Origin: Mesorhizobium sp. CAU 1732
GTDB taxonomy: Bacteria; Pseudomonadota; Alphaproteobacteria; Rhizobiales; Rhizobiaceae
Reading direction: 5' to 3'
DNA: 64,000 nt
Assembly (NCBI RefSeq): GCF_039888675.1
Contig: NZ_JBDQQR010000004.1
Coordinates: 62,001 to 126,000, forward strand
The translations under genes were made by a program, and so were the position numbers. Below the pieces are notes generated by a model, which was given only the letters and a program-made list of their open reading frames with translations, made no database searches and had not been told where the DNA came from. This document shows positions 1 to 64,000 of the stretch, one piece after another (position 1 is the first letter of the stretch; every line of letters starts with the position of its first letter).

Positions 1-900
1 GTCGATCATGCCGCCAACCTCGACGAGATCATCTGGGAACACGTCGTCGGTGCAGATCGTCAGCGTCTGTGGAACGTGCGGCAGAGACAGCAGCGTCTCT
101 ACCGCCGCGGGCAGGATGTGGTCGTGCGAGCCTCGAAGTTCTACGGTGAACCCAGCCTGGAGCTTTGCAAGCAGGTCTTCGCCGGATTCGATCTCATGAT
201 CGGATTCGATGCCCGCCGCGGCGAATGCCTGAAGATCTGCGCCTGCAAGGTCGCGGGCATGGCCACACACGAGCTTGCCGCTCGCAAGGCCTTCCTCCAC
301 GATACCGGTCATGCGGGCGCTGCGCTCAATGACGCCGCGCATGTCCATGATCTCAGCGACGCCGAAAATTCCCGGCCATGAAAGCATCTCGCGCATCTCG
401 GCTGCATCGAACTCAGCACCGGACCGCTCGATACCCGGCGCGGACGGCACGCTGGACGGCGCCAGGACGAGAATGCGCAGCGGCAGATCGCGGCTGGCTT
501 CGATCGCCCAGCGCACGCCGTCGAGCCCCAGCACGTTGCCGACCTCGTGGGGATCCCAGCAGATCGTCGTCGTGCCTTGCGGAACAACTGTTTCGGCATA
601 GCGGCGGGGTGTGATCATCGAGCTTTCGATGTGCAGGTGCGTATCGATCAAACCGGGCGCGACCACTTTTCCGGTCGCATCGATACGACGCGACGCGTCA
701 GCGCGCGTCCCGCTCTCATGGACGCTGCCGATCAATGGCCCGACCACGCCGACATCCGCACGGCGCAACACGCCAGTCGCCACATCTGCGACATGCCCGC
801 CGGTGATGAGAAGATCGAACGGCTCCTGGCCACGCGCTGCGCGGACCGCGCGATCACGCAGCAGCCTGTTATTGAGGTCCGCGGACGGATGGTGGGTCAT
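1..900 (-). CDS. ade: Adenine deaminase, C-terminus beyond window edge
   Basis: Hydrolyses adenine to hypoxanthine and ammonia (purine salvage or catabolism, cytosol). My reverse translation from the ATG at 900 stays open for 300 codons to the window edge. It shows the family's metal-binding DTHLHIESSM (about residues 86-95), followed by a VxPxGTTT stretch, DPHEVGNVLG and GHARDL. These are the adenine deaminase family marks rather than those of cytosine deaminase or dihydroorotase. It lies 15 bp after the last transporter gene with a GAGGA-type ribosome site in between, so it is the distal gene of the Dpp-type operon. The missing C-terminal part carries the family's second domain. A related amidohydrolase on another purine-like substrate cannot be excluded. 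Confidence 0.85.
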   Translation of the reverse strand, partial: MTHHPSADLNNRLLRDRAVRAARGQEPFDLLITGGHVADVATGVLRRADVGVVGPLIGSVHESGTRADASRRIDATGKVVAPGLIDTHLHIESSMITPRRYAETVVPQGTTTICWDPHEVGNVLGLDGVRWAIEASRDLPLRILVLAPSSVPSAPGIERSGAEFDAAEMREMLSWPGIFGVAEIMDMRGVIERSARMTGIVEEGLASGKLVCGHARDLAGADLQAFAAAGIESDHEIESGEDLLAKLQAGFTVELRGSHDHILPAAVETLLSLPHVPQTLTICTDDVFPDDLVEVGGMID

Positions 901-915
901 TTTTGATAGTCCTCG

Positions 916-1929
916 TCAAACACGGTGGCACGCCACGGCAACGTCATCGCCGATGCGTCGGTACTCAGGTGCTGAGGTGTGGCAGACATCGATCGCTGCT
1001 GGACAGCGCCCCCGGAACCGGCAACCGATCGACGGATCGGGCGACGATGCAGTCTCCCGGATCATCGACGGTTCCGATCGTTCGCGCGCACGGGGGTCGG
1101 CAACCGGCGTCGCGGCGACAAGCGCCTGCGTGTAGGGATGGAGCGGCCGTTTGATAACGGTCGTGGCCGGGCCTTCCTCGACGATGGCGCCGCGGTACAT
1201 GACGAGCACCCGATCTGCCAGGCTGCGCACCACGCCGAGATCATGCGTGATGAACAGATATGCGACGGAAGCCTCGCGCTGGAGGTCGCGCATCAGCGAA
1301 AGAACCTTGGCGCGTACCGAGACGTCCAGCGCAGAAACGGGCTCGTCTGCGACGATCAATGTGGGGTCGGACGCCATGGCTCGCGCCAGGCCCACCCGCT
1401 GACGCTGTCCACCGGACAATTCATGCGGAAGACGATCCTGGAAAAGGGCCGGCGACAAGCCGACCCGGTCGAGTAGCTCGGCTGCACGGGCGCGTGCCGT
1501 GTTGCGCGGCAATCCGCAATTGTACAAAAGCGGCACCTGGATGCTCTGCAGGATCGTTCGGCGAGGATTGAGCGAAGCGCCGGAATCCTGAAACACCGCC
1601 TGGACATCGCGCCGGAACGTCGTCCGTTCGGCACGGGTAAAGTTCACTATATCCCGATCGCGATACCGCACGGCTCCATCATCCGCGTCGAGCAGGCCCA
1701 GCATGATGCGTCCGAGCGTGGATTTTCCGCTGCCGCTCTCGCCGACCAGAGCTACGAATTCACCCCGATTGATCGTCACGTCGACATTGTCGACGGCGCG
1801 GTTCACCACTTTGGGCCTCATCAGTCCCAACCCACTGCCGCTGAATGCCTTGGTGACCGCGCGGAGTTCAGCCAGCGGTGCTGCTGGCGCTTCGATATCG
1901 GGCACGGCATTTTCCTGTGATGCCATCAT
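916..1929 (-). CDS. Dpp/Opp-type ABC transporter ATP-binding protein (F subunit)
   Basis: Second ATPase of a peptide/nickel/opine-class importer. Walker A GESGSGKST lies at residues 64-71, the LSGGQ signature at 171-175, Walker B LIVADEP at 191-197 and the switch histidine near 229. The C-terminus has the oligopeptide-transporter domain with GCRFRGRCPAA. I chose the ATG at 1929 because it makes an ATGA overlap with the stop of the upstream ATPase; a start at 1950 is also open. Like its partner it should power the two permeases to the right. Substrate is not readable from the ATPase, but the neighbouring adenine deaminase makes a purine or purine conjugate worth considering. Confidence 0.9.
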   Translation of the reverse strand: MMASQENAVPDIEAPAAPLAELRAVTKAFSGSGLGLMRPKVVNRAVDNVDVTINRGEFVALVGESGSGKSTLGRIMLGLLDADDGAVRYRDRDIVNFTRAERTTFRRDVQAVFQDSGASLNPRRTILQSIQVPLLYNCGLPRNTARARAAELLDRVGLSPALFQDRLPHELSGGQRQRVGLARAMASDPTLIVADEPVSALDVSVRAKVLSLMRDLQREASVAYLFITHDLGVVRSLADRVLVMYRGAIVEEGPATTVIKRPLHPYTQALVAATPVADPRARERSEPSMIRETASSPDPSIGCRFRGRCPAAIDVCHTSAPEYRRIGDDVAVACHRV

Positions 1930-2936
1930 GCCAGCTCCCAGTTCCGCCATGCATCTCCGGCAGCCACATCGTCAGAAAGCCAGCAGGCGTCGGCGCTGCC
2001 GTTCTCGCGCACCATCAAAGCCGGTTCCCGGACGGTGCAGGGCTCGGCACGCGCGATAGGACAGCGCGGGTTGAAACGGCAACCAGATGGCCAGGCGCGG
2101 GGATTCGGCACTCTGCCGGGGATGGAGAACAGCGGCTCGGACCTGTCCGAAAACGGCAGCGTGCTTTTCATCAGCCCTTGCGTATAGGGATGACGCGGCG
2201 CGTCGAAGATGGAAAAGACATCGGCGCTCTCGACCATGCGTCCCGCATACATGACGTAGACCCTGTCGCAGCTCTCCGCGATCACGCCCAGATCGTGGGT
2301 GATCAAGAGAAGGCTGAGCCCCAGTTCGTCACGCAGTCTGATGAGGAGCCGCAGGATGCCCGCCTGAACCGTGACATCCAGCGCGGTTGTCGGTTCGTCG
2401 GCGATCAGCAGCGAGGGGTTCATGGCCAGGGCGGCCGCGATCAGAACGCGCTGCCGCATCCCACCGGACAGTTCGTGCGGATATTGCCGCGCCACCACTG
2501 CCGGATTCGGCAGCTCGGTCAGTTCCAGAAGCTCCCTGATCCGCGCATCGACGCCTTGCGTCTGGCCGTGAGCACGCAGGGTCTGGCCGATCTGGTGCCC
2601 GACACGCATCAGCGGGTCGAGAAAGCTCGACGGATCCTGGAAAATCATGCCGATCTCACGGCCGCGCAGATCACGGCGGCGATCGGTCGTCATGCTCCGG
2701 ATATCGGTTCCTGCGAAGAGAATCTTCCCCGATGCGATGCGAATGGTGCGCGAGGGAAACAGGTCGAGGATCGAGAACGCGGTCATGGATTTGCCGCACC
2801 CGGATTCTCCGACGACGCCGACGATCTCGCCTCGCCCGACGGTAAAGGAGATGTCGTCGACGACGCGCAGGGGCGCGTCTCTCGAACCGAGTTCGACGCT
2901 TAGGTTTCGGACATCAAGCAACAGGTCGGGCGTCAT
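1926..2936 (-). CDS. Dpp/Opp-type ABC transporter ATP-binding protein (D subunit)
   Basis: First ATPase of the Dpp-type importer, 336 aa, normal for the subfamily. Walker A GESGCGKS is at residues 43-50, LSGGMRQR at 156-163 and Walker B LLIADEP at 176-182. The C-terminal oligopeptide/dipeptide domain carries GCRFNPRCP and further cysteines, typical of this class. The start overlaps the stop of the permease gene by 4 bp (ATGA) and the stop overlaps the next ATPase in the same way, so the set is translationally coupled. Works with the F subunit as a heterodimer on the inner membrane. Confidence 0.92.
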
Positions 2937-3835
2937 GATCCATCCCTCAGCTTCGGGTTGAGGGCATCGTTCAATCCGTCACTGATCATGTTGAAGGAGA
3001 GGACGACGATAGCTATGGCGAGACCGGGGAAAAGTGACATCCACCACGCAAGGCGCAGATATTCCTGTGCCTGGTTGAGCATGGTTCCCCAGGATGGCAT
3101 GTTCGGATCGCCGATCCCGAAAAAGCTCAGGCCGGCCTCGAGCAGGATCGCGGACGCGATCGCGAGGCCGGTCATCACGATGATCGTGGCGGCGACATTG
3201 GGCAGGATTTCACGGAATATGATTGCTCGCGAGCCCATGCCGGCGACGCGCGCCGCATCCACGAAGGTGGACTCGCGCAACGTCAGCACCGACGAACGCA
3301 CGACGCGCGCTGTCTGCGGCCACGACAGAAAGCCGATGACCAGTACCAGCTTGAACAGGCCGGCACCGAACAGCGCCACGATGATCAGCGCGACGACGAA
3401 GCGCGGCAGGGTCTGGAAAAATTCGGAGACACGCATCAGCACCGCATCGGTCCAGCCACCGAAATAGCCGCTCAGTGCGCCGACGAGGACGCCGATGGTG
3501 AGTGCGCTCAGCGCCGCGAGCACGCCCACCGTCAAAGACACGCGCGCGCCATAGGCGAGCTGCGCCCAGATATCGCGCCCGAGATGATCGGTGCCCAGCC
3601 AGTGTCCGGCTGAAAGCGGCGGCAGCAGAGCGTCGGTGCCGCCGACATTGGGATCGTAGATGCTGATCCATGGCGCAAGGATGGCGACGCCGACCACCAG
3701 AACGATGGTCCAAAATGCGACGAGCGACCGTCTGGACCGGGCGAAACGTCTGACGAAAGCACGCCACGGATCGACCGCGACGACGAGACCCTCGCGATCG
3801 AGGGCGGACGGCGTATCGGGGGCAGGGGCTGTCAT
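2933..3835 (-). CDS. Dpp/Opp-type ABC transporter permease (C subunit)
   Basis: Inner-membrane permease, 300 aa from the ATG at 3835, which gives an ATGA overlap with the preceding permease. The reading frame continues upstream to 3991, but that part is antisense-like low-complexity R/H-rich sequence inside the previous gene. After a cytosolic N-terminus there is a transmembrane segment, the LSAGHWLGTDHLGRDIWAQL motif typical of DppC/OppC, several more helices and the EAA loop (EILPNVAATIIVMTGLAIA). Partner of the B subunit. Substrate unknown. Confidence 0.92.
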   Translation of the reverse strand: MTAPAPDTPSALDREGLVVAVDPWRAFVRRFARSRRSLVAFWTIVLVVGVAILAPWISIYDPNVGGTDALLPPLSAGHWLGTDHLGRDIWAQLAYGARVSLTVGVLAALSALTIGVLVGALSGYFGGWTDAVLMRVSEFFQTLPRFVVALIIVALFGAGLFKLVLVIGFLSWPQTARVVRSSVLTLRESTFVDAARVAGMGSRAIIFREILPNVAATIIVMTGLAIASAILLEAGLSFFGIGDPNMPSWGTMLNQAQEYLRLAWWMSLFPGLAIAIVVLSFNMISDGLNDALNPKLRDGS

Positions 3836-4812
3836 CGATACTGGATCCTGGGATCTATCAACCTGTAGACGATGTCGGTGACGAAGTTGGCCACGATCAC
3901 GGTGCAGGAGATCAGCAGCAGGATGCCGATCATCACCGGATAGTCGCGCGCCGCTATGGACGTGTAGAGGAGGCGGCCGATTCCGGGCCATCCGAAGACC
4001 GTCTCGATGAGTGCCGCGCCAGCCAGCACGAAGCCCAGATTGTAGCCGATCACCGTGACGACAGGCGCGGCTGCGTTGCGCAGTGCGTGGACGTACAGAA
4101 CTGTCCGTTCGCGCGCCCCACGCGCCCGCGCCGCCAGAATGTAGTCGGAACTTATGACTTCGATCAGGCTCGTGCGCGTCATCCTGGAAATCAGGGCGAT
4201 GTAGCGGAACGACAGGGCAAACGCCGGGAGGGTCAGATAGTGCGCCTGGCTCAACAAGCCTGCGAGCCCCTCGGTCGGCGCCCGGAGCGAACCTGCGCCT
4301 TGCGACGGAAACCAGCCGAGCCCGACCGCAAAGACGAGGATGAGGAATTGCCCAAGCCAGAATTCGGGGATCGAATCGCCGGCGACGACGAAGCCCTGGA
4401 TCGCGCCATCCGTCCTGTTGCCGTGATTGCGCGCCGCGATGGCGCCGAGCACGACGCCCACCACGCTGGCAAGCACCAGGGCCGTAAGGGTAAGCTTCAG
4501 GGTGGCGCCGAGCCGGTCGAGCACCAGATCCAGAACCGGCTGACGGTTGGTGAACGAAAAGCCGAGATTTCCCTGCAGCACTTGACCGACATAGATGACT
4601 AGTCGCTCCAGGAACGGTCGGTCGAGACCGAATTCGCGGCGAATTTCCTCGATATATTCAGGCGGCGCGGGATAGTCCCCGATCAGCACATTGATCGGAT
4701 CGCCGGGCGCGAATTGAATGAGTGTGAAGTTGAACACCACGACCAGCAACAGGAGCGGGATCGCGAGGAAGACCCGCCTGATTGTGAAAGCAGCAAAGGA
4801 AGCGGACTTCAT
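3832..4812 (-). CDS. Dpp/Opp-type ABC transporter permease (B subunit)
   Basis: Inner-membrane permease of 326 aa with the usual DppB layout: an N-terminal membrane helix (residues about 12-33), the periplasmic APGDP region, and a five-helix core containing the EAA-type loop (ALRNAAAPVVTVIGYNLG). It follows the binding-protein gene by about 90 bp and overlaps the C permease by 4 bp. Family assignment is secure; substrate is not. Confidence 0.92.
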   Translation of the reverse strand: MKSASFAAFTIRRVFLAIPLLLLVVVFNFTLIQFAPGDPINVLIGDYPAPPEYIEEIRREFGLDRPFLERLVIYVGQVLQGNLGFSFTNRQPVLDLVLDRLGATLKLTLTALVLASVVGVVLGAIAARNHGNRTDGAIQGFVVAGDSIPEFWLGQFLILVFAVGLGWFPSQGAGSLRAPTEGLAGLLSQAHYLTLPAFALSFRYIALISRMTRTSLIEVISSDYILAARARGARERTVLYVHALRNAAAPVVTVIGYNLGFVLAGAALIETVFGWPGIGRLLYTSIAARDYPVMIGILLLISCTVIVANFVTDIVYRLIDPRIQYR

Positions 4813-4901
4813 GGCCTGCAGCCGTCATGAGCGTTCAAGCGTGGCCTCCCCAATTCCGCTGTCGCATGCATGTTGCTGCTTCTTGGACGACCACTCCACG
4901 A

Positions 4902-6473
4902 TCACTGTTTTACCCACACGTCGCCCCAGCGGGCCCGCGCGTCGATGGAGGTGAAGAGCCCCTGCAGCGATGGAGCGGCGAGATCGGCGCCTTGCCCTTC
5001 GAAAAGATTCAGGGACGGCAATTCCTGATCGAGGATGAGCTGTACGTCGCGATAGATTTCGCCGCGCTTTTCGCGGTCGAGTTCGGCGGTCGCTTCGTTG
5101 AGCAGTTCATCGACCTTGGGATTGGAGTAACCCGATCCGTTCGTGTTGATCGCGTTCTCGGTGTTGGTGAGATAGAGCCGATGGTAACCGATGGCCGGGT
5201 CGCCGCTGGAAAAATACGACAGGATCGCCATGTCGAAGTCACGCCGCTCATAAATACGCTGGACCAGAACTGTATTCTCGACAGGTTCCAGAATCGGCTG
5301 GAGCCCGACCGCCACCAATCCCTCGCGAATGAGCTGCGCCGTGGTTACGAGTTGCGGACGCGTTGCTTCGTAAAGCACGCGGACCTCGGTGCCGGGCTCG
5401 ATTCCCGCCTCGGCCAGCAACTCCTTCGCCTTTTCAGGATCGAGGGGATAGAGCGTCGAATAGTTGACCTCTTCATTGAGCATCCAGCGGAAGCCATCGC
5501 TGAAAGCGCCGATCCCCGGCCGCCCGAAGCGGTTCATCACCTGCATTGCCATGCGTGAACGGTCGAGAGCGAAGGCCATGGCCTGGCGGGCTTCCTGCTT
5601 GTCGAACACGGGGCCGTTGAGGTTCATCATCGCGAGGTAGAAGGCCGGCAGGCTGCCGCCTTCGCGCACGGTGAATTGCCCGCTGTCCATCAGGCGCGGC
5701 AGGTCAGTCTTGGGAAGATAGTAGTCGGCTGCGAAATCGACCTCACCGGTCTCCATCGCGGCAACGCGCCCGGCAGGCTGGGGAATGATTTGATAGATGA
5801 TGCGATCGAGATAGGGTTTCGGCGCATCCCAATAGTCGGGATTTCGGTCGAGCGTGATGCTCAGGCCGCGTTCCCACCCGGAAAACACGAATGGTCCCGT
5901 GCCGATAGGCCGGTCGTTGGCCGGGTTCGTCCTGATATCGGTGCCGGCATAGATGTGCTCGGGGATGATGGGCGCATCCATCACTGACAACTGCGTCAGG
6001 AATGGCGCATAAGGCTGTTTCAGCTTGAATATGACGGTGTTGTCGTCGGGAGCCTCGACTTGCAATTCCACACGGCGGATCATGTTCGCGGCACGCGGGT
6101 GGTATTGCGACAAAGCCTCGTCGAAGGTGAATTTGACGTCGGCGCTGGTCAGGTTCTCACCGTCATGCCACTTGACGCCGTCGCGCAGTGTAAACGTATA
6201 GGTTTGTCCGTCGCCGGAAATCGTCCACTCGGACGCGAGAGCCGGCTGAGGCATGGATTCACCGTCGAGCCAGACTAGACCTTCGTAGATCTTGGCCTTC
6301 ACGTCTTCCGCTCCGTAACGTCCGCCTTCGGCGCCACTCAGCGAATCCGGGTCTGCGTCGAGGGCCATGATGACAGTGCCGCCGGGCGTGGGTTCCGCCG
6401 ATTGCGCGCCAGCGTGGATGCAAGTCGCGGAAAGGACGGAGAGTGCCAGGAGGCTGCGGACCGATTTGAACAT
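4902..6473 (-). CDS. Dpp/Opp-type periplasmic substrate-binding protein
   Basis: Family 5 extracellular solute-binding protein, 523 aa from the ATG at 6473. This start places a signal peptide (MFKSVRSLLALSVLSATC..., cleavage near AGA-QSA) at the N-terminus; the open frame to 6545 would bury it. Mature protein shows the SBP_bac_5 features: GGTVIMALDADPDSLSG, YEGLVWLDG, LASEWTISGDGQTYTFTLRDGVKWHDG and YSNPKVDELL. It captures the substrate in the periplasm and is the first gene of the dppABCDF-ade unit. A perfect 14-bp palindrome lies 112 bp upstream, probably the GntR operator. Confidence 0.9.
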   Translation of the reverse strand: MFKSVRSLLALSVLSATCIHAGAQSAEPTPGGTVIMALDADPDSLSGAEGGRYGAEDVKAKIYEGLVWLDGESMPQPALASEWTISGDGQTYTFTLRDGVKWHDGENLTSADVKFTFDEALSQYHPRAANMIRRVELQVEAPDDNTVIFKLKQPYAPFLTQLSVMDAPIIPEHIYAGTDIRTNPANDRPIGTGPFVFSGWERGLSITLDRNPDYWDAPKPYLDRIIYQIIPQPAGRVAAMETGEVDFAADYYLPKTDLPRLMDSGQFTVREGGSLPAFYLAMMNLNGPVFDKQEARQAMAFALDRSRMAMQVMNRFGRPGIGAFSDGFRWMLNEEVNYSTLYPLDPEKAKELLAEAGIEPGTEVRVLYEATRPQLVTTAQLIREGLVAVGLQPILEPVENTVLVQRIYERRDFDMAILSYFSSGDPAIGYHRLYLTNTENAINTNGSGYSNPKVDELLNEATAELDREKRGEIYRDVQLILDQELPSLNLFEGQGADLAAPSLQGLFTSIDARARWGDVWVKQ

Positions 6474-6584
6474 GGTAATTCTGTTCCCATTTTTGCCGGC
6501 GACAGCGCCGGAAACCGACATCAGGCGAAAGATGCCCAACCGCATCGCAGGTGGTCGCTTGCGCGCTGTTCCCTTTTCTTTTTA

Positions 6585-6598
6585 TTTGGTATACCAAA
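6585..6598. promoter_or_regulatory. GntR/FCD operator-like palindrome O1
   Basis: TTTGGTATACCAAA, a perfect 14-bp palindrome, in the divergent region between the solute-binding protein gene (minus) and the GntR gene (plus). The TGGTATACCA core is of the type bound by FCD-subfamily GntR regulators. Very similar sites sit before the other two operons of the island (15402 and 21766). Regulation is inferred from motif and position. Confidence 0.75.
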
Positions 6599-6738
6599 CA
6601 CCAACCGAGAAGTAGGGTCAAGCGACTGAATGTAAAATCGTTCGGCCAAGCGCCAAAGACAGTCCTGCGCCGTAGTCTTCTGGGCTCATGGAGCGGTTGC
6701 AGCGCGCAACCATGACGGGCAAGATACATTCGGGCGTC

Positions 6739-6745
6739 TGGTATA
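6739..6745. promoter_or_regulatory. GntR operator half-site before the regulator gene
   Basis: TGGTATA, one half of the O1 palindrome, about 50 bp before the chosen gntR start. It could mediate weak autoregulation. A 7-bp match alone is weak evidence. Confidence 0.3.
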
Positions 6746-6793
6746 TTGTGTCCCTCTCGGTTATGGCTAAGCCTCAAATATGGAAATGCACAA

Positions 6794-7471
6794 ATGACAG
6801 GCATCGATCACAACGCGATCGACATGACGATCCCCACTCAGACGATCAACCAGAGAGCATATGATCGTCTCTGCGGCCTTATTCTTTCCGGCCATCTCGG
6901 CTTCGGCGAGCGCCTCGACGAGCGCGTGCTCGCCGAACGCATGAAGATCAGCCGAACGCCAATCCGCGAGGCGATAGGCCGCCTCGCCACCGAAGGGATT
7001 GTTGAACGGCGGCCCTATCAGGGGAACTTCGTCCGCACCTTCACTTCCGAGCAGATCAAGGATCTGTATGAGGTTAGGATCGAATTGGAGAGCCTCGCTG
7101 TCCATCTTGCGGTGGCCCGTGCGACGCCTGCCGACGTTGACGAACTCGCTGATACGATCCGGCGGTGTCACGCCGCTTTCGACGCCGACGACCGGATCGC
7201 GTTCGAAAAGCTCGATCAGGAGTTTCACGAATCCATCGCCCGGTTTTCACGCAACGAGACGCTGATCGATTGTCTTGAGAATTTGCGTCTCCAGGTTCAG
7301 TTGGCCCGCCACTACGCCAATGATGCGCCCGACCTGCCGCAACGCACGATCGGCGAGCGCAACGCGGTTCTCCAGGCTTTCAGGGACAAGGATGGGGAGG
7401 CGGGGGCACGTCATATGCGCGAGCATATCGAGCATGCTCGCGCCGCGGTATCGACGCAGTTGCCGGAGTAA
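6794..7471 (+). CDS. GntR-family (FCD subfamily) transcriptional regulator
   Basis: A ligand-responsive DNA-binding regulator of 225 aa. The N-terminal winged helix (residues about 18-80) includes the recognition stretch ERMKISRTPIREAIGRLATEG. The rest is an all-helical FCD ligand domain with putative metal residues D141, H145 and H211. The position where a third histidine is usual reads ERN, so the metal site may be incomplete. Start ATG 6794 was preferred over 6746 because the extra residues are not typical; 6824 is also possible. It is the only plus-strand gene in the first 22 kb and sits between two operons carrying TTGGTATACCAA-like sites, so it probably controls all three. Confidence 0.88.
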   Translation: MTGIDHNAIDMTIPTQTINQRAYDRLCGLILSGHLGFGERLDERVLAERMKISRTPIREAIGRLATEGIVERRPYQGNFVRTFTSEQIKDLYEVRIELESLAVHLAVARATPADVDELADTIRRCHAAFDADDRIAFEKLDQEFHESIARFSRNETLIDCLENLRLQVQLARHYANDAPDLPQRTIGERNAVLQAFRDKDGEAGARHMREHIEHARAAVSTQLPE

Positions 7472-7473
7472 AA

Positions 7474-7502
7474 AAGGCGCCGTCCTCGGGGAACGGCGCC
7501 TT
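7474..7502 (-). terminator. Rho-independent terminator, best oriented for the minus-strand operon
   Basis: Perfect 10-bp stem AAGGCGCCGT/ACGGCGCCTT with a 9-nt loop between the converging gntR and cupin genes. Read on the minus strand the stem is followed by a run of T, so it should end the ECF/cupin operon; on the plus strand the tail is weaker. Confidence 0.8.
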
Positions 7503-7516
7503 GATCGTGTCGGATA

Positions 7517-7900
7517 TCAGGCGACTTCGCCCCCGGTTTCCATCGACACCGTGTCGCGATAGGCGCTTGAAAAGCAGATTCCCAGTTCCGCCACTTCGTC
7601 TCCGATATTTCGTGCGTTGTGGACGATACCGGGGGGGACGGTTATGGAGTCACCCTGCTGCATCTCGATCTCTTCGTTCTCCCAGGTATGGACGATGCGG
7701 CCGCGCACGACGGTGAGGACTTCCTCGCAATTGGGATGATAGTGACGGCCATTGGCCTTGCCAGGGTCGATGTAGCAAATCCCGACGGTGAGATTTTCCG
7801 AGTTCTTCCGATCCGCCGAAACCTGCCAGACCAGTTTCCCCCACGACGTGATATCCACATCGTGGTTCGACCACCGGCTTACCTTGTCTTCAATGCTCAT
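7517..7900 (-). CDS. Single-domain cupin protein
   Basis: A 127-aa cupin. Motif 1 (G-R-H53-Y-H55-P-N-C-E59-E60) and motif 2 (PPGIVH94N) supply the usual three histidines and glutamate for one metal ion. Small cupins of this sort act as isomerases, lyases or oxygenases on sugar or keto acids, or as sensors; the sequence does not say which. It is the last gene of the ECF-transporter operon, 2 bp after the oxidoreductase gene, and is followed directly by a terminator. The open frame continues far upstream to 8725, but that part is antisense overlap with the oxidoreductase. Confidence 0.85.
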   Translation of the reverse strand: MSIEDKVSRWSNHDVDITSWGKLVWQVSADRKNSENLTVGICYIDPGKANGRHYHPNCEEVLTVVRGRIVHTWENEEIEMQQGDSITVPPGIVHNARNIGDEVAELGICFSSAYRDTVSMETGGEVA

Positions 7901-7902
7901 TG

Positions 7903-8958
7903 TCAGATGTCCTGTTTGATAGAGACGCTGTCGCCCGCGGACAGAAGCGCGGCTTCGTACACACGGGTGAGTTTCAGCGCGAAGGCGAGTGAGCCGATCG
8001 TGGCGGGGCGCCCATCGAGGATCGAGTCGCAGAAATGCTGCAACTCGCCATGAAGACCCTGCGTGAAGACGGCTTTGTTTTCGAGGGTGTTCAGCCCGTC
8101 CTGCGCTTCCCAGACGATCGCACCGCCGGTCAGGCCGGGAGGCGCGAAGGAGGTCCCCGTCGCATATTTGAAATCGATGCCACGCTGGTAGCTGATGCGG
8201 CGCGAGTTCTCGATTTCGATCGATTGGGAATTGGCATAGATCGTGTAGCGCTCGAAGGGCTGAAACATGGGAGCGCCCTGGGCAAGATGCAGGTTGCTGA
8301 CGGCGCCGCTCGTATGTTCGATGATCAGCGCTCCGCCCCCATGGCGACCACGGTGTGTGGTAACGCTCGCCACGTCGCCTCCGAGTTCCAGAAAGACCGC
8401 AAGCGGATGGCAGCCATTCGCAAGCCAGTTCGTCGCTTCGCGGTCGTCGAGAACCTTGCGTCCGTTCTCCGGAATGGACATCGGATACATGCCGACGATG
8501 CTGCGTAGCGGTCCGACGTCGTCCATGGCCAGCAATTCGACAGCCTTGCGCACCGCGGGCATGAAGGCTTTCTTGTATCCCACAACACAGACCCGATCGC
8601 CTTGGGCTGCGATCATCGTCTCGACCTCTTCCGCGACCATGGCGGCAGGCTTCTCCATCCAGACGTGCAGGCCCGCCTTGAAGGCGTCCACAGTCAAGGA
8701 TGGATGCATCTGCGGGGAAACGCACAGGATGACGGCCTCGATATCCGCCTTCTCATACATCTCCTGAGCCGACGTGTAGCTCGACGTCGCGCCGTACTGC
8801 TTTGCGGTCTGCGCAGCGCGATCCGCATCGATGTCGGCGACAGCGACGAGTTCCAGAGGCAGATAGGTGAGGGTAGGGAAAATGTTGCGGTAGCTGTGCG
8901 AACCCGCGCCGACGATGCCGACACGGATGCGGCGCTGGGCATCTCTCTGATAGTCCAT
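7903..8958 (-). CDS. Gfo/Idh/MocA-family NAD(P)-dependent oxidoreductase
   Basis: A 351-aa dehydrogenase of the glucose-fructose oxidoreductase/inositol dehydrogenase family. The Rossmann motif GIVGAGSHS is at residues 14-22, the acidic residue D42 follows the second strand, and the conserved EKPAA lies at 102-106. These enzymes oxidise a hydroxyl group on sugars or cyclitols to a keto group. It starts one base inside the stop of the isomerase gene (TAATG), so the two are coupled. The pairing of this family with a xylose-isomerase-like TIM barrel suggests a 3-keto-sugar type step (inference). Substrate unknown. Confidence 0.88.
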
Positions 8959-9830
8959 TATTCGACTCCGGGTACCTGGCTGCGAAGAAAATCGATGTCA
9001 CGCTTGACGACGGTCGAGTAGTCGTAGTCCGGCTTGTTCTCGCCATGCTGCGTGGGGTTTATGCAGATCACCGGCGAGACACCGTCGGCGACGACCCGCT
9101 TGGTGATCTCGACGACCGGCCAGTGCGCGTCTTCCAGGGCGACGTTCCAGCGCAGCGCCTTGCTGTCGCCTTCGTGCTGGCCGCCTTTAACGTGGTAATA
9201 TTGGATCAGCGGCTTCAGCGTTTCGTAAACCTCGACCGTCGGGAACACGCCCGTTGCCCACTGGTTCTGGACATCCCATGTCAGCGCCACGCTGTCTGAG
9301 CGATCGAGCTCCGCGAAGAACTCGACCATTTCGTCGGCTTGCGACAGCATGCATTTGAACGCTTCGTTCTCGATGGTCGGTCGCAATCCCGCATCGACGA
9401 CGCGGTCGATCGCCTCGCGATAGACGTCGAATACCCAAGGATATTTGCTCTTGATGAGCTCGATGGAGTTTTCGCCTTCCTGACGCGAAGGGAGCTGCGC
9501 CGCGATGAGACGGAGCACCGTCGGCTGGAAAATCTTCCCCAGCTCGATCAGATGGGTGAGTTTGCCGAGGTGCTTCTCGCGGAAGAGTGCCTCGCCTTTT
9601 TCCACCTCTTCAAAGAACGTGCTGGTCGACATGCAGAAGACGTCGAGACCATTCTTGTCGATGGCCTCCTTGGCGCGTTTCGCGGTCTCGATGTCGAGCG
9701 CGGCGACCCAGTTGCCGTAGATGCCGTCACGCAGATCCAGCCAATGCAGGCCCCAGTCGCGATGGATTTGCAGGGCGCGATCGAAATCGGGATCCGCCAT
9801 CGAATTCAGTATCGTCAATTGACTGGTCAC
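8958..9830 (-). CDS. Xylose-isomerase-like TIM-barrel protein (sugar phosphate isomerase/epimerase), copy 1
   Basis: A 290-aa AP-endonuclease-2/xylose-isomerase-like barrel. Likely metal ligands are E154 (PTIENEA), D186 (LTWDVQN) and H213 (YYHVKGG), plus a late acidic residue. Members isomerise or epimerise sugars, inosose or hydroxypyruvate-like compounds. It is clearly paralogous to the gene at 18124-18990: both begin with an LT-L-SMAD-DF pattern and share [11 protein letters not shown] near the C-terminus. It lies between the PF09370 protein gene and the oxidoreductase. Precise reaction is not deducible. Confidence 0.85.
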
Positions 9831-9860
9831 TAAACTTCCTTTCCTTAATCGAACTCTTTG

Positions 9861-10688
9861 TCAGGCGAACGTAACCGCCTTGAATTCCCTCATGTTCTCG
9901 GTGATGGCGATCTCGGTCGGCAGGCGCTCCATGCTCGACGCGCCGAAAAAGCCGACAACGCCCTTCGTCCGCTGCAGCACGAAGGCTGAATCGGCAGGCG
10001 AGGCGATCGGGCCGCCATGGCAAAGGACGATCACATCATCGCGCACCGCATGTGCGGCGTCCCGGATCGCCTGTACGCGCTCGACGGATTCCTCAAGCGT
10101 CAGCGCCGTGTGCGCGCCGATCGAACCGGACGTCGTCAATCCCATATGGGCGACGATCACGTCGGCGCCCGCCCTGGTCATGGCGACCGCCTGATCAGGG
10201 TCGAAGACATAGGGCGAGGTCATCAGCCCGACCTGGTGCGCCATCGCGATCATCTCGATCTCGAGATCGAAGCCCATGCCGGTCTCCTCCAGGTTCTGAC
10301 GGAACGTCCCGTCGATCAGGCCGACCGTCGGAAAATTCTGGACGCCCGTGAAACCGGCGTCAGCGATCTGCCGCAGAAACACGGGCATGCGCCGGAACGG
10401 GTCGGTGCCGCAGACGCCTGCGAGAACCGGCGTGTCCTTGACGATGGTCAGCACCTCGCCAGCCATCTCCATGACGATCGCATTGGCGTCGCCGTAAGGC
10501 ATCAACCCTGCAAGCGATCCACGCCCAGCCATCCGGTAGCGGCCGGAATTGTAGATGATGATGAGGTCGGCGCCGCCTGCCTCCGCACATTTTGCGGAAA
10601 GGCCCGTTCCGGCACCCGCGCCCACGATGGGTCGCTTCTCGGCGATCTGCCGGCGCAGCCGACCGAGCGCGGTATTTCTATCGACCAT
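9861..10688 (-). CDS. PF09370-type TIM-barrel protein ('phosphoenolpyruvate hydrolase family'; Tm-1 C-terminal-like)
   Basis: A 275-aa TIM-barrel protein of the PF09370 family. Motifs seen: [20 protein letters not shown] (about residues 23-42), [37 protein letters not shown] and VLCHGGPI. In plants the same barrel is fused behind a UPF0261 domain in the tomato mosaic virus resistance protein Tm-1; here the two are adjacent genes, with this start inside the 3' end of the UPF0261 gene (11-bp overlap). The database name refers to phosphoenolpyruvate hydrolase, but I see no evidence for that specific reaction. Confidence 0.85.
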
Positions 10689-11925
10689 TCTTGCTTCCTT
10701 CCAATGTCTTGATGGCGACTACCTCCTCCAGCGCATCGACGAGGGCGTCGGCAAAGGCTGGATCGTTGATGTCCATGTCGTATTCGCGAAGCGTGACTTC
10801 AGGCGCCAGATTGTCCTTCAGCGCTCCGATCAGGGCGGCGTCCGCCGCCGGATCGTGGAACGGCTGCCCCTCGGTCGCGATCAGCGAGATGCCTTTCAGA
10901 GGAACGAGCACGATCCGTGGGCCGCTGCCGTCCGAAAGCCGTTGGGCAAGCCGTTTGCCAAGTTCGGCACATTCCTGCGGCGTGGTGCGCATCAAGGTGA
11001 TCGACGCATTGTGCTTGTAGAGATTACGGTCGCGAAACTTGTTGGGAACCGTGTCCCAGCCGCCGAAATTGACCATGTCGAGAGCGCCCAGGCTGACGAC
11101 CTGCGGCACCCCAGCCTTTGCCGCTGCGGTCAGCCGGTCAGGCCCCGCGGAAAAGACGCCGCCGACAAGTTCGTCGGCCAGTTCCGTCGTCGTCACGTCG
11201 AGCACCGCCGTCAGCAAGTCGGCCGCGACGAGCGCCTCCATCGACTGACCTCCGGTTCCAGTGGCGTGGAAGACGAGGACTTCATAGCCCTTCTCTTCCA
11301 GCCGCTCGCGCGCTCTTTGCACGCACGGTGTCGTCACGCCGAACATGGTCGCGCCGATCAATGACTTTTGCTCGCCATCCTCCTGCTCGCCTTCATGATC
11401 CTGCGCAACCATGCCGGCGATGGCGCCGGCGGCATTGTCGAGGATGCGGCGGGAGATCTTGTTGATGCCGGCGATGTCCACCACCGAATACATCATGGTG
11501 ATATCGGTCGCGCCAACATAGTCGCGCGTGTCACCCGACGCGACGGTCGAGACCATGAGTTTTGGCACGCCGACGGGCAGGCCGCGCATTGCCGCGGTGA
11601 TCAACGTCGTACCGCCCGTTCCACCCAGACCCAGAATGCCGTCGAGCTTGCCGGCTTCATGAAGTCCGCGAATGATCTCCGTCGCTCCCTTGCTCATGAT
11701 TTCGACGGCGGCACCCCGGTCGTTTCCCGCGATAAGCGCCGCGACATCACCACCTCCGGCCTTGGCGACTGCACCCCGTTCCACGTCGGGATCGAAGGGC
11801 GGCCGGCCCAGTACCCCGGCGTCGATAAGTGTCGTATCGATCCCCCGGCGCGACAATGCGCGCCGGAGAAAGTCGTATTCCACGCCCTTGGTATCAAGCG
11901 TACCCAGCAGGACTACATTGGGCAT
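10678..11925 (-). CDS. UPF0261/Tm-1-like ATP-binding protein
   Basis: A 415-aa protein of the UPF0261 family, which includes the N-terminal, ATP-binding half of tomato Tm-1. Visible marks: [20 protein letters not shown] at the N-terminus, [19 protein letters not shown] (a glycine-rich nucleotide-type loop), [20 protein letters not shown], and [16 protein letters not shown] chose ATG 11925 because it has a good GGAGG site and matches the family's start; the frame to 12036 adds an arginine-rich stretch. It lies between EcfS and the barrel protein in the ECF operon. The biochemical role in bacteria is not established to my knowledge. Confidence 0.88.
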
Positions 11926-11947
11926 GTTCTTCTCCTCCATTTCCAAT

Positions 11948-12799
11948 TCAGGCAGAGTTCGGGCGCGGCATTGCCGGTGCCGCATTCGCTGCCAGTCGAT
12001 CCTCATGCTGCGCCGCCTCGATCTGGTTACGCGCACCGATCATGATGGCGCCCAGGATCTGGAGGATGATGAACGGTAAGGGGAGGAACCGGACGATCGG
12101 ATCGCCGACATTCAGACCGGACATGAACAGCGACCAGAACAGCGCCGCGCCACCGCCCAGCGAACCGATGACGAGGAAGATCAGGCCGAGCTTAGGCATG
12201 AAGCCAGCCGAGACTTCCTCCGGCTTCATGATGTCGGTCCACAGCAGGCCCCACTTCTTGATCCGCGGCTGCAGAATCTTCAGAACGAAGGGGCCTCCGA
12301 TGACTGGTGCCACGAGGTTGCTGATCAGGACGGCGGTCGCATAGGCATGCGGCGGCGCCAGCCGCAGCAGGAGGCAGACCCACCAGGTCAGCATCACGAC
12401 AGTGCCGAACGCCTTCAGGACGGCGATGGTCTCGAAGCGAACCAGCTTTTGGAAGGAGTTCAGCGAGACATCCAGATCATTGGCCGGGCTCAGGACGCTC
12501 CACAGCTTGTAGGCCATGAACGCGGTCATGAAGTTCGAAACGAAGCCGCCGACAGCACCCGGGCTGAGGGTGCCGAAGAAATCGCCGATCAGATTGCCGA
12601 TCGCCGCGCCCCAGGCGCCGGCGGGACCGAACATCAGTCCCAGCGCGATCGGCAGGACCCCGGCGATGCGGAACGAGACGTGGCCCGGAATAATTGGAAT
12701 GCTTTGGAATGGGATCAGTACCGCCGCGTAGATCGCCGCGCAGAGTGCGGTCAGCACGATCATGTTCGTGTGACGCCACATTGTGAAGACTTCGGTCAT
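11948..12799 (-). CDS. ECF transporter substrate-binding (S) component
   Basis: A very hydrophobic 283-aa protein with about six or seven membrane helices. The stretch FRIAGVLPIALGLMFGPAGAWGAAIGNLIGDFFG (two membrane segments) is of the kind seen in QueT-like and related S components. It is longer than most S components, with a charged C-terminal tail. It follows EcfT and the fused ATPase in one operon, which settles its class. The start has AGGGGAC about 8 bp upstream. S components choose the ligand, usually vitamins or their precursors, and I cannot read which here. Confidence 0.8.
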   Translation of the reverse strand: MTEVFTMWRHTNMIVLTALCAAIYAAVLIPFQSIPIIPGHVSFRIAGVLPIALGLMFGPAGAWGAAIGNLIGDFFGTLSPGAVGGFVSNFMTAFMAYKLWSVLSPANDLDVSLNSFQKLVRFETIAVLKAFGTVVMLTWWVCLLLRLAPPHAYATAVLISNLVAPVIGGPFVLKILQPRIKKWGLLWTDIMKPEEVSAGFMPKLGLIFLVIGSLGGGAALFWSLFMSGLNVGDPIVRFLPLPFIILQILGAIMIGARNQIEAAQHEDRLAANAAPAMPRPNSA

Positions 12800-12841
12800 T
12801 TCAATTGTCCCCTGTTTCGACTTTTTGATTTTGTATTGACG

Positions 12842-13621
12842 CTACCCATAGAAACCCTCGAGCCCTCCCAGGCCCGAGAAACGAAGCCAGAAAGCAATCG
12901 CCAGTACGAGCACGCTGACGGCGACAGTCACCGCATCGATCCGGCCAAAGCGCGGATTGAGGAAGAACGTGCGTTCGCCACCGGCGTTGAAGCCCTTCGA
13001 TTCAAGCGCCATGGCGAAGATCTGTGTCGACCGGATGGACGACACGAAGATCGGAATGACGATCGGCGTGAACTTGCGGATGCGGGCGAATATGCTTCCC
13101 GAATCGACGTCGTGGCCGCGCGATCGCTGGGCCTGCGTGATGACCAATGCCGTGCCCAGGATCGTCGGCACGAGCCTCAGCGCGGTCGAGACCGCGAAGC
13201 TGATGCGGTAGGGCACTCCGAAGCGCACCAGAGCCAGCGCGATCTCCTCGTTGGAGGTAGTCGACAGGAAGACGAGACCGGCGATGATGAGGATGTTCAG
13301 TCTGAACGCCACGGACAGGCCGTAGAGGAGGCTTTCGCGCTCGACGATCCAGAAAAGCGGAGTCTCTCCGGGCGTCGAAACCGCGAACAAAGCTGCGGTA
13401 ACCACCGCGATGATGACAAGGAGTTTCCAGAGGCGGCGAACATTCGCCCAGGCACCCGCGAGCGTGACGACGATCAGTTCGACGACGAGCACGCCGAACG
13501 TATAGACCGGATCGTCGAAGGCGAAGGCCAGGATGAAGCTGACCAGCAGGAGGATCACCTTCGTGCGCGGATCGAGACGGTGCATGAAGGTGTCGCGGTC
13601 GAGATAGAGGTAGACGTTCAT
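12842..13621 (-). CDS. ecfT: ECF transporter transmembrane (T) component
   Basis: A 259-aa integral membrane protein that couples the S component to the ATPases. It begins with the family pattern HRLDPRTKVILLL, and has the two short coupling motifs near QRSRGHD and ALESKGFN, the expected A-R-G/A-K-G pair. Its start overlaps the stop of the ATPase gene by 4 bp (ATGA). Complete A-A'-T-S modules like this are less common in Proteobacteria than in Firmicutes (general knowledge). Confidence 0.9.
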   Translation of the reverse strand: MNVYLYLDRDTFMHRLDPRTKVILLLVSFILAFAFDDPVYTFGVLVVELIVVTLAGAWANVRRLWKLLVIIAVVTAALFAVSTPGETPLFWIVERESLLYGLSVAFRLNILIIAGLVFLSTTSNEEIALALVRFGVPYRISFAVSTALRLVPTILGTALVITQAQRSRGHDVDSGSIFARIRKFTPIVIPIFVSSIRSTQIFAMALESKGFNAGGERTFFLNPRFGRIDAVTVAVSVLVLAIAFWLRFSGLGGLEGFYG

Positions 13622-15348
13622 CGCGCCGCTCCTCCCTCGGTCACCGCACGCATTTCCTCCACCGTCAGCACCGTGTGCCCCAGCCGATTGCCAAGCGAGA
13701 CGATCGGGGGTGGACGCAGCGCCACGTCACTTAGGTCATGCTCCTGGGCGAAGACCTCTCGCGTCGCCCCGTCCTTGACGAGGCAGCCATCCTTCATGAC
13801 CAGGACGCGATGGGCGAACTCGCACACCACCCACATGGCGTGGGTGACGATGATGATGGTCGAACCGGCCTCGTTGAGGCCCTTGATCATTTCCATCATT
13901 CCACGCTGCTCGTGATAGTCGAGGCCTGTCGTGGGCTCGTCGAGGATCAGAACCTCTGGCCGTATCGCCAGCACCGAGGCCACCGCGACCCGCTGGCGCT
14001 GCCCCTTGGTGAGCGCAAACGGGTCCTCGGCCTCGAACCCTTCGAGCCCCACGGAACGCAGCGCCTCGGTGACCCGCTCGGCGATGACGTCTTCGGCGAA
14101 TTTGCGCTTGCGCAGGCCGAAGGCGATCTCGTCGAAGACCGTATCGGAAAATATCTGATGGTCCGGGTTCTGGAAGACGTAGCCGATGTGGGCGCCAAGC
14201 TCGAGCACGCTCGACGTGGCGGTATCGAGCCCGACAACGGCTACCTTCCCCTGTGACGGTCGAAGCAGGCCGTTCAGATGCTTGATCATCGTTGTCTTGC
14301 CGGAGCCGTTCTGACCAAGGACGGCGATGAACTCGCCGCGACGGATCGTGCAGGAGACGTCCTTTACCGCCACAAGGCCCGTATCGTAGCGATGCGACAA
14401 TCCGGCGATCTCGACCACCGGCTCGCCATAGCTCTCCTGGCGGACATGCTCGAGCGTCAGACGTGCGCCCAGACGCGCAGCGTCGATTCGCAGGCTGCCC
14501 TTTTCGTATTCCGCCACGCCTGCCTCTACCGTCAGCGGCCGATCATCGGCTTCATAACCGAGACTTGAAAACAGATCCGGGATTTGCAGGGGCATCGCCC
14601 GGATGCGGCGGAACAGCTCGACCTTGCGCAGCACCTGCTCGGCAGGCCCGTCTTCAAGCACGCGACCGTCGCACATCAGGATCACGCGCGTCGCCATGAG
14701 TGCTTCCGGCGTTTCGTGCTCGACCACGACAAGCGTGACATTCTGGCTGCACAGCTTGTTGGCGATCTCGAACACTTCCTGCTTGCCGACAGGATCCAGG
14801 TCGGTGGTAGGCTCGTCGAGGCAGATGACGGAAGGGCTGGAAGCCAGCACGGAGGCGATGGCGAGACGCTGCTTCTGTCCGCCGGACAGCGTGGCGGGCT
14901 GGCGCTTCTCGAAGCCGGTCAGATGCACCTCATCGAGAGACTTGACCACCCGCCGCCTGATCTCGGCGCGGTCCATGCCGAAGTTCTCGGGAGCGAACGC
15001 CACCTCCAGCGTCACGTTGGTGGAAAAGAGCTGCGCCTCGAAATCCTGAAAGACCATGCCGACATGGCGCGCCATTGCGCCGACCGTGCTCTCAAGGGTC
15101 GAATTGCCGGCAATTTGAACGGTCCCATGCATCTGTCCGCGCGTCAGGTGTGGAATAAGGCCATTGAACGTCTGGCACAGCGTGCTCTTCCCGGCTCCCG
15201 ACGGTCCCATGATGACCACGAACTCACCCGGTCTGATATCCAGCGTCAGATCATCGAGCGCCAGCTCGGCAGCGCCCCGATAACTGAAACTCAGATTGCT
15301 GATGCGGACAGCAACCTCCGGGTCGGGTTGCACTGCGTTTCCAGTCAT
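13618..15348 (-). CDS. ECF transporter fused double ATPase (A-A')
   Basis: Two complete ABC ATPase domains in one chain of 576 aa. The first has Walker [10 protein letters not shown] at residues 48-56, LSGGQKQR and LDEPTTDLDP; the second, starting around residue 315, has GQNGSGKTT, TKGQRQR (a degenerate signature in place of LSGGQ) and LDEPTTGLD. Two asymmetric ATPases are normal for ECF transporters, usually as separate EcfA and EcfA' chains. Start ATG 15348 has GGGAGG upstream; the ATG at 15360 would put that site inside the gene. It is the first gene of the operon, 54 bp downstream of the O3 operator-like site. Confidence 0.9.
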   Translation of the reverse strand: MTGNAVQPDPEVAVRISNLSFSYRGAAELALDDLTLDIRPGEFVVIMGPSGAGKSTLCQTFNGLIPHLTRGQMHGTVQIAGNSTLESTVGAMARHVGMVFQDFEAQLFSTNVTLEVAFAPENFGMDRAEIRRRVVKSLDEVHLTGFEKRQPATLSGGQKQRLAIASVLASSPSVICLDEPTTDLDPVGKQEVFEIANKLCSQNVTLVVVEHETPEALMATRVILMCDGRVLEDGPAEQVLRKVELFRRIRAMPLQIPDLFSSLGYEADDRPLTVEAGVAEYEKGSLRIDAARLGARLTLEHVRQESYGEPVVEIAGLSHRYDTGLVAVKDVSCTIRRGEFIAVLGQNGSGKTTMIKHLNGLLRPSQGKVAVVGLDTATSSVLELGAHIGYVFQNPDHQIFSDTVFDEIAFGLRKRKFAEDVIAERVTEALRSVGLEGFEAEDPFALTKGQRQRVAVASVLAIRPEVLILDEPTTGLDYHEQRGMMEMIKGLNEAGSTIIIVTHAMWVVCEFAHRVLVMKDGCLVKDGATREVFAQEHDLSDVALRPPPIVSLGNRLGHTVLTVEEMRAVTEGGAAR

Positions 15349-15401
15349 GAAGCCTCCCAAAATCGTCGCGGCTAGTTCCCGTCATCTTATCGTTGGAAAT
15401 A

Positions 15402-15418
15402 TTGTATACCAGATACAA
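15402..15418. promoter_or_regulatory. GntR operator-like inverted repeat O3
   Basis: TTGTATACCAGATACAA, arms TTGTAT/ATACAA, sharing the GTATACCA core of O1 and O2. It lies 54 bp upstream of the ECF ATPase start, the same layout as O2 before its gene. It is imperfect compared with O1, so affinity may differ. Confidence 0.55.
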
Positions 15419-15462
15419 CATAATGCAAATCCCATGATCCCGATTTCCCGGGAAAAATGAAA

Positions 15463-16302
15463 TCAGCCTTTCCGGGTTTCGGTGGCCTGGGCGCGATCGA
15501 GATCTGCAAAAGGCTCTTCGCGGATTTTCAGGAACTGCGAGAGCGGCATTTCCTTCAGCATCCGCATCCAACGCCGCCCCTCATTGGTGGCGTGGAGTGT
15601 CGCGGTCGTCTCGCGATTGAAGTCGAAGGAGGTCTGGAACCCTGCGGCAAGCTGCTGATGGTTGAGCGCGGCCTTGGCGAATTTGATTGCCGGCAACGGC
15701 ATGCGGGCCAATTTTCTCGCGAGCGCTTCCGTCACCCGCTTGAGGTCCTGGGCGGGCACGACGCTGTTCACGAGATGGATGCGATGAGCCTCCCGCGCAT
15801 CGATCAGATCGCCCGTGTACATAAGCATGCGCGTGTGACGCATGGGCACCAGCCACGGCATCGCAAGCGAAGGCGGCGCAGATGCATGGCGCACTTCGGG
15901 TTCGCCAAAGCGCGCATCCTCGGCCGCGACCGCCAGATCACAGCACATCATCAACTCCAGCCCGCCCGCCAGCGCATACCCGTTTACGGCGGCGACGATG
16001 GGTATCGGTGCCTGCCAGATCGTCAGGAGCCTCTCGCAATTGGCGGCAATGTTGTCGCGCCAACCTTCCACGTCGAGTTCGAAATCGTCGGAATTGAGAT
16101 CGTAGCCCGTGGTGAATGCGCGTCCGGACCCCGTGATGATCAGCGCATTGATGGCGGGATCGGCGACCGCCCGGCGGACAGCCGCATCCAGTTCATCGAG
16201 CAATTCGCCATCCATGGCGTTGAGCTTGTCCGGCCGGTTGAGCGTGATCGTGGCGAAGGCGTCGGTCGCATCGCGCTCGAACAGGATCGTGTTGTAGGTC
16301 AT
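15463..16302 (-). CDS. Enoyl-CoA hydratase/isomerase-family protein
   Basis: A 279-aa crotonase-fold protein. The core NGYALAGGLELMMCCDLAVA carries the oxyanion-hole glycines, and GEPEVRHASAPPS holds the glutamate of the first catalytic position. The family hydrates, isomerises or cleaves acyl-CoA thioesters. Its start overlaps the stop of the acyl-CoA ligase gene by 4 bp, so the pair probably acts in sequence, as in ferulate and p-coumarate side-chain breakdown. Whether it is a hydratase/aldolase or another crotonase cannot be told. It is the last gene of the SsuABC-type operon. Confidence 0.85.
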   Translation of the reverse strand: MTYNTILFERDATDAFATITLNRPDKLNAMDGELLDELDAAVRRAVADPAINALIITGSGRAFTTGYDLNSDDFELDVEGWRDNIAANCERLLTIWQAPIPIVAAVNGYALAGGLELMMCCDLAVAAEDARFGEPEVRHASAPPSLAMPWLVPMRHTRMLMYTGDLIDAREAHRIHLVNSVVPAQDLKRVTEALARKLARMPLPAIKFAKAALNHQQLAAGFQTSFDFNRETTATLHATNEGRRWMRMLKEMPLSQFLKIREEPFADLDRAQATETRKG

Positions 16303-18122
16303 GGGGCTTTCCTGCGGTCTTGGGTGAGATCGATGACGCCGGTCCGCACCGGATCGGCGAAGAGGTCTGCTACGAGCGGCGTACGGTTCTGCAGCGCGAG
16401 CCGCATGTTTGCCTGCCCTTTGTCGTTGATTTCGCCCAGGGCCGGAGACAGAGGGCGGGCGTCGCAGATCGCCCGGGCTATCCGCGTGGTCGATGCGGGG
16501 GATGCCGCGTTGTGAGCGCGCAGCCCGCTGGTGATCCGGGTGAGCGCGGCAGAATCGTGCGATCCCATCACCACCAGTCCGAGGCGGTCGCCATCGGTGG
16601 TGACGAGGATGTCGGTGACGGCGTCCCCGAGGCGAGCCAGGAGTGCCAGGCGCAGCGGGCCGACCGAGACCCAGCTTCCATTCGAAAGCTTGAAATCATC
16701 CGCGACGCGCCCGTCGAAGATCAGCGAGATCACCGGGTCGCCACGGCGCGTCAGTTTCATCGCATCGCCCGTCCGAAAATAGCCCTGCGCATCAAACGCC
16801 GCCGTCGTCCGCTCGGGGTCCTTCCAGTAGCCCGGTGTCACGTTGGCTCCGCGGACGCGCAGTTCTGTCTTGTCGCCTTCGGGCACTAGCCGCAGATCGA
16901 GGCCGGGAAGCGGGAGACCGACGAGGTGCGGGTGGTCTATCTCGAAATGAACGAGGGAAACGGTCGAGCCTGTCTCGGTGGAGCCGTAGCCGGACACCAG
17001 CGCGACAGGGTGCGGTCGCGCGTCGTTAACCTCTGCGACGAGTTTCCGCAGCCGGTTCCAGATGTGCGGGCTAAGCCCCGCGCCGGCGAAGAAGATGACC
17101 CGCAGCCGCTCAAAGAAGCGGGCGCGAAACTGCGCGTCGCTTTCCAGCATTCCGACGATCGCGGCCAGACCTTTGGGCACGTTGAGATGAACGGTCGGCG
17201 CGATGTCGATGATGTTGCGGACGGTGCGCGCCACGCCCTGCGGGTCGGCGGGGTGTCCGTTGTCGATGTGGTAGGTCCCACCGTGCCAGATCGCCTTGTG
17301 GAGATTGTCGTTGCCGCCGAAGGTGTGGTGCCATGGCAGCCAGTCGAGGATCACCGGCGGGCCCTCGGTCAGCCACGGCCACACAAGCTCGTAGCCGATC
17401 TGGTTGGCGGAGATCATCCTGTGGGTGACCATCACCATCTTGGGCATTCCGGTGGAACCGGATGTCAGAAATATTGCGGCGAGGTCATCGAGGCCGATCG
17501 CCCGTTCGGCGACCGGCAGTCTCGACAGCCCGGTTTTCGCAAGAGCATCGAAGGACGGCGTGCCGAACACGCGGGTCTCGACCTCAGCAGCCCAAAGATC
17601 GGGCGAACAGCCATCGAGGCATGCTCGGGAAAGAACCAGAAGGCCCGGCCGCACGACACCGGCGATCTGTTTCAGCCGTTCGTGTGCGCCATGTCGAAAA
17701 AGGGCCGGTGAGAGGGGCACGAAAGGGACGCCGGCACGCAACGCAGCAAACCGCAACAGCGCCTGATCGACAGATGGTTCCCCGCCAATCAACAGGGGTC
17801 GGTCAGCGCCGAGCCCAAGACTCAGCAGCCCCTCGGCGATTGCTCCCGTCCTTTCCCAGGCTTGGCCGTAGGCAACACTGTTCCAGCCACTCGGCGAACG
17901 CTCGGCGATCATCGGATGGGCCGGGCGGCTTGAAGCCCATACGCGCATGCGAGCAGTCAGCAACTCAACATGATCGGGAAACGGGATCGGCGAGCGCAGT
18001 CCGATCTCACCATCGCTGAGGTGGCGGATGTCGAGGGCTGGGGGTGCGAACCCTGGAAGTCGGGACGGCAGGGCCCTTATGTCGTCCTGCCGTTCACCGA
18101 CGCGTTGTGGCCATGTCCTCAC
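16299..18122 (-). CDS. Feruloyl-CoA-synthase-like AMP-dependent acyl-CoA ligase
   Basis: An ANL-superfamily ligase that adenylates a carboxylic acid and transfers it to CoA. Features: the P-loop LTSGSTGMPKMVMVTH, the segment DWLPWHHTFGGND, YGSTETGST and YFRTGDAMK. The pattern PPALDIRHLSDGEIGLRSP at the N-terminus resembles feruloyl-CoA synthases. The frame is open up to 18212, but the first 30 codons lie inside the preceding gene. I prefer the GTG at 18122, one base after that gene's TAA, giving 607 aa. Its ribosome site is not obvious. Substrate is probably an aromatic or aryl-propenoic acid (inference). Confidence 0.8.
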   Translation of the reverse strand: MRTWPQRVGERQDDIRALPSRLPGFAPPALDIRHLSDGEIGLRSPIPFPDHVELLTARMRVWASSRPAHPMIAERSPSGWNSVAYGQAWERTGAIAEGLLSLGLGADRPLLIGGEPSVDQALLRFAALRAGVPFVPLSPALFRHGAHERLKQIAGVVRPGLLVLSRACLDGCSPDLWAAEVETRVFGTPSFDALAKTGLSRLPVAERAIGLDDLAAIFLTSGSTGMPKMVMVTHRMISANQIGYELVWPWLTEGPPVILDWLPWHHTFGGNDNLHKAIWHGGTYHIDNGHPADPQGVARTVRNIIDIAPTVHLNVPKGLAAIVGMLESDAQFRARFFERLRVIFFAGAGLSPHIWNRLRKLVAEVNDARPHPVALVSGYGSTETGSTVSLVHFEIDHPHLVGLPLPGLDLRLVPEGDKTELRVRGANVTPGYWKDPERTTAAFDAQGYFRTGDAMKLTRRGDPVISLIFDGRVADDFKLSNGSWVSVGPLRLALLARLGDAVTDILVTTDGDRLGLVVMGSHDSAALTRITSGLRAHNAASPASTTRIARAICDARPLSPALGEINDKGQANMRLALQNRTPLVADLFADPVRTGVIDLTQDRRKAP

Positions 18123-18123
18123 G

Positions 18124-18990
18124 TTACGAGAGGCCGGTGACGCGGGCGCGCAGGAAATCGAGATCGCGCTTGGCGACGGCCCCGTAGTCGTAGCCGTCGA
18201 CATAGTCGCCATGTTGCGGTGGGTTGAGGCAGATCACCGGCGAGACACCGTCGGCGACTACCTGCCGGGTGATCTCGACCACCGGCCAGCTCGCCTCCTC
18301 AAGGGCAACGTTCCACGCCAGCGTGCGGCCGTCATCGCCGGCCCGCCCGCCCTTGGCGTGATAGTAGCGCATCAGCGGCTTCAAGCGGTTATAGACTTCG
18401 AGCGATGGAAAGACACCGTTTGCCCAATGATTCTGGACGTCCCAGGTCAGGCCGACGTCTTTGCGGTCAAGCCGATTGAAGAAGTCGTGGAATTCGTCCG
18501 GGTCGGCGAGGAAGCAACCCTTCGCCTCGTTCTCGATGGTTGGCTGGAACCCGGCGTCGGCGATGCGATCGACCGCCTCGCGATACACATCGATGACCCA
18601 TGGGTGACGATCGGAGATCGTCTCCATCGAACTGCGGCCGTCTTCGCGGCCACTCATCGACGCCGCCAGAACACGGATGATCTTCGGCTGGATGATGCGG
18701 GCCGCGGGAAGGATAGTCTGCAACTGCTCCAGATGGCGCTCGCGGAAATGCGCCTCGCCGTTTTCGATGTCATCGAGGAAGATGGCCGTCGAGAAGCAGT
18801 AGACCTTGAGCCCTGCCGCATCGATCTCGGCTTTCGCCTGCCGCGACTCCTCTTCGCTCAGGGCGAACAGCCGCTTTCCATAGATGGCGTCACGCAGGTC
18901 GAGCCATTCGATATTCCATTCGACATGCTTGCGCAGCGATGCCGTGAAGTCCTGATCGGCCATCGAACTCAGCATGGTTAGTTGCGACAT
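18124..18990 (-). CDS. Xylose-isomerase-like TIM-barrel protein, copy 2
   Basis: Paralogue of the protein at 8958-9830: 288 aa, same order of motifs ([44 protein letters not shown]). The metal residues E, D and H are all kept, so it should be active. It sits between the SsuC-type permease and the acyl-CoA ligase. Having one copy in each of two co-regulated operons suggests related substrates or two steps of one route rather than simple redundancy. Confidence 0.85.
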   Translation of the reverse strand: MSQLTMLSSMADQDFTASLRKHVEWNIEWLDLRDAIYGKRLFALSEEESRQAKAEIDAAGLKVYCFSTAIFLDDIENGEAHFRERHLEQLQTILPAARIIQPKIIRVLAASMSGREDGRSSMETISDRHPWVIDVYREAVDRIADAGFQPTIENEAKGCFLADPDEFHDFFNRLDRKDVGLTWDVQNHWANGVFPSLEVYNRLKPLMRYYHAKGGRAGDDGRTLAWNVALEEASWPVVEITRQVVADGVSPVICLNPPQHGDYVDGYDYGAVAKRDLDFLRARVTGLS

Positions 18991-19026
18991 CGGTTGTCTC
19001 CATTGACGGGCATTGATGAATGGGAG

Positions 19027-19869
19027 CTATTGGTTGGCGCGGTCGTTCCACTTGAGGAAGTGGCGTTCGAACAGGCTGACCACGCCGAAGAAGGCGGCCG
19101 AGAAGGTCGCCCCGACGATGATAGTCGCGTAGAGCAGGACGGAATCGTAGTTGTAGGTCGCCTCGATGATGAGCGCGCCTATGCCGCGCGTGCTGCCGAT
19201 CCATTCCGCCACGATTGAGCCGATCACCGCTGACGGCGCCGTGATCTTCAAGGCCGCGAAGAGGTACGGCATCGCGTTTTTTAGCCGCAGCTTGGTGAAC
19301 ACCTCCCGCTCGGAGGCCGAGAGGATACGCATCAGCTCGAGTTGCTGGCTGGATACCGCGCGCAGGCCGCGCGTCATGTTCACCAGCGTCGGAAAGAAGC
19401 ATATCAACGCGGCGATCGCGACCTTCGGCTCCATTCCATTCCCAAGGAGAAGCACGAGTATCGGTGCTTTGGCGACCGTCGGCACGGTGTTCATCATCAC
19501 GGCGAGCGGAAAGAAAGCCTCCTCGGCAGTCGGGCGATAGACGAAGGTCGTTGCAACCGCGACGGCGGCGAGATTGCCGATCACATAACCGGCCAGCGCC
19601 TGCAACGCGGTTGGAGCGAGGTTCTCCATGAACATCGGAAAACGGGACCAGAGCGTGGCAAAGACTGCGCTCGGAGCCGGCGCGATGAAGTTCGGCACCT
19701 CGAAATATCGTACTCCCGCCTCCCAGATCAGCACCAGCACAAGGATGGTGACGACGGGCAGGACACGGCGGCGCATGGTCAGGCGGCGTGCTCTCGCACG
19801 GAAAAGATCGGCCGCCTGATCGTCGGATTCGAAAGCGGCTTGCGAGGGGCTTTGGGCTATATCGCTCAT
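19027..19869 (-). CDS. SsuC/TauC-type ABC transporter permease
   Basis: Inner-membrane permease of 280 aa with a basic cytosolic N-terminus, about six helices and the EAA-type loop (KLRLKNAMPYLFAALKITAPSA... region). It belongs to the nitrate/sulfonate/taurine/thiamine-precursor group. The start overlaps the ATPase stop (TGATG). It pairs with the ATPase and NMT1-type binding protein immediately upstream. Confidence 0.9.
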   Translation of the reverse strand: MSDIAQSPSQAAFESDDQAADLFRARARRLTMRRRVLPVVTILVLVLIWEAGVRYFEVPNFIAPAPSAVFATLWSRFPMFMENLAPTALQALAGYVIGNLAAVAVATTFVYRPTAEEAFFPLAVMMNTVPTVAKAPILVLLLGNGMEPKVAIAALICFFPTLVNMTRGLRAVSSQQLELMRILSASEREVFTKLRLKNAMPYLFAALKITAPSAVIGSIVAEWIGSTRGIGALIIEATYNYDSVLLYATIIVGATFSAAFFGVVSLFERHFLKWNDRANQ

Positions 19870-20684
19870 CAGCAGGTTTCCAGCACCTTGCGCAGATAGG
19901 CTGCGTGCTTGACGAATTGCGGCGTTTCCTTCGACGCCGCGTTGCGGGGCTCGGGAAGGTCGAGCGTCACCCGCTCGCGCGTCCTGCCCGGCCTCGCGGT
20001 GAGCAGAAGAACCTCACGGCCGAGAAAGGTCGCTTCGTAGATCGAGTGTGTCACGAAGACGACGGTCATCCCGGTCTGCTCCCATATCCGCAGCAACTCC
20101 TCGTTCAGCCGGTCGCGTGTTATCTCGTCCAGCGCGCCGAACGGCTCATCCATCAACAGAAGTTTCGGATCGCCGACGAGCGCACGCGCGATCGAGACGC
20201 GCTGGCGCATGCCGCCCGAAAGCTCGTGCGGATAGGATCCTTCCCAGCCGGCGAGGCCAACCATTTCGAGCAGTTCGCGGGGCGACCTTCCGGGACGACG
20301 GGCACCACCTCCAACTTCCAGCGGCAGCGACACGTTTTCCAGCACGGTCCGCCAGGGCAGAAGCGCGGAATCCTGAAACACGAAGCCGATGTCCCGGCCC
20401 TGACGGGCGGCGGATGGCGGTGCGCCCAGAACTTTGACAGACCCCGTATTGGGCTCGATCAAATCCGCCATCACTCTTAGCAGGGTCGACTTTCCGCAAC
20501 CCGACGGACCGAGCAAGACCATGAAGCCGCCGTCTGCGATCTCGAGATTGATGTTGTCGAGGGCCGTCACCGTGCCGCGTTCCGTGGTGAAGCGGACGGA
20601 AACGCCGGCAATCTCGACTGCCTTGGCCGTCTCTGGTTGGGCGACGGGGCGAACGTCCTTTCTCGAAGCAGGCTGCATGGCCAT
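19869..20684 (-). CDS. SsuB/TauB-type ABC transporter ATP-binding protein
   Basis: A 271-aa ATPase with Walker A GPSGCGKST (about residues 58-66), [15 protein letters not shown], Walker B LLLMDEPFGALD and the switch histidine in VVFVTHS. The short form without an extra C-terminal domain fits the SsuB/TauB/ThiZ group. It follows the binding protein gene by one base. Energises the permease encoded just downstream. Confidence 0.92.
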   Translation of the reverse strand: MAMQPASRKDVRPVAQPETAKAVEIAGVSVRFTTERGTVTALDNINLEIADGGFMVLLGPSGCGKSTLLRVMADLIEPNTGSVKVLGAPPSAARQGRDIGFVFQDSALLPWRTVLENVSLPLEVGGGARRPGRSPRELLEMVGLAGWEGSYPHELSGGMRQRVSIARALVGDPKLLLMDEPFGALDEITRDRLNEELLRIWEQTGMTVVFVTHSIYEATFLGREVLLLTARPGRTRERVTLDLPEPRNAASKETPQFVKHAAYLRKVLETC

Positions 20685-20685
20685 T

Positions 20686-21714
20686 CTAGCCGAGCTTCGG
20701 ACGAGCGTCCGCGGTCGCGTCCAGCACCGATGTGGTGATGATGTCGTCCAGGGCCGGCGTACCGGCCGTGAATTGGCCCAGGGAATCGTAGAGATCGATC
20801 TGCGACTGCCAGACCTCGGGATCGAAAGTGCCCCAGCCGTGCTCGCGGGTCCTGGCGTCGAACATGTAGTCCATGAGAAGCGGCATCGCGAGGAGTTCGT
20901 CCTCCCGCACTCCGCGCGAGTTCATCTCCAGATAGGTCTCGATCGCCGCGTCGCGATGTTCGTAAACATAGGCCCAGCCGCGCGCGACGGCGCGTACGAA
21001 GCGTGCGACCGTCTCGGGCCGGCGCTCCAGCGTGTTCAGATTGACGTAGTTCACGGATGCGTAGAGCTGCACCCCGCTGTCCCACAGCCGCAGGCTTTCG
21101 ACGTCGCCGAGCTTGGAAATGGCCGTCGCCTGTGTGGCCCAGTTCGTGACCACGTCCACTTGACCGGTCATCAAGGGCGTCATGTCCGCGCCGATCGTGA
21201 CGATCTCGACCTGATCCTCGGGAATGTCGTTCACCTTGAGGAGCGCGGATACGAGGATACGGCCCGTCTGGTTGACGCCGATCTTCTTGCCGACCATATC
21301 CTGCGGCGTCTTCACCGGGTTCTCGGCGCGCGAATAGAAGGTGTAGGGGTGCTCCTGAAGCTGTGAAAGCACGGCTTTCACCGGAATCTTCTGCGAGACC
21401 GCCGTCATCAGATTGGGGCTGGACGAGACGATGCCCATATCCGCCTGGCCAGCCGCAACGATTGCTATGCCATCCATGCTGGGGCCTCCCGGCAGCGTGT
21501 TCACCACCAGGCGCTCCTCTTCGAAATAGCCCAGCTTTTCGGCCATCATCTGGCCCATCTGGTTGTTGTTCAGAAGGAACGAGAGCTGAAAGTTGACGGT
21601 TTCGGTGGCGTCCTGCGTGCGGCCACGCGTGGTGATCAGCGTCGGCGCGGCGAGGCCCGCGGCAGCAACAAGGCCCGCTTTCAGGACGGATCGACGTTCA
21701 AGAGTCAATGGCAT
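20686..21714 (-). CDS. NMT1/SsuA-type periplasmic substrate-binding protein
   Basis: A 342-aa binding protein. The N-terminus LERRSVLKAGLVAAAGLAAP looks like a twin-arginine-type signal. The mature part has the NMT1/SsuA pattern: FLLNNNQMG, LGYFEEERLVV, GQADMGIVSSS, VGKKIGVNQTG and VTNWATQATA. Relatives bind sulfonates, nitrate, thiamine pyrimidine precursors or riboflavin precursors; the aromatic acid ligase in the same operon makes an aromatic ligand another option. First gene of its operon, 52 bp after the O2 palindrome. Confidence 0.87.
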   Translation of the reverse strand: MPLTLERRSVLKAGLVAAAGLAAPTLITTRGRTQDATETVNFQLSFLLNNNQMGQMMAEKLGYFEEERLVVNTLPGGPSMDGIAIVAAGQADMGIVSSSPNLMTAVSQKIPVKAVLSQLQEHPYTFYSRAENPVKTPQDMVGKKIGVNQTGRILVSALLKVNDIPEDQVEIVTIGADMTPLMTGQVDVVTNWATQATAISKLGDVESLRLWDSGVQLYASVNYVNLNTLERRPETVARFVRAVARGWAYVYEHRDAAIETYLEMNSRGVREDELLAMPLLMDYMFDARTREHGWGTFDPEVWQSQIDLYDSLGQFTAGTPALDDIITTSVLDATADARPKLG

Positions 21715-21765
21715 GCCGTTCTCCCTTCAGCACCACTTTGATCGACCGCGCAGAATATGCGGTAT

Positions 21766-21777
21766 TTGGTATACCAA
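21766..21777. promoter_or_regulatory. GntR operator palindrome O2
   Basis: TTGGTATACCAA, a perfect 12-bp palindrome identical to the core of O1, 52 bp upstream of the NMT1-type binding protein gene. The position would overlap a promoter. Confidence 0.72.
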
Positions 21778-21789
21778 CACATACGGACG

Positions 21790-22380
21790 CGCTTCGTCAA
21801 GCGCTTGACGCAGGGTAATCGCCAAGCGGATAGTTAAAGCGGCTGTCTTGATCTTCCCAATGTGTCTCAGCAGGGCGTCATGCCTGGAGTGGAGGGCCAG
21901 GAAGCGAGTTTCAAGATGAGGTTGGTGCGAGTAAGATTTTCAACTTTCGGCTTCCCCGCAGAGCGTTGCTCCGCAAAAATGACGTCAGCGCCCATCTCGA
22001 TTTTGTTGCACAACGGTGATACACACGCCGCTTGAACCGCGGCCATGAGCTATTGATTTTGCAAGGTTTTTTCTGCGATCTGCCCCGTCCTCGCCTTGGC
22101 GCGGGTGCGGTTGTCGCTCATCGTGTCGGTGAGCCAGTTGACGAGCCCCGCGCCGGAATGATCGGCCATCACAAATGTTGCCCTCAATCTAGATTTCGAC
22201 CCTGACCAAGAAGCTTGGCACGGCCCTGTATGTAATCCAGTTCCTTCAAACAGTCGTCGGGCGCTACGAGCAGGTCGGTGCAGAACTACGGATTGCGACA
22301 GCCGCTTTCGGGATCCTAGGCAGCTAACAGCTACGACCGAATGGGGACGTGATTGTTGAATCGATCCCGACGCGCGGCTG
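21790..22380. other. Intergenic stretch with no convincing gene
   Basis: Between the O2 site and the IS5 remnant I find no gene I can support. A minus-strand frame (22050-22394) reads through but matches no family I know, with a 39-codon end starting MADHSGAGLVNW. The plus strand at about 22197-22325 has an open stretch (KKLGTALYVIQFLQTVVGRY) that could be the end of a lost gene. Probably decayed DNA from the insertion that left the transposase fragment. Confidence 0.35.
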
Positions 22381-22382
22381 GA

Positions 22383-22634
22383 GAGTCGGGTCAACCGTCG
22401 GGCTGTTACAACACGATATTCTACGTGCTGCGAGCCGGCTGCCTATGGCGGCAATTGCCGAGAGAGTTTCCAGTTGGAACGCAGTCTATTACTATTCCGA
22501 TCTGGTAACGCACCGGCGTCTGGGTTCGCCTGGGTCGAAAGCGTCACATTCTGGTCGACATACTGGGCCTGCCGCTCGCCAATCGCGTCGAGAGGCTGCC
22601 GATGTTTCGAATCGGCGCGCCGGAGCTCGACTGA
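22383..22634 (+). pseudogene. IS5-family transposase remnant
   Basis: In one frame from about 22383 the plus strand reads NTIFYVLRAGCLWRQLPREF, then a stop (TAA at 22506), then LGRKRHILVDILGLPLANRV, ending at TGA 22632-22634. Both pieces are typical of IS5-family transposases, the early 'YLLRTGCQWR-LP-FP' box and the 'GRKRHILVDTLGL' box. The part between them is missing, so an internal deletion has occurred. Terminal repeats were not found. Confidence 0.7.
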
Positions 22635-22744
22635 CCGCCGGACTGCAGACGATCTTTCCGCGATTACCACCGTCATCGCCGGTACCGGGTATGAGAGCGA
22701 GAAACTCGCCAGCGCCCTGCCAGAACAGTAAGGTTGGCGACCGC

Positions 22745-23563
22745 CTAGATTATTGCGCGCCTGATCCTCCCGGACACCCATTCCGAGACGACGACGGTCG
22801 CGAGGATCACTGCGAAGATCACCGTGATTTCCGACCATGCCAACCGCGCCAGTGACGATTCGAGCTGCACGCCGATGCCACCTGCGCCGACAAGCCCGAG
22901 GATGGTGGATTCGCGGATGTTGATGTCCCACCGGAAGACAGAGATGCCCGCAAAGGCCGGCATGATCTGCGGCACGATGGCGTAGTCCATCACCTGCATG
23001 CTCGACGCTCCCGTCGCGCGCACCGCTTCGACCTGGCTGTGATCCACCTCCTCGATCGCTTCATAGAGCAGCTTGCCGATGAAGCCGATGGAGCGCAACG
23101 CGATCGCTATAATGCCGGCCAGCAGTCCCGGTCCGATGATCGCGACCAGCAGCAGTGCCCAGATCAGCGAGTTGATAGAACGCGAGGCTACGATGACGAA
23201 CAGCGCCAGCGGACGCGCGATCGTGCGGCTCGGCGTAGTACTGCTTGCGGCGAGAAACGCCACAGGAACGGCAATCGCGATGCCGAGCAACGTGCCCAGC
23301 GTGGCGATGTTCAGCGTATCCCACAGCGGCGCCCACAGGCGGTCGAGATAGGACCAGCGTGGCGGCCAGGCGCGTGACAAAAGATCCGCCGCCTGCCGCG
23401 GCGCATCCTCTACGAAGACCCACACCGTGTTGCGGTTCATCACCTGCCAGCACAGGACCGTCGCGACGACCAGCACGAGCGATCCGCCCCAGATGGCCCA
23501 TTGCCGGCCGGTCGTCCTGCGCGTCCAGACCTGCCGGCCTTGATCGATCGTGGTGACCGGCAT
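22745..23563 (-). CDS. phnE: Phosphonate/phosphite-type ABC transporter permease PhnE, second copy
   Basis: PhnE-family permease of 272 aa from the ATG at 23563, which overlaps the stop of the first phnE (TGATG). The open frame further upstream is antisense-like sequence within the other permease gene. It has about six membrane helices, the pattern IRSIGFIGKLLYEAIEEVDH and RWDINIRESTILGLVGAGGIG. The last motif is the PhnE coupling region. Last gene of the phnDCEE operon. Confidence 0.9.
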   Translation of the reverse strand: MPVTTIDQGRQVWTRRTTGRQWAIWGGSLVLVVATVLCWQVMNRNTVWVFVEDAPRQAADLLSRAWPPRWSYLDRLWAPLWDTLNIATLGTLLGIAIAVPVAFLAASSTTPSRTIARPLALFVIVASRSINSLIWALLLVAIIGPGLLAGIIAIALRSIGFIGKLLYEAIEEVDHSQVEAVRATGASSMQVMDYAIVPQIMPAFAGISVFRWDINIRESTILGLVGAGGIGVQLESSLARLAWSEITVIFAVILATVVVSEWVSGRIRRAII

Positions 23564-24366
23564 CACTGCACCCATCTGCGAAGCTGGCTGGAGACGTATT
23601 CGGAGACCATCACGATCCCAATGATGAGGATCAGGATGGCGCCGGCCGTGTCGTATTCGTAGCGATCCATCGCCGTGTTGAGCGTCGCACCGATGCCGCC
23701 TGCCCCGACAATGCCGATCACCGCGCTCTCGCGAAAATTGATGTCGAGGCGGTAGACGCTGAGGCCGATGAGGCGGGGCATGATCTGCGGCTGGATGCCG
23801 TAGTTCAGCACCTGCCACCAGCCCGCACCCGTCGCCCGCACGGCTTCGGCCTGCGCGGGGTCGATATCTTCGATCTCTTCGGCCAGCAGCTTGGCCAGAA
23901 AGCCGATCGTCGCGAAGGCGAGTGTGAGGAACCCCGCGAACGGCCCGAAGCCGAACATCGCGACAAACAGGATCGCCACGATGATCTCCTGAAAGGAGCG
24001 CGACAACGCGATGATCGCACGGCAGACCGCATAGACCGGCACCGGCGCGATGTTGCGCGCCGCACCGATACCGATCGGGATCGAGATCAGCACACCCGCG
24101 ACCGTCGAGGTCAGCGACATCGTCAGGCTTTCCACCATGCCCTGCCAGATGTCGCGGCTGCGCGTGGTGAAGTCCGGGGTGAGAAAACCCTGGACGAAAC
24201 GCAAGCCGCGCTCCAACCCCTCATAGATGCGGACCCAGTTGACCTCGATGCTGGAGATCGCCAGCACGAGATAGACGAGGATCACGCCGTAGAGCGCATA
24301 ACGCAGCTTCGGGTCGGCGATAAGCAGTGGCGGGCGTCGCCAGCGCCGCGGAACGACGGCTGCCAT
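23563..24366 (-). CDS. phnE: Phosphonate/phosphite-type ABC transporter permease PhnE, first copy
   Basis: PhnE-family permease of 267 aa, homologous to its neighbour: FATIGFLAKLLAEEIEDIDPAQ and RLDINFRESAVIGIVGAGGIG. Two PhnE proteins in one operon probably form a heterodimeric channel, an arrangement seen in several rhizobial phn loci. The start overlaps the phnC stop (TGATG). Confidence 0.9.
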   Translation of the reverse strand: MAAVVPRRWRRPPLLIADPKLRYALYGVILVYLVLAISSIEVNWVRIYEGLERGLRFVQGFLTPDFTTRSRDIWQGMVESLTMSLTSTVAGVLISIPIGIGAARNIAPVPVYAVCRAIIALSRSFQEIIVAILFVAMFGFGPFAGFLTLAFATIGFLAKLLAEEIEDIDPAQAEAVRATGAGWWQVLNYGIQPQIMPRLIGLSVYRLDINFRESAVIGIVGAGGIGATLNTAMDRYEYDTAGAILILIIGIVMVSEYVSSQLRRWVQ

Positions 24367-25193
24367 CAGACCATGCCCGCCATGCGCTCGCGCGCCGACT
24401 CGAAAGCCGCCACCTGCTCGGGCTCGTCGTCGCTGGTGTTCGTTCCCGCCTTCCAGTCTTCCTCGCCGTAGATGCGTGTCAGTGCCGCATCGTCCAGCAA
24501 TCCGGGTTCCGCGTCGAACACGACTTCGCCGGCCCGCAAGCCGATGATGCGATCGACGAACATGCGAGCCAGCGCTACGTCATGGATGTTGATGATCGCG
24601 GGAAGGCCGCGCTCGCGGCAGATTTCTAGGATCAGCCGCATGATCTGGCGCGACGTCTTGGGGTCGAGCGAGGCGGTCGGCTCATCGACCAGCAGAAGCT
24701 CCGGGTCCTGTTCAAGAGCCCGCGCAATGCCGACTCGCTGGCGCTGCCCGCCCGACAGGGCGTCCGCCCGCTTGTCGGCATGATCACCCAGGCCGACCCG
24801 GTCGAGCAGCGAAAACGCCTTGTCGACATCGGCCTGCGGGAAACGCCGCAGGAAGGAGCGCCAGAACGGCACGTAGCCCAGCCTGCCCGACAGAACGTTC
24901 TCCATCACCGTCAGGCGCTCGACCAGCGCATATTCCTGGAAGATCATGCCAATGCGCCGTCTCGACCGGCGCAGTTCGCCGCCGCCGGCACTCGTCAGGT
25001 TGCGATCGTTCAGAACCACGCTGCCCGATGTCGGCTCGACCAGCCGGTTCACACAGCGGATCAGTGTCGATTTTCCCGCACCCGACGGCCCGATCAGGCC
25101 GACGACCTGGCCACCAGCCACTTCGAAGGACACGCTCTTCAAGGCGTGATCACCGGTCTTGTAGCGTTTCGCGAGCCTCTCGATCCGCAGCAT
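24366..25193 (-). CDS. phnC: Phosphonate/phosphite-type ABC transporter ATPase PhnC
   Basis: A 275-aa ATPase from the ATG at 25193 ([20 protein letters not shown]); the frame reaches 25259 but those codons are not typical. Walker [11 protein letters not shown]-loop [34 protein letters not shown] and Walker [13 protein letters not shown] are all present. The Q-loop region and the phrase NVLSGRLGY are characteristic of PhnC. Confidence 0.92.
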
Positions 25194-25270
25194 CGCCAGC
25201 CCTTTCCCGAAAATAGTGTCGAGCGGCCCGGCGAAGCCGGACCGCCCGCAAAGTGTCACGTGATGAAATG

Positions 25271-26227
25271 CTACTGGCAGTCGTAGGAGACGCCCGTCGC
25301 TTCATCGATCTGGCGGATGACCGACCAATGATCCTTGAAGCTGATCGGGATGAACTTCTCCTGCGGCGGCTCCGAGGTCTGGAATTCCTCGAGCAGCTTC
25401 GAGCCTTCCCAGTCGAAGGAGAAGAATGCTTCCTGGATTTTGTCCTGGAGCTCGGGCGTCAGATTGTAGACGACGCCGTAACCGGTGGTTGGAAAGGTTT
25501 CCGACTTGTAGATCGAGACGAGCTGGTCGGCCTTCACGACATCGCGTGCTAGCATGCGATTCAGGACCGAATTGGCGATCGAGGCGGCGGGATAGTCCTT
25601 GTTGGCGACGCCGAGGATCGAATTGTCATGCTTGCCCGAGAACACCGGTTCGAAATCGGTGTTGGCGGCCATGTTGAACTCGGCCTGCAGGATCGCGGAC
25701 GGCGCCTTGAAGCCCGAATTGGACGTCTCCGACGTGAAGGCCAGCTTCTTGCCCTTGATGTCCTCGACCTTCTCGATGCCCGAACCCGGATAGGTGACGA
25801 TTTCCATCTCGTAGCCGAAAGCGTCGCCGTCGTTGGCGGCCATCATAGCGAAGGGACGGAACCCAGCGCAGGCAACCGCGAGCGGATTGCCGCCCGTGTT
25901 GAAGCCCGCGATGTGAAGACGTCCGGCGCGCATCGCCTCGATCTGCGCGGCGTTGGACTGCACGGGGAAGAACTGTACGCCCTTGCCTGTCACGTCCTTC
26001 AGGTGATCGAGAAAGCCCGCCCAGACTTCCGCATAAACCGCGGGATCCTCAACCGGCGTATAGGCGAAGACGAGCGTTTCCGGGTCGATCTGCTGTGCCG
26101 CATCGGTCGGGATGTCGGCGATCATGTCGCCATCGGCGTCCTGATAACGGCTGTCCAGTTTGAACTCGGCATAGGCCGGAAACACGAACGCTGCCGAAAG
26201 TGCCAGCGCGGCGATGATCTTTTTCAT
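25271..26227 (-). CDS. phnD: Phosphonate/phosphite-type periplasmic binding protein PhnD
   Basis: A 318-aa binding protein with a clear signal peptide ([20 protein letters not shown]). The mature sequence has [37 protein letters not shown], and [20 protein letters not shown], the PhnD ligand-pocket region. First gene of the operon. Family members bind phosphonates, phosphite or hypophosphite. No C-P lyase, phosphonatase or phosphite dehydrogenase gene is nearby in this window, so the actual phosphorus compound is open. Confidence 0.88.
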
Positions 26228-26959
26228 GGTCGCTCCTGAGATATGAAATCCACAGGGCGCGCATAGCCGCCGCGCATATAGGTTTTATGACAAATGCGCT
26301 GCGCGGGGCTACTGAGCGTGATCCGACGCTGGCATTCCGAAGCGACCCGATTTGAAGCTCGATTTGGTGGCCCCCCCAGCGCACGGCAATGTTTGCCAAG
26401 GTCTTCAGGATCGTTACGAAATGGTATGGCAATTCCACGAGCAAAGTTGTTTTCCCGCAGATTTGCAGCAGTGCGGGGTGAGAACGAATGTCAGTTCCTC
26501 ATCCTTCAACGGCCGGTAGCCATGGGCGAAGCCGACACAGCCGTAGCTGGGGAAAGCGGGAATGCCGCATCTGGATGCTTGGCATGCCAATCAGGACCAG
26601 GCTCCTTCATCATACGGCAACTGTCCGCTCCGGACCTCTCCCGTACGGTTATTGCTATTTGACCGAACCCCAGCCACCTGTTGGCTGATTGTATGCTTGG
26701 TAGATGGCTGGATCGGACATTGGCGCTCTCCAGACTGGTTCTGTTGATATGTTCCGCGGGATGTGGGAGCGCGATGCGGCATCCAATCGTGAGATGCAGA
26801 ACCGATGGTAAACCGTCGGACCGAGGCGTCGCCGGCAAGCGCTGCGGCGAGGAAGCTGGCCTTGAGCTCGTTGTTCTTCCATATGGGCGCGTCGAGCGAA
26901 TCGGCAGCTTCGGCGAAGATATCAACTTCAAGACGTCTGCGTGGCAGGTCTAGTCACTC
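26228..26959. other. Non-coding or decayed stretch between phnD and the autotransporter
   Basis: I find no complete gene in these 730 bp. The first 60 bp presumably hold the phnD promoter. A 21-codon minus-strand frame at 26655-26720 starts MSDPAIYQAYN and ends GGWGSVK before a stop; the GGWGSVK phrase recalls the N-terminus of YdeP/FdhF-type oxidoreductases, so it may be a gene stub. The frame before it (to about 26940) is open but unrecognised. Confidence 0.35.
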
Positions 26960-29900
26960 TCAGAAGTTGACTGCGAGCGTCGCCTTGAATCCGTGATCGG
27001 ATGCGCCACCGGCGAGTTGTCCAGTATAGGACAGGCCGAGTGTGGCATCGGGAGTGAGATTGAGGTCAAGCCCTGTCTCGATGACCGCGCTGTTCCGGGC
27101 GATCGGAACGCCGGCGATGGAAAAGGCGTCTCCGGCAGAGAGGGCATGGGTGCTATTGGGGGTGATGTCACCCAAGGCGTGACGCCAGCCGACCATGCCC
27201 TTGACCGTCGCACCCACGGTTCCGAGCGTAATGGCGTGTTCGGCGCGTAGGCCGAGCGTAGTGAAGGTGGTACTGGTGGTTTGGTTGACACTTGAGAGAG
27301 CCGCTGCGCCACCAGTTTCGGTGAAGCCATCGGTACGAAGGCTGACATGGGAGAGATTGGCGAAGGGCTCGAAACGGGTATCGCGAGCCTCAAAACCATA
27401 GCCCAGTTCGCCGAATGCCTGGAAAGTGCCAGCATTGTATCCGGCCGTAAGGCTATCGGTCAGACCGGGGATCGAGACCGAGCGATGGGTCTCGATGTCG
27501 TGCCATGTGTAGGCTGCACCCGTACGGAAGGCGACATTGCCCCATTCCGTTCCGCCATAAATGCCCAGATGATAATTGTCGCTCGATCCCGACGAAGCAC
27601 GATCGTCGGCTTTGAAGCTGGAATGGCTATAGCCGGTCAATATACCCACGCGCCAATTTCCGACAAGACCGTCAGTGCCGATCAGCAGACCGCCGGTCAA
27701 ACGGTCCAGGCTTGCGGCGTTGCCGTCGCTGTCGGTTGAGCCCCAAGAACCAAAGCCATGGCTCCAGAAGACTGGACCGGCATGATCGGCAGCGACCAGC
27801 ATGGGCGTGTCTCCCGGACCGTAAGCCAGCACCGGCGCATAGGACGCGCCTGCTGTTGCAAACGCTGCGCGGATACGATCATTGGCGGCGTTGCGAATGA
27901 CGCGGCTGTCTTCGATCAGCGCTGTATTTATGGATGCGTGTATCTCGCCTGACACCGCATCGAAGCTGGCGCGGATGAGATCGTCATCGTCGGCAAACTG
28001 GGCGATGGCGTCATAGACCGCGTGACCGGCAGCAAGGCCGATGCTCTCGATCCCCTCAGCCGCAGCGATCTGGTTGCGGGTCTGTGCGGCGGAAGCAAAG
28101 TCGCGTTCATTGCGCGACAGTTCCAGATCGACTGTGCCGGCTCCATAGTCGTAGACGAGCTGTGGCGTCAGGAAGGCGAAGTTCGAGGTGACGTCTTCGA
28201 ACGCGCCTGACAATGTACCATCAGCCGACACAATCGTATGGGTTGAGCGGATATCGTAATTGCCGTTCGCGCCGATATGGGCGACTGCCCCGCCATTGAG
28301 CGTGGCGTTGCCGGTCACCGTCACCAGATCGCTTTCGCTGCCTTCCGGGTTGACCTCGACGACAAGGTGCGAGCCAGCCTCGAAGACAAGATTTCCATCG
28401 ACCGTCAGCGTGCCGATCGAGTTGCCGGGCGAAAGCGTGCCGCCCGAAGCGACCGTCACCAGCGAGCGCGTGCCCGAACCGACGGTGCCAGAGCCGCCGA
28501 GCGTGCCACCAGCGAGCACATCGAGCGAGCCGCCAAGCGTGCCATTGCCAGCCGCGTCGCCCACCAGTAGCGTTCCTGCCTTGATGGCAGTGCTACCGGC
28601 AAAACCGGAACTATCGCCGGTCAGAAGCACCGTTCCCTCCCCATCGAGCGAGAACTGGCCGTTCCCCGAGATCTCCCCATGATAGGCAGCAGTGCCGCTA
28701 TCGACGAAAGCGAAAGACGTCCCGGCTCCGCCAAGTTCCACATCGCCGCCGAACCGCGTCGCTTCCGTCGCTAGCCCGCCGTCCGCGATCGTCCAGTCGA
28801 GCGTTGAGACGCCGTCGAGCGTCAACGTACCCACACCTTGCTTGACCATCACCCCGTCAGTGCCATTGAGACCGACGATGTCGCCATCAAAGCTGGCGTC
28901 GGAGTCCTGATCGAACACGATCGTTGCCGCATTGGCGATGTCGCCCGAGATCGAGGCGGCCTCGCCGATCAGCGTTCCAGCCTCGACAAAACTATTGCCG
29001 TAGGCGTTCCGGCCCGACAGTGACAGCGAGCCATCACCGCGCTTGACGAGATTGCCCGGCCCAATAATGTCTTGTGACAGCGTGAAGGTGTTGCCCGCAT
29101 CGGCAATGTCGAACCCGCCGCCCCCTTCTTCCATAGTGATGGCTCTGGCAGTCGATGTGTAGCCGGCTCCAGTCACACGCAGCGTGCCGCCATTGAAGGC
29201 CAACTCGCCCGATGCCGCACCAAGACTAGCATCCGAAGACACGGAAACGGCGCCGCCCAGGAGCTGCGTGCCGCCATGATAGGTATTATTGCCTTCGAGA
29301 ACGAGCATGCCACCCTGTGTCTTGGTGAGGCCGTCCGCTCCGGTGATTGTCGTGGCAATTTCGGCTGTTTCGCCGGCCAGCACGCGGATCTCGGCATTGC
29401 CGTCGATATTGCCCGAACCATTCACCACGAGGGAGCCGGGACCTTCCAGCCGATAACCGCCATCGACAAATTGAAGACCTTTGAAGCTTTGAGCGCCAGC
29501 GACCGTGACAGTGCCGCCGCCAAAACCTCCGGGCTCATTCCTGAACACGGCATGATTGCCTGCCCAGGAGACTGGAACGGCGCTGCCGCCATTCAGCCAT
29601 TGCGTGTTCGTCGCATTCCAAGTGCCGTCTCCGCCCTGCCAGTGCTGGAGCGTGTCGTCGCCAGGGGAAGCCACGAACAGGTCGATATTGCCACCACCGG
29701 CCTGGATTTCATAAGCGGCTGGCGCGGCAAGCCCTGGCGTGGTTCCGACCGTCAAGCCCGATCCAGACAGGTCGCCGCCATAGATCATCAGACGATAGTA
29801 GCCAAATCCCGCCACGCCATCGGCAGCGTCGTCACTTTGAGCAAGATTCAGCGTACCGTTGAGGGTGAGATCGCCGGCGACGGAGATGCTGTCACTCATG

Positions 29901-32038
29901 CCGGGAGAGCTAGAGGTCGCACCCGGACTGCCAAGTTCGTAGTTAAGGAGTGATCCCGCGGACAGGATAAGATCGCCGCTGATATTCAGCGTCCCGATCG
30001 AATTGCCAGGAGCAAGACTGCCGCCATCGGCAACCGTCGTCGTGCCGATAGTGCCTGATCCACCAAGCGTCGCGCCAGCGTTCACCGTCATTGTCCCGCC
30101 GAGGGTACCGTCAACCAGGACCGTGCCACCATGAACAGTGGTGTCGCCCGAGAAGCTCGAGCTATCGCCGATAAATATGGTGTTGCCAGCATAATGATTG
30201 AGGAACCCGGCACTGCCGCTGAGTTTGGTATCGAACGTGTAGGCGCTATCGGTGTGATTGAAGTTGAGGCTGGCGGCGTCTGTGTAAAACTGGATATGGG
30301 AAGCGGTCAGTGTCCCCGTTGCGACTGCATCTGTGGCGTCGACCGATGCGGCCCCGATATTGAGACTAGCAGAACCGGAGGTGTTCCCCACGCCTAACCA
30401 AACCGCCCCTGCATTCACAGTGCCGCCGTTCGATACGGTAACCGCCCCAGTGGACCCGTCTCCGAATCCGGCAACGACCAGCGGGCCGGCGATATCTGCG
30501 GTCGATCCCGCACCATCCACCAGGAGTACTCCAGACCCCAGTTGACCGTAATTGCCACCGCCGACGTTCATGAAAGTGGCCGAAGAAAGATGACCCCCGC
30601 CAAGGACGGACAATATTCCCTCACCACCAAAACCAACGGTTATGTCTGCCACCTCCAGGCTCGATCCACTACCGGTGACACGAACTTCGCCCCGAGACCC
30701 CGCAGCATCGCCGACATGAACCTTGTTGGCCGTCGATAGCGTACCGGCATTGGTCACGACCAGAGTGGCGTCATCGCCGGCGTTCTGACCGATCGTGCTT
30801 TGGCTAAGCGCGGAAGGGCGCTCAAGTGTGCCACCATCGATAATCAGGGCGCCGTCATGCACGGTGAAATCCCCGCCCAGAAGACCAGTCACGGTCAGCG
30901 TGCCGTTCGAAACTGTCGTGCCACCAGTGTGGGAGGCCGTTCCAGCCAGAGTTAGCGCACCGCCAGCCAGAGACAGACCCAGGCTGCCGGTTCCGCCGTC
31001 GTTGATCATGCCGGAAAATTTGGTCGGCCCGATATGAGAAGTATCCACCGTTAAGGTGCTGTCAGTGCTTCCGCCATTGGTAATCAAGCCGCTACCAGGC
31101 GTTTCACTGACAATAGCGCCGATGGTGGTGCTGTAGCCATTCAGGCGGAGCGTACCGCCCGTTCCGCCAGATATGTTGTCAAAACGAAAATCAGTTGTCG
31201 TCGTCAGCGCGTCGTCGGCGAGGAGGTTCAGCGAGCTGTCTTGATAGAACCGCTGCGTACCACCGCTGACAGCGCCGGAAACCGAGGCATTAAGGATGCT
31301 GTTGTCGTGGAAAGTTTGGTATCCGCCGCTGATAGCGTCGTTGGCCGAGGCGTCAAAAACGCTGCTGCCGTAGAAGTCTTGGGCTCCGCCGCTGACAGCT
31401 CCAATTGCCGACGCATCGAGTCTGCTGTCGGCATAGAAGAATTGAGTTCCGCCGCTGACGGCATCGGCGGCTGAAGCGTTGAGCACGCTGAGGCCGGCGA
31501 AAGACTGAATTCCGCCACTGACGGCATTGGCGGCCGATGCATTAAGGGTACTGGTGTTCCAGAAAGACTGGACTCCCCCGCTGATGGCGTTTGCCGCGGA
31601 AACTTTGAGCATGTTGGCGTTGTTGAAGGTCTGGTTGCCACCACTTATGGCATTCGCGGCTGAAGCGTTGAGCACGCTGTTGTCATAAAATTGCTGGGAT
31701 CCGTCGCTGAGCGCATATGCAGTCGAGGCGTTAAGCATACTGGAGTCCCGGAACGTCTGGGTTCCACCGGTAATGGCGTTCGTCGCCGACGCGTTCAGTT
31801 CGCTGGTGTCGAAGAAGTACTGCGTTCCGCCACTGACGGCGTCTCCCGCGGAAGCGTCAAGCGTGCTGGAATCGTAAAATTGCTGGAATCCGCTTGAAAA
31901 AGGGCCGCTCGTCGTCTCTGTGCCGGTAAAAGCCTGGCCGAAGGCGGGCAAGGGCATAGTGGTGATGACAATGAGCGGGAGCGCTTGTCCAGTTCGCCCA
32001 GTGCCACCGAACGACCTGATAATACCGGAAGCTCTCAT
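26960..32038 (-). CDS. Large autotransporter with 21-residue N-terminal repeats and beta-helix passenger
   Basis: Type V secretion protein of 1692 aa from the ATG at 32038, which has GGGAGAAGG upstream; an ATG at 32101 adds 21 codons. Signal sequence covers about residues 1-36 (GQALPLIVITTMPLPAFGQA). Residues about 49-278 are eleven 21-residue repeats. After these come beta-helix segments with autotransporter-associated repeats (GTLGGTMTVNAGATLGGSGT; TLGGSLDVLAGGTLGGSGTV) and PGNSIGTL boxes. The last 280 or so residues form the beta barrel, starting near WSHGFGSWGSTDSDG and ending in an aromatic residue (AVNF). It should be surface exposed and could serve adhesion or aggregation; function is inferred from the class. 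Confidence 0.9.
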   Translation of the reverse strand: MRASGIIRSFGGTGRTGQALPLIVITTMPLPAFGQAFTGTETTSGPFSSGFQQFYDSSTLDASAGDAVSGGTQYFFDTSELNASATNAITGGTQTFRDSSMLNASTAYALSDGSQQFYDNSVLNASAANAISGGNQTFNNANMLKVSAANAISGGVQSFWNTSTLNASAANAVSGGIQSFAGLSVLNASAADAVSGGTQFFYADSRLDASAIGAVSGGAQDFYGSSVFDASANDAISGGYQTFHDNSILNASVSGAVSGGTQRFYQDSSLNLLADDALTTTTDFRFDNISGGTGGTLRLNGYSTTIGAIVSETPGSGLITNGGSTDSTLTVDTSHIGPTKFSGMINDGGTGSLGLSLAGGALTLAGTASHTGGTTVSNGTLTVTGLLGGDFTVHDGALIIDGGTLERPSALSQSTIGQNAGDDATLVVTNAGTLSTANKVHVGDAAGSRGEVRVTGSGSSLEVADITVGFGGEGILSVLGGGHLSSATFMNVGGGNYGQLGSGVLLVDGAGSTADIAGPLVVAGFGDGSTGAVTVSNGGTVNAGAVWLGVGNTSGSASLNIGAASVDATDAVATGTLTASHIQFYTDAASLNFNHTDSAYTFDTKLSGSAGFLNHYAGNTIFIGDSSSFSGDTTVHGGTVLVDGTLGGTMTVNAGATLGGSGTIGTTTVADGGSLAPGNSIGTLNISGDLILSAGSLLNYELGSPGATSSSPGMSDSISVAGDLTLNGTLNLAQSDDAADGVAGFGYYRLMIYGGDLSGSGLTVGTTPGLAAPAAYEIQAGGGNIDLFVASPGDDTLQHWQGGDGTWNATNTQWLNGGSAVPVSWAGNHAVFRNEPGGFGGGTVTVAGAQSFKGLQFVDGGYRLEGPGSLVVNGSGNIDGNAEIRVLAGETAEIATTITGADGLTKTQGGMLVLEGNNTYHGGTQLLGGAVSVSSDASLGAASGELAFNGGTLRVTGAGYTSTARAITMEEGGGGFDIADAGNTFTLSQDIIGPGNLVKRGDGSLSLSGRNAYGNSFVEAGTLIGEAASISGDIANAATIVFDQDSDASFDGDIVGLNGTDGVMVKQGVGTLTLDGVSTLDWTIADGGLATEATRFGGDVELGGAGTSFAFVDSGTAAYHGEISGNGQFSLDGEGTVLLTGDSSGFAGSTAIKAGTLLVGDAAGNGTLGGSLDVLAGGTLGGSGTVGSGTRSLVTVASGGTLSPGNSIGTLTVDGNLVFEAGSHLVVEVNPEGSESDLVTVTGNATLNGGAVAHIGANGNYDIRSTHTIVSADGTLSGAFEDVTSNFAFLTPQLVYDYGAGTVDLELSRNERDFASAAQTRNQIAAAEGIESIGLAAGHAVYDAIAQFADDDDLIRASFDAVSGEIHASINTALIEDSRVIRNAANDRIRAAFATAGASYAPVLAYGPGDTPMLVAADHAGPVFWSHGFGSWGSTDSDGNAASLDRLTGGLLIGTDGLVGNWRVGILTGYSHSSFKADDRASSGSSDNYHLGIYGGTEWGNVAFRTGAAYTWHDIETHRSVSIPGLTDSLTAGYNAGTFQAFGELGYGFEARDTRFEPFANLSHVSLRTDGFTETGGAAALSSVNQTTSTTFTTLGLRAEHAITLGTVGATVKGMVGWRHALGDITPNSTHALSAGDAFSIAGVPIARNSAVIETGLDLNLTPDATLGLSYTGQLAGGASDHGFKATLAVNF
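31205..31894 (-). repeat. Eleven-fold 63-bp (21-codon) tandem repeat inside the autotransporter
   Basis: Eleven consecutive units with the pattern SGGxQxF followed by LNASAxNAx, each 21 codons except the first (20). Spacing is exact although the DNA has diverged between units, so the repeat has been kept in frame for a long time. Nothing like a CRISPR: units are adjacent without spacers. Confidence 0.9.
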
Positions 32039-32393
32039 GGCCTTCTCCCCGCTCTCGGCCCTTAGAAACGTTCGGCTGATTGCTTGGATGCCAGCACACA
32101 AGGGTTCTTTTAGTACTATCGCTTTTTTGCCATACTGAACTGCCCAGTCAACTGAAGATTCCGTTGAGGGCTGGCTAAAAACTACTGCGTGCCGCCAACC
32201 GACCAGCTAAACCGGGACGGGAGGCATCAACGTTGCGTCCGAGGCTTTGCTTCCGGCCACATCAAGGAAACATCCGCAGCATCGAGCGAGCAGTTCGGCT
32301 GAAGCGGCTGGTAAACGGTATGGGCCAGCAGATCGCCCACTATCGGGAGCGCCGGCCTGGCGAACTTAAAACAATCCACTCGGCCTTTCAGGA

Positions 32394-32560
32394 TCAATGA
32401 AACCGGAGAACGACGATAGCTGCAACCTCCTCGGGAAAAGGCGTGCCGTAGGTCATCGCCACCGCGCGGCCCATCGAGTGGCCGACGAGGACGGTCTTTC
32501 CAATCGCAGCGGGCCTACCGCAATTGTGGATCGCGAGCGCCTGCGAATCGGACGTGCCCG
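32394..32560 (-). pseudogene. Alpha/beta-hydrolase fragment
   Basis: A minus-strand frame encodes KTVLVGHSMGRAVAMTYG followed by FPEEVAAIVVL, the nucleophile elbow (GHSMG, catalytic serine) and following helix of an alpha/beta hydrolase. Neither the beginning nor the aspartate/histidine end of such an enzyme is present. The rest of the 32102-32671 interval shows no gene I can support. Confidence 0.5.
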
Positions 32561-32671
32561 ATAGGGGAACCCATACTACAGCCATTGACCGGCGCGGTCG
32601 AAGGCGAACACCTCGTATGTGCGTCAACGCCGGCAGCCGATTGGCCGATTGTTTCGTGCGGTTTCGCTTAC

Positions 32672-33127
32672 TTAGTGGCCGCCGCCCAGGTATCGTCCCA
32701 GTGCTTCGAGCATGCCTTCCCAGCCGGAGCGATGGCCCGCAACGTCATCCTGGCCATCAAAATAGAGGCCTTGCTCCACAAGACTCATCCGTGTTCCGTG
32801 ATCCGCTTCCTCGAATGTGACGGCGACCGTGCCGGCAAAGGTGAGCCGGCCGTCGCTGCTGAGAGACGTTGAATACACAATCCGCCTCCCAGCTTCGATT
32901 TCGAGGTAACGGTTCTCGTTGACATACTGCTGACCACCTATCGCCCCGAAGCGGCAGACATCCGTTTCTCCAACGGCAAACCGAAACTGGTCGAAATTCA
33001 GCTCCCAGCCCTCTCCCGGATCGCTCCATACCCGCTGGGCTTCCTCACTAGACCAGGCTGCGAAAACGGTATCCACCGGTCCGGCGAAATCCTTCGTGAG
33101 ATCGATCGTTCCTTCGATAACGCTCAT
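32672..33127 (-). CDS. SRPBCC/AHSA1-family protein
   Basis: A 151-aa START-like (SRPBCC) fold protein with the AHSA1/polyketide-cyclase pattern: DLTKDFAGPVDTVFAAWSS at the start, TFAGTVAVTFEEADHGTRMSLVEQG, and GHRSGWEGMLEALGRYLG at the end. Such proteins bind hydrophobic ligands in a cavity and often sit with ArsR or GlxA-type regulators. Here it is divergent from a GlxA-like gene with about 110 bp between them, so a shared control region is likely. Ligand unknown. Confidence 0.85.
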   Translation of the reverse strand: MSVIEGTIDLTKDFAGPVDTVFAAWSSEEAQRVWSDPGEGWELNFDQFRFAVGETDVCRFGAIGGQQYVNENRYLEIEAGRRIVYSTSLSSDGRLTFAGTVAVTFEEADHGTRMSLVEQGLYFDGQDDVAGHRSGWEGMLEALGRYLGGGH

Positions 33128-33235
33128 GTTCCGGTCCTTCCGTTCCAGTGTTTCAGATGGAACGACATTGGACCGGATCGACTGCTGAATTTAGCGGCAG
33201 ACTCGACGGCTTCGGGGCATTTGTGCCAGATTTCG

Positions 33236-34249
33236 ATGATGCCGATACGCCCGCGTCCTACAGAACCGCTTCGTGTTTCGATCCTCAGCCTGCCGGAAAG
33301 CGGGACGATGGCGGCCTTCGGCCTGCACGAGGTTCTCGGCGATACAGGGACAAATGACGAGGCGCTGTCCCGGCCGCTTCATCCGGCGTTGGTGGCGTAC
33401 CATCGCCGACCATTCCGATCCAGCACCGGGTTGCGCGTGACGCCCGAAGGGGACCTGACCGGCGACTGTGCCGACGTCGTCATCGTCTGCGACATTCACC
33501 TGAACCGCGGCGAGACGCCTGAAGGACGATGGCGCGACGAGATCGCATGGGTACGCCGTCACATTGACCATGGAGCCGTGGTTTGCGCGACCTGCAGCGG
33601 TTCCGTGCTGCTTGCCGAAGCCGGCCTGCTGGATGGCGCCGAGGCCGCGTCGCACTGGTCCATGGCCGACCTGTTCCGCGACCGCTATCCAAGCGTCAGG
33701 TTCAGGCCGGAGCGGATCTTGTGCGACAGCGGCCGCGGTGGCCGGTTGATCACCACAGGCGGCGCGTCTTCGTGGCAGGATCTCGCGCTCTATCTGATCG
33801 GACGCTTCTGTGGTGCGGAGGAAGCGGCTCGCGTCGCACGCCTTTTCCTGCTCGGCGACCGCGGTTATGGTCAGTTACCGTTCGCTTCCATGGCGCGCCC
33901 GCGCCAGCATAGCGATGCCGTCATCTCGAAGATCCAGGCGTGGCTGGTCGATAACTACGCAACGACCAATCCGGTTTCCGTGATGGTCGGCCGGTCCGGT
34001 CTGTCGGAGCGCAGCTTCAAGCGTCGTTTCTCCGCAGCCACGGGGTATACGCCCGTCGAATATGTCCAGGCGCTGAGGATCGAGGAAGCCAAGCAGATGC
34101 TCGAGACAGAGAACTTGGCCATAGAGGACGTCTCCGCCGCGGTCGGTTATGAAGATCCGACATTCTTCCGCAAGCTGTTCAAGCGCCGCACGGGCGTAAC
34201 GCCGGCGCAGTACCGCCAGCACAACCGCATTCGCGGCCTCTCCGCTTGA
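33236..34249 (+). CDS. GlxA-type transcriptional regulator (DJ-1/PfpI plus AraC domains)
   Basis: About 337 aa. The N-terminal half is a DJ-1/PfpI-like domain with the elbow VCATCSGSVLLAEAG; the C-terminal third is an AraC-type double helix-turn-helix (SGLSERSFKRRFSAATGYTP ... AVGYEDPTFFRKLFKRRTGV). A TTG at 33221 opens the frame; I chose the ATG at 33236, with a second ATG three bases later. It leads a small plus-strand cluster (GST, membrane protein, VOC protein) and is divergent from the SRPBCC gene, both likely targets. Confidence 0.85.
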   Translation: MMPIRPRPTEPLRVSILSLPESGTMAAFGLHEVLGDTGTNDEALSRPLHPALVAYHRRPFRSSTGLRVTPEGDLTGDCADVVIVCDIHLNRGETPEGRWRDEIAWVRRHIDHGAVVCATCSGSVLLAEAGLLDGAEAASHWSMADLFRDRYPSVRFRPERILCDSGRGGRLITTGGASSWQDLALYLIGRFCGAEEAARVARLFLLGDRGYGQLPFASMARPRQHSDAVISKIQAWLVDNYATTNPVSVMVGRSGLSERSFKRRFSAATGYTPVEYVQALRIEEAKQMLETENLAIEDVSAAVGYEDPTFFRKLFKRRTGVTPAQYRQHNRIRGLSA

Positions 34250-34359
34250 TGGCCGTTTTGCCCCGAAAGCGGCGGAACTGCCTCTAACGCCATCGGGCCT
34301 GGTTTGTCACCGTCTTGGAGCGAAGGGCGCATGGCGCCCGGCTTCAACGGAGGCAAGCC

Positions 34360-34980
34360 ATGGACTTCTACCACACCCCGACAAGCTGTTCGCAGGCCAC
34401 GCATATCCTGCTGCGCGAGGCGAAGCTCGATTTCCGGCCGCACAAGGTCGATATCTTCAGCCGCACCCTGGAGGACGGCTCCGACTACACGCAGGTCAAT
34501 CCGAATGGGTACGTGCCAGCGCTTGTGCTCGACGACGACATGTTGCTGACCGAGAACGTGGCAATCATCGACTGGATCGCCGGCCAGTCGCCGGCCCTTC
34601 TTCCTGACGGGAAGCTCGGACGAACCCGGCATTTGCAAATGCTCGCGTTCCTCTCGACGGAAGTGCACAAGCCGTTCATCCCGCTCTTCTTCCTTGAAGA
34701 CGAGGCAGAGCAGGCCCGCTTGCGCGAGATTCTGGCCCAGCGCTTCTCCTGGATGGCCTCGAAGATGGAGGGCGATTACCTGTTCGGCTGCCGTTTCACC
34801 GGTGCGGACGCATTTCTCTACGTCATGCTCCGCTGGGCAGCGATGGTCGGGCTCGAAACCCCGCGCCGCTTCGAGGCATTTGTCGAGGCCGTCGAATGCC
34901 GCGGCTCCGTGAAAGCCGTTCTCGCGGCGGAGGGACTCCAGCCGCTTTGCGCCGCCGCGTCGCCATTACCTGCAACGTAA
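34360..34980 (+). CDS. Glutathione S-transferase family protein
   Basis: A 206-aa GST. The N-terminal thioredoxin-like domain reads MDFYHTPTSCSQATHILLRE with serine/cysteine near the usual catalytic position, NPNGYVPALVLDDDMLLTEN (cis-proline and the glutathione-binding E/S region written here as TEN instead of TES), then a helical domain. It resembles bacterial beta-class/GstA proteins. Start ATG 34360 has GGAGGCAA 5' of it; the frame to 34315 lacks such a site. It follows the GlxA-like regulator. Confidence 0.85.
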   Translation: MDFYHTPTSCSQATHILLREAKLDFRPHKVDIFSRTLEDGSDYTQVNPNGYVPALVLDDDMLLTENVAIIDWIAGQSPALLPDGKLGRTRHLQMLAFLSTEVHKPFIPLFFLEDEAEQARLREILAQRFSWMASKMEGDYLFGCRFTGADAFLYVMLRWAAMVGLETPRRFEAFVEAVECRGSVKAVLAAEGLQPLCAAASPLPAT

Positions 34981-35038
34981 TCGATCTGCGTCCCGAACCG
35001 GCGTCATATCCCGCCATATTCGAACACGGAGTGCCGCA

Positions 35039-35413
35039 ATGACGATCAACAAAATCCTCGCTTTCGATGCTCTCACCTGCGCCCTGATGGCAATTGTCCT
35101 GGCGCTTTCGGCGGGCGCGCTGGCGCCGCTGCTGTCCCTGCCGCGCGATCTTCTCTTCTATGCGGGCTGCGTGCTGTTCCCGATCGCCATTTTCATGGCG
35201 GTCCTGGCGCGCCAAGACCGACCCTGGGCTGCCGGCGTGTGGCTGGTTATCGCGGGCAATGCCGCATGGGGGCTGGCCAGCCTCGCCGTCCTGTTGCTGA
35301 CGGCCCCGAACATGCTGGGCGCCGGCTTTCTGGTGGCCCAGGCTTTGGTCGTGGCTGTGCTGGCCTTAGCCGAATTCAAGGCTGTTGGCCGCCCCGCGGC
35401 GGGCATGGCGTAG
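35039..35413 (+). CDS. Small four-helix membrane protein
   Basis: A 124-aa protein with four predicted membrane helices (about residues 10-32, 38-57, 66-87, 93-113) and short charged loops. No family name comes to mind with certainty. It starts 58 bp after the GST gene and ends 11 bp before the VOC gene, in the same direction, so it is probably co-transcribed. Confidence 0.75.
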   Translation: MTINKILAFDALTCALMAIVLALSAGALAPLLSLPRDLLFYAGCVLFPIAIFMAVLARQDRPWAAGVWLVIAGNAAWGLASLAVLLLTAPNMLGAGFLVAQALVVAVLALAEFKAVGRPAAGMA

Positions 35414-35424
35414 GCGACGACGAG

Positions 35425-35964
35425 ATGTACAGCACCCTTCCTCGCCGGATATTTCTGGCAGCCGGCCTCGGCCTGTTCGTCGCTCGCCCTGCGCTCGGCC
35501 AGACACAAACGCACGCGAACCACGGAGTACCCGCAATGAAGATCCGCGACCTCTATCCGCTCATCACGACCCCGGCGCTCGCCGAGGCACGAGACTTCTA
35601 TGTCACCCATTTCGGCTTCCAGGTGGCGTTCGAAGCCACCTGGTTCGTTTACCTCACCGGTTCGGGCGAGGACGGAACATGCGGGGCCACCCTGGCTTTC
35701 ATGCACCCTGATCACCCGTCCAATCCTCCCGGTCCCGAAACCTTCAACGGCCTCGGCATGATCCTCACGGTCGAGACCAGCGATGCGGCAGCCTTGTTCG
35801 AGAGCCTGCAACGCGGCGGTGCGCCGATTGTTCATCCGCTGACCGACGAGGATTGGGGACAGCGCCGCTTCATGACGCGGGACCCCGCCGGCGTCCTGGT
35901 CGATGTGGTCGAGCAGATCGAACCAGCAGCCGGATTCTGGGATCCATATATGGTCCAGGATTGA
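35425..35964 (+). CDS. VOC-family (glyoxalase/bleomycin resistance fold) protein with export-type N-terminus
   Basis: The core from ATG 35536 (MKIRDLYPLITTPALAEARDFYV) is a classical one-module VOC domain, with GMILTVETSDAAALFESLQ and RFMTRDPAGVLVDVVEQI. The same frame starts at ATG 35425 and adds PRRIFLAAGLGLFVARPALG, which reads like a twin-arginine or Sec signal. A secreted VOC protein of this kind would be unusual; either start is possible. I list the longer form because no better ribosome site is visible for the shorter one. Substrate unknown. Confidence 0.75.
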   Translation: MYSTLPRRIFLAAGLGLFVARPALGQTQTHANHGVPAMKIRDLYPLITTPALAEARDFYVTHFGFQVAFEATWFVYLTGSGEDGTCGATLAFMHPDHPSNPPGPETFNGLGMILTVETSDAAALFESLQRGGAPIVHPLTDEDWGQRRFMTRDPAGVLVDVVEQIEPAAGFWDPYMVQD

Positions 35965-36188
35965 TTGACTGGCCCCGTCCCCCATATGTTTTTATAAGAG
36001 ATGTCGCGAGTTGGGTGATTTCTTTGAGAACGCCACCGACCGAGGGTTTCCGGGCGAAGGAGCTTGGCAAGGTCGCGAATATCAGAACCCGAACATCGCG
36101 CCTTGCTCTCCGACGTTGCGGTGAGGAATACATCGAACAATTCAAGCTAGGCTTGAACGATCTCGCGCTCGCGAAGTAGCCGGTTTGT

Positions 36189-39100
36189 TCAGAACCGCAC
36201 TCCAAGCTTGGCGCCAAGCGCGTGATCCTGGTTGTTTGAACCGCCGATGCTGGTGCGGTAGTCGAAGCCGAGATTCCAGTCGTTGTTGAACTGGAAGTCG
36301 AGCGAGAGGCCGAGCGTGACGTGGTCGCGGGCATCCGTATCGACCTCCACCGAATAGGGCAGGCCGCCCAGGTCGGAGTAGCCGAGGCTTGCGCGCGAAG
36401 ATCCCTCGAAGTCGTGAGTGTACTCCGCCCGAACGCTCGGCGTCAGCGTGCCCCAATCCATCTGAAAGGCGTAGTTGGCCCGGATGCCGAGCACACCCGA
36501 TAGGGTATCGATTGTCTGGTCGCCATAGGTGAGGCCAAAGGTTCCACCACCGGTCTCTGAGAAGCCGTCGAGCCAGGACCGCGAGAACTCAACCCGGCCA
36601 TAGGGTGAGATCAGCCAGACCTCGTCGCGGAATTCATAGGCGGCCGTCAGCGAGCCGAAGAGTTGGGTGCCGTCACGGCTACCGGTCGCAAAGTCGCCAT
36701 TTGCCGTGACATAGCGAGTGGAATCGAAGTTTATCCAGCTTCCTCCGATCAGGGCATCGATGAACAGATTGTCGGTCGGCTTATAGCTGCCATAGATCGC
36801 GCCACTATAGGCATCAGCTTCATTTGCGGTGCCGTTCTGGCCGATATCGGTGCGATCACGCCCGTAGCCGACACCGAAGCCCCCGATGACCTGTTCGGAG
36901 AAGCGATAGTCGAGGCCGCCCGAAACTCCGACCATGGTGTGCTGGAGATCCAGGCCACTATTGTCGCGCTCGCCGAAGTTGACAAAACCGCCCGACCAAA
37001 TCGCGAACAGGCCGAGGTCCGGGCCGGCGAAGGACGAGTTCGATGAAGCTAGTCCCGCCGTGCCTCCAGCAGCGGGCCGGCTCCTGTCCGGCCCATAAGC
37101 GAGGACGCCCGGCATTGTGGCTGCTGCGCCGGCTCGGCCAGGACGCGCATTGAGTGCCGCGCCATGGCTGGCAGCGATCATCTGGTCGATCTGTTGCTGG
37201 GCAAAGTTCGAGGGGTTGGTCTGCGTGAAGCCGAGACGCACGTCCATGCTGGAGGCGCGGCGCTCGTCTTCATTGTGCAACTGCTCCAAACGGCGATGGA
37301 AGTTGATTATCTGGTTCTGCGCAAAGCGCCGGGCGGTGTCCGCCTGCGCATTGAGCAGACCGATCACTTCCGGATCCCGCGAAGGATCTGGTCGGATGAT
37401 GACGGCGCGCGTCACCGTCACCGTATAGGTGCGGATGGTCGTTCCATCTTCGGCGGTTACAACAATCTGCACCGGATTGGGACCAACCGAGAGGGTGATC
37501 GGTTGACTGGCGGTGCCGGAGGTGATCGGCAGGCCATTGACGGTGATCGCGGCATTGGCATCGGCAGCCGTGGGCGTCACAGTAATCGTCTCGACCTCAT
37601 TGCCGACGCTGGCGGTGTAGGACATCGTGCCTGCATTGAAGCCGGGCTGGAGAGAGCCGGCACCCGGCAGGAGGCCCGCCAGTTCGGCATTGGTGGAAGC
37701 CGGCGCAGCCCGGATGTCGAGCGTGTAGACGGCCGAGCCGGTGGCGCCGTTGGCGTCGGTGGCGGTGACGGTGAAGCTGGCGCCGCCGGCAGCCGTCGGC
37801 GTGCCCGAGAGCGTGCCGTCGGCCGTAAGCGTCAACCCGGCGGGAAGGGTGCCGGCCGTGAGCGCATAGCTGTAGGGCGATGCGCCCCCGCTCGCGGCGA
37901 GCGTCTGATTGTAGGCGGCGCCAATGGTCGCGCCCGGCAGCGCCCCAGCGGCGGGAGTGAGGTCAATGACAGCCGGCGCTGCGCGGTTGACCGTGATTGT
38001 GTAGGTCTGCGTGGTCGAGCCGTCCTGGGCGGTAACCACCACGACAATGGTTGTGACGCCGACGTTGAGTACGATCGCCGGGCTGGCGGTGCCCGAGGCG
38101 ATGGTCTGACCATTGACAGCGATGGTCGCGGAGGGATCGGCGGCCGTTGGCGTCAGGGCGAGCGTCTCCACGCTGTTGGCGACCGCCAGCGTATAGGCGA
38201 GCGTGCCGGCGCTGAAGGCTGGCGACAGCGCGCTGATGCTCGGCGCCAGCCCCGACAGTTGAACGTTGGTTGAGCCGCCGCGCGTCCAGGGAGCCCCGGA
38301 GGTGAAGGCGGTGGCGAGGCTGTTCCCATTCCTATCGATGATGCTGCCCCCAGCGCCGACATCGAGGCGCAGCGAGCCGATGCCTGATAGTCCGGTGATC
38401 GACACTCTGTAGGTGATGTTGTTGTTGGTGGAGAGGCCCGAGATGGTCCCCGTCGCAGAGCCCGTGGTGGACAGGACCAGGTCCGATGCGGAGAAGCCGG
38501 TGACAGGCTCGGAGAACACCACTTCGAATGTCACCGACGTGGCGTCTGGGGCGGGACTGCCGGCAACGGCGGTTGAAAGCACGGTCGGCGCGGCGGCATC
38601 GATGATGGCGAGCGTATAGGCGGCTGAGCCCGTCGCGCCGATGGCATCGGTGGCGGTGACAATGAAGCTGGCGGTACCGGCATCGGTGGGCGTGCCCGAC
38701 AGCGTGCCGTCAGCCGCAAGCGTCAGTCCCGCGGGGAGTGTTCCGGCAGTGATGGCGTAGCTGTAGGGTGCGGCACCGCCTGCGGCGGCCAGCATCTGGC
38801 TATAGGCCGTGCTCGCGGTGGCCGCCGGCAGCGCGCCAGCGGCGGGAGTGAACGCGAAGGTCGGGGCGGTGACGGTGATCGTCACCGTCGCAGCCAGGCT
38901 GGTGCCGAACGCATTGGTCGCTGTGTAAGTGAAGCTGTCGGTCCCCGAGAAACCAGCGTTGGACGTGTAGGTGATCGTCATGCCCGAGGCCGTTGCCGTG
39001 CCATGTGCGGCCGGGGTCGCGACAGCCACAGAGTCGGGCGTGCCGCCGGTGATGTTCAAGCTGATCGGATTGGCTGAACTGTTGGCTTTGACGGTCTCTG

Positions 39101-41975
39101 AAGCGGCGCCGGCGATCGGCGGTCCTGCGACGGAAAGCGTGTAGTCCTGCACCAGCGTTTCATTTGAGACACTCGTGAACTGGAGCGAGAAGCTGTACTC
39201 TCCCCCTTCTTGAGGGGTGCCCCCAATCATCACACGGGACCCGGTGACGCTCGCCGCCAGACCAGGCGGCAAGCGGCCGGAGGCTACAGTTATCGCGGTG
39301 ATGCCCCCTGAGTCGGATGAAAAGCGGACTCCATAATTTGTGCCAACCATGCCGCCGGGCAACGTGCCAGACGACGGATTGACGGCGAATGCTGCACCGC
39401 TCTGCCGAACAAAAATGGTGTTCTCCAGCGAAGAATAAGTCGCACCATCAGCGTCAGTCAGAGTGACCTTGAAGGTGTAGACACCAAAGGTTGTCGGCGT
39501 GCCCGCGATCACGCCGGTTGCGGGATCAAGGGTCAGCCCGTTCGGCAAGACACCTGAGGAGATGCCATAGCTATAAGGTGTAGCGCCCCCCGACCCGATG
39601 AAGGTCAGGCTGTAGGGCATGCCCACCGTTGCACTCGGCATTCTTCCAGCGGTTGGCGAGAGCCCAAGCGTCGCATCAATGTGCAGGACGAAGGTGTTCG
39701 ACCCGGCGGCCAGATGGGCGTCCGTGGCGGTGACAACAACATTGAAAGAGCCTGCGCTCGAAGGCGTTCCCGAGATTGCGCCACTGGCCGCATCGAGGAT
39801 CAGGCCCGTTGGCAGCCCGGTCGCCGAATAGGTGTAGGGCGCAGTTCCCCCCGAAGCAGTTATGAGCGCGGAATAGGGAGCTCCGACCTGAGCGTTTCGG
39901 AGACTGGCCGGCGCCAGGGTGATCGTGGATGGCGCCACAGACATGCTGTAGGTCCGAGATCCGTTGATCGGGGTGCCGCCGGTGGAGTCCTGCGCAAAAA
40001 CCACGAAGTGGATCATGCCCTCTTGCCGGGGCGTTCCCGAGATCAATCCATCCGGCCCGAGCGATAACCCCTCGGGCAGCGCGCCATAGAGGAGCGTGAA
40101 TGTGTAAGGTGCGGTCCCACCGGTCGCCGATAATGCATGCGAATATGCCTGTCCCAGGATCGCATCTGGCACGGTTGGGGAGAGGCTCAGGCCGCCAGCG
40201 GCGATCACCAGCGAATAAACGGACGAGCCGGCATTGCTCGGGTCCACGGTGTCGGTCGCGGTAATGGTGAAGTTGAAGGCGGAAGCGACAGTCGGCATGC
40301 CCGAGAGAATACCGGTGGCGGGGTTCAGACTCAGTCCAGGGGGCAAATCGCCTGAGAGCGCATAGGTGTAATTGCCGCTGCCGCCCGAAGCAGTGAAAGA
40401 CTGGCTGTAGGCGGTGCCGGCCCGGCCGCCGGGCAACGCACCGGACGACGGATCAACGGTGACTGCTGTACCGCTCTCCCGAACAGTTATGACGTAGGCG
40501 ACCGTAGCCGTCGCGTTATTGGCATCGATCAGGGTGATATCGAAGGGATAAAGACCAGAGGTTATCGGGGTGCCCGCGATCGCGCCGGTTGCGGGATCAA
40601 GGGTCAAACCGTCCGGCAAGGCACCTGCGGAGAGGGAGTAGCTGTAGGGTGTAGCGCCTCCCGACCCGTTGATGGTCAGGCTATAGGGCGTGCCAACCGT
40701 TGCGCTTGGCATTGCGCCAGCGGGCGGAGAGACCGCAAGCGCCGCATCAACATGCAGGACGAAGCTATTCGACCCGCTGCTCAGATGAGCATCCGTGGCG
40801 GTGACAACAACATTGAAAGAGCCTGCGCTCGAAGGCGTTCCCGAGATTGCGCCACTGGCCGCATCGAGGATCAGGCCCGTTGGCAGCCCGGTCGCCGAAT
40901 AGGTGTAGGGCGCAGTTCCCCCCGAAGCAGTTATGAGCGCGGAATAGGGAGCTCCGACCTGAGCGTTTCGGAGACTGGCCGGCGCCAGGGTGATCGTGGG
41001 TGGCGCCACAGACATGCTGTAGGTCCGAGATCCGTTGATCGGGGTGCCGCCGGTGGAGTCCTGCGCAAAAACCACGAAGTGGATCATGCCCTCTTGCCGG
41101 GGCGCTCCCGAGATCAATCCATCCGGCCCGAGCGATAACCCCTCGGGCAGCGCGCCATAGAGGAGCGTGAATGTGTAAGGTGCGGTCCCACCGGTCGCCG
41201 ATAATGCATGCGAATATGCCTGCCCCAGGATTGCATCTGGCACGGTGGGAGAGAGGCTCAGGCTGGCTGGGGCGATCGTCAGAGAGTACGGAAATGATGC
41301 CACGTAGGGACCATCACCGATCGTCGAGTCCGTGACAATTACCGAGAACGTGTAGGACCCTGGCGAAAAAGGTGTTCCCGTCAGCAATCCGGTCGGCTCC
41401 ATGGTGATGCCAGGCGGCAAGGTGCCGGAAACCGAAAAGCTGTAGGGCACGGTACCACCGAAGGCCGAAAGGCTCTGCGAATAGGCCGAACCCACGGTGC
41501 CCTCCGGAAGGCCGCTGGGGGACGCGAAAATGGTGGGTGGCCTAACGCTCAGCGTGTAGCCCCGCGTGTCGGAGGCGCCCACCGAGTCGGAGGCAAATAC
41601 GCTGAAACTGAATATACCGCCTTCGGTTGGCGTCCCGGCGATCATCTCGTTGGCAAAGGTCATTCCCGCTGGGAGTCGGCCGGCAAGGGTGACGTGATAG
41701 GGCGCGGTTCCGCCCAGGATGAAAAATGACTGAGAATAGGGGGCGCCAACGGCCGCATCGGGAAGGCTGAAGGGTGCCAGGGTAACCTGTGCCCAGGCGG
41801 GGGCGACCAAGAGTGATGCGGCAATGAACAGGCCGACGAGACGGACAAGGACGCCTCGCGTGAGGGCAAACGCGCCGCCGGCCAACCGCGAAAATCCGGA
41901 AGGCCCTGCCTGCCCGCCCGATTTCGGACGGTCCGATGCCTGGGCTTGTGCCCCTGGGTTTGCTGAGGTCGTCAA
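36189..41975 (-). CDS. Giant autotransporter with twelve putative-Ig (He_PIG) repeats and other Ig-like domains
   Basis: A 1928-aa secreted surface protein. An extended N-terminal signal (membrane segment at about 43-62, GVLVRLVGLFIAASLLVAPA) is followed by ten He_PIG-type repeats (LPxGLxLDPATGxIxGTP pattern), a Big_9-like tandem module (HGTATASGMTITYTSNAGFSG), an eleventh He_PIG repeat, a Big_12-like module (VTFEVVFSEPVTGFSASDLV), a cadherin-like beta-sandwich module, a twelfth He_PIG repeat and a second cadherin-like module. Near the C-terminus comes a helical linker (TARRFAQNQIINFHRRLEQL) and an autotransporter barrel of about 280 aa ending LGVRF. The architecture suggests a long stalk for adhesion (inference). 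Minus strand, divergent from the regulator at 42089. Confidence 0.9.
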   Translation of the reverse strand: MTTSANPGAQAQASDRPKSGGQAGPSGFSRLAGGAFALTRGVLVRLVGLFIAASLLVAPAWAQVTLAPFSLPDAAVGAPYSQSFFILGGTAPYHVTLAGRLPAGMTFANEMIAGTPTEGGIFSFSVFASDSVGASDTRGYTLSVRPPTIFASPSGLPEGTVGSAYSQSLSAFGGTVPYSFSVSGTLPPGITMEPTGLLTGTPFSPGSYTFSVIVTDSTIGDGPYVASFPYSLTIAPASLSLSPTVPDAILGQAYSHALSATGGTAPYTFTLLYGALPEGLSLGPDGLISGAPRQEGMIHFVVFAQDSTGGTPINGSRTYSMSVAPPTITLAPASLRNAQVGAPYSALITASGGTAPYTYSATGLPTGLILDAASGAISGTPSSAGSFNVVVTATDAHLSSGSNSFVLHVDAALAVSPPAGAMPSATVGTPYSLTINGSGGATPYSYSLSAGALPDGLTLDPATGAIAGTPITSGLYPFDITLIDANNATATVAYVITVRESGTAVTVDPSSGALPGGRAGTAYSQSFTASGGSGNYTYALSGDLPPGLSLNPATGILSGMPTVASAFNFTITATDTVDPSNAGSSVYSLVIAAGGLSLSPTVPDAILGQAYSHALSATGGTAPYTFTLLYGALPEGLSLGPDGLISGTPRQEGMIHFVVFAQDSTGGTPINGSRTYSMSVAPSTITLAPASLRNAQVGAPYSALITASGGTAPYTYSATGLPTGLILDAASGAISGTPSSAGSFNVVVTATDAHLAAGSNTFVLHIDATLGLSPTAGRMPSATVGMPYSLTFIGSGGATPYSYGISSGVLPNGLTLDPATGVIAGTPTTFGVYTFKVTLTDADGATYSSLENTIFVRQSGAAFAVNPSSGTLPGGMVGTNYGVRFSSDSGGITAITVASGRLPPGLAASVTGSRVMIGGTPQEGGEYSFSLQFTSVSNETLVQDYTLSVAGPPIAGAASETVKANSSANPISLNITGGTPDSVAVATPAAHGTATASGMTITYTSNAGFSGTDSFTYTATNAFGTSLAATVTITVTAPTFAFTPAAGALPAATASTAYSQMLAAAGGAAPYSYAITAGTLPAGLTLAADGTLSGTPTDAGTASFIVTATDAIGATGSAAYTLAIIDAAAPTVLSTAVAGSPAPDATSVTFEVVFSEPVTGFSASDLVLSTTGSATGTISGLSTNNNITYRVSITGLSGIGSLRLDVGAGGSIIDRNGNSLATAFTSGAPWTRGGSTNVQLSGLAPSISALSPAFSAGTLAYTLAVANSVETLALTPTAADPSATIAVNGQTIASGTASPAIVLNVGVTTIVVVVTAQDGSTTQTYTITVNRAAPAVIDLTPAAGALPGATIGAAYNQTLAASGGASPYSYALTAGTLPAGLTLTADGTLSGTPTAAGGASFTVTATDANGATGSAVYTLDIRAAPASTNAELAGLLPGAGSLQPGFNAGTMSYTASVGNEVETITVTPTAADANAAITVNGLPITSGTASQPITLSVGPNPVQIVVTAEDGTTIRTYTVTVTRAVIIRPDPSRDPEVIGLLNAQADTARRFAQNQIINFHRRLEQLHNEDERRASSMDVRLGFTQTNPSNFAQQQIDQMIAASHGAALNARPGRAGAAATMPGVLAYGPDRSRPAAGGTAGLASSNSSFAGPDLGLFAIWSGGFVNFGERDNSGLDLQHTMVGVSGGLDYRFSEQVIGGFGVGYGRDRTDIGQNGTANEADAYSGAIYGSYKPTDNLFIDALIGGSWINFDSTRYVTANGDFATGSRDGTQLFGSLTAAYEFRDEVWLISPYGRVEFSRSWLDGFSETGGGTFGLTYGDQTIDTLSGVLGIRANYAFQMDWGTLTPSVRAEYTHDFEGSSRASLGYSDLGGLPYSVEVDTDARDHVTLGLSLDFQFNNDWNLGFDYRTSIGGSNNQDHALGAKLGVRF
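39720..40195 (-). repeat. Near-identical direct repeat, copy A, inside the giant autotransporter
   Basis: About 475 bp matching 40791-41266 with only a few differences, offset by 1071 bp (357 codons, four Ig-like repeats). Similarity continues beyond both ends at a lower level. Copies lie in the same direction and frame. Confidence 0.9.
40791..41266 (-). repeat. Near-identical direct repeat, copy B, inside the giant autotransporter
   Basis: Partner of the copy at 39720-40195. Protein-level comparison shows repeats 3-6 and 7-10 are the two copies of a four-repeat block; repeats 3/7 and 4/8 are almost identical, 5/9 and 6/10 have diverged. Confidence 0.9.
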
Positions 41976-42088
41976 TCGCCTGCCTGATCTCGTAACGCGC
42001 TGAGGACAAGTTCCCCCTGGTTGATTGTTCTGGCCGGAAGGCTAAAGTGCAGCCACCCCAAACTTTGCCTGTTTTATCGATGAGGACT

Positions 42089-42946
42089 ATGCCTTTAGGC
42101 GGAACCGCAAATGGCATGGACGCCCTGGCGATCAGGGCCGATGGTCGCTTTCACCAGGCCGTCGTCGACTATTGTGAGACGATGATCGAGCCTGCACCGG
42201 CTGGTTGGCCTGTGCGCAAGCTGCTTAATCAACTGGAGCGGTATTATTCAGCCTATATGCTGATCGGGCAGTATTACGGATGGCGCAACCATGGCGCTTC
42301 AGTGCCGAACCTGTCGCGACTGCAGGCGATCGCCGGGCAAAGCCCGCGCCAGACTGCGAGCTATTGTTTAACACTGCAGACACGTAAGCTTGTGTACATT
42401 GAGACGCTGGCAACCGACAGGCGACAAAAAATCCTCAGGCCCTCGGACAGCCTCGTTAGTGAGGTCGGACGATCATGCGCTGCGTTCGTCGCGTCGTATG
42501 ACGCCATTGCGGGGAGCGCTTTGGCGTGTCCGGTCGCGCAAGAAGCGGACGTGCTGGGCGAGATGATCTATCTCTCGGCAGCACGCGTGCGCAGGTCTGG
42601 CACTGTGATCGCCGTATTTCCGAGGGTCCTGGCGCTATCGGGCTATGACTGCGGATATCCGATGTTGGTGGCCCTGATCCTGGCTCACTACCGGCTTAGA
42701 TCAGGCAAAGAAGTGTTTTCGCTCACACACAGTGCGTTAGCGGAACGCTTCCAGATATCGGAATCCCATGTGGGCAACGTGCTTGGCTACATGCGTCAAG
42801 TGGGGGCGTTCGTACCGGCACGCGGACGAGATGATGACATCGTAGCGGAAGCGTTTGTCGAAGAGTTTGAGCGCTGGTGTGCAGCGGAGATGGCTCACTA
42901 TGCCGACCTCGCCGCAAAGTCGGTGGCCGTAGAAGCCGGCGTCTAA
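42089..42946 (+). CDS. Probable winged-helix transcriptional regulator next to the giant autotransporter
   Basis: About 285 aa; starts at GTG 42047, ATG 42080 and ATG 42089 are all open, and I take the last because GAGG lies just before it. I cannot name the family. Two helix-turn-helix-like regions are visible: NLSRLQAIAGQSPRQTASYCL (residues about 75-95) and FSLTHSALAERFQISESHVG (about 210-230) followed by VLGYMRQVGAF, a typical reader-helix pattern. It is divergent from the giant autotransporter with about 110 bp between, so control of that gene is the natural guess. Confidence 0.65.
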   Translation: MPLGGTANGMDALAIRADGRFHQAVVDYCETMIEPAPAGWPVRKLLNQLERYYSAYMLIGQYYGWRNHGASVPNLSRLQAIAGQSPRQTASYCLTLQTRKLVYIETLATDRRQKILRPSDSLVSEVGRSCAAFVASYDAIAGSALACPVAQEADVLGEMIYLSAARVRRSGTVIAVFPRVLALSGYDCGYPMLVALILAHYRLRSGKEVFSLTHSALAERFQISESHVGNVLGYMRQVGAFVPARGRDDDIVAEAFVEEFERWCAAEMAHYADLAAKSVAVEAGV

Positions 42947-43011
42947 CAATTGGGGGCGCGGATGGTTTAGAACCTGACGATCAATAAGCGCTCAAGATGG
43001 GCTCGTTCGTT

Positions 43012-43128
43012 TGGTCTGCCCCCTGAAAAGCGGTCCTCCCTGAAGTAGGCTATTGAGCCGTAGAGAGGATTTTGGAATGCCAGAAGAAGCACAAACCCGA
43101 GGAGATCGGCGCGAAACTACGCCAGGTC
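43012..43128 (+). mobile_element. Left-end fragment of the IS3-family element found at 56922
   Basis: About 115 bp matching the beginning of the complete element at 56922-58183 with scattered differences: the terminal TGGTCTGCCCCCTGAAAA, the GTCCTCCCTGAAGT stretch and the first codons of its orfA (ATGCC-CAGAAGAAGCAC, here with a small deletion). Similarity stops near 43128. Same orientation as the full copy. Confidence 0.85.
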
Positions 43129-43207
43129 GACCCGCTTCCTGTCGAGGAACACCAGAAGCAGCCCGAGTTCGGTTCCCTCAATCCGAAATCGAAACGATTT
43201 CGATCAA

Positions 43208-43580
43208 TCAGCGCCCGTACCACATGCGCCGGAGCAGTCCGTCCCGGCGAATGAAATGGTGATAGAGAGCCGCGCCAACATGGGCAAGCAGCAGCGCGAC
43301 CAGGAGGCCGCGCCGAGACCATGCGAATACGCGGCGGGTATTGAAGGAAGTTCGGCAGCTCTGTGTCCGCGCCGCTGAAGATGATCGGTCCCGCGCCACT
43401 GAGAACGATCATGCCGATGCCGCTGGCGACCATTCCAAGGATGACGATGTAGAGGGCGATGTGGACACCGCGCGCCAGCCGCTCTTGCCATGGCGGCGAT
43501 CCTTTCACCGGCTCGGGCTTTCGGTCGAAGAAGCGCCGCGCAACCTTGCCCGCGCCGCCGATCACGAAGATATTGCTCAT
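43208..43580 (-). pseudogene. Cytochrome b561-like fragment, frameshifted
   Basis: From ATG 43580 the minus strand reads RLARGVHIALYIVILGMVAS and GIGMIVLSGAGPIIFSGA, the third helix of a cytochrome b561-type protein. Around 43320-43340 the frame changes and continues as RRGLLVALLLAHVGAALYHH and RRDGLLRRMWYGR, the fourth helix with the heme histidines HxxxALYHH. The first two helices are missing. Not functional as it stands. Confidence 0.7.
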
Positions 43581-43623
43581 TGACCGGTCTTCTTTTCCAG
43601 AAAGGCGGCCAGAACATTCTGGA

Positions 43624-43815
43624 CCTGCCACTGGCGCAACGATCGCCATCCATGAAGATGGCCGGGTGGTCGTGCAGGTGCCGCGCACGGAGATGGGGCA
43701 GGGCATCCATACCGGCCTTGCCATGGTGGTGGCCGAGGAACTGGACATCCCCTTTGACGAACGCATCAGCGTGGAGTTTCCCACCGAACCGCTGCCGGCC
43801 TATTCCAGCTTGTCC
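43624..43815 (+). pseudogene. Molybdopterin-binding aldehyde/xanthine oxidase-type subunit fragment
   Basis: Plus-strand frame IAIHEDGRVVVQVPRTEMGQG followed by IHTGLAMVVAEELDIPFDER. The EMGQGxxTGLxMxVAEEL pattern is diagnostic of the large subunit of xanthine-dehydrogenase-like enzymes (IorB/CoxL group). Only about 64 codons remain, with no start or end of the gene. Confidence 0.65.
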
Positions 43816-43873
43816 AGATCCCCCCGGAAACACTGCCAGAACCATAGCATATTTCAGGTCCAAACAGGATTTT

Positions 43874-44020
43874 TTACAGGTCGTGGATTGTCGAATGATC
43901 AACGCTGATCCCGCGCTCGGCCATCATTTCCTTCAAGTCCCGCGGGCTCAGATTATGGGCCAGATACCAGCGCAGGCTCAGCAGGATGACGGAGTGGCCG
44001 AAATGGCGGACTTTGAACAT
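43874..44020 (-). pseudogene. IS6-family transposase N-terminal fragment
   Basis: Minus-strand frame FGHSVILLSLRWYLAHNLSP then RDLKEMMAERGISVDHSTIH, the highly conserved N-terminal block of IS6/IS26-family transposases. It ends at TAA 43874-43876 shortly afterwards, so only about 48 codons survive and the DDE domain is gone. Confidence 0.8.
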
Positions 44021-44047
44021 CAAACGAGCGCTACTCAATGAGCGTCG

Positions 44048-44220
44048 TCATGCACGAAGCCTCAATACCGAAAAGTTTACGACTGAGCCGGCCGCGGCGC
44101 CAGCGGCGACGTCAAGGGCGGTGCCCCTGATATGGCTCGCGTTCTCCGACATGAGAAACAGAGCGGCGTTGGCGATTTTCTCCCGCTCGACCCACGGTAC
44201 GCCTTGCCGGGGTAAAAGCA
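44048..44220 (-). pseudogene. Short-chain dehydrogenase C-terminal fragment
   Basis: Minus-strand frame VEREKIANAALFLMSENASH followed by IRGTALDVAAG, the usual C-terminal stretch of SDR enzymes (IANAxLFLxSxxAxxITGxxLxVDGG). The Rossmann part and catalytic YxxxK are absent. Confidence 0.65.
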
Positions 44221-44513
44221 TTGGCGTGCGATTGGGCGCCCCGATGTCAAATTGAGGGCCCAATGTCCCGCACCTCTTGCATGCCATGCGCGCCGCCGAA
44301 GCGGTCAGGATCGCGTGTTGTCTGATCCTTATGAAGCGCATCTGTATCAATATATTGGCCGGAAATCACCCGAAACACCCCGCTTGCGCACAATCATATC
44401 AAAAAAATATCGCGTGCGTTTCCAAACGGATGCGACGAAACACGGCGCGGGCCCGGAGCGCTGGACATTGCCGCCGCTTGACTCATCGGACGATCGAAAG
44501 GAACATATTCATT

Positions 44514-45278
44514 ATGGATACGGTATATTTAGATAGAATACACAACCAAACCGGCGTCAGAACCCTCAGTACGGTTCTCAAGACGATGGCCGTGCTCGAT
44601 GTCCTGGCCGACAGCCCGCGCGGCATGAAGCTGCCGGAGGTGGCCGCCGCCATGCAGTTGTCGAGGCCCACCGCCTACCAGCGCCTGCTGACGCTGATAC
44701 AGGCCGGCTGGGTCGAGCAGGACAAGGACATGCGCTATCGCCTGTCGATGCACTCGTGCCGCCTTGCCGCCGCAGCCCTCGAACATGCCGACCTCGGCGC
44801 ACGCGCCAATGCTGTTCTCGAAGCGCTGGTTCAGAAGGTTCAGGAGACCGCCTCGCTTGCGGTGCTGGACCGTGGCCTGCCCTGTATCGTGGCGCGCGTC
44901 GAATCCGAAAGCCTGCTGCGCGCCGAGCAGAAGATCGGCACCACCATGTCGCTGGAAGGTTCGGCCTCCGGGCGCGTGTTGACGGCGTTTGCCGATGGCA
45001 TGACGCTGGCGCGGCTGCGCGACAGCGGCGAGCCTCTCGCCGCGGAAGAGACCCTCGCGGCCACCCGCGCCGATGGCTACGCGGTCTCCAGCGGCTACAC
45101 CCACACCGGCGTCATCGCCATCGCCGCGCCAATCTTCGACCTCAACGAGCGCTGCGTCGCGACGCTTTCGCTGGTCATGCCGCAGACCCGTTACCAGCTA
45201 GAAACCTTCAGGGCTCCGCTCATCGAGGCCGCAGAGGCGATCACTCGCATCCAACAGGGAAAACATCCGCATCCATGA
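44514..45278 (+). CDS. IclR-family transcriptional regulator
   Basis: A 254-aa regulator. N-terminal winged helix at residues about 20-75 (TMAVLDVLADSPRGMKLPEV ... AMQLSRPTAYQRLLTLIQAG), followed by an IclR effector domain with GRVLTAFADG and SGYTHTGVIAIAAPIFD. ATG 44514 has AAAGGAA about 11 bp upstream; the frame runs open to 44277 but the added part is unlike the family. Its stop overlaps the start of the next gene (ATGA), so the regulator is the first gene of the operon it likely controls. Confidence 0.88.
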   Translation: MDTVYLDRIHNQTGVRTLSTVLKTMAVLDVLADSPRGMKLPEVAAAMQLSRPTAYQRLLTLIQAGWVEQDKDMRYRLSMHSCRLAAAALEHADLGARANAVLEALVQKVQETASLAVLDRGLPCIVARVESESLLRAEQKIGTTMSLEGSASGRVLTAFADGMTLARLRDSGEPLAAEETLAATRADGYAVSSGYTHTGVIAIAAPIFDLNERCVATLSLVMPQTRYQLETFRAPLIEAAEAITRIQQGKHPHP

Positions 45279-46999
45279 CCGCGACAGCAGAATTTCCGGT
45301 TTCGGGCAGCGCAGTTCCCGCGCCACGCCCCGGCTCGATCCTGATGACGCCCGCGCGCCTCGCGGCTATCCAGCCGAGCCGCGTCAGCGGCGCGCGTGCC
45401 TTCATGAACAAGATGGTTCGCGAGCGCTGGGATATTTCCGTCCAGCGTTTCGACATTGATAAGAGCGCCGCCGGCACCTTCGTCTATTCCATCAAGTCGC
45501 CTGACTGCGAATTCTCCTTCATCGGCTTTTCCTTCCCGCCCAGCCGCACCGCGCGCACCGGCCGCATCATCGGCCGCGCGTGGGACATGATGGGCACGCT
45601 CAACGAAGGCCCCGCGACGGAAGCCGACATCGAGTCCGCCCGCGTCGAACTGCCCAAGCTCTACAGCGGCCGCGCCACGCCCAATGCGCTGATCTGGTGC
45701 CGCTCCAACCGCTCGATGCGCGTGTTCGACCAGACGCTTGCAGCCCTCGCCGACGGCAACCAGCCAGAAATCTCCGCTTTGTCGGAAGTTTGCTACCTCA
45801 TGCGCAACACCGGGCTCGATGGTAACGGCACGTTCGGCACGCGTTCCTTCCCGTCCCTCGGCGCCGATCATCCGCTTGGCGGCGTGTTGCAGGCGCAGCT
45901 TTTGACCGCCTATCTGATGCGCGAATATTCGTGCGATCTGGTCGAGCACCTTGCCAGTCTCAAATCCGACAAGGCGGTGAAGATCGACCCGACCACGCGC
46001 CGTTTCCTCGGTGTCGGCAATGGCTCGGCACTTGGCCTGATCTTCTTCATCCAGAAGCATCCGCGCCTCATCAATGCGCTGCTCACCGCGCGTGAGAACG
46101 CCATCGCCAAGGCGCGCGCCCTGGCGGTCGAAAAAGGCGACGACCGAGTCGCACAGCTCCTCGAGCTTGTGCAACGCGCTATCGTTTTCCGCCAGCAGGA
46201 CAAGATGGTCTACGAGGCTTTCACCTCGAGCCAGCAGATTGCAGCAGACCTCCAACAGGTCGCGCAAGCCCTCGATGCGTTGCGCCAGACGGGCCTCGTC
46301 AACGGAGAGCGCGCCAGCTATCCGCTTGACGCACTGGCCCAGCACTTCGACGACACCTTAAGTCCGGAAGCCGGCGAGATCTTCCTGTCGCTGCTGGTCG
46401 AACTGGTGCCTGACATGGTCGATGACGCGATCCGGGCCATCGACGCGCCCGACGAGTTCACCGTTCAGGCGTCCGAGAAAGCCTGCGACCTGCTCACCCT
46501 CGTGCGTCGTGACTATGGCTGGGCGCTCGAGGCCGACATGGCTCATCCCCACGCCTATCGTTATGTCTGGTACAAGTCGGAGACCGCCGAGGAACCCCGC
46601 CGCGGGGCGCGCGACGAGGTGCCGGATGCGCTCGATCTCGGGCTCGACATCTGCGGTGGCGTCCAAAAACTCGCCGCGGATCTCGAAGCCTCGCCTGCCG
46701 ATCTCACGCTCGCGCGCTTCCTCATGAAGCACCCGCAGCATCGCCATCTGGTTGCCCGTATCCAGAGCTTGCGCGGCCTCACCTATCACACGCCCCACGC
46801 TAACATTAACGCAGAGGCGTTCGTGCCCATCGACCTCGTGCGCCTGATGAATGTCGGCATCCATGGCATCGACAAGACGCGCGACTTCCTCAACCGCAAT
46901 CTGCGTGGCGTGCTCTATCACGGCGCGCCGACGCCGCAGGACATCCGCGCCGGCTACACCGGCACCTGGTTCTACCCGGCCGAACCAGCCACCGCATGA
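45275..46999 (+). CDS. Conserved protein of unknown function (574 aa)
   Basis: I do not recognise a family. From ATG 45275 (ATGA overlap with the IclR gene) the protein has 574 aa, no signal peptide and no clear membrane helix. Stretches that look conserved are GSILMTPARLAAIQPSRVSGAR, RTGRIIGRAWDMMGTLNEGP, LIWCRSNRSMRVFDQTLAAL, LMRNTGLDGNGTFGTRSF, FLGVGNGSALGLIFF and GLTYHTPHANINAEAF. Codon use matches its neighbours. The overlap with a dipeptidase, transporter and RidA operon makes an enzymatic role in breakdown of the imported compound likely (inference). Confidence 0.85.
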   Translation: MTATAEFPVSGSAVPAPRPGSILMTPARLAAIQPSRVSGARAFMNKMVRERWDISVQRFDIDKSAAGTFVYSIKSPDCEFSFIGFSFPPSRTARTGRIIGRAWDMMGTLNEGPATEADIESARVELPKLYSGRATPNALIWCRSNRSMRVFDQTLAALADGNQPEISALSEVCYLMRNTGLDGNGTFGTRSFPSLGADHPLGGVLQAQLLTAYLMREYSCDLVEHLASLKSDKAVKIDPTTRRFLGVGNGSALGLIFFIQKHPRLINALLTARENAIAKARALAVEKGDDRVAQLLELVQRAIVFRQQDKMVYEAFTSSQQIAADLQQVAQALDALRQTGLVNGERASYPLDALAQHFDDTLSPEAGEIFLSLLVELVPDMVDDAIRAIDAPDEFTVQASEKACDLLTLVRRDYGWALEADMAHPHAYRYVWYKSETAEEPRRGARDEVPDALDLGLDICGGVQKLAADLEASPADLTLARFLMKHPQHRHLVARIQSLRGLTYHTPHANINAEAFVPIDLVRLMNVGIHGIDKTRDFLNRNLRGVLYHGAPTPQDIRAGYTGTWFYPAEPATA

Positions 47000-47730
47000 C
47001 GGACGACAAGACCATGACGACGCTTAGAATCATGCCGCGCGAGATGCGGCTCATGTCCGAACGCATCCTGTCGCTTACGGCGTTGCCTAAGGGCTTCTTC
47101 ACGGCGGTGATCGACCATGTCATGTATTCGCAGAAGCTCGCGTTCGGCGGCTTCGCGATGCTCGAAACCCGCTTCGACGTGCTTGCCAAGGCAGACCCGG
47201 CGAAGATTGCCATCGCCAGCGAAACCGCCGGAACGCTCGAACTCGACGCCGCAGGCGAACATGCCTGGTTCGTGGTGCCGACGCTGCTCGACCTTGCCGG
47301 CGAGTTCGTCGCCCGCTTCGGCGAAGCCCGCATCACCGTTGCAAACGCCCTCGATCCGGCAGAGCTGAAGATCGCGCAAGCGCTGGCCGGCCGCACCGGC
47401 CTTGCCCTCACCGTGCGCGAAGGCGACGCGCCCGTTTTCACCGCGACCGCACAGCCGCTCACCGGCATCGTGGCGCAGGATGATCCGACGCTGTGGGCGC
47501 TGCTCTGCGACGGCGTTCAGATCGACGCCGAACTCTGGTGGCGTACCTATCACCACGCCAAGAAGGCGCTGGCCGCCGACACGGTCGTGTCGCGCCGCCA
47601 TGCTGGTCCGATGATCGTCAACGAGGACGGCACCGTCATCGGCCGCAAGGACAATGACGACGAGACCGACATCTCGTTCCTCGCCGCGCCCGGCGCACAG
47701 AACACTCAGGGAGAAAACGCGAAGCCATGA
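46996..47730 (+). CDS. Conserved protein of unknown function (244 aa)
   Basis: Unrecognised 244-aa protein that overlaps both neighbours by 4 bp (ATGA at each end), so it is made in step with the 574-aa protein and the dipeptidase. No signal peptide or membrane segment. The N-terminus MPREMRLMSERILSLTALPK and the long mixed alpha/beta stretch that follows do not give a fold by eye. The C-terminal 30 residues are acidic and look flexible. Probably a partner subunit of the 574-aa protein (inference from coupling only). Confidence 0.82.
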   Translation: MTDDKTMTTLRIMPREMRLMSERILSLTALPKGFFTAVIDHVMYSQKLAFGGFAMLETRFDVLAKADPAKIAIASETAGTLELDAAGEHAWFVVPTLLDLAGEFVARFGEARITVANALDPAELKIAQALAGRTGLALTVREGDAPVFTATAQPLTGIVAQDDPTLWALLCDGVQIDAELWWRTYHHAKKALAADTVVSRRHAGPMIVNEDGTVIGRKDNDDETDISFLAAPGAQNTQGENAKP

Positions 47731-48701
47731 TCATCGACGGTTTACAGTGTGGTCATTTCGACCGAGAGGCGTTCCAATCGCTCAAGAAGGCTGGCGTGGG
47801 CGGCGTGGTCGTCACCTGCGGCTTCTGGGAGGGCGCGCTTGAATCGCTGGATTCGCTCGGCAAGTGGCGCGACCTCGTGCGCGAGAACGCCGACGTCGCC
47901 GAGATCGGCACCACCGCCAAGGACATCGCCCGCATCGGTGCGGAGGGCAAGGTCGCCGTCGTCCTCGGCTTCCAGAACGCGAACCTGTTCGAAGGCCGCA
48001 TCCGTCTGGTCGAGATGTTCGCCGAGCTCGGCGTCCGCGTCGTCCAACTCACCTACAACAACCAGAACGAGCTTGGCGGTTCCTGCTACGAGGACGAGGA
48101 TTCGGGCCTCGCCCGCTACGGCAAGCAGGTCATCCTTGAGATGAACCGCGCCGGCATCCTCGTCGATTGCAGCCATGTCGGCGATCGCACGACGCTCGAT
48201 GCCATCAAGGTTTCGGAAAAGCCGATCGCCGTTACCCACGCCAATGCGCGCTCGCTGTTCAACCACAAGCGCAACAAGTCCGACGCCGTCATCAAGGCTC
48301 TGGGCGAGACCGGCGGCGTCATCGGCTGCGCGGCCTACCGCAACATCACCGGCGACGAGTACTGCAAGACCATCGAGGCGTGGTGCACCATGGTCGCCCG
48401 CACCGTGGACATCGCCGGCATCGATACCGTCGCCATCGGCACCGACCGCAGCCACAACTTCACCGCGCCCGACTATGCGTGGATGCGTCAGGGCCGCTGG
48501 ACCCGCGGCGTCGAATACGGCGCAAGCGCTGCCGGCAAGCCGCTTAAGGCGCCGCCGCCGGACTGGTTCCAGACCGTCGAGGACATGAACGTGATCCCCA
48601 GAGGGCTGCGTGCCGTCGGCTTCTCGGAAGAGGAAGTCGACAAGATCACTCACAAGAACTGGCTGCGTCTCTACGAAGCCACGTTCGGCACCTCATCTTA
48701 A
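47727..48701 (+). CDS. Divergent peptidase family M19 (membrane dipeptidase-like) protein
   Basis: A 324-aa amidohydrolase-fold protein of the renal-dipeptidase group. Kept metal-site residues: H150 in LVDCSHVGD, H171 in VTHANARS and D240 in IGTDRSHNF. The usual N-terminal HxD pair is not present (IDGLQCGHFD), and the bridging glutamate appears replaced by Q83 in GFQNANL. It belongs to a divergent 'DGLQ/GFQN' subgroup that may not be a true zinc dipeptidase. No lipid anchor or signal, so it acts in the cytosol. Overlaps the preceding gene by 4 bp. Confidence 0.85.
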   Translation: MIIDGLQCGHFDREAFQSLKKAGVGGVVVTCGFWEGALESLDSLGKWRDLVRENADVAEIGTTAKDIARIGAEGKVAVVLGFQNANLFEGRIRLVEMFAELGVRVVQLTYNNQNELGGSCYEDEDSGLARYGKQVILEMNRAGILVDCSHVGDRTTLDAIKVSEKPIAVTHANARSLFNHKRNKSDAVIKALGETGGVIGCAAYRNITGDEYCKTIEAWCTMVARTVDIAGIDTVAIGTDRSHNFTAPDYAWMRQGRWTRGVEYGASAAGKPLKAPPPDWFQTVEDMNVIPRGLRAVGFSEEEVDKITHKNWLRLYEATFGTSS

Positions 48702-48718
48702 AAGAGGAGAACTGGGAA

Positions 48719-49771
48719 ATGACGAAATTCACGATCAAGTCGCCATGCTTCATGGCACCGAACCGCCGCACCTTTCTGAAGGGCGTCGGTATCGCTGCGG
48801 CTTCCACGCTGGCAGCGCCCTACGTCGCTCGCGCACAGGACAATGTGATCTACATCAACACCTGGGGTGGCCCCTGGGAAGAAGCGGCACGCGCCAACCT
48901 GTTCGACCCGTTCACCGCCGCAACCGGCGTCGAGATCCGCACCGTTTCGCCGGTGTCGTTCGCAAAGCTCGCGCAGCAGGTCAACACCGGCGTCTACGAA
49001 TTCGACATCACGACGCTCGGCGGGGCAGAACTCGTCCGCGCCAACTCGGCCGGCATCATCGAGGAGCTTGAAGCACCCTACGCGGGGGGCCTTTACCAGA
49101 ACGGCATCGGCTCGCACGCCTTCGCTACCGTCATGGCATGGCGCACTGACAAGTTCAGCGAACCCCCGCAGAGCTGGGCCGATTTCTGGGATGTGGAGCG
49201 CTTCCCCGGCCCGCGTTCCCTCCAACGCTATCCCGCCCGCGTCCTGCCGCTGGCGCTGCTCGCCGATGGCGTTGCGGTCGAAAACCTCTACCCACTCGAC
49301 CTCGACCGCGCGTTTGCCAAGCTCGACGAGATCAAGGACCACATCCGCGTCTGGTGGACGGCCGGCGCGCAGTCGACACAGATCCTGCGTGACGGCGAAG
49401 TCGACATGATCGGCATCTGGCATGGCCGCTTCTTCGAAGCCGAAGACGCCGACGCGCCGGTCGCCATGACCTGGAACCAGGGCGAAATCGACAGCGCCTA
49501 CTGGGTCGTCGCCAAGGACTCGCCGAACATCGAGCGCGCGAAGGACTTCATCGCCTTCGCAACCAGCCCCGAGCCGCTGGCAAACTTCGTCAAAGCTGCC
49601 GATTATGGCCCGCTCAACCCGGCTGCCGGCGCGTTCATTTCGGAAGAGGAAGGCAAGCGCATGCCGACCTCGGAAGAAAACAGCAAGCTGGTCTTCACGC
49701 AGGACATCGCCAATCTCGGCGGCGACATCGAAGAGATCGCACAGCGCTTCGAGGAGTGGGTCGCAAGCTGA
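48719..49771 (+). CDS. Pot-type (spermidine/putrescine class) periplasmic binding protein
   Basis: A 350-aa solute-binding protein with a twin-arginine-type leader (NRRTFLKGVGIAAASTLAAP). The mature part starts VIYINTWGGPWEEAARANLF, the PotD/AfuA-group opening, and has DITTLGGAELVRANSAGIIEE and AYWVVAKDSPNIERAKDFI. GAGGAG lies 9 bp before the ATG. It follows the dipeptidase-like gene by 17 bp, so the importer is part of the same operon. Ligand may be an amine, opine or amide rather than a polyamine. Confidence 0.87.
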   Translation: MTKFTIKSPCFMAPNRRTFLKGVGIAAASTLAAPYVARAQDNVIYINTWGGPWEEAARANLFDPFTAATGVEIRTVSPVSFAKLAQQVNTGVYEFDITTLGGAELVRANSAGIIEELEAPYAGGLYQNGIGSHAFATVMAWRTDKFSEPPQSWADFWDVERFPGPRSLQRYPARVLPLALLADGVAVENLYPLDLDRAFAKLDEIKDHIRVWWTAGAQSTQILRDGEVDMIGIWHGRFFEAEDADAPVAMTWNQGEIDSAYWVVAKDSPNIERAKDFIAFATSPEPLANFVKAADYGPLNPAAGAFISEEEGKRMPTSEENSKLVFTQDIANLGGDIEEIAQRFEEWVAS

Positions 49772-49801
49772 TCCCTCCAGCCTGAAAGCCTCCCAAGGCT
49801 G

Positions 49802-49843
49802 GCCGCCGCGCCCTTCCCTTCTTTCCAGGTTGGGCGCGGCGGC
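49802..49843 (+). promoter_or_regulatory. Strong stem-loop between the binding protein and permease genes
   Basis: Perfect 12-bp stem GCCGCCGCGCCC/GGGCGCGGCGGC around an 18-nt loop, about 30 bp after the binding protein stop. There is no T-run after it. Such hairpins commonly protect the binding-protein mRNA and lower downstream expression, giving excess binding protein over permease. Confidence 0.65.
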
Positions 49844-49875
49844 TCACATTGTGAACCTGAAACCGGGAAACGGCG

Positions 49876-50724
49876 ATGACGACCGGCCTCTCAAATCTCA
49901 CGCAGAAGACGAACCTGTGGCCGTGGCTTCTGCTCACGCCGCTGGCGCTGTTCCTCACCGTCTTCTTCGTCGTGCCTTTGCTCGACGTGGCGATCATGAG
50001 CTTCACCCACCCGCGCCCGACGCTCGCCAATTACGAGCGTGCGCTGACCGGTGCGCTCTACCAGCGCGTCTTCATCAACACGTTCCTGACGGCAGGCTTC
50101 GTCACTTTATGCTGTCTGCTTGTCGGTTACCCGCTCGCCTATCTGATGTCGATCGGCAGCCAGCGCACCGCGATGCTGATCCTGCTTCTCGTGACGATGA
50201 GCTTCTGGACCAGCTTCCTCGTGCGCACCTATGCGTGGATGGTGCTGCTGGGTAACAATGGCCCGCTGATCTGGCTGATCCATACGATGGGCTTCGAGCA
50301 GACTCCGCAGCTTCTGTTCACGCGATTTTCCTCGACGCTTGCGATGGTCCACATCCTCGCGCCCTACATGATCATGAACATCTACTCGGTCATGCGGAAG
50401 ATCGACCCGACGTTGATCCGCTCGGCGGAAAGTCTCGGCGCGCGCGGCTCGTCCTTGTTCCGGCACGTCTATCTGCCGCTGACCGCGCCCGGCATCGCCA
50501 ATGGCTGCGTGCTCGTCTTCGTCATCTGCCTCGGCTTCTACGTCACGCCGGTTCTGCTCGGCAGCCCGCGCGAACAGATGATCACCGGCCTCATCGGCAC
50601 GCAGGTGGACGAGTTCCTCGCCTTCGGCATGGGCTCCGCGCTGGCAATGGTGCTTCTGTTCGTCACCCTCGTGATCCTCGCGATCTACCACCGCCGCTTC
50701 GGTCTCGATAAGCTCTGGGGTTAG
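49876..50724 (+). CDS. Pot-type ABC transporter permease (B subunit)
   Basis: A 282-aa permease with six membrane helices. It opens WPWLLLTPLALFLTVFFVVP and has the EAA-type loop (AESLGARGSSLFRHVYLPLT). PotB/YdcU-like. The other permease follows after 2 bp. Confidence 0.9.
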   Translation: MTTGLSNLTQKTNLWPWLLLTPLALFLTVFFVVPLLDVAIMSFTHPRPTLANYERALTGALYQRVFINTFLTAGFVTLCCLLVGYPLAYLMSIGSQRTAMLILLLVTMSFWTSFLVRTYAWMVLLGNNGPLIWLIHTMGFEQTPQLLFTRFSSTLAMVHILAPYMIMNIYSVMRKIDPTLIRSAESLGARGSSLFRHVYLPLTAPGIANGCVLVFVICLGFYVTPVLLGSPREQMITGLIGTQVDEFLAFGMGSALAMVLLFVTLVILAIYHRRFGLDKLWG

Positions 50725-50726
50725 CC

Positions 50727-51518
50727 ATGAACACTTTCATGAAATGGCTGGGCATCGCGGTCGTAATCTTCATCGCCGCGCCGCTTGTCATCGTCGTGCC
50801 GATGTCGTTCTCCACGGCACGCTCGTTGCAGTTCCCGCCACCCGGTTACTGGTTCGGCTACTACGAAGCCTACTTCTCCGATCCGCGCTGGCTGGTCCCG
50901 ACCTGGAACAGCATCATCATCGCAACGGCAACGATGGTTCTGACCATGCTGCTGGTGGTCCCTGCGACCTTCGCGCTGGTGCGTCACCGCTTTCGTGGCC
51001 GCTCCATTGCCGACATCATGATGCTGATGCCGCTTGCAGTGCCGTCCATTGTCATGGCGATCGGCTACTATTCCTATTTCGGCCAGCTCGGCATCGTGCA
51101 CACTCATCTCGGCGTCATCCTCGCCCACACCAGCCTTGCGGTTCCGATCGCCTTTCTGGTTCTGTCGGCAAACCTGAAGGGCTTCGACCGCACGCTGGAG
51201 CGCGCGGCCCTCAGCCTAGGCGCCAGCCCGACGCAGACCTTCATCCACGTCACGCTGCCGATCCTGCGCCCTGGCCTGATCATCAGTGCCCTATTTGCCT
51301 TCGTGCAGTCGTTCGATGAAACGGTCGTGGCGATCTTCATCTCCGGGCGCGGTGCCGAGACGCTGCCGCGCAAGATGTTCGACAGCATCCGGCAGGAAGC
51401 CGATCCGGTCATCGCGGTCATCTCGACGCTGCTGTTCGTCGCGGTCTTCATCGGCCTGACCGCCCCGCTGGCACTCGCCGCCATCCGCAAACGCCGGGAC
51501 CGTGCGTGCCCCGCCTGA
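50727..51518 (+). CDS. Pot-type ABC transporter permease (C subunit)
   Basis: A 263-aa permease partner: VFIAAPLVIVVPMSFSTARS at the start, MLMPLAVPSIVMAIGYYSYF in the core and EAA-type loop ALSLGASPTQTFIHVTLPIL. PotC/YdcV-like. It ends 23 bp before the ATPase start. Confidence 0.9.
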   Translation: MNTFMKWLGIAVVIFIAAPLVIVVPMSFSTARSLQFPPPGYWFGYYEAYFSDPRWLVPTWNSIIIATATMVLTMLLVVPATFALVRHRFRGRSIADIMMLMPLAVPSIVMAIGYYSYFGQLGIVHTHLGVILAHTSLAVPIAFLVLSANLKGFDRTLERAALSLGASPTQTFIHVTLPILRPGLIISALFAFVQSFDETVVAIFISGRGAETLPRKMFDSIRQEADPVIAVISTLLFVAVFIGLTAPLALAAIRKRRDRACPA

Positions 51519-51541
51519 AACCGCCATTCACGGGAAAACCC

Positions 51542-52606
51542 ATGAGCTACCTCGTACTCAACGGAATAACCAAGACCTACGGCCAGTTCTTCGCGCTGGA
51601 GGAAGTGAACCTCGGTATCGGCAAGGGCGAGTTCGTCACCTTCCTCGGCCCCTCCGGATCGGGCAAGACCACGACGCTGATGATCATCGCCGGCTTCGAG
51701 AAGGCCACCGCCGGCACGGTCGACATCGAAGGCCGCTCGTTGCATGGCCTCGCGCCGCACCAGCGCAACATCGGCATCGTCTTCCAGAATTACGGCCTGT
51801 TCCCGCACAAGACGGCGGCGGAAAACGTCTGGTTCCCGCTCCAGATGCGCGGCACCAAGCGCGGACCTGGCCTGAAGAAGGGCGAGGAGATGCTGGAACT
51901 GGTCGGCCTCAAGGACTTCGGCCATCGCTATCCGAAGGAGCTTTCGGGCGGTCAGCAGCAGCGGGTGGCGCTGGCGCGCGCGCTCGTCTTCGAGCCGTCT
52001 CTTCTGCTTCTCGACGAACCGCTCGGCGCGCTCGACAAGAACCTGCGCGAGCAGATGCAGATCGAGATCAAGCGCATCCAGCGCGCGCTGGGTGTGACGA
52101 CGATCTTCGTCACCCACGACCAGACCGAGGCGATGTCGATGTCCGACCGCATCGTGGTGTTCGAGAAGGGCCGCATCCAGCAGGTCGCGACCCCGCTCGA
52201 CATCTACCACAAGCCCGAGACCCGCTTCGTTGCTGGCTTCATCGGCGAGAGCAATCTCATCGACGCCGCCGTCACCGACCCCGCCGCCCGCAAGGCGAGC
52301 AGCGAGCACCTCGGTGAGGTCGAATACGCACAGTCGGAGCACGCGGTCGAAAAGGGCAAGCCAGTCACACTGATGATCCGCCCCGAGCACATCCGCCTGT
52401 CACGCAATCCGATCGAAGGCCGCCACAATGCGCGCATGAAGGTCGAGACCATTGTCAACTACGGCGACAACGCCCTCGTCATCGGCCGTGTCGGCACCCA
52501 GCCCATGCGCGTCCGTGTGCTCGGCGCCGATGTCGTCATCATCAAGGAAGCCGAAGATTGCTGCATCAGCTGGAAGCCTGAATCGATGTATCAGATAGCG
52601 AAGTGA
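51542..52606 (+). CDS. Pot-type ABC transporter ATP-binding protein (A subunit)
   Basis: A 354-aa ATPase of the PotA/FbpC group: Walker A GPSGSGKTT, LSGGQQQRVALARALV, Walker B LLLDEPLGALD, switch histidine in FVTHDQTEAMS, and a C-terminal TOBE domain (VTLMIRPEHIRLS). The start at 51542 lies in the context AAACCCATGAGC; the open frame from 51506 is longer by 12 codons. The stop overlaps a possible GTG start of the next frame. Confidence 0.92.
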   Translation: MSYLVLNGITKTYGQFFALEEVNLGIGKGEFVTFLGPSGSGKTTTLMIIAGFEKATAGTVDIEGRSLHGLAPHQRNIGIVFQNYGLFPHKTAAENVWFPLQMRGTKRGPGLKKGEEMLELVGLKDFGHRYPKELSGGQQQRVALARALVFEPSLLLLDEPLGALDKNLREQMQIEIKRIQRALGVTTIFVTHDQTEAMSMSDRIVVFEKGRIQQVATPLDIYHKPETRFVAGFIGESNLIDAAVTDPAARKASSEHLGEVEYAQSEHAVEKGKPVTLMIRPEHIRLSRNPIEGRHNARMKVETIVNYGDNALVIGRVGTQPMRVRVLGADVVIIKEAEDCCISWKPESMYQIAK

Positions 52607-52650
52607 CAGCGCGCGCGAACACCCCCGTCACCGATCGAGGAGAAATAACC

Positions 52651-53022
52651 ATGAACACCGTCACCGACCTGATCGAGCGCTTCGGCATCGGCAAGCGCGG
52701 CAGTTCTGCCGTCACCCACAACGGCACTGGCTATTTTGCCGTCACGCCACAGGCTCCGTATGACGGCTCGCTGAGTGCTGCCGATCAGGCGCGTCAGCTT
52801 CTCGACAAGGCTGACCTGCGCCTCGCCGAGATCGGCAGCGGCAAGGACAGGCTGCTGTTCGTCGCGATCATCCTGCCCGATATGGCGAACTACGGCGAGA
52901 TGAACGCCGTGTGGGATGAGTGGGTCGCCGGCATCGCCCCACCCGCGCGCGCGTGCTTCAGCGGCGCGCTCGCCAGCCCCTACATGAAGGTCGAGATGAT
53001 CATGGTCTGCGCGACGAACTGA
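52651..53022 (+). CDS. RidA/YjgF-family protein
   Basis: A 123-aa protein of the Rid superfamily. From ATG 52651, with a strong AGGAG site before it, it has the family layout ending with PPARACFSGALASPYMKVEM and IMVCAT, where the arginine corresponds to the residue that binds the substrate carboxylate in RidA-type deaminases. Rid proteins hydrolyse reactive enamine/imine intermediates to ketones and ammonia. Its place at the end of this operon suggests that the pathway creates an imine (inference). A GTG at 52603 could start a longer form. Confidence 0.85.
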   Translation: MNTVTDLIERFGIGKRGSSAVTHNGTGYFAVTPQAPYDGSLSAADQARQLLDKADLRLAEIGSGKDRLLFVAIILPDMANYGEMNAVWDEWVAGIAPPARACFSGALASPYMKVEMIMVCATN

Positions 53023-53411
53023 CAGGATAAGCCGCCCTGATAGACTGATCTCGGCAAGCGTCCGGCACGGGCCGGGAAGCATCGGCGCTCCAGCGGCAGC
53101 CTACGTGCACCACCACCGCTCCTCGTCTTGAAGCTCAAGCAGCAGGTCTTGAGCACACGCTCGGCTGCGTTCGCAGGCTGTCCAGCCGGAACTCCAGCGT
53201 GATCACGCTCTCCAAAGCGGTAGCGTGTGGAGACACGATGACGTCGATAACCGGCAGGTAGCACAAGCCGCATCGCACGCTGACCAGTCTCTCGCGTACT
53301 GAGCCTCCTTAGACAAAGGAGAAATCGAGTTCATTCCTGCTTCCACGGCACCCGCTCTCGATGCTGGAACCCGAAGGTGGAGGCAATCACTGCCTGCGAT
53401 CGTGAGAACAG

Positions 53412-53590
53412 CTAGTCGGTGACGCCGATCACTGCTTTCACTTCTAGAAATTCCTCCAGGCCGTAGATTCCGAACTCGCTGCCATTGCCGGACTGCTTGT
53501 AACCACCAAAGGGCAGGTCGGGTGTCGCCGCCGTGCTGTTGCTGGCGTCAACATTGCTGACGCCGGATGCAAAACTGTGGACCCTGGACA
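53412..53590 (-). pseudogene. Aldehyde dehydrogenase C-terminal fragment
   Basis: Minus-strand frame ending [20 protein letters not shown] and [15 protein letters not shown], the standard C-terminus of aldehyde dehydrogenases ([28 protein letters not shown]). About 55 codons are recognisable; the frame is broken upstream and the catalytic cysteine and glutamate are missing. Between 53023 and 53411 I see no gene. Confidence 0.75.
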
Positions 53591-54268
53591 AGCGTCTCTC
53601 CGTTCTGGCGGGAGAGTTCGATGTCGATTTCCGGTGGGCAGCGAGTTCGAAGCTGCTTGCTTCATGAATGACGACCACGACGGCCGGAGATCGGCGATGG
53701 CCAGAGGCGGCCATTTACGGGGGCGCAGGTAAGCGTGATTGCGCACGCCGGCCATCAACCTCCTGCCGGCAAGCGACGTCGGATCCGACTTTTCGCCGCG
53801 CGTTCGATCCAGGCCGCGTGGGCTGTGGGACGAGGTGATGGTCTCGGATCTCAAGTACTTCGACGGGTCCACGTGCGTTAGCGATGTCGGCATAATCTTT
53901 CCGTCGACCGAGTGCGGATCATGTCGCAACTAAGCCGGTGGACTTCGCAAAGGTCATGACGGGTTGGCAGCGCTGGTGAAGAATGAACCGCGCAAGGATC
54001 CATTCACCGGACGGACTTCGTCGTTGAAGCTGATTTACTGAGAGGGCAGGGGCATGGTGATGGCCTACAAGTGGCTTGAAGAACACACCTTCGCGGGGCC
54101 CGGCATTAAAGGACGGCTTGATAATACTGGGCCATGCTGAGTCCGAAGCGCTGTCTGCAGACCTCGACTGGCCGCGCGTCCGTGCTGTTAAAACGAGAGC
54201 CCCGGAGGTTATCGAGTTGCGGCGCCGATCACTGCATGACGACGGGGCCTTGTTTGGTGGGATGAACG
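53591..54268. other. Non-coding or decayed stretch before vapBC
   Basis: Open frames exist on both strands (for example minus 53594-53929 and plus 54058-54312) but none has a convincing start, codon pattern or family match. It probably holds more of the lost aldehyde dehydrogenase locus and junction DNA. Confidence 0.4.
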
Positions 54269-54670
54269 TCACACCAGCCAGTTCTCCACGTCTAATGTGT
54301 CGATGCGGTTGAATTCTCCAACATTGGCGGTCACCAGAGTTGTGCTAAGCACGCACGCATGCGCGGCGATCAATAGATCGTTGTGGCCGATAGGTTTCCC
54401 CATTCTTTCGAGCTCGGCACGGATAGCACCATACTTTATGTCGGCCGCAGCTTCGAGCGGAAGCACCGGAATGACTGCAAGCACTTCTTCTACGCGCTCC
54501 TGAAGCTTGGCAGAGCCTTTCTTGGCACAACCATATCGCAGTTCGGACGCTACGATGATGCTGGTGCAGACGTTTTCATCGCCAACTATTTGCAGTCGTT
54601 GCATCGCTTGGCCTGCAGGATTGCGCACCATATCGCTGATAATGTTCGTGTCGAGCAGATAACGCTTCAA
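54269..54670 (-). CDS. vapC: VapC-type PIN-domain toxin
   Basis: A 133-aa PIN-domain ribonuclease. Acidic residues of the Mg2+ site are D7 (YLLDTNI), E43 (ASELRYG) and D98 (GHNDLLIAAHA); the fourth position reads TANVGEF. Family members cleave initiator tRNA or other RNA. It overlaps the antitoxin stop by 4 bp. Likely neutralised by the protein encoded just upstream. Confidence 0.9.
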   Translation of the reverse strand: MKRYLLDTNIISDMVRNPAGQAMQRLQIVGDENVCTSIIVASELRYGCAKKGSAKLQERVEEVLAVIPVLPLEAAADIKYGAIRAELERMGKPIGHNDLLIAAHACVLSTTLVTANVGEFNRIDTLDVENWLV

Positions 54671-54921
54671 AAGATCTCCTCCGGCTCGGCCGGCTTGTCC
54701 TCGATCTCCAGAAAGTTCTCATCGAGCGGGCTCCACTTGGCAAGCAATTCCAGCAGCCCGGTACTCTGGGGGACCGGTTCGATAATGAGCTTGTCGCCCT
54801 CTCGACTGATCAACGCTCGCTCGCCTGGAAGTTCGAACTCGACCGGGATGCGGACGGCTTGGCTTCGGTTGTTACGAAAGAGGCGAACTTCCTTGGTAGT
54901 TGGTTGCTGTGGCTGGGCCAT
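54667..54921 (-). CDS. vapB: VapB-type antitoxin (SpoVT/AbrB-like)
   Basis: An 84-aa antitoxin with the AbrB-like swapped-hairpin DNA-binding part (KEVRLFRNNRSQAVRIPVEF, LISREGDKLIIEPVP) and an acidic C-terminal tail (EIEDKPAEPEEIF) that would block the toxin. Close to the VapB of enteric and rhizobial VapBC pairs. The direct repeats 20 bp upstream are likely its own operator. Confidence 0.88.
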   Translation of the reverse strand: MAQPQQPTTKEVRLFRNNRSQAVRIPVEFELPGERALISREGDKLIIEPVPQSTGLLELLAKWSPLDENFLEIEDKPAEPEEIF

Positions 54922-54941
54922 GGTTGGTTACTCTCATCAAG

Positions 54942-54960
54942 TGTATATGCTTGTATATGC
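54942..54960. promoter_or_regulatory. Direct repeat, likely VapBC operator
   Basis: TGTATATGC occurs twice, at 54942-54950 and 54952-54960, one base apart, 20 bp upstream of vapB. The short AT-rich repeat at a promoter position suits VapBC autorepression. Confidence 0.5.
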
Positions 54961-55229
54961 CAAAATGGTCAGTGACGCAGCGTGGCAGCTGATTGACGTT
55001 TCACGGTCGGCGTCGGCGTAGAGATGGCCCGACGAGAAGTAGTTGTTTATGAGGGCGCTCTTCTGTTCCCATGCCCGAAGCTGACACGACGGACTATGGC
55101 GCCCTGGTCGCTGCCTACCGTCATGCCGGTGACAACTTCAAGCTTGGCGTCTCTCGGACGACCTGCGCGACCTGACGCTTGATGACGAGGGCGTCTTCCT
55201 GAACGTGGTCGGCAAGTTCTGATGGTCGC

Positions 55230-55260
55230 AACCCTCGGCTAGGGCGGAGGGTTTCTTCTT
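55230..55260 (+). terminator. Possible rho-independent terminator
   Basis: Stem AACCCTC/GAGGGTT with a 10-nt loop followed by TTCTTCTT, just after a decayed plus-strand frame ending DDEGVFLNVVGKF. Medium strength. Confidence 0.45.
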
Positions 55261-55265
55261 CATAA

Positions 55266-55717
55266 ATGCGCGTGTGCCCGAACATGGCCTGGCTGGTGAA
55301 AGATGGCGGCGGCGAAATCCGGCAATGGCGGGATTTCTTGGCGGCGGCGGAAGTGGCCCGGCTGACATTGGGAGTCACCCCAGCGCCTGAGAGGAAGCGC
55401 GCATCGCTCTGGGCGAAACCCGCGCCGTGATCACGATTGCCGCGATTTACCAGAGGGTCGATCAGATCAAAAGCGCCGGTGGTTATCTGCGCAATCTGAC
55501 CGACAAGGCTAAAACCGGGAAGTTCTCGGTGTGGCCGATGGTCATGGCGCTGCTGCGTGTGAAACTCGATGCCTCGAAGGCTGCCGGAGGTGGAGCAGGG
55601 GAGGGCGCTATGGATCTTGAAGCGGCTGGGAAGGTCGTGCGCACCGGGCGGCGGCTTGAGATCAGCGATACCCTGCGGCGCAGTCTCGATAAGCGCCAGA
55701 CCCGTGCTCCTGAATGA
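55266..55717 (+). pseudogene. repC: RepC plasmid replication initiator, C-terminal fragment, frameshifted
   Basis: From 55266 the frame reads RQWRDFLAAAEVARLTLGVT; a shift near 55383-55391 then gives EEARIALGETRAVITIAAIYQ, SAGGYLRNLTDKAKTGKFSVWP and MVMALLRVKLDAS. This is the conserved C-terminal domain of RepC from repABC plasmids of rhizobia and relatives. The N-terminal DNA-binding and initiator part is missing, as are repA and repB. The part from 55427 can be read as a 96-codon frame without interruption. It points to past plasmid recombination. Confidence 0.85.
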
Positions 55718-55788
55718 TCTGATCGCATCTGCTCATGACTGCATGCCCGAGCCGCTTCGTTCTACAGTCGATCGGAGCCGAATACACG

Positions 55789-55816
55789 AAGCCATCAATA
55801 GCCATCTTGATGGCTT
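55789..55816. promoter_or_regulatory. Inverted repeat upstream of the second vapB
   Basis: AAGCCATCAA and TTGATGGCTT, a perfect 10-bp inverted repeat with an 8-bp spacer, 42 bp before the vapB-like start. GCCATC occurs once more in the spacer. It may be the antitoxin's operator or a hairpin ending the repC region. Confidence 0.45.
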
Positions 55817-55857
55817 GGAACGTAAAGTCTATATTTGAAGGGAGAAGGAGATGTCCC

Positions 55858-56106
55858 ATGGCCGAACCACAACTCTCTGTCCGAAGCTCCAAGGCGCGTG
55901 ATCTCGCTCACCGGCTGGCCCGGCGCGAGAACCGTTCGATCGCCGATATTGTCGAGCGAGCGCTCGAATCCTATGAGGTTCGCGAAGCGGGTCGCGAGCC
56001 GGCATCCACGTTCTATACCCGACTGGTGGCCCACTCCGGCACAGACCTAGATCTCGACGCGGTTATTCGCGAGCATCGTCGTCCTCATGAGGGCGTCGAT
56101 CTTTGA
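55858..56106 (+). CDS. vapB: VapB-type antitoxin (Rv0623-like/PF07704 type)
   Basis: An 82-aa antitoxin. The N-terminal ribbon-helix-helix part (MAEPQLSVRSSKARDLAHRL) resembles the PSK/Rv0623-like group; the C-terminal half should wrap the toxin. ATG 55858 has GAAGGAG 7 bp before it. Its stop overlaps the toxin's TTG start. This family differs from the AbrB-type antitoxin at 54667, so the two modules are not duplicates. Confidence 0.85.
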   Translation: MAEPQLSVRSSKARDLAHRLARRENRSIADIVERALESYEVREAGREPASTFYTRLVAHSGTDLDLDAVIREHRRPHEGVDL

Positions 56107-56516
56107 TCTTTCTCGATACCAACGTGATTTCCGAGACGCTGAAAAGAGCTCCCCACGAAGCGGTGCTGGCTTGGCTGGTGCGGCATGATGCCGAGATTGC
56201 CCTGCCGACGGTGGCAATCGCTGAAATTGCCTTTGGCATCCAGAAGATACGACCCGATCAGCGTGCCGAACGCCTCGAACAGGGGCTTTCGGATTGGCGT
56301 CGCCGTTTTGCCGGCCGGATCTTTGGGTTAACCGAAGAAGCGGCGTTAGGTTATGGGGAGATCATGGGGACTGCCATTCGCCGAGGCCGCGCAATGTCTG
56401 CCCCTGACGGCATGATAGCAGCGATCGCTCGCGTCAACGGTGGGCGCCTGGCTACCCGTAACCTTTCAGACTTCACGACAGTAGGCCTTGATCTGATATC
56501 TCCGTGGGATTTCTGA
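56103..56516 (+). CDS. vapC: VapC-type PIN-domain toxin, TTG start
   Basis: A 137-aa PIN-domain ribonuclease with D5 (FLDTNV), E41 (IAEIAFG) and D102 (SAPDGMIAA) at the metal site and ATRNLSDF as the fourth-position region. It begins with TTG at 56103 that overlaps the antitoxin's TGA; no ATG or GTG near this point would keep FLDTN, so the rare start is well supported. Weak starts are common for coupled toxins. Confidence 0.88.
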   Translation: MIFLDTNVISETLKRAPHEAVLAWLVRHDAEIALPTVAIAEIAFGIQKIRPDQRAERLEQGLSDWRRRFAGRIFGLTEEAALGYGEIMGTAIRRGRAMSAPDGMIAAIARVNGGRLATRNLSDFTTVGLDLISPWDF

Positions 56517-56921
56517 CGCGCCGAGGGCGCCCAGGAGGGCAAGTGTCAGGGCAGGGGAGGGCTTTTCCTAGACCTCGATGCGACCACGATGCCGCTGATA
56601 TTTCGGGTCAGCTCGGCGGAATGCGGTTTCGAAGAGGGTTTCCAGGCGTGCTGGCGTCGGCGAGGAAGCCCACGCGAGCGATGATGTCCGTCAGATTACC
56701 GTCTTGGTTGCCATTGGCCGTGTCGCCGATTTGGACGTGGTTTCCGGAGGATTTTGCGTAGTTTGAAAGCCTGCCGAAAGCGCGCCCGATAATGCAATTA
56801 TCGGACGTTGTGGCTGCTCGACAGGCGCGGCGGTTTTTGCGCGGAACGATTGCCAAAAGCGCCGTAATGATTCATCGCCAGAAATCTTCCTCCCGCCACC
56901 AGGAGCCGCTCGGCGACGACT
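56517..56921. other. Stretch between vapC and the IS3-family element
   Basis: No supported gene. A minus-strand frame (56608-56856) is open and contains DNCIIGRAFGRLSNYAKSSG but fits no family I know. The right end abuts the insertion sequence. Confidence 0.4.
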
Positions 56922-56986
56922 GGTCTGCCCCCTGAAAAGTGGTCCTCCCTGAAGTGGGCTGTTGAGCCGTTGGAGAGGACGTTGGA

Positions 56987-57265
56987 ATGCCCCAGAAGAA
57001 GCACAGGCCCGAAGAGATCGTCGCGAAGCTGCGCCAGGTCGACGTGCTGTTGTCGCAAGGCCGATCAGTTGGCGAAGCGGTTCGCTCGATCAGCGTGACG
57101 CAGTTCACGTATTACCGGTGGCGAAAGGAATTTGGTGGCCTGAAGGGCGACCAGGTGAAGCGCCTCAAGGAGCTCGAGAAAGAGAACGACCGATTGCGCA
57201 AGGCGGTGTCGGACCTGACGCTCGAGAAGCTGATCCTGAAAGAGGCCGCCTCGGGAAACTACTAA
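56987..57265 (+). CDS. IS3-family transposase OrfA
   Basis: A 92-aa DNA-binding subunit: helix-turn-helix with VAKLRQVDVLLSQGRSVGEA and SVTQFTYYRWRKEFGGL, then a leucine-zipper segment (VKRLKELEKENDRLRKAVSD). It ends ASGNY. Normal IS407-group OrfA length. In this group OrfA and OrfB are joined by ribosomal frameshifting near the end of orfA. Confidence 0.9.
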   Translation: MPQKKHRPEEIVAKLRQVDVLLSQGRSVGEAVRSISVTQFTYYRWRKEFGGLKGDQVKRLKELEKENDRLRKAVSDLTLEKLILKEAASGNY

Positions 57266-57300
57266 GCCCCGCCCGCCGCCGCCGTTGCATCGACCATGTC

Positions 57301-58149
57301 ATGGCGAAGTTCTCCGTCTCGGAGCGCTTTGCCTGCAAGGTGCTCGGCCAGCATCGCTCGACCCAGCGCAAGAAGCGCACAGGCAGGCCGGATGAAGAAG
57401 CGTTGACCGTTGATATCATCCGTCTTGCCTCACGCTATGGCCGCTATGGCTATCGTCGGATCGCGGCGATGCTGCGGTCCGAGGGCTAGACGGTGAACGC
57501 CAAGCGCGTCGAGCGTATCTGGCGGCGGGAGGGGCTGAAGGTTCCCCAGAAGCAACCGAAGAAGGGCCGCCTCTGGCTGAATGACGGATCGTGCGTCCGG
57601 CTTCGACCTGAGCACCATGTCTGGTCCTATGACTTCGTCGAGGGCCGAACGCACAATGGCAGGAAGTTCCGCATGCTCAACATCATCGACGAGTTCACCC
57701 GGGAATGCCTGGCAATCCGCATCGATCGCAAGCTCAACTCGACCGACGTCATCGACGCCCTGTCGGACCTGTTCATCCTGCGTGGTGTGCCCGGCCATGT
57801 TCGATCGGATATTGGTCCCGAGTTCGTTGCAAAAGCAGTGCGCGAATGGATCGTAGCTGTCGGCGCAAAGACTGCGTTCATCGAACCGGGAAGCCCTTGG
57901 GAGAACGGCTACTGCGAGAGCTTTAACTCGAAGCTGCGCGACGAACTGCTCAATGGTGAGATCTTCTACAGCCTGGCCGAGGCGAAGGTCATCATCGAGG
58001 CATGGCGGCGATACTATAACACCGAGCGGCCACACTCGTCGCTCGGATACAAACCACCGGCACCGGAGGCCATTCTCTGGCCTGCACCACACGGGGGATC
58101 AACTCCATCATCGGCCGTCCAGATGGCTGTTAAACCCGTCATGCATTAA
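57301..58149 (+). pseudogene. IS3-family transposase OrfB with an internal amber codon
   Basis: The frame holds the standard OrfB: SERFACKVLGQHRSTQRKKR, RYGRYGYRRIAAMLRSEG, then TAG at 57487-57489, then NAKRVERIWRREGLKVP and the rve integrase core (HHVWSYDFVEGRTHNGRKFR, NIIDEFTRECLAI, SDIGPEFVAKAVREW, GSPWENGYCESFNSKLRDEL). The D-D-E residues are all present. In relatives the stop position is tryptophan (EGWxVNAKRV), so TGG to TAG is the likely lesion. Inactive unless suppressed. Confidence 0.9.
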
Positions 58150-58183
58150 GACTGAAACCGGACCACCTTATGGGGTCAGACCA

Positions 58184-58380
58184 AGCATCGCTATGACCTT
58201 ATGGCATTCGCTTTCGTCGAGAATTTCCGCCCGGACGAGTTCACGTGCATGGGCGCGCGAGCCGGCAACGTCGAATTTGACGAGACGAAGGTGGCTTGCA
58301 TCCGAGCGCGAATAGCGGGTGAGCGTGGGGTCGGGTGCGGATCTGAAGCGCCCTCCCCAAAGAGCTGTGGCCTGATCCAT
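58184..58380 (-). pseudogene. argH: Argininosuccinate lyase (ArgH-like) N-terminal fragment cut by the IS element
   Basis: From ATG 58380 the minus strand reads TALWGGRFRSAPDPTLTRYS then SRAHARELVRAEILDESECH, the N-terminal domain of argininosuccinate lyase-type proteins (ALWGGRF start). After about 65 codons the gene meets the right end of the insertion sequence. The other side of the element (56900-56921) does not continue the gene, so the rest has been deleted. Confidence 0.75.
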
Positions 58381-59074
58381 GACTTCACTCCCTGTTGTTC
58401 GCGTTATAGTGGCTTTTGCTGCGACAACAGGAAAATGAAAACATTTCCGAGCCATATTCGGCTTTGGAATTGGCCCGAGTGAAGCAGGGTCGCGCGCAGC
58501 ACACGCGACGCATCTGCATTATGTGCCTCTGCAAAAATCGAGTTCGAAAGCGATGCCGAATTCGACTCCGACGACTGATCTCAGGACCGGAAACACCGTC
58601 AAATAGGCTGCGCAAACCGATTCCAGACGCGCAATAGTCCCGCAGACCGTGCGGCAACTCGTCTGGTGGCGAGCGATAGGTTTGAACATGGGGAATTCCG
58701 CGCGCGACGCCATGCATGCGCATATCAAGGGATCGTACGACCGGCTGTTCGAAGGTCCGATCTAGCCTATCCCGGCCTCAGCCTCTATCTGGAGCGAATC
58801 CTTGCTATACTCGGCGTCCGCGATGCAGTTCGCATCGTCACAGAATTGTGAGCTTTAGCCGGCGTGTTGGTCGCGGCCGAACTTTGATTCGAGCAGATAG
58901 ACATATCCCACGACATGGTATGGCGCACGGGCGCCTCTAGGACGGGCCAGCACGCTGCAGCCCGCCAGCGGGCGAGTGCATCTGGCGACCGCCCACGCGC
59001 CAAAATATTTCGTCCTTTTTTATTCACCCCTCCTGAACCTCATCGATAATCGTGATGAAACGCAGGAGGTTCGA
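58381..59074. other. Non-coding stretch after the argH fragment
   Basis: No gene that I can support. Short open frames on both strands lack plausible starts and codon bias. The first 100 bp would have held the argH promoter. Confidence 0.4.
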
Positions 59075-59254
59075 ATGTCTTTGGAAGTCGCCGTCATCAT
59101 CGCCTTCGCCGTCACGGTGGGAACAGCAGCAATGGGCGCTTGGCTAGCAGCCGGTGGAAACAGCGTGTCACGTCGCGTCGCTGTCGATCGGCTCACGCAG
59201 ATCGCGTTGCTCGCTGCGACAACGCTCTTTGCCTTATTGGCAGCAACGGGTTGA
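59075..59254 (+). CDS. Small two-helix membrane protein (59 aa)
   Basis: ATG 59075 is preceded by a perfect AGGAGGT site. The product has a membrane helix at about 5-28 (VAVIIAFAVTVGTAAMGAWL), a basic loop (SRRVAVDRLTQ) and a second helix at 41-58. Unrecognised. The strong ribosome site and helix-loop-helix pattern make it a credible small gene. Confidence 0.6.
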   Translation: MSLEVAVIIAFAVTVGTAAMGAWLAAGGNSVSRRVAVDRLTQIALLAATTLFALLAATG

Positions 59255-59302
59255 GGAATGCGTTAGGCTCTCTCCCCAACCGGGGAGGTGCCGACGCCGC
59301 CC

Positions 59303-59337
59303 CATCGAGAGGCAGGATGCCATTCTGCCTCTCGATG
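59303..59337. promoter_or_regulatory. Perfect 13-bp hairpin downstream of the small membrane protein
   Basis: CATCGAGAGGCAG and CTGCCTCTCGATG form a 13-bp stem with a 9-nt loop, about 50 bp after the stop. No T-run follows, so it may be an mRNA-stabilising hairpin, a mobile-element end or part of an attachment site. Confidence 0.5.
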
Positions 59338-59432
59338 TTCCGGACACAGCAACCGCATCACGCGATTACCCTCGGTATGGTGTCCCAATTTTTTGTTGGC
59401 CGTTCGTTGGTGATCTGGGCCGGCGCGGTAGA

Positions 59433-59657
59433 TTAAAGTATGACCACTGATCGCCGTGGCCATTTTGTCAGATCGGAGTGATTAACGGCGCCAAATATCT
59501 GCGGGCCGCCGCCAACCGCACCTCCGGTGCGAGATGCCCCGTAGGTCCGGCTCACCGTGTCGCTGTTCCTGTGCCCGAGTTGCTCCGCCACCACGATCAA
59601 GCGGTCGGTCAATTGATCTTCCAAGTGGATAGCCTTTTTTTGTCTCGTCCTGATCAT
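59433..59657 (-). pseudogene. Possible tyrosine recombinase C-terminal fragment
   Basis: Minus-strand frame with VVAEQLGHRNSDTVSRTYG, which resembles the last active-site block of phage-type integrases (ExLGHxxxxxTxxxYxH), where the tyrosine is the nucleophile. The remainder is not recognisable. The ATG at 59657 overlaps the stop of the next minus-strand frame (ATGA). Confidence 0.4.
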
Positions 59658-59908
59658 GAACTGCTCGGCGAACCAGGCGACGTTCGGGGCATTCGGACGC
59701 AGTAGTAAGTGTCCGCTTCATGAACCAGCAGGAAAGATGCTGACGGTTCACTGGCTAACACGCCCTGGAAAGCTGATCTCTTCGCCTCCAAAGCTTGCTC
59801 GTCAAAAACTTGCAACGTGTTGCCGCGGCCGAAAGCCACGCTTGTCGATGTGGGCGGAGCAATACCTTGCTCGATGATTTGAAAATCCTTGGTGGCTAAC
59901 ACCGACAC
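59654..59908 (-). CDS. Hypothetical protein (84 aa)
   Basis: Open frame from GTG 59908 with GAGG upstream (VLATKDFQIIEQGIAPPTST...). No family recognised. It ends in an ATGA overlap with the next frame. No membrane segments. Could be a real small gene or remains of the integrase locus. Confidence 0.35.
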   Translation of the reverse strand: MSVLATKDFQIIEQGIAPPTSTSVAFGRGNTLQVFDEQALEAKRSAFQGVLASEPSASFLLVHEADTYYCVRMPRTSPGSPSSS

Positions 59909-59935
59909 ACCTCAACAGAACGTTATCGACGCCGG

Positions 59936-60139
59936 CTAATGAACTCGATCTTGCTCAAACGCCTTCAAGAGCCGAGCCCTTGTCGCCTCGGAGAGCAGCA
60001 CGCTCGACTTTGCCATCAAGTCGGCGATCAGCATGAGGCAGCGCTCGTAATCGTCGTCCATCAGTGCACGATTGACCTCGATGCGAAGACGCACCGCATC
60101 CTCACGGGCTCGCCGTTCCTCGACGTCGTCGTCTAACAT
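59936..60139 (-). CDS. Hypothetical helical protein (67 aa)
   Basis: From ATG 60139 the frame gives MLDDDVEERRAREDAVRLRI and continues with a helical, charged sequence (CLMLIADLMAKSSVLLSEAT). A GTG at 60166 would start a 76-aa form that overlaps the upstream gene. Unrecognised. Likely co-transcribed with the gene at 60147-60368. Confidence 0.45.
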   Translation of the reverse strand: MLDDDVEERRAREDAVRLRIEVNRALMDDDYERCLMLIADLMAKSSVLLSEATRARLLKAFEQDRVH

Positions 60140-60146
60140 TGAAGGC

Positions 60147-60368
60147 TCATGCCGCCAGATGTCCACGCCGTTTCGAACTCGCGTGCACTCTTCTCAATTG
60201 GTCGCAGGTTTCGATGTAAGCCATCTCGAGAAAGTAAGCCCTGATCGAGTCACGTCGCGCCTGAGCCATCTGAAGAAGCTCATTTAAAATTTCTGCCGAA
60301 TAGGTCAGCTCTTCCGCGGCCGTGAGAACGACCTTCTTCGGCTGTTGTTTTTGAATCTGCGTTGACAT
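60147..60368 (-). CDS. Hypothetical helical protein (73 aa)
   Basis: From ATG 60368: MSTQIQKQQPKKVVLTAAEE, then LTYSAEILNELLQMAQARRD and a basic C-terminus. Two amphipathic helices are likely; no known family. The ATG at 60380 would add four residues. Confidence 0.5.
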   Translation of the reverse strand: MSTQIQKQQPKKVVLTAAEELTYSAEILNELLQMAQARRDSIRAYFLEMAYIETCDQLRRVHASSKRRGHLAA

Positions 60369-60551
60369 TGGAAGCCCCACCCAATCTCTGTTGCCTAGTC
60401 CGATGATTGCAAAGAAGAGTTAAAAATGGTTAACGCATCGTTACATCGAATATGATGCAACGAGTTGTATTCATCGCTTCTTGTCCTTTTTCTCAATCGC
60501 TGGCACATTGCGCCCGGTGAGAATCGGCGAGATCGGTGGAGAAGCAGCAGG

Positions 60552-60806
60552 ATGGACGAGCAGACGAAGTCCATTCCTCTCAGGATCATCATGAAATCTC
60601 TCGACGATGTTTCCGACGGTCTGGATGGACGCGGACACGAGCCCGCGATGATTCGAGAAGCCGTTAAACGCGCATCTGCTACACTTGTGGAGTGCTACGG
60701 TGCGGGCGCTGTGGAGCGCGCACGGCAGCTTTTGAAGTCCGCAGAAGACCCGTTGTTTGCGAAAATGGTTTTAGCCGAACTAGAGCGCAACCAGCGAGCC
60801 ACCTAG
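60552..60806 (+). CDS. Hypothetical protein (84 aa)
   Basis: From ATG 60552 (GGAGAAGCAGCAGG upstream): MDEQTKSIPLRIIMKSLDDV followed by a helical alanine-rich part. Unrecognised. It converges with the PAS gene, overlapping it by 4 bp at the stops, typical of compact bacterial DNA. Confidence 0.5.
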   Translation: MDEQTKSIPLRIIMKSLDDVSDGLDGRGHEPAMIREAVKRASATLVECYGAGAVERARQLLKSAEDPLFAKMVLAELERNQRAT

Positions 60807-61297
60807 TTATTGCGGATGACGGTGTCCAGTTCGGCAACGACGTCGTCGAGCACATATCCTTGCGCAGGGTCAGTGGCCCAGCTTCGTGCCTTTTTCACCA
60901 GGAGGCGCATCTGATTAAGCTTTTCACTTCGGCCGTCGCTGATCTCGTTCAGATCTACAATCCAGCCAGGAAAATAGAGCGGCTTGCCACCTGGCGCTTT
61001 GAAGCAGTGGCCGGAGGCAACGATCTCGCGCCATTCATTCCCGCTGGTTCGCACCCTGTAGTGCTCATGAAACCTGCCGCCAGTTGATGCCGCCACGTTG
61101 ATCGCATCCTTGGCGCGCGCATAGTCGCCGGGATGTATCGCAGATAGGTATGCGTTGATCGATATGCCGTCCGCCACGACTTGTGGCTCAAGCCCAAAAT
61201 ACCGGGCCAATGTAGCATCGCCGTAAACGGTATCCTGCTCGACAGCCCACATCCACAGGCCAATTGGTGTTCGACCATTTCCGAGTCTGTATGCCAT
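60803..61297 (-). CDS. PAS-domain protein without an output domain
   Basis: A 164-aa protein that is essentially one PAS fold: GLWMWAVEQDTVYGDATLAR, YLSAIHPGDYARAKDAINVA, FHEHYRVRTSGNEWREIVAS and WIVDLNEISDGRSEKLNQM. This PAS-3 pattern is usual in rhizobial sensor kinases, but the chain ends in a short helical tail without kinase, GGDEF or HTH. It may bind a ligand and act on another protein. Unusual in standing alone. Confidence 0.75.
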   Translation of the reverse strand: MAYRLGNGRTPIGLWMWAVEQDTVYGDATLARYFGLEPQVVADGISINAYLSAIHPGDYARAKDAINVAASTGGRFHEHYRVRTSGNEWREIVASGHCFKAPGGKPLYFPGWIVDLNEISDGRSEKLNQMRLLVKKARSWATDPAQGYVLDDVVAELDTVIRNN

Positions 61298-61586
61298 TTC
61301 AAATTCCCCGCCACTGAGGGGAGCATAAAATCATATGAATATTAGTAAAGGCGCAATCGGCGGTTTTTTGGTAAAATCCAGAATAGAATAGTTATTTATT
61401 ATGGCGCCATATCAATTATATCTCTATATTTTTCAAAAGATAAGCGGCAGAAAATATATTATGTGAATTTATTTGGCTGAACCAGAAGTTATACTTAGGC
61501 GCAATGGTTCATCTCTTCTAGACTCGGCGAGCGTAGAATCATTGCCCGATCTAACGACGGCACCCGTGAAATCAGCGTGAAACCAC
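61298..61586. other. AT-rich intergenic stretch
   Basis: Markedly richer in A+T than the rest of the window, with runs such as TATATCTCTATATTTTTC around 61410-61430 and no gene. It probably holds the PAS gene promoter; it might also be horizontally acquired DNA or a silencer-bound region. Confidence 0.5.
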
Positions 61587-61862
61587 TTAGGATGTCGCGA
61601 GGAGCGCCGCAAGAATCGCGGCAATGGTCATCGCCGCGCCTGCAACCGCCCAAGCGGCAGCGGACTGGACGATGATCGTGGGCTCCACGGGTGCAGGGCT
61701 GTAGTCTAATTTTGCGTCATGCGGGAATGGGGCAGTGTCCGCTTCGAGCCGTGCCAAAGTGATGTGATCGACCGTGCCGCTGTTTGCATCGAACGAGGCT
61801 ATATGCGCTTGAGCAAGCCTCTCCAGGCCGAGCGCGACGTCTTCAGTCTTCCATCCATTCAT
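61587..61862 (-). CDS. Hypothetical tail-anchored protein (91 aa)
   Basis: From ATG 61862 (MNGWKTEDVALGLERLAQAH): a soluble N-terminal part of about 60 residues, a proline-rich linker and a C-terminal hydrophobic helix (AAAWAVAGAAMTIAAILAAL). Unrecognised. The layout suggests a protein tethered to the inner membrane by its tail. Confidence 0.5.
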   Translation of the reverse strand: MNGWKTEDVALGLERLAQAHIASFDANSGTVDHITLARLEADTAPFPHDAKLDYSPAPVEPTIIVQSAAAWAVAGAAMTIAAILAALLATS

Positions 61863-62179
61863 TCTCAGCTGCAACACGAGCGCGTCATAGGTCGGCGTCA
61901 GCGCCTCATCGATCGCAGCGTCTCTGTCCGGATGATCCAGCGTCGTCGTCGTCGTCCTTATGCTCGCCTCAGAACCAAGCAGTTGGCCAACCGCGAAAAG
62001 GCACGAAGCGTCCCTTCGTCATATCGCGGAGCAAATCCAACATCGTCCCTTTACTCTGACCTACCACTAGCGAACAAAAACGCAACTTATAAGGTCGTCT
62101 TCATCAAGCACCTGTTCTGCGACGATGTATGGCGGCCATCATACCAGCACTTCGCGGCAGCATCCTCTTGCGAACGATT

Positions 62180-62330
62180 TCATGCTCCAGCGGCGAGTTG
62201 GCCTAACTTCTCGGGGAACGTGATCTCTCCCGCAGTTACCTTCATACGCTGCTCGCTTGGATTCGAGATGTGAATGTTCTCGGGCCGGATCATCGCCTCG
62301 ATGGCAGATGTGCCGTCCAGTAAGGATCGT
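62180..62330 (-). pseudogene. ABC-transporter ATPase C-terminal (TOBE) fragment
   Basis: Minus-strand frame TSAIEAMIRPENIHISNPSE followed by QRMKVTAGEITFPEKLGQL. The MIRPENI phrase is the start of the TOBE domain of PotA/FbpC-type ATPases. The stop follows early and the ATPase part is gone. The rest of 61863-62640 holds nothing I can support. Confidence 0.5.
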
Positions 62331-62644
62331 GGCTCGAACTGCAGACGCGTGTGACTCGGAAGCCCCACGACAGGCTGGCCGCCATTTGGCCCAGCCGCAT
62401 GTGGGATTGCTTGTTCGGCATGAGCTCGCGGGCGTGCCAGCGCGGCAGAACCGGCACGCCCGTTCTCATTTCGGACGTTGCGACTGGGGAGGGACGATCA
62501 GAACACACTGTGCGTTTCCACGAACGACCCGGTCGCGTCGGTTCTAAGAGTTCAGTTCGTAAAGGGCGGTACAGGACAGTTGTAGAGACCGTCGCGGCGA
62601 ATGACCCCCAAACAGATCTCTGTCGGCATCAATGATCTATTTGA

Positions 62645-62711
62645 GGATCATTTTCTTGCTATATGTCGTAGGTCGTGATATGCATCCGGATCAATTCGCT
62701 CGAAATGATCC
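62645..62711. promoter_or_regulatory. Candidate HipB operator cluster
   Basis: GGATCATTT (62645-62653), GGATCAATT (62688-62696) and the inverted AAATGATCC (62703-62711) lie within 80 bp of the hipB start. Two of the three form a perfect 9-bp inverted pair. Multiple half-sites in front of a HipB-like gene suit autorepression. Confidence 0.5.
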
Positions 62712-62724
62712 GTAAGGGTATGTT

Positions 62725-63045
62725 ATGGAGGCGCAGGCAGAAACTCCGCGGATGATTGGCGGCCATTTTCGGCGGGCGCGGTTGGCGGCGCGGCTGACTC
62801 AGGAAGAGGTCGCCGATCTGGCAGGCATATCGCGTCCACGCTACCGCGACATCGAAACAGGAGTGGCAGCGGCGCGCGCCACAACATTGGTGAATGTCGC
62901 AAGGGCGCTTGGGCTGGAGATGATGTTGATCCCACAGGCCATGGTACCTGCCATCGAGGCACTGTTGCGACCTGAGGCCGAGGACGATCGGCCGGCGTTC
63001 CTTCCGCAACCGGAGAGCGACGATGACAGCCGCTCGCACCGCTGA
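62725..63045 (+). CDS. hipB: HipB-like antitoxin, XRE-family repressor
   Basis: A 106-aa protein with a helix-turn-helix (FRRARLAARLTQEEVADLAG, ISRPRYRDIETG) and the typical continuation ATTLVNVARALGLEMMLIP. The C-terminal 30 residues are acidic and unstructured, as expected for the part contacting HipA. Its end overlaps the HipA start by 23 bp in a different frame. Confidence 0.88.
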   Translation: MEAQAETPRMIGGHFRRARLAARLTQEEVADLAGISRPRYRDIETGVAAARATTLVNVARALGLEMMLIPQAMVPAIEALLRPEAEDDRPAFLPQPESDDDSRSHR

Positions 63046-64000
63046 GACCATTCCATCGCTGGGCGTGTTCCTAAACAGCCTGAAGGTCGGCACGATCGTC
63101 AGGACACCGGGCGACTTCAACGCCTTCAGCTTCGAGCCAGATTATCGCGTGACAGGAGGTTGTCCGATTCTGAGTCTGTCCTTCCGTGCGGCGACGGGTG
63201 GATTGCGCAAGGATCCGCGTCCTGTCGCGGGGGCGTTGCCAGCGTTCTTTGCCAATCTGCTGCCGGAGGATAAGCTGCGCGAGGCGATGGAAAAGCACCA
63301 CGCCGGTCATGTCCGTCCGGGGAATGATTTCGATCTGCTCGCTGCTCTTGGAGCAGATCTACCAGGCGCGGTGCGGGTACTGCCCAGTAACGGCGATCCG
63401 ATTACCACGACGGCTGCGCCCCAAGGCAAGCCAAAAGCGCGCTTCTCGCTGGCAGGCGTTCAGATGAAGCTGTCAGTGATGAAGAACACCGGTAAGGGTG
63501 GCGGGTTGACCCTGCCGCTCGGCGATGACGAAGGCCAATATATTGCCAAGTTCCCTTCCACGGCCTTTCCGGGCGTGTCGGAGAACGAGTTCGCGAACCT
63601 CGCTCTTGCCGAGGCCATCGGCATGGACGTGCCCGAGCGGGAATTGGTAAGCCCGGACCAGTTCGAGGGCATCCCCCAGGAATTCGAGCCCCTGGCCGAA
63701 GGTCTGGTTCTGCTGGTTCGTCGCTTCGACCGCGAAACAGGCGGGCAGCGGATCCATATTGAGGATTTTGCACAGGTGTTCAGCATCTATCCCGCACGCA
63801 AATATGAGGGTGCGGCCTATCACGACATTGCTTCAGTGCTGAACGTGGCGATCTCACCAATTGCGGCTCTTGAATTCGTCCGGCGGCTGACCCTGTCTGT
63901 GGTCATGGGCAACGGCGACATGCACCTCAAAAACTGGTCGCTGATCTACCCAGGGGAGGGGAAGACGCCCGCCCTTGCGCCGATCTATGACGTGCTATCG
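63023..64000 (+). CDS. hipA: HipA-like serine/threonine kinase toxin, C-terminus beyond window edge
   Basis: From ATG 63023 the frame stays open for 326 codons to the window end. N-terminal couple-HipA domain (PSLGVFLNSLKVGTIVRT), then kinase region: the loop AGVQMKLSV (about 144-152), K176 in YIAKFP, catalytic D299 in GNGDMHLKNW, and D323 in PIYDVLS. HipA relatives phosphorylate tRNA ligases and cause persistence. Remaining C-terminal helical part lies outside the window. Paired with hipB just upstream. Confidence 0.88.
   Translation, partial: MTAARTAETIPSLGVFLNSLKVGTIVRTPGDFNAFSFEPDYRVTGGCPILSLSFRAATGGLRKDPRPVAGALPAFFANLLPEDKLREAMEKHHAGHVRPGNDFDLLAALGADLPGAVRVLPSNGDPITTTAAPQGKPKARFSLAGVQMKLSVMKNTGKGGGLTLPLGDDEGQYIAKFPSTAFPGVSENEFANLALAEAIGMDVPERELVSPDQFEGIPQEFEPLAEGLVLLVRRFDRETGGQRIHIEDFAQVFSIYPARKYEGAAYHDIASVLNVAISPIAALEFVRRLTLSVVMGNGDMHLKNWSLIYPGEGKTPALAPIYDVLS

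Follow-up and report, generated by a model that had tools for sequence, protein, structure and literature searches.

Which small compound is taken up and broken down by the products of this operon, and by what chemistry? The window, i.e. the whole 64,000-nucleotide stretch of Mesorhizobium sp. CAU 1732 DNA that was analysed, holds nine open genes between positions 44514 and 53022, all on the + strand, and its list of open reading frames confirmed the intact operon described in the sequence-only reading. The genes encode, in this order, an IclR-family regulator, a 574-aa protein (P574), a 244-aa protein (P244), an M19-like protein, a solute-binding protein (SBP), two permeases, an ATPase and a RidA protein; the Pfam and NCBIfam assignments were IclR, M19, SBP_bac_8, BPD_transp_1 (two), ABC_tran/TOBE_2 and Ribonuc_L-PSP. 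Most of the genes had been said to overlap by 4 bp or less. Overlaps of 4 bp do exist, but according to the listed ORF starts they occur at four of the eight junctions, about half (IclR/P574, P574/P244, P244/M19 and ATPase/RidA), while at the other four the genes are 17, 104 and 2 bp apart or, in one case, overlap by 13 bp. The translations contain inner Met codons that allow starts at 51542 for the ATPase and at 52651 for RidA, in which case the overlaps at those two junctions would vanish. The regulator (44514..45278; Pfam HTH_IclR and IclR_C), which likely controls the operon, reached none of the NCBIfam cut-offs for the ten families among the matches listed. The promoter scan gave 3 sites against 1.3 expected and the terminator scan 8 against 6.2 expected; one imperfect inverted repeat, at most a candidate site, lies within the start of the IclR gene.

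The gene set recurs as a unit in other genomes, so that its absence elsewhere, named earlier as a refuting result, did not come about. P574, P244 and M19-like proteins are all encoded in each of the 80 relatives compared (the best 80 of 95 loci), and in 78 of them the three genes form a same-strand block with P244 and M19 at most 4.5 kb downstream of P574, as counted with profiles built from those same loci and thresholds set by the analysts. A block kept this widely is far more than chance would produce. Among the same best 80 of 95 loci an IclR gene was found in 78 and Pot-type importer genes in 72-74, the gene calls resting on a simple codon model by which some genes are missed or misplaced. 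The operon is a widely conserved bacterial gene set, probably for the uptake and breakdown of a small nitrogen compound, and that of the window is its soil and plant-bacterial branch; in S. meliloti 1021 the clade B operon is located on pSymB, where P574 matches 397135-398790 of NC_003078. Many relatives have GABA-transaminase, semialdehyde-dehydrogenase and TPP-decarboxylase genes next to the operon; in this genome such genes lie on another contig, C1. A Fer2/FAD/NAD reductase was seen in one outlier cluster (L072, L076, L079). A histidine-derived substrate, considered for the Hut genes near L050, L051, L053 and L063, was dropped, as the imidazolonepropionase cluster occurs in only 4 of the 80 loci. 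A literature search with S. meliloti gene tags found one paper with a single sentence on a transport gene, putatively of this operon; further tags gave no match.

P574 (45275..46999), the proposed ring-opening or first-step enzyme, is the presumed central enzyme of the set and belongs to an uncharacterised family with distant marine relatives. As had been claimed, it could not be placed in any known family: neither Pfam nor NCBIfam gave a match above cut-off, its profile found no relative among the PDB sequences (the lone match had an E value of 0.61), and the searches of its model against PDB and viral folds returned nothing usable. No cofactor motif was recognised in it. The idea that it is a detached Ldh_2 domain was ruled out by profile comparison (probability 0.2). 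The legible names among the 120 P574 relatives listed were 'hypothetical' or 'uncharacterized', with one technical tag. Across 109 P574 proteins from both branches 63 positions are at least 97% identical, thus the basic chemistry is probably common to the two.

P244 (46996..47730, with an alternative start at 47014; the copy P0121 has 238 aa) had also been regarded as a protein of no family, which did not hold, since it is a shortened relative of the Ldh_2 dehydrogenases. The window protein itself had no Pfam or NCBIfam match above cut-off, PF02615 included, and the best PF02615 score among the P244 homologues tested was 29.2 bits against a cut-off of 38.8. Its alignment to Ldh_2 stops at column 208 of 386. 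P244 is probably also related to DUF3726: PF12525 did not match the window protein, HHalign to proteins of the DUF3726 branch gave an E value of 1.3e-4 with a probability of 54, and P244 and the DUF3726-type gene of the sister loci occupy the same operon position. A literature search found no paper naming DUF3726. In UniRef one of the P244 relatives, P0173, is called 'Aminomethyltransferase', a name for which support was not found. P244 has a conserved motif at its C-terminal end.

The M19-like protein (47727..48701) matched the Peptidase_M19 domain with 247.9 bits against a curated cut-off of 26. The earlier description of it as divergent was correct but understated, since three of the five metal ligands of true M19 dipeptidases are absent. 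The DGHND motif reads DGLQC and the bridging Glu is replaced by Q83, while H150, H171, R182 and D240 are retained; the HxD motif and the bridging Glu presumably act as ligands in a two-metal site. In the same alignment DGHND and the bridging Glu were present in all 14 canonical M19 proteins, and Gln stood at the Glu position in 12 of the 13 other short M19 proteins, so this replacement marks a whole M19 subgroup. The closest PDB entry, 2i5g, reads GFQ at that position. A canonical dipeptidase was dropped as the leading function once these replacements were found, and because of the missing ligands the protein, judged by its residues, is probably no ordinary dipeptidase.

The importer is of the Pot type. 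The periplasmic SBP (48719..49771; SBP_bac_8, 135 bits) falls in the Pot/GABA/mannopine class and carries a Tat-type signal, the TAT_signal match being weak and below its cut-off. Its closest PDB entry is 4i1d, followed by 4eq7/4euo, which we take to be of the GABA-binding class, and by an entry named GABA sensor; its relatives include mannopine/agropine binders. The permeases are PotB-like (49876..50724) and PotC-like (50727..51518), both with BPD_transp_1, their PotB and PotC scores of 153 and 119.9 bits lying below the cut-offs of 348 and 326. The ATPase (51506..52606; ABC_tran, TOBE_2) is PotA/PhnT2-like, with 359 bits for TIGR03265 under a cut-off of 457.7. The last gene (52603..53022) encodes a Rid-family protein (Ribonuc_L-PSP, 54.5 bits, cut-off 27.3), a proposed enamine/imine hydrolase, with 3kjj, 3k12 and 9bk1 as closest PDB entries and a C-terminal PPARACF...KVEMI stretch, which presumably has catalytic meaning in the Rid family. 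The recurrence of Rid-family genes in the loci of relatives makes the imine or enamine step formerly suggested for it plausible, but they recur unevenly: among loci of at least 14 kb within the best 80 of 95, 30 of 40 in clade A and only 10 of 33 in clade B have one, leaving 10 and 23, respectively, with no visible Rid gene.

The reading of the substrate draws on a sister branch of the core. Its P574 proteins are monophyletic and 27.7-31.1% identical to those of the window branch, and the marine operon comprises LysR, ALDH, M19, BCCT, P574, DUF3726 and Ldh or RidA. With profiles built from these same loci and thresholds set by the analysts, a DUF3726/P244-like gene was found in 31 of 31 sister loci (lenient score limit; Pfam DUF3726 was confirmed in the three tested), M19 in 28, ALDH in 16 and a betaine-type BCCT carrier in 16. 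Three genomes of 1.2-1.4 Mb also carry the sister core as a contiguous set, and the stretch read from them has 28-36% G+C. Homarine, N-methylpicolinate, is an algal metabolite, and Ferrer-Gonzalez et al. reportedly described an operon for its catabolism, homABCDER, in Nat Microbiol (11:1531) in 2026; a literature search did not find that name. From synteny and that paper we infer that the marine sister operon is the homarine operon reported there. On a Phaeobacter plasmid four sarcosine-oxidase-type genes, which may be read as mgdABCD, lie about 2 kb from the sister core, across two regulator genes. Mgd is stated to participate in homarine catabolism and tmaR to adjoin mgd often (PMC13390433). 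In Phaeobacter, genes for the alpha subunit of an aromatic-ring dioxygenase and for a PDR/VanB reductase lie 6-9 kb downstream, and an oxygenase of the ordinary kind could therefore be involved in that organism. The Tritonibacter record showed none of the sarcosine-oxidase-type genes.

The genomes of the sister branch were also searched for SoxD, which marks ordinary sarcosine oxidase too, with a limited number of candidates scored per genome. All eight loci with Ldh_2 were in genomes with a SoxD gene and seven of the eight with a co-directional RidA2 in genomes without one (among the matches listed), a contrast confounded by the origin of the eight SoxD-negative genomes from two families. Fifteen loci in SoxD-positive genomes had neither Ldh nor co-directional RidA2, and in three more, L167, L173 and L177, also SoxD-positive, a RidA-type gene lies on the opposite strand. 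The synteny with sarcosine-oxidase-type genes does not hold generally: in only 2 of 19 SoxD-bearing sister genomes, among the matches listed, does SoxD share a contig with P574 at a distance below 20 kb (about 10 kb in G144, about 18 kb in G075).

We tentatively suggest that the window operon, under IclR control, serves the uptake and catabolism of a small nitrogen-containing carboxylate, most likely a homarine-related N-heterocycle (a betaine of the pyridinium or cyclic-iminium kind). The substrate would enter through the Pot-type ABC importer, and P574, probably complexed with P244, would perform the chemically hard first step, in which the ring is activated and opened. Lacking a classical two-zinc site, the M19-like protein may then hydrolyse a C-N bond in the ring-opened compound, RidA would convert the resulting enamine or imine into a 2-oxo acid and an amine, and the cassette of GABA transaminase, semialdehyde dehydrogenase and a benzoylformate-decarboxylase-like TPP enzyme, putatively the one on contig C1, could lead the products to succinate. 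It is a rather doubtful extension that P574 and P244 form a two-subunit enzyme type of previously unseen fold, opening N-heterocyclic (pyridinium-like) rings although it has no oxygenase or flavin module that can be recognised, and that the substrate of the window branch is not homarine but another compound, from soil or plants, which feeds a GABA/succinate-semialdehyde route. Against a homarine-like reading stand the absence of LysR, BCCT, ALDH and Ldh from the window operon, the loci of relatives with no visible Rid gene, the lack of a recognised cofactor motif in P574 and the P574 identity of 30%, which leaves room for a different substrate.

A somewhat unlikely alternative has an acyclic substrate, GABA or a polyamine in amide or conjugate form: the importer would take N-acyl or peptidyl GABA/putrescine, the M19-like protein would cleave the amide, P574-P244 would strip the acyl part, and GABA transaminase and succinate-semialdehyde dehydrogenase would finish. 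The position of the SBP near 4eq7/4euo and the GABA-sensor entry agrees with this; its nearness to GABA and mannopine binders fits the acyclic substrate too. Among loci of at least 14 kb within the best 80 of 95, class III aminotransferases are present in both clades, in 19 of 40 loci of clade A and in 13 of 33 of clade B. The clade A-type enzyme of L005 exceeds the NCBIfam GABA transaminase cut-off, and the closest matches of the clade B type are entries named 'aspartate aminotransferase family', followed by plant GABA transaminase. An SSADH-type ALDH in the loci of relatives and a histone-deacetylase-fold amidohydrolase in five loci point the same way. However, such a route explains neither the company of BCCT and Ldh_2 that the same core keeps in marine bacteria nor why a new type of 574-aa protein is needed, and the non-canonical metal site of the M19-like protein also counts against it.

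That the window operon is simply the homarine operon of soil bacteria, the ABC importer having replaced BCCT, is unlikely. The core and the conserved residues are common to both branches, and of eight further sister loci four (L227, L228, L229, L231) have Pot-like permease genes close to the core, but the window operon has neither Ldh nor an ALDH of the alpha-ketoglutarate-semialdehyde type, the relatives bear the GABA-T/SSADH-type/TPP set instead and the regulator class differs. An opine or dehydropeptide route, with an imino acid formed by oxidation or by a dehydropeptidase and cleared by RidA, is improbable: RidA lies inside the operon and mannopine/agropine binders are among the SBP relatives, yet the annotated recurring neighbour families included no recognisable opine dehydrogenase or oxidase, and an M19 dehydropeptidase is expected to need the ligands absent here.

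The core joins a protein for which the searches found no family or fold match, a decayed dehydrogenase and an M19 protein without canonical metal site, and is common to soil, plant-associated and marine bacteria, its sister form being present even in 1.2 Mb genomes. The system had been proposed as an undescribed catabolic one; the P574 family is indeed uncharacterised, but the system is probably not wholly undescribed, since the sister-branch core sits in the apparent homarine operon reported in 2026. If the homarine link is true, the window branch would lead to a second, land-side substrate class, and new ring-opening chemistry would become testable in S. meliloti 1021, a tractable laboratory strain.

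Among known systems, peptidase family M19 (renal dipeptidase) matches the window protein over the entire Pfam domain and has two His, one Arg and one Asp in common with it; it differs in DGHND and the bridging Glu, both replaced here. With the type 2 malate-lactate dehydrogenases and imine reductases of Ldh_2 (PF02615) P244 shares the fold and the N-terminal half; the profile has 333 positions and P244 is about 90 residues shorter, with a gap at the GHG stretch, which we take to be the catalytic His region of the family. The inferred homarine operon has the P574, DUF3726-like and M19-like genes adjacent, as in the window, and a co-directional RidA in 8 of the 31 sister loci, RidA being present in the window operon as well; the latter differs by its IclR regulator and Pot ABC importer and by the absence of LysR, BCCT, ALDH and Ldh. 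Trigonelline is degraded by the two-component TgnAB and the SSADH-type TgnD. The annotated neighbour genes included no recognisable luciferase-like monooxygenase. By analogy, the window route may resemble trigonelline degradation in its sequence of events, the opening of a pyridinium carboxylate ring followed by oxidation of a semialdehyde.

The operon at 44514-53022 on the plus strand, which lies in a contig of 403,268 bases (C4), has nine open genes in the window. Searches of Pfam and NCBIfam assigned an IclR regulator, a Peptidase_M19 protein, an SBP_bac_8 binding protein, two BPD permeases, an ABC ATPase with a TOBE domain and a Ribonuc_L-PSP (Rid) protein, while the 574-aa protein (P574) and its 244-aa partner (P244) had no match above cut-off in either collection. 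The closest PDB structure of the binding protein was 4i1d; next came 4eq7/4euo, a GABA sensor, and mannopine binders. The sequence-only reading had placed all nine genes on one strand, most of them overlapping by 4 bp or less. The single strand was confirmed, but 4-bp overlaps were found at four of the eight junctions, the others being one 13-bp overlap and three gaps, which measure 17, 104 and 2 bp. Some gene starts are uncertain.

Both flanks of the operon carry remnants. On the 5' side, at 43053-43905, these are a piece of a molybdopterin cofactor-binding domain (plus strand) and a weak cytochrome b561-like piece (minus strand). Just 3' of RidA, at 53415-53714 on the minus strand, an aldehyde dehydrogenase (ALDH) C-terminal remnant was observed (Pfam Aldedh positions 417-461), near the site where TPP and aminotransferase genes sit in several relatives. 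On the minus strand at 54272-54921 a gene for a PIN-domain protein is paired with one of antitoxin size whose MazE-like match stays below cut-off; this pair is likely of the VapBC type.

Relatives of P574 were scanned in one genome per species, and the best 80 of 95 loci were kept. Using profiles built from these same loci, P574, P244 and M19 were detected in all 80, and in 78 of them P244 and M19 are on the strand of P574, at most 4.5 kb downstream (the exceptions are L045 and L049). IclR was matched in 78 of the kept loci and the binding protein in 74; each permease and the ATPase had matches in 72. The organisms in their record titles are mostly Hyphomicrobiales, Rhodobacterales, Roseomonas/Azospirillum kin, Burkholderiales and Pseudomonas. 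In the plasmid collection a P574 relative was present in 168 records, including pSymB of S. meliloti 1021, where the gene order (annotation from another strain) is IclR, P574, P244, M19, binding protein, permease, permease, ATPase, aminotransferase, ALDH, RidA, RidA. Since the gene set recurs in the kept loci and on plasmids, the absence of such a unit elsewhere, which the sequence-only reading had named as one point that would count against it, was not found. The operon is real and widespread.

Two clades make up the window-branch relatives. Clade A has 44 loci, of which 40 reach 14 kb or more; clade B, 48-57% identical, has 36, of which 33 are that long. Among the 40 long clade A loci, 30 have Rid and 30 a TPP enzyme, and XRE-cupin regulators occur in 27, class III aminotransferases in 19 and ALDH in 9; the corresponding values for the 33 long clade B loci were 13 for the aminotransferase, 12 for ALDH, 10 for Rid and 3 for the TPP enzyme. 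The aminotransferase of the clade A locus L005 scored above the NCBIfam GABA transaminase cut-off, and the structures nearest to the clade B type were 'aspartate aminotransferase family', then plant GABA transaminase. Contig C1 of the source genome carries XRE-cupin, aminotransferase, ALDH and TPP enzyme genes consecutively (L092, 4212-9471), a set matching the linked genes of the relatives (79% for the aminotransferase and 66% for the TPP enzyme against L005); its ALDH is nearest to SSADH, with a score below the SSADH cut-off. The TPP enzyme of L005 and of the source genome is read as a 2-oxo acid decarboxylase because benzoylformate decarboxylases are the closest solved structures to the source-genome copy, although the L005 enzyme exceeds the NCBIfam cut-off of PRK07586, 'acetolactate synthase large subunit'.

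The source genome encodes a further TPP enzyme of this family (59%) elsewhere (L093, C1:2807000-2824500). It is followed 3' by a long open gene resembling, on visual reading, a molybdopterin oxidoreductase; the genes around look, likewise by eye, CoA-transferase-like. Four loci (L067, L072, L076 and L079) form a small outlier group with an M19 protein only 39-40% identical; in the last three, TctC-type binding proteins replace the Pot importer, hinting at another substrate again.

The sister branch was sampled by searching 398 genomes from the phylum with a profile. P574 relatives occur in at least 29 of them, 27 having the distant form, and all 31 distant-form loci were retrieved; a class-level search of 385 genomes gave a match in at least 53, the source genome counted. 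The 31 loci make one clade (support 1.0), and their P574 proteins share 27.7-31.1% identity with that of the window. At a lenient score limit every one of them has a DUF3726 or P244-like gene adjoining P574, accompanied by M19 (28), ALDH (16), a BCCT carrier (16), Ldh_2 (8) and co-directional RidA2 (8). Pfam, applied to samples, confirmed all three DUF3726 proteins tried, three BCCT carriers and two Ldh_2 proteins. The aminotransferase and TPP types of the window-branch relatives were not seen in the 31 loci, save one weak TPP match; of eight further sister-type loci, two have the clade B aminotransferase type adjoining and four have Pot-like permeases. HHalign of P244 against DUF3726-branch proteins gave an E-value of 1.3e-4 (probability 54), and one such protein matches both DUF3726 and Ldh_2. 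P244 is read as a decayed dehydrogenase relative. Of the two proteins treated as orphans earlier only P574 keeps this status, and it has relatives in the sister branch.

In the mechanism we tentatively favour, which taken as a whole is still rather doubtful, the ABC system would import an N-heterocyclic betaine, P574-P244 would open it, the M19-like protein would hydrolyse a C-N bond, RidA would hydrolyse the enamine or imine, and the decarboxylase/transaminase/dehydrogenase set would lead to succinate. Its observed basis is confined to which genes are present, how they are conserved and linked, their remote homologies, and the ligands lost from the M19-like protein. The importer and the GABA genes would be accounted for equally well if the substrate were an amide of GABA or of a polyamine; this main rival, which we consider unlikely, leaves the sister branch unexplained.

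In Phaeobacter gallaeciensis a block of sarcosine oxidase beta, delta, alpha and gamma genes is followed on the opposite strand by an HTH gene and a LysR gene, and then by ALDH, membrane dipeptidase, BCCT, a hypothetical protein (P574), DUF3726 and Ldh. A few kb downstream of this operon (L190, 18294-22980) there is another ALDH, along with the alpha subunit of a ring-hydroxylating dioxygenase and a PDR/VanB reductase, these last two some 6-9 kb away. A Tritonibacter plasmid with the same core block had no oxidase genes within 10 kb. SoxD (PF04267), a marker shared with ordinary sarcosine oxidase, is present in 21 of the 29 genomes with a P574 relative, and lies within 20 kb of P574 in only two of the 19 SoxD-positive sister-branch genomes, at about 10 kb in G144 and about 18 kb in G075. 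All eight Ldh-bearing loci are in SoxD-positive genomes, and seven of the eight with co-directional RidA2 in SoxD-negative ones. Against this contrast it counts that the eight SoxD-negative genomes come from two families, that neither Ldh nor co-directional RidA2 occurs at 15 loci of SoxD-positive genomes, and that L167, L173 and L177, in SoxD-positive genomes, carry a RidA-type gene on the opposite strand. Near three other sister loci (L169, L178, L185) there are FAD/aminomethyltransferase demethylase-like proteins of 816-837 aa (by Pfam on L178, by similarity on the others), which would suit an N-methylated substrate at those loci.

The homarine (N-methylpicolinate) operon is reportedly organised as homABCDER, yields N-methylglutamate and glutamate, and is said to be present in Rhodobacterales, SAR11 and SAR116. 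From synteny and gene classes the sister operon would fit it: there are five structural genes and a LysR gene, a betaine-type carrier and a semialdehyde-type ALDH (nearest to alpha-ketoglutarate-semialdehyde/2,5-dioxovalerate dehydrogenases, below curated cut-offs), Ldh could reduce an N-methyl imine to N-methylglutamate, sarcosine-oxidase-type (mgd-like) genes adjoin in one named record, and the carriers include small genomes of low GC: three of 1.2-1.4 Mb, whose sequenced stretch at the locus has 28-36% G+C, keep M19, P574 and DUF3726 in an uninterrupted row. On this reading, where RidA replaces Ldh, the amine would be set free together with a 2-oxo acid. The sister-branch relatives of P574 probably belong to this newly described pathway.
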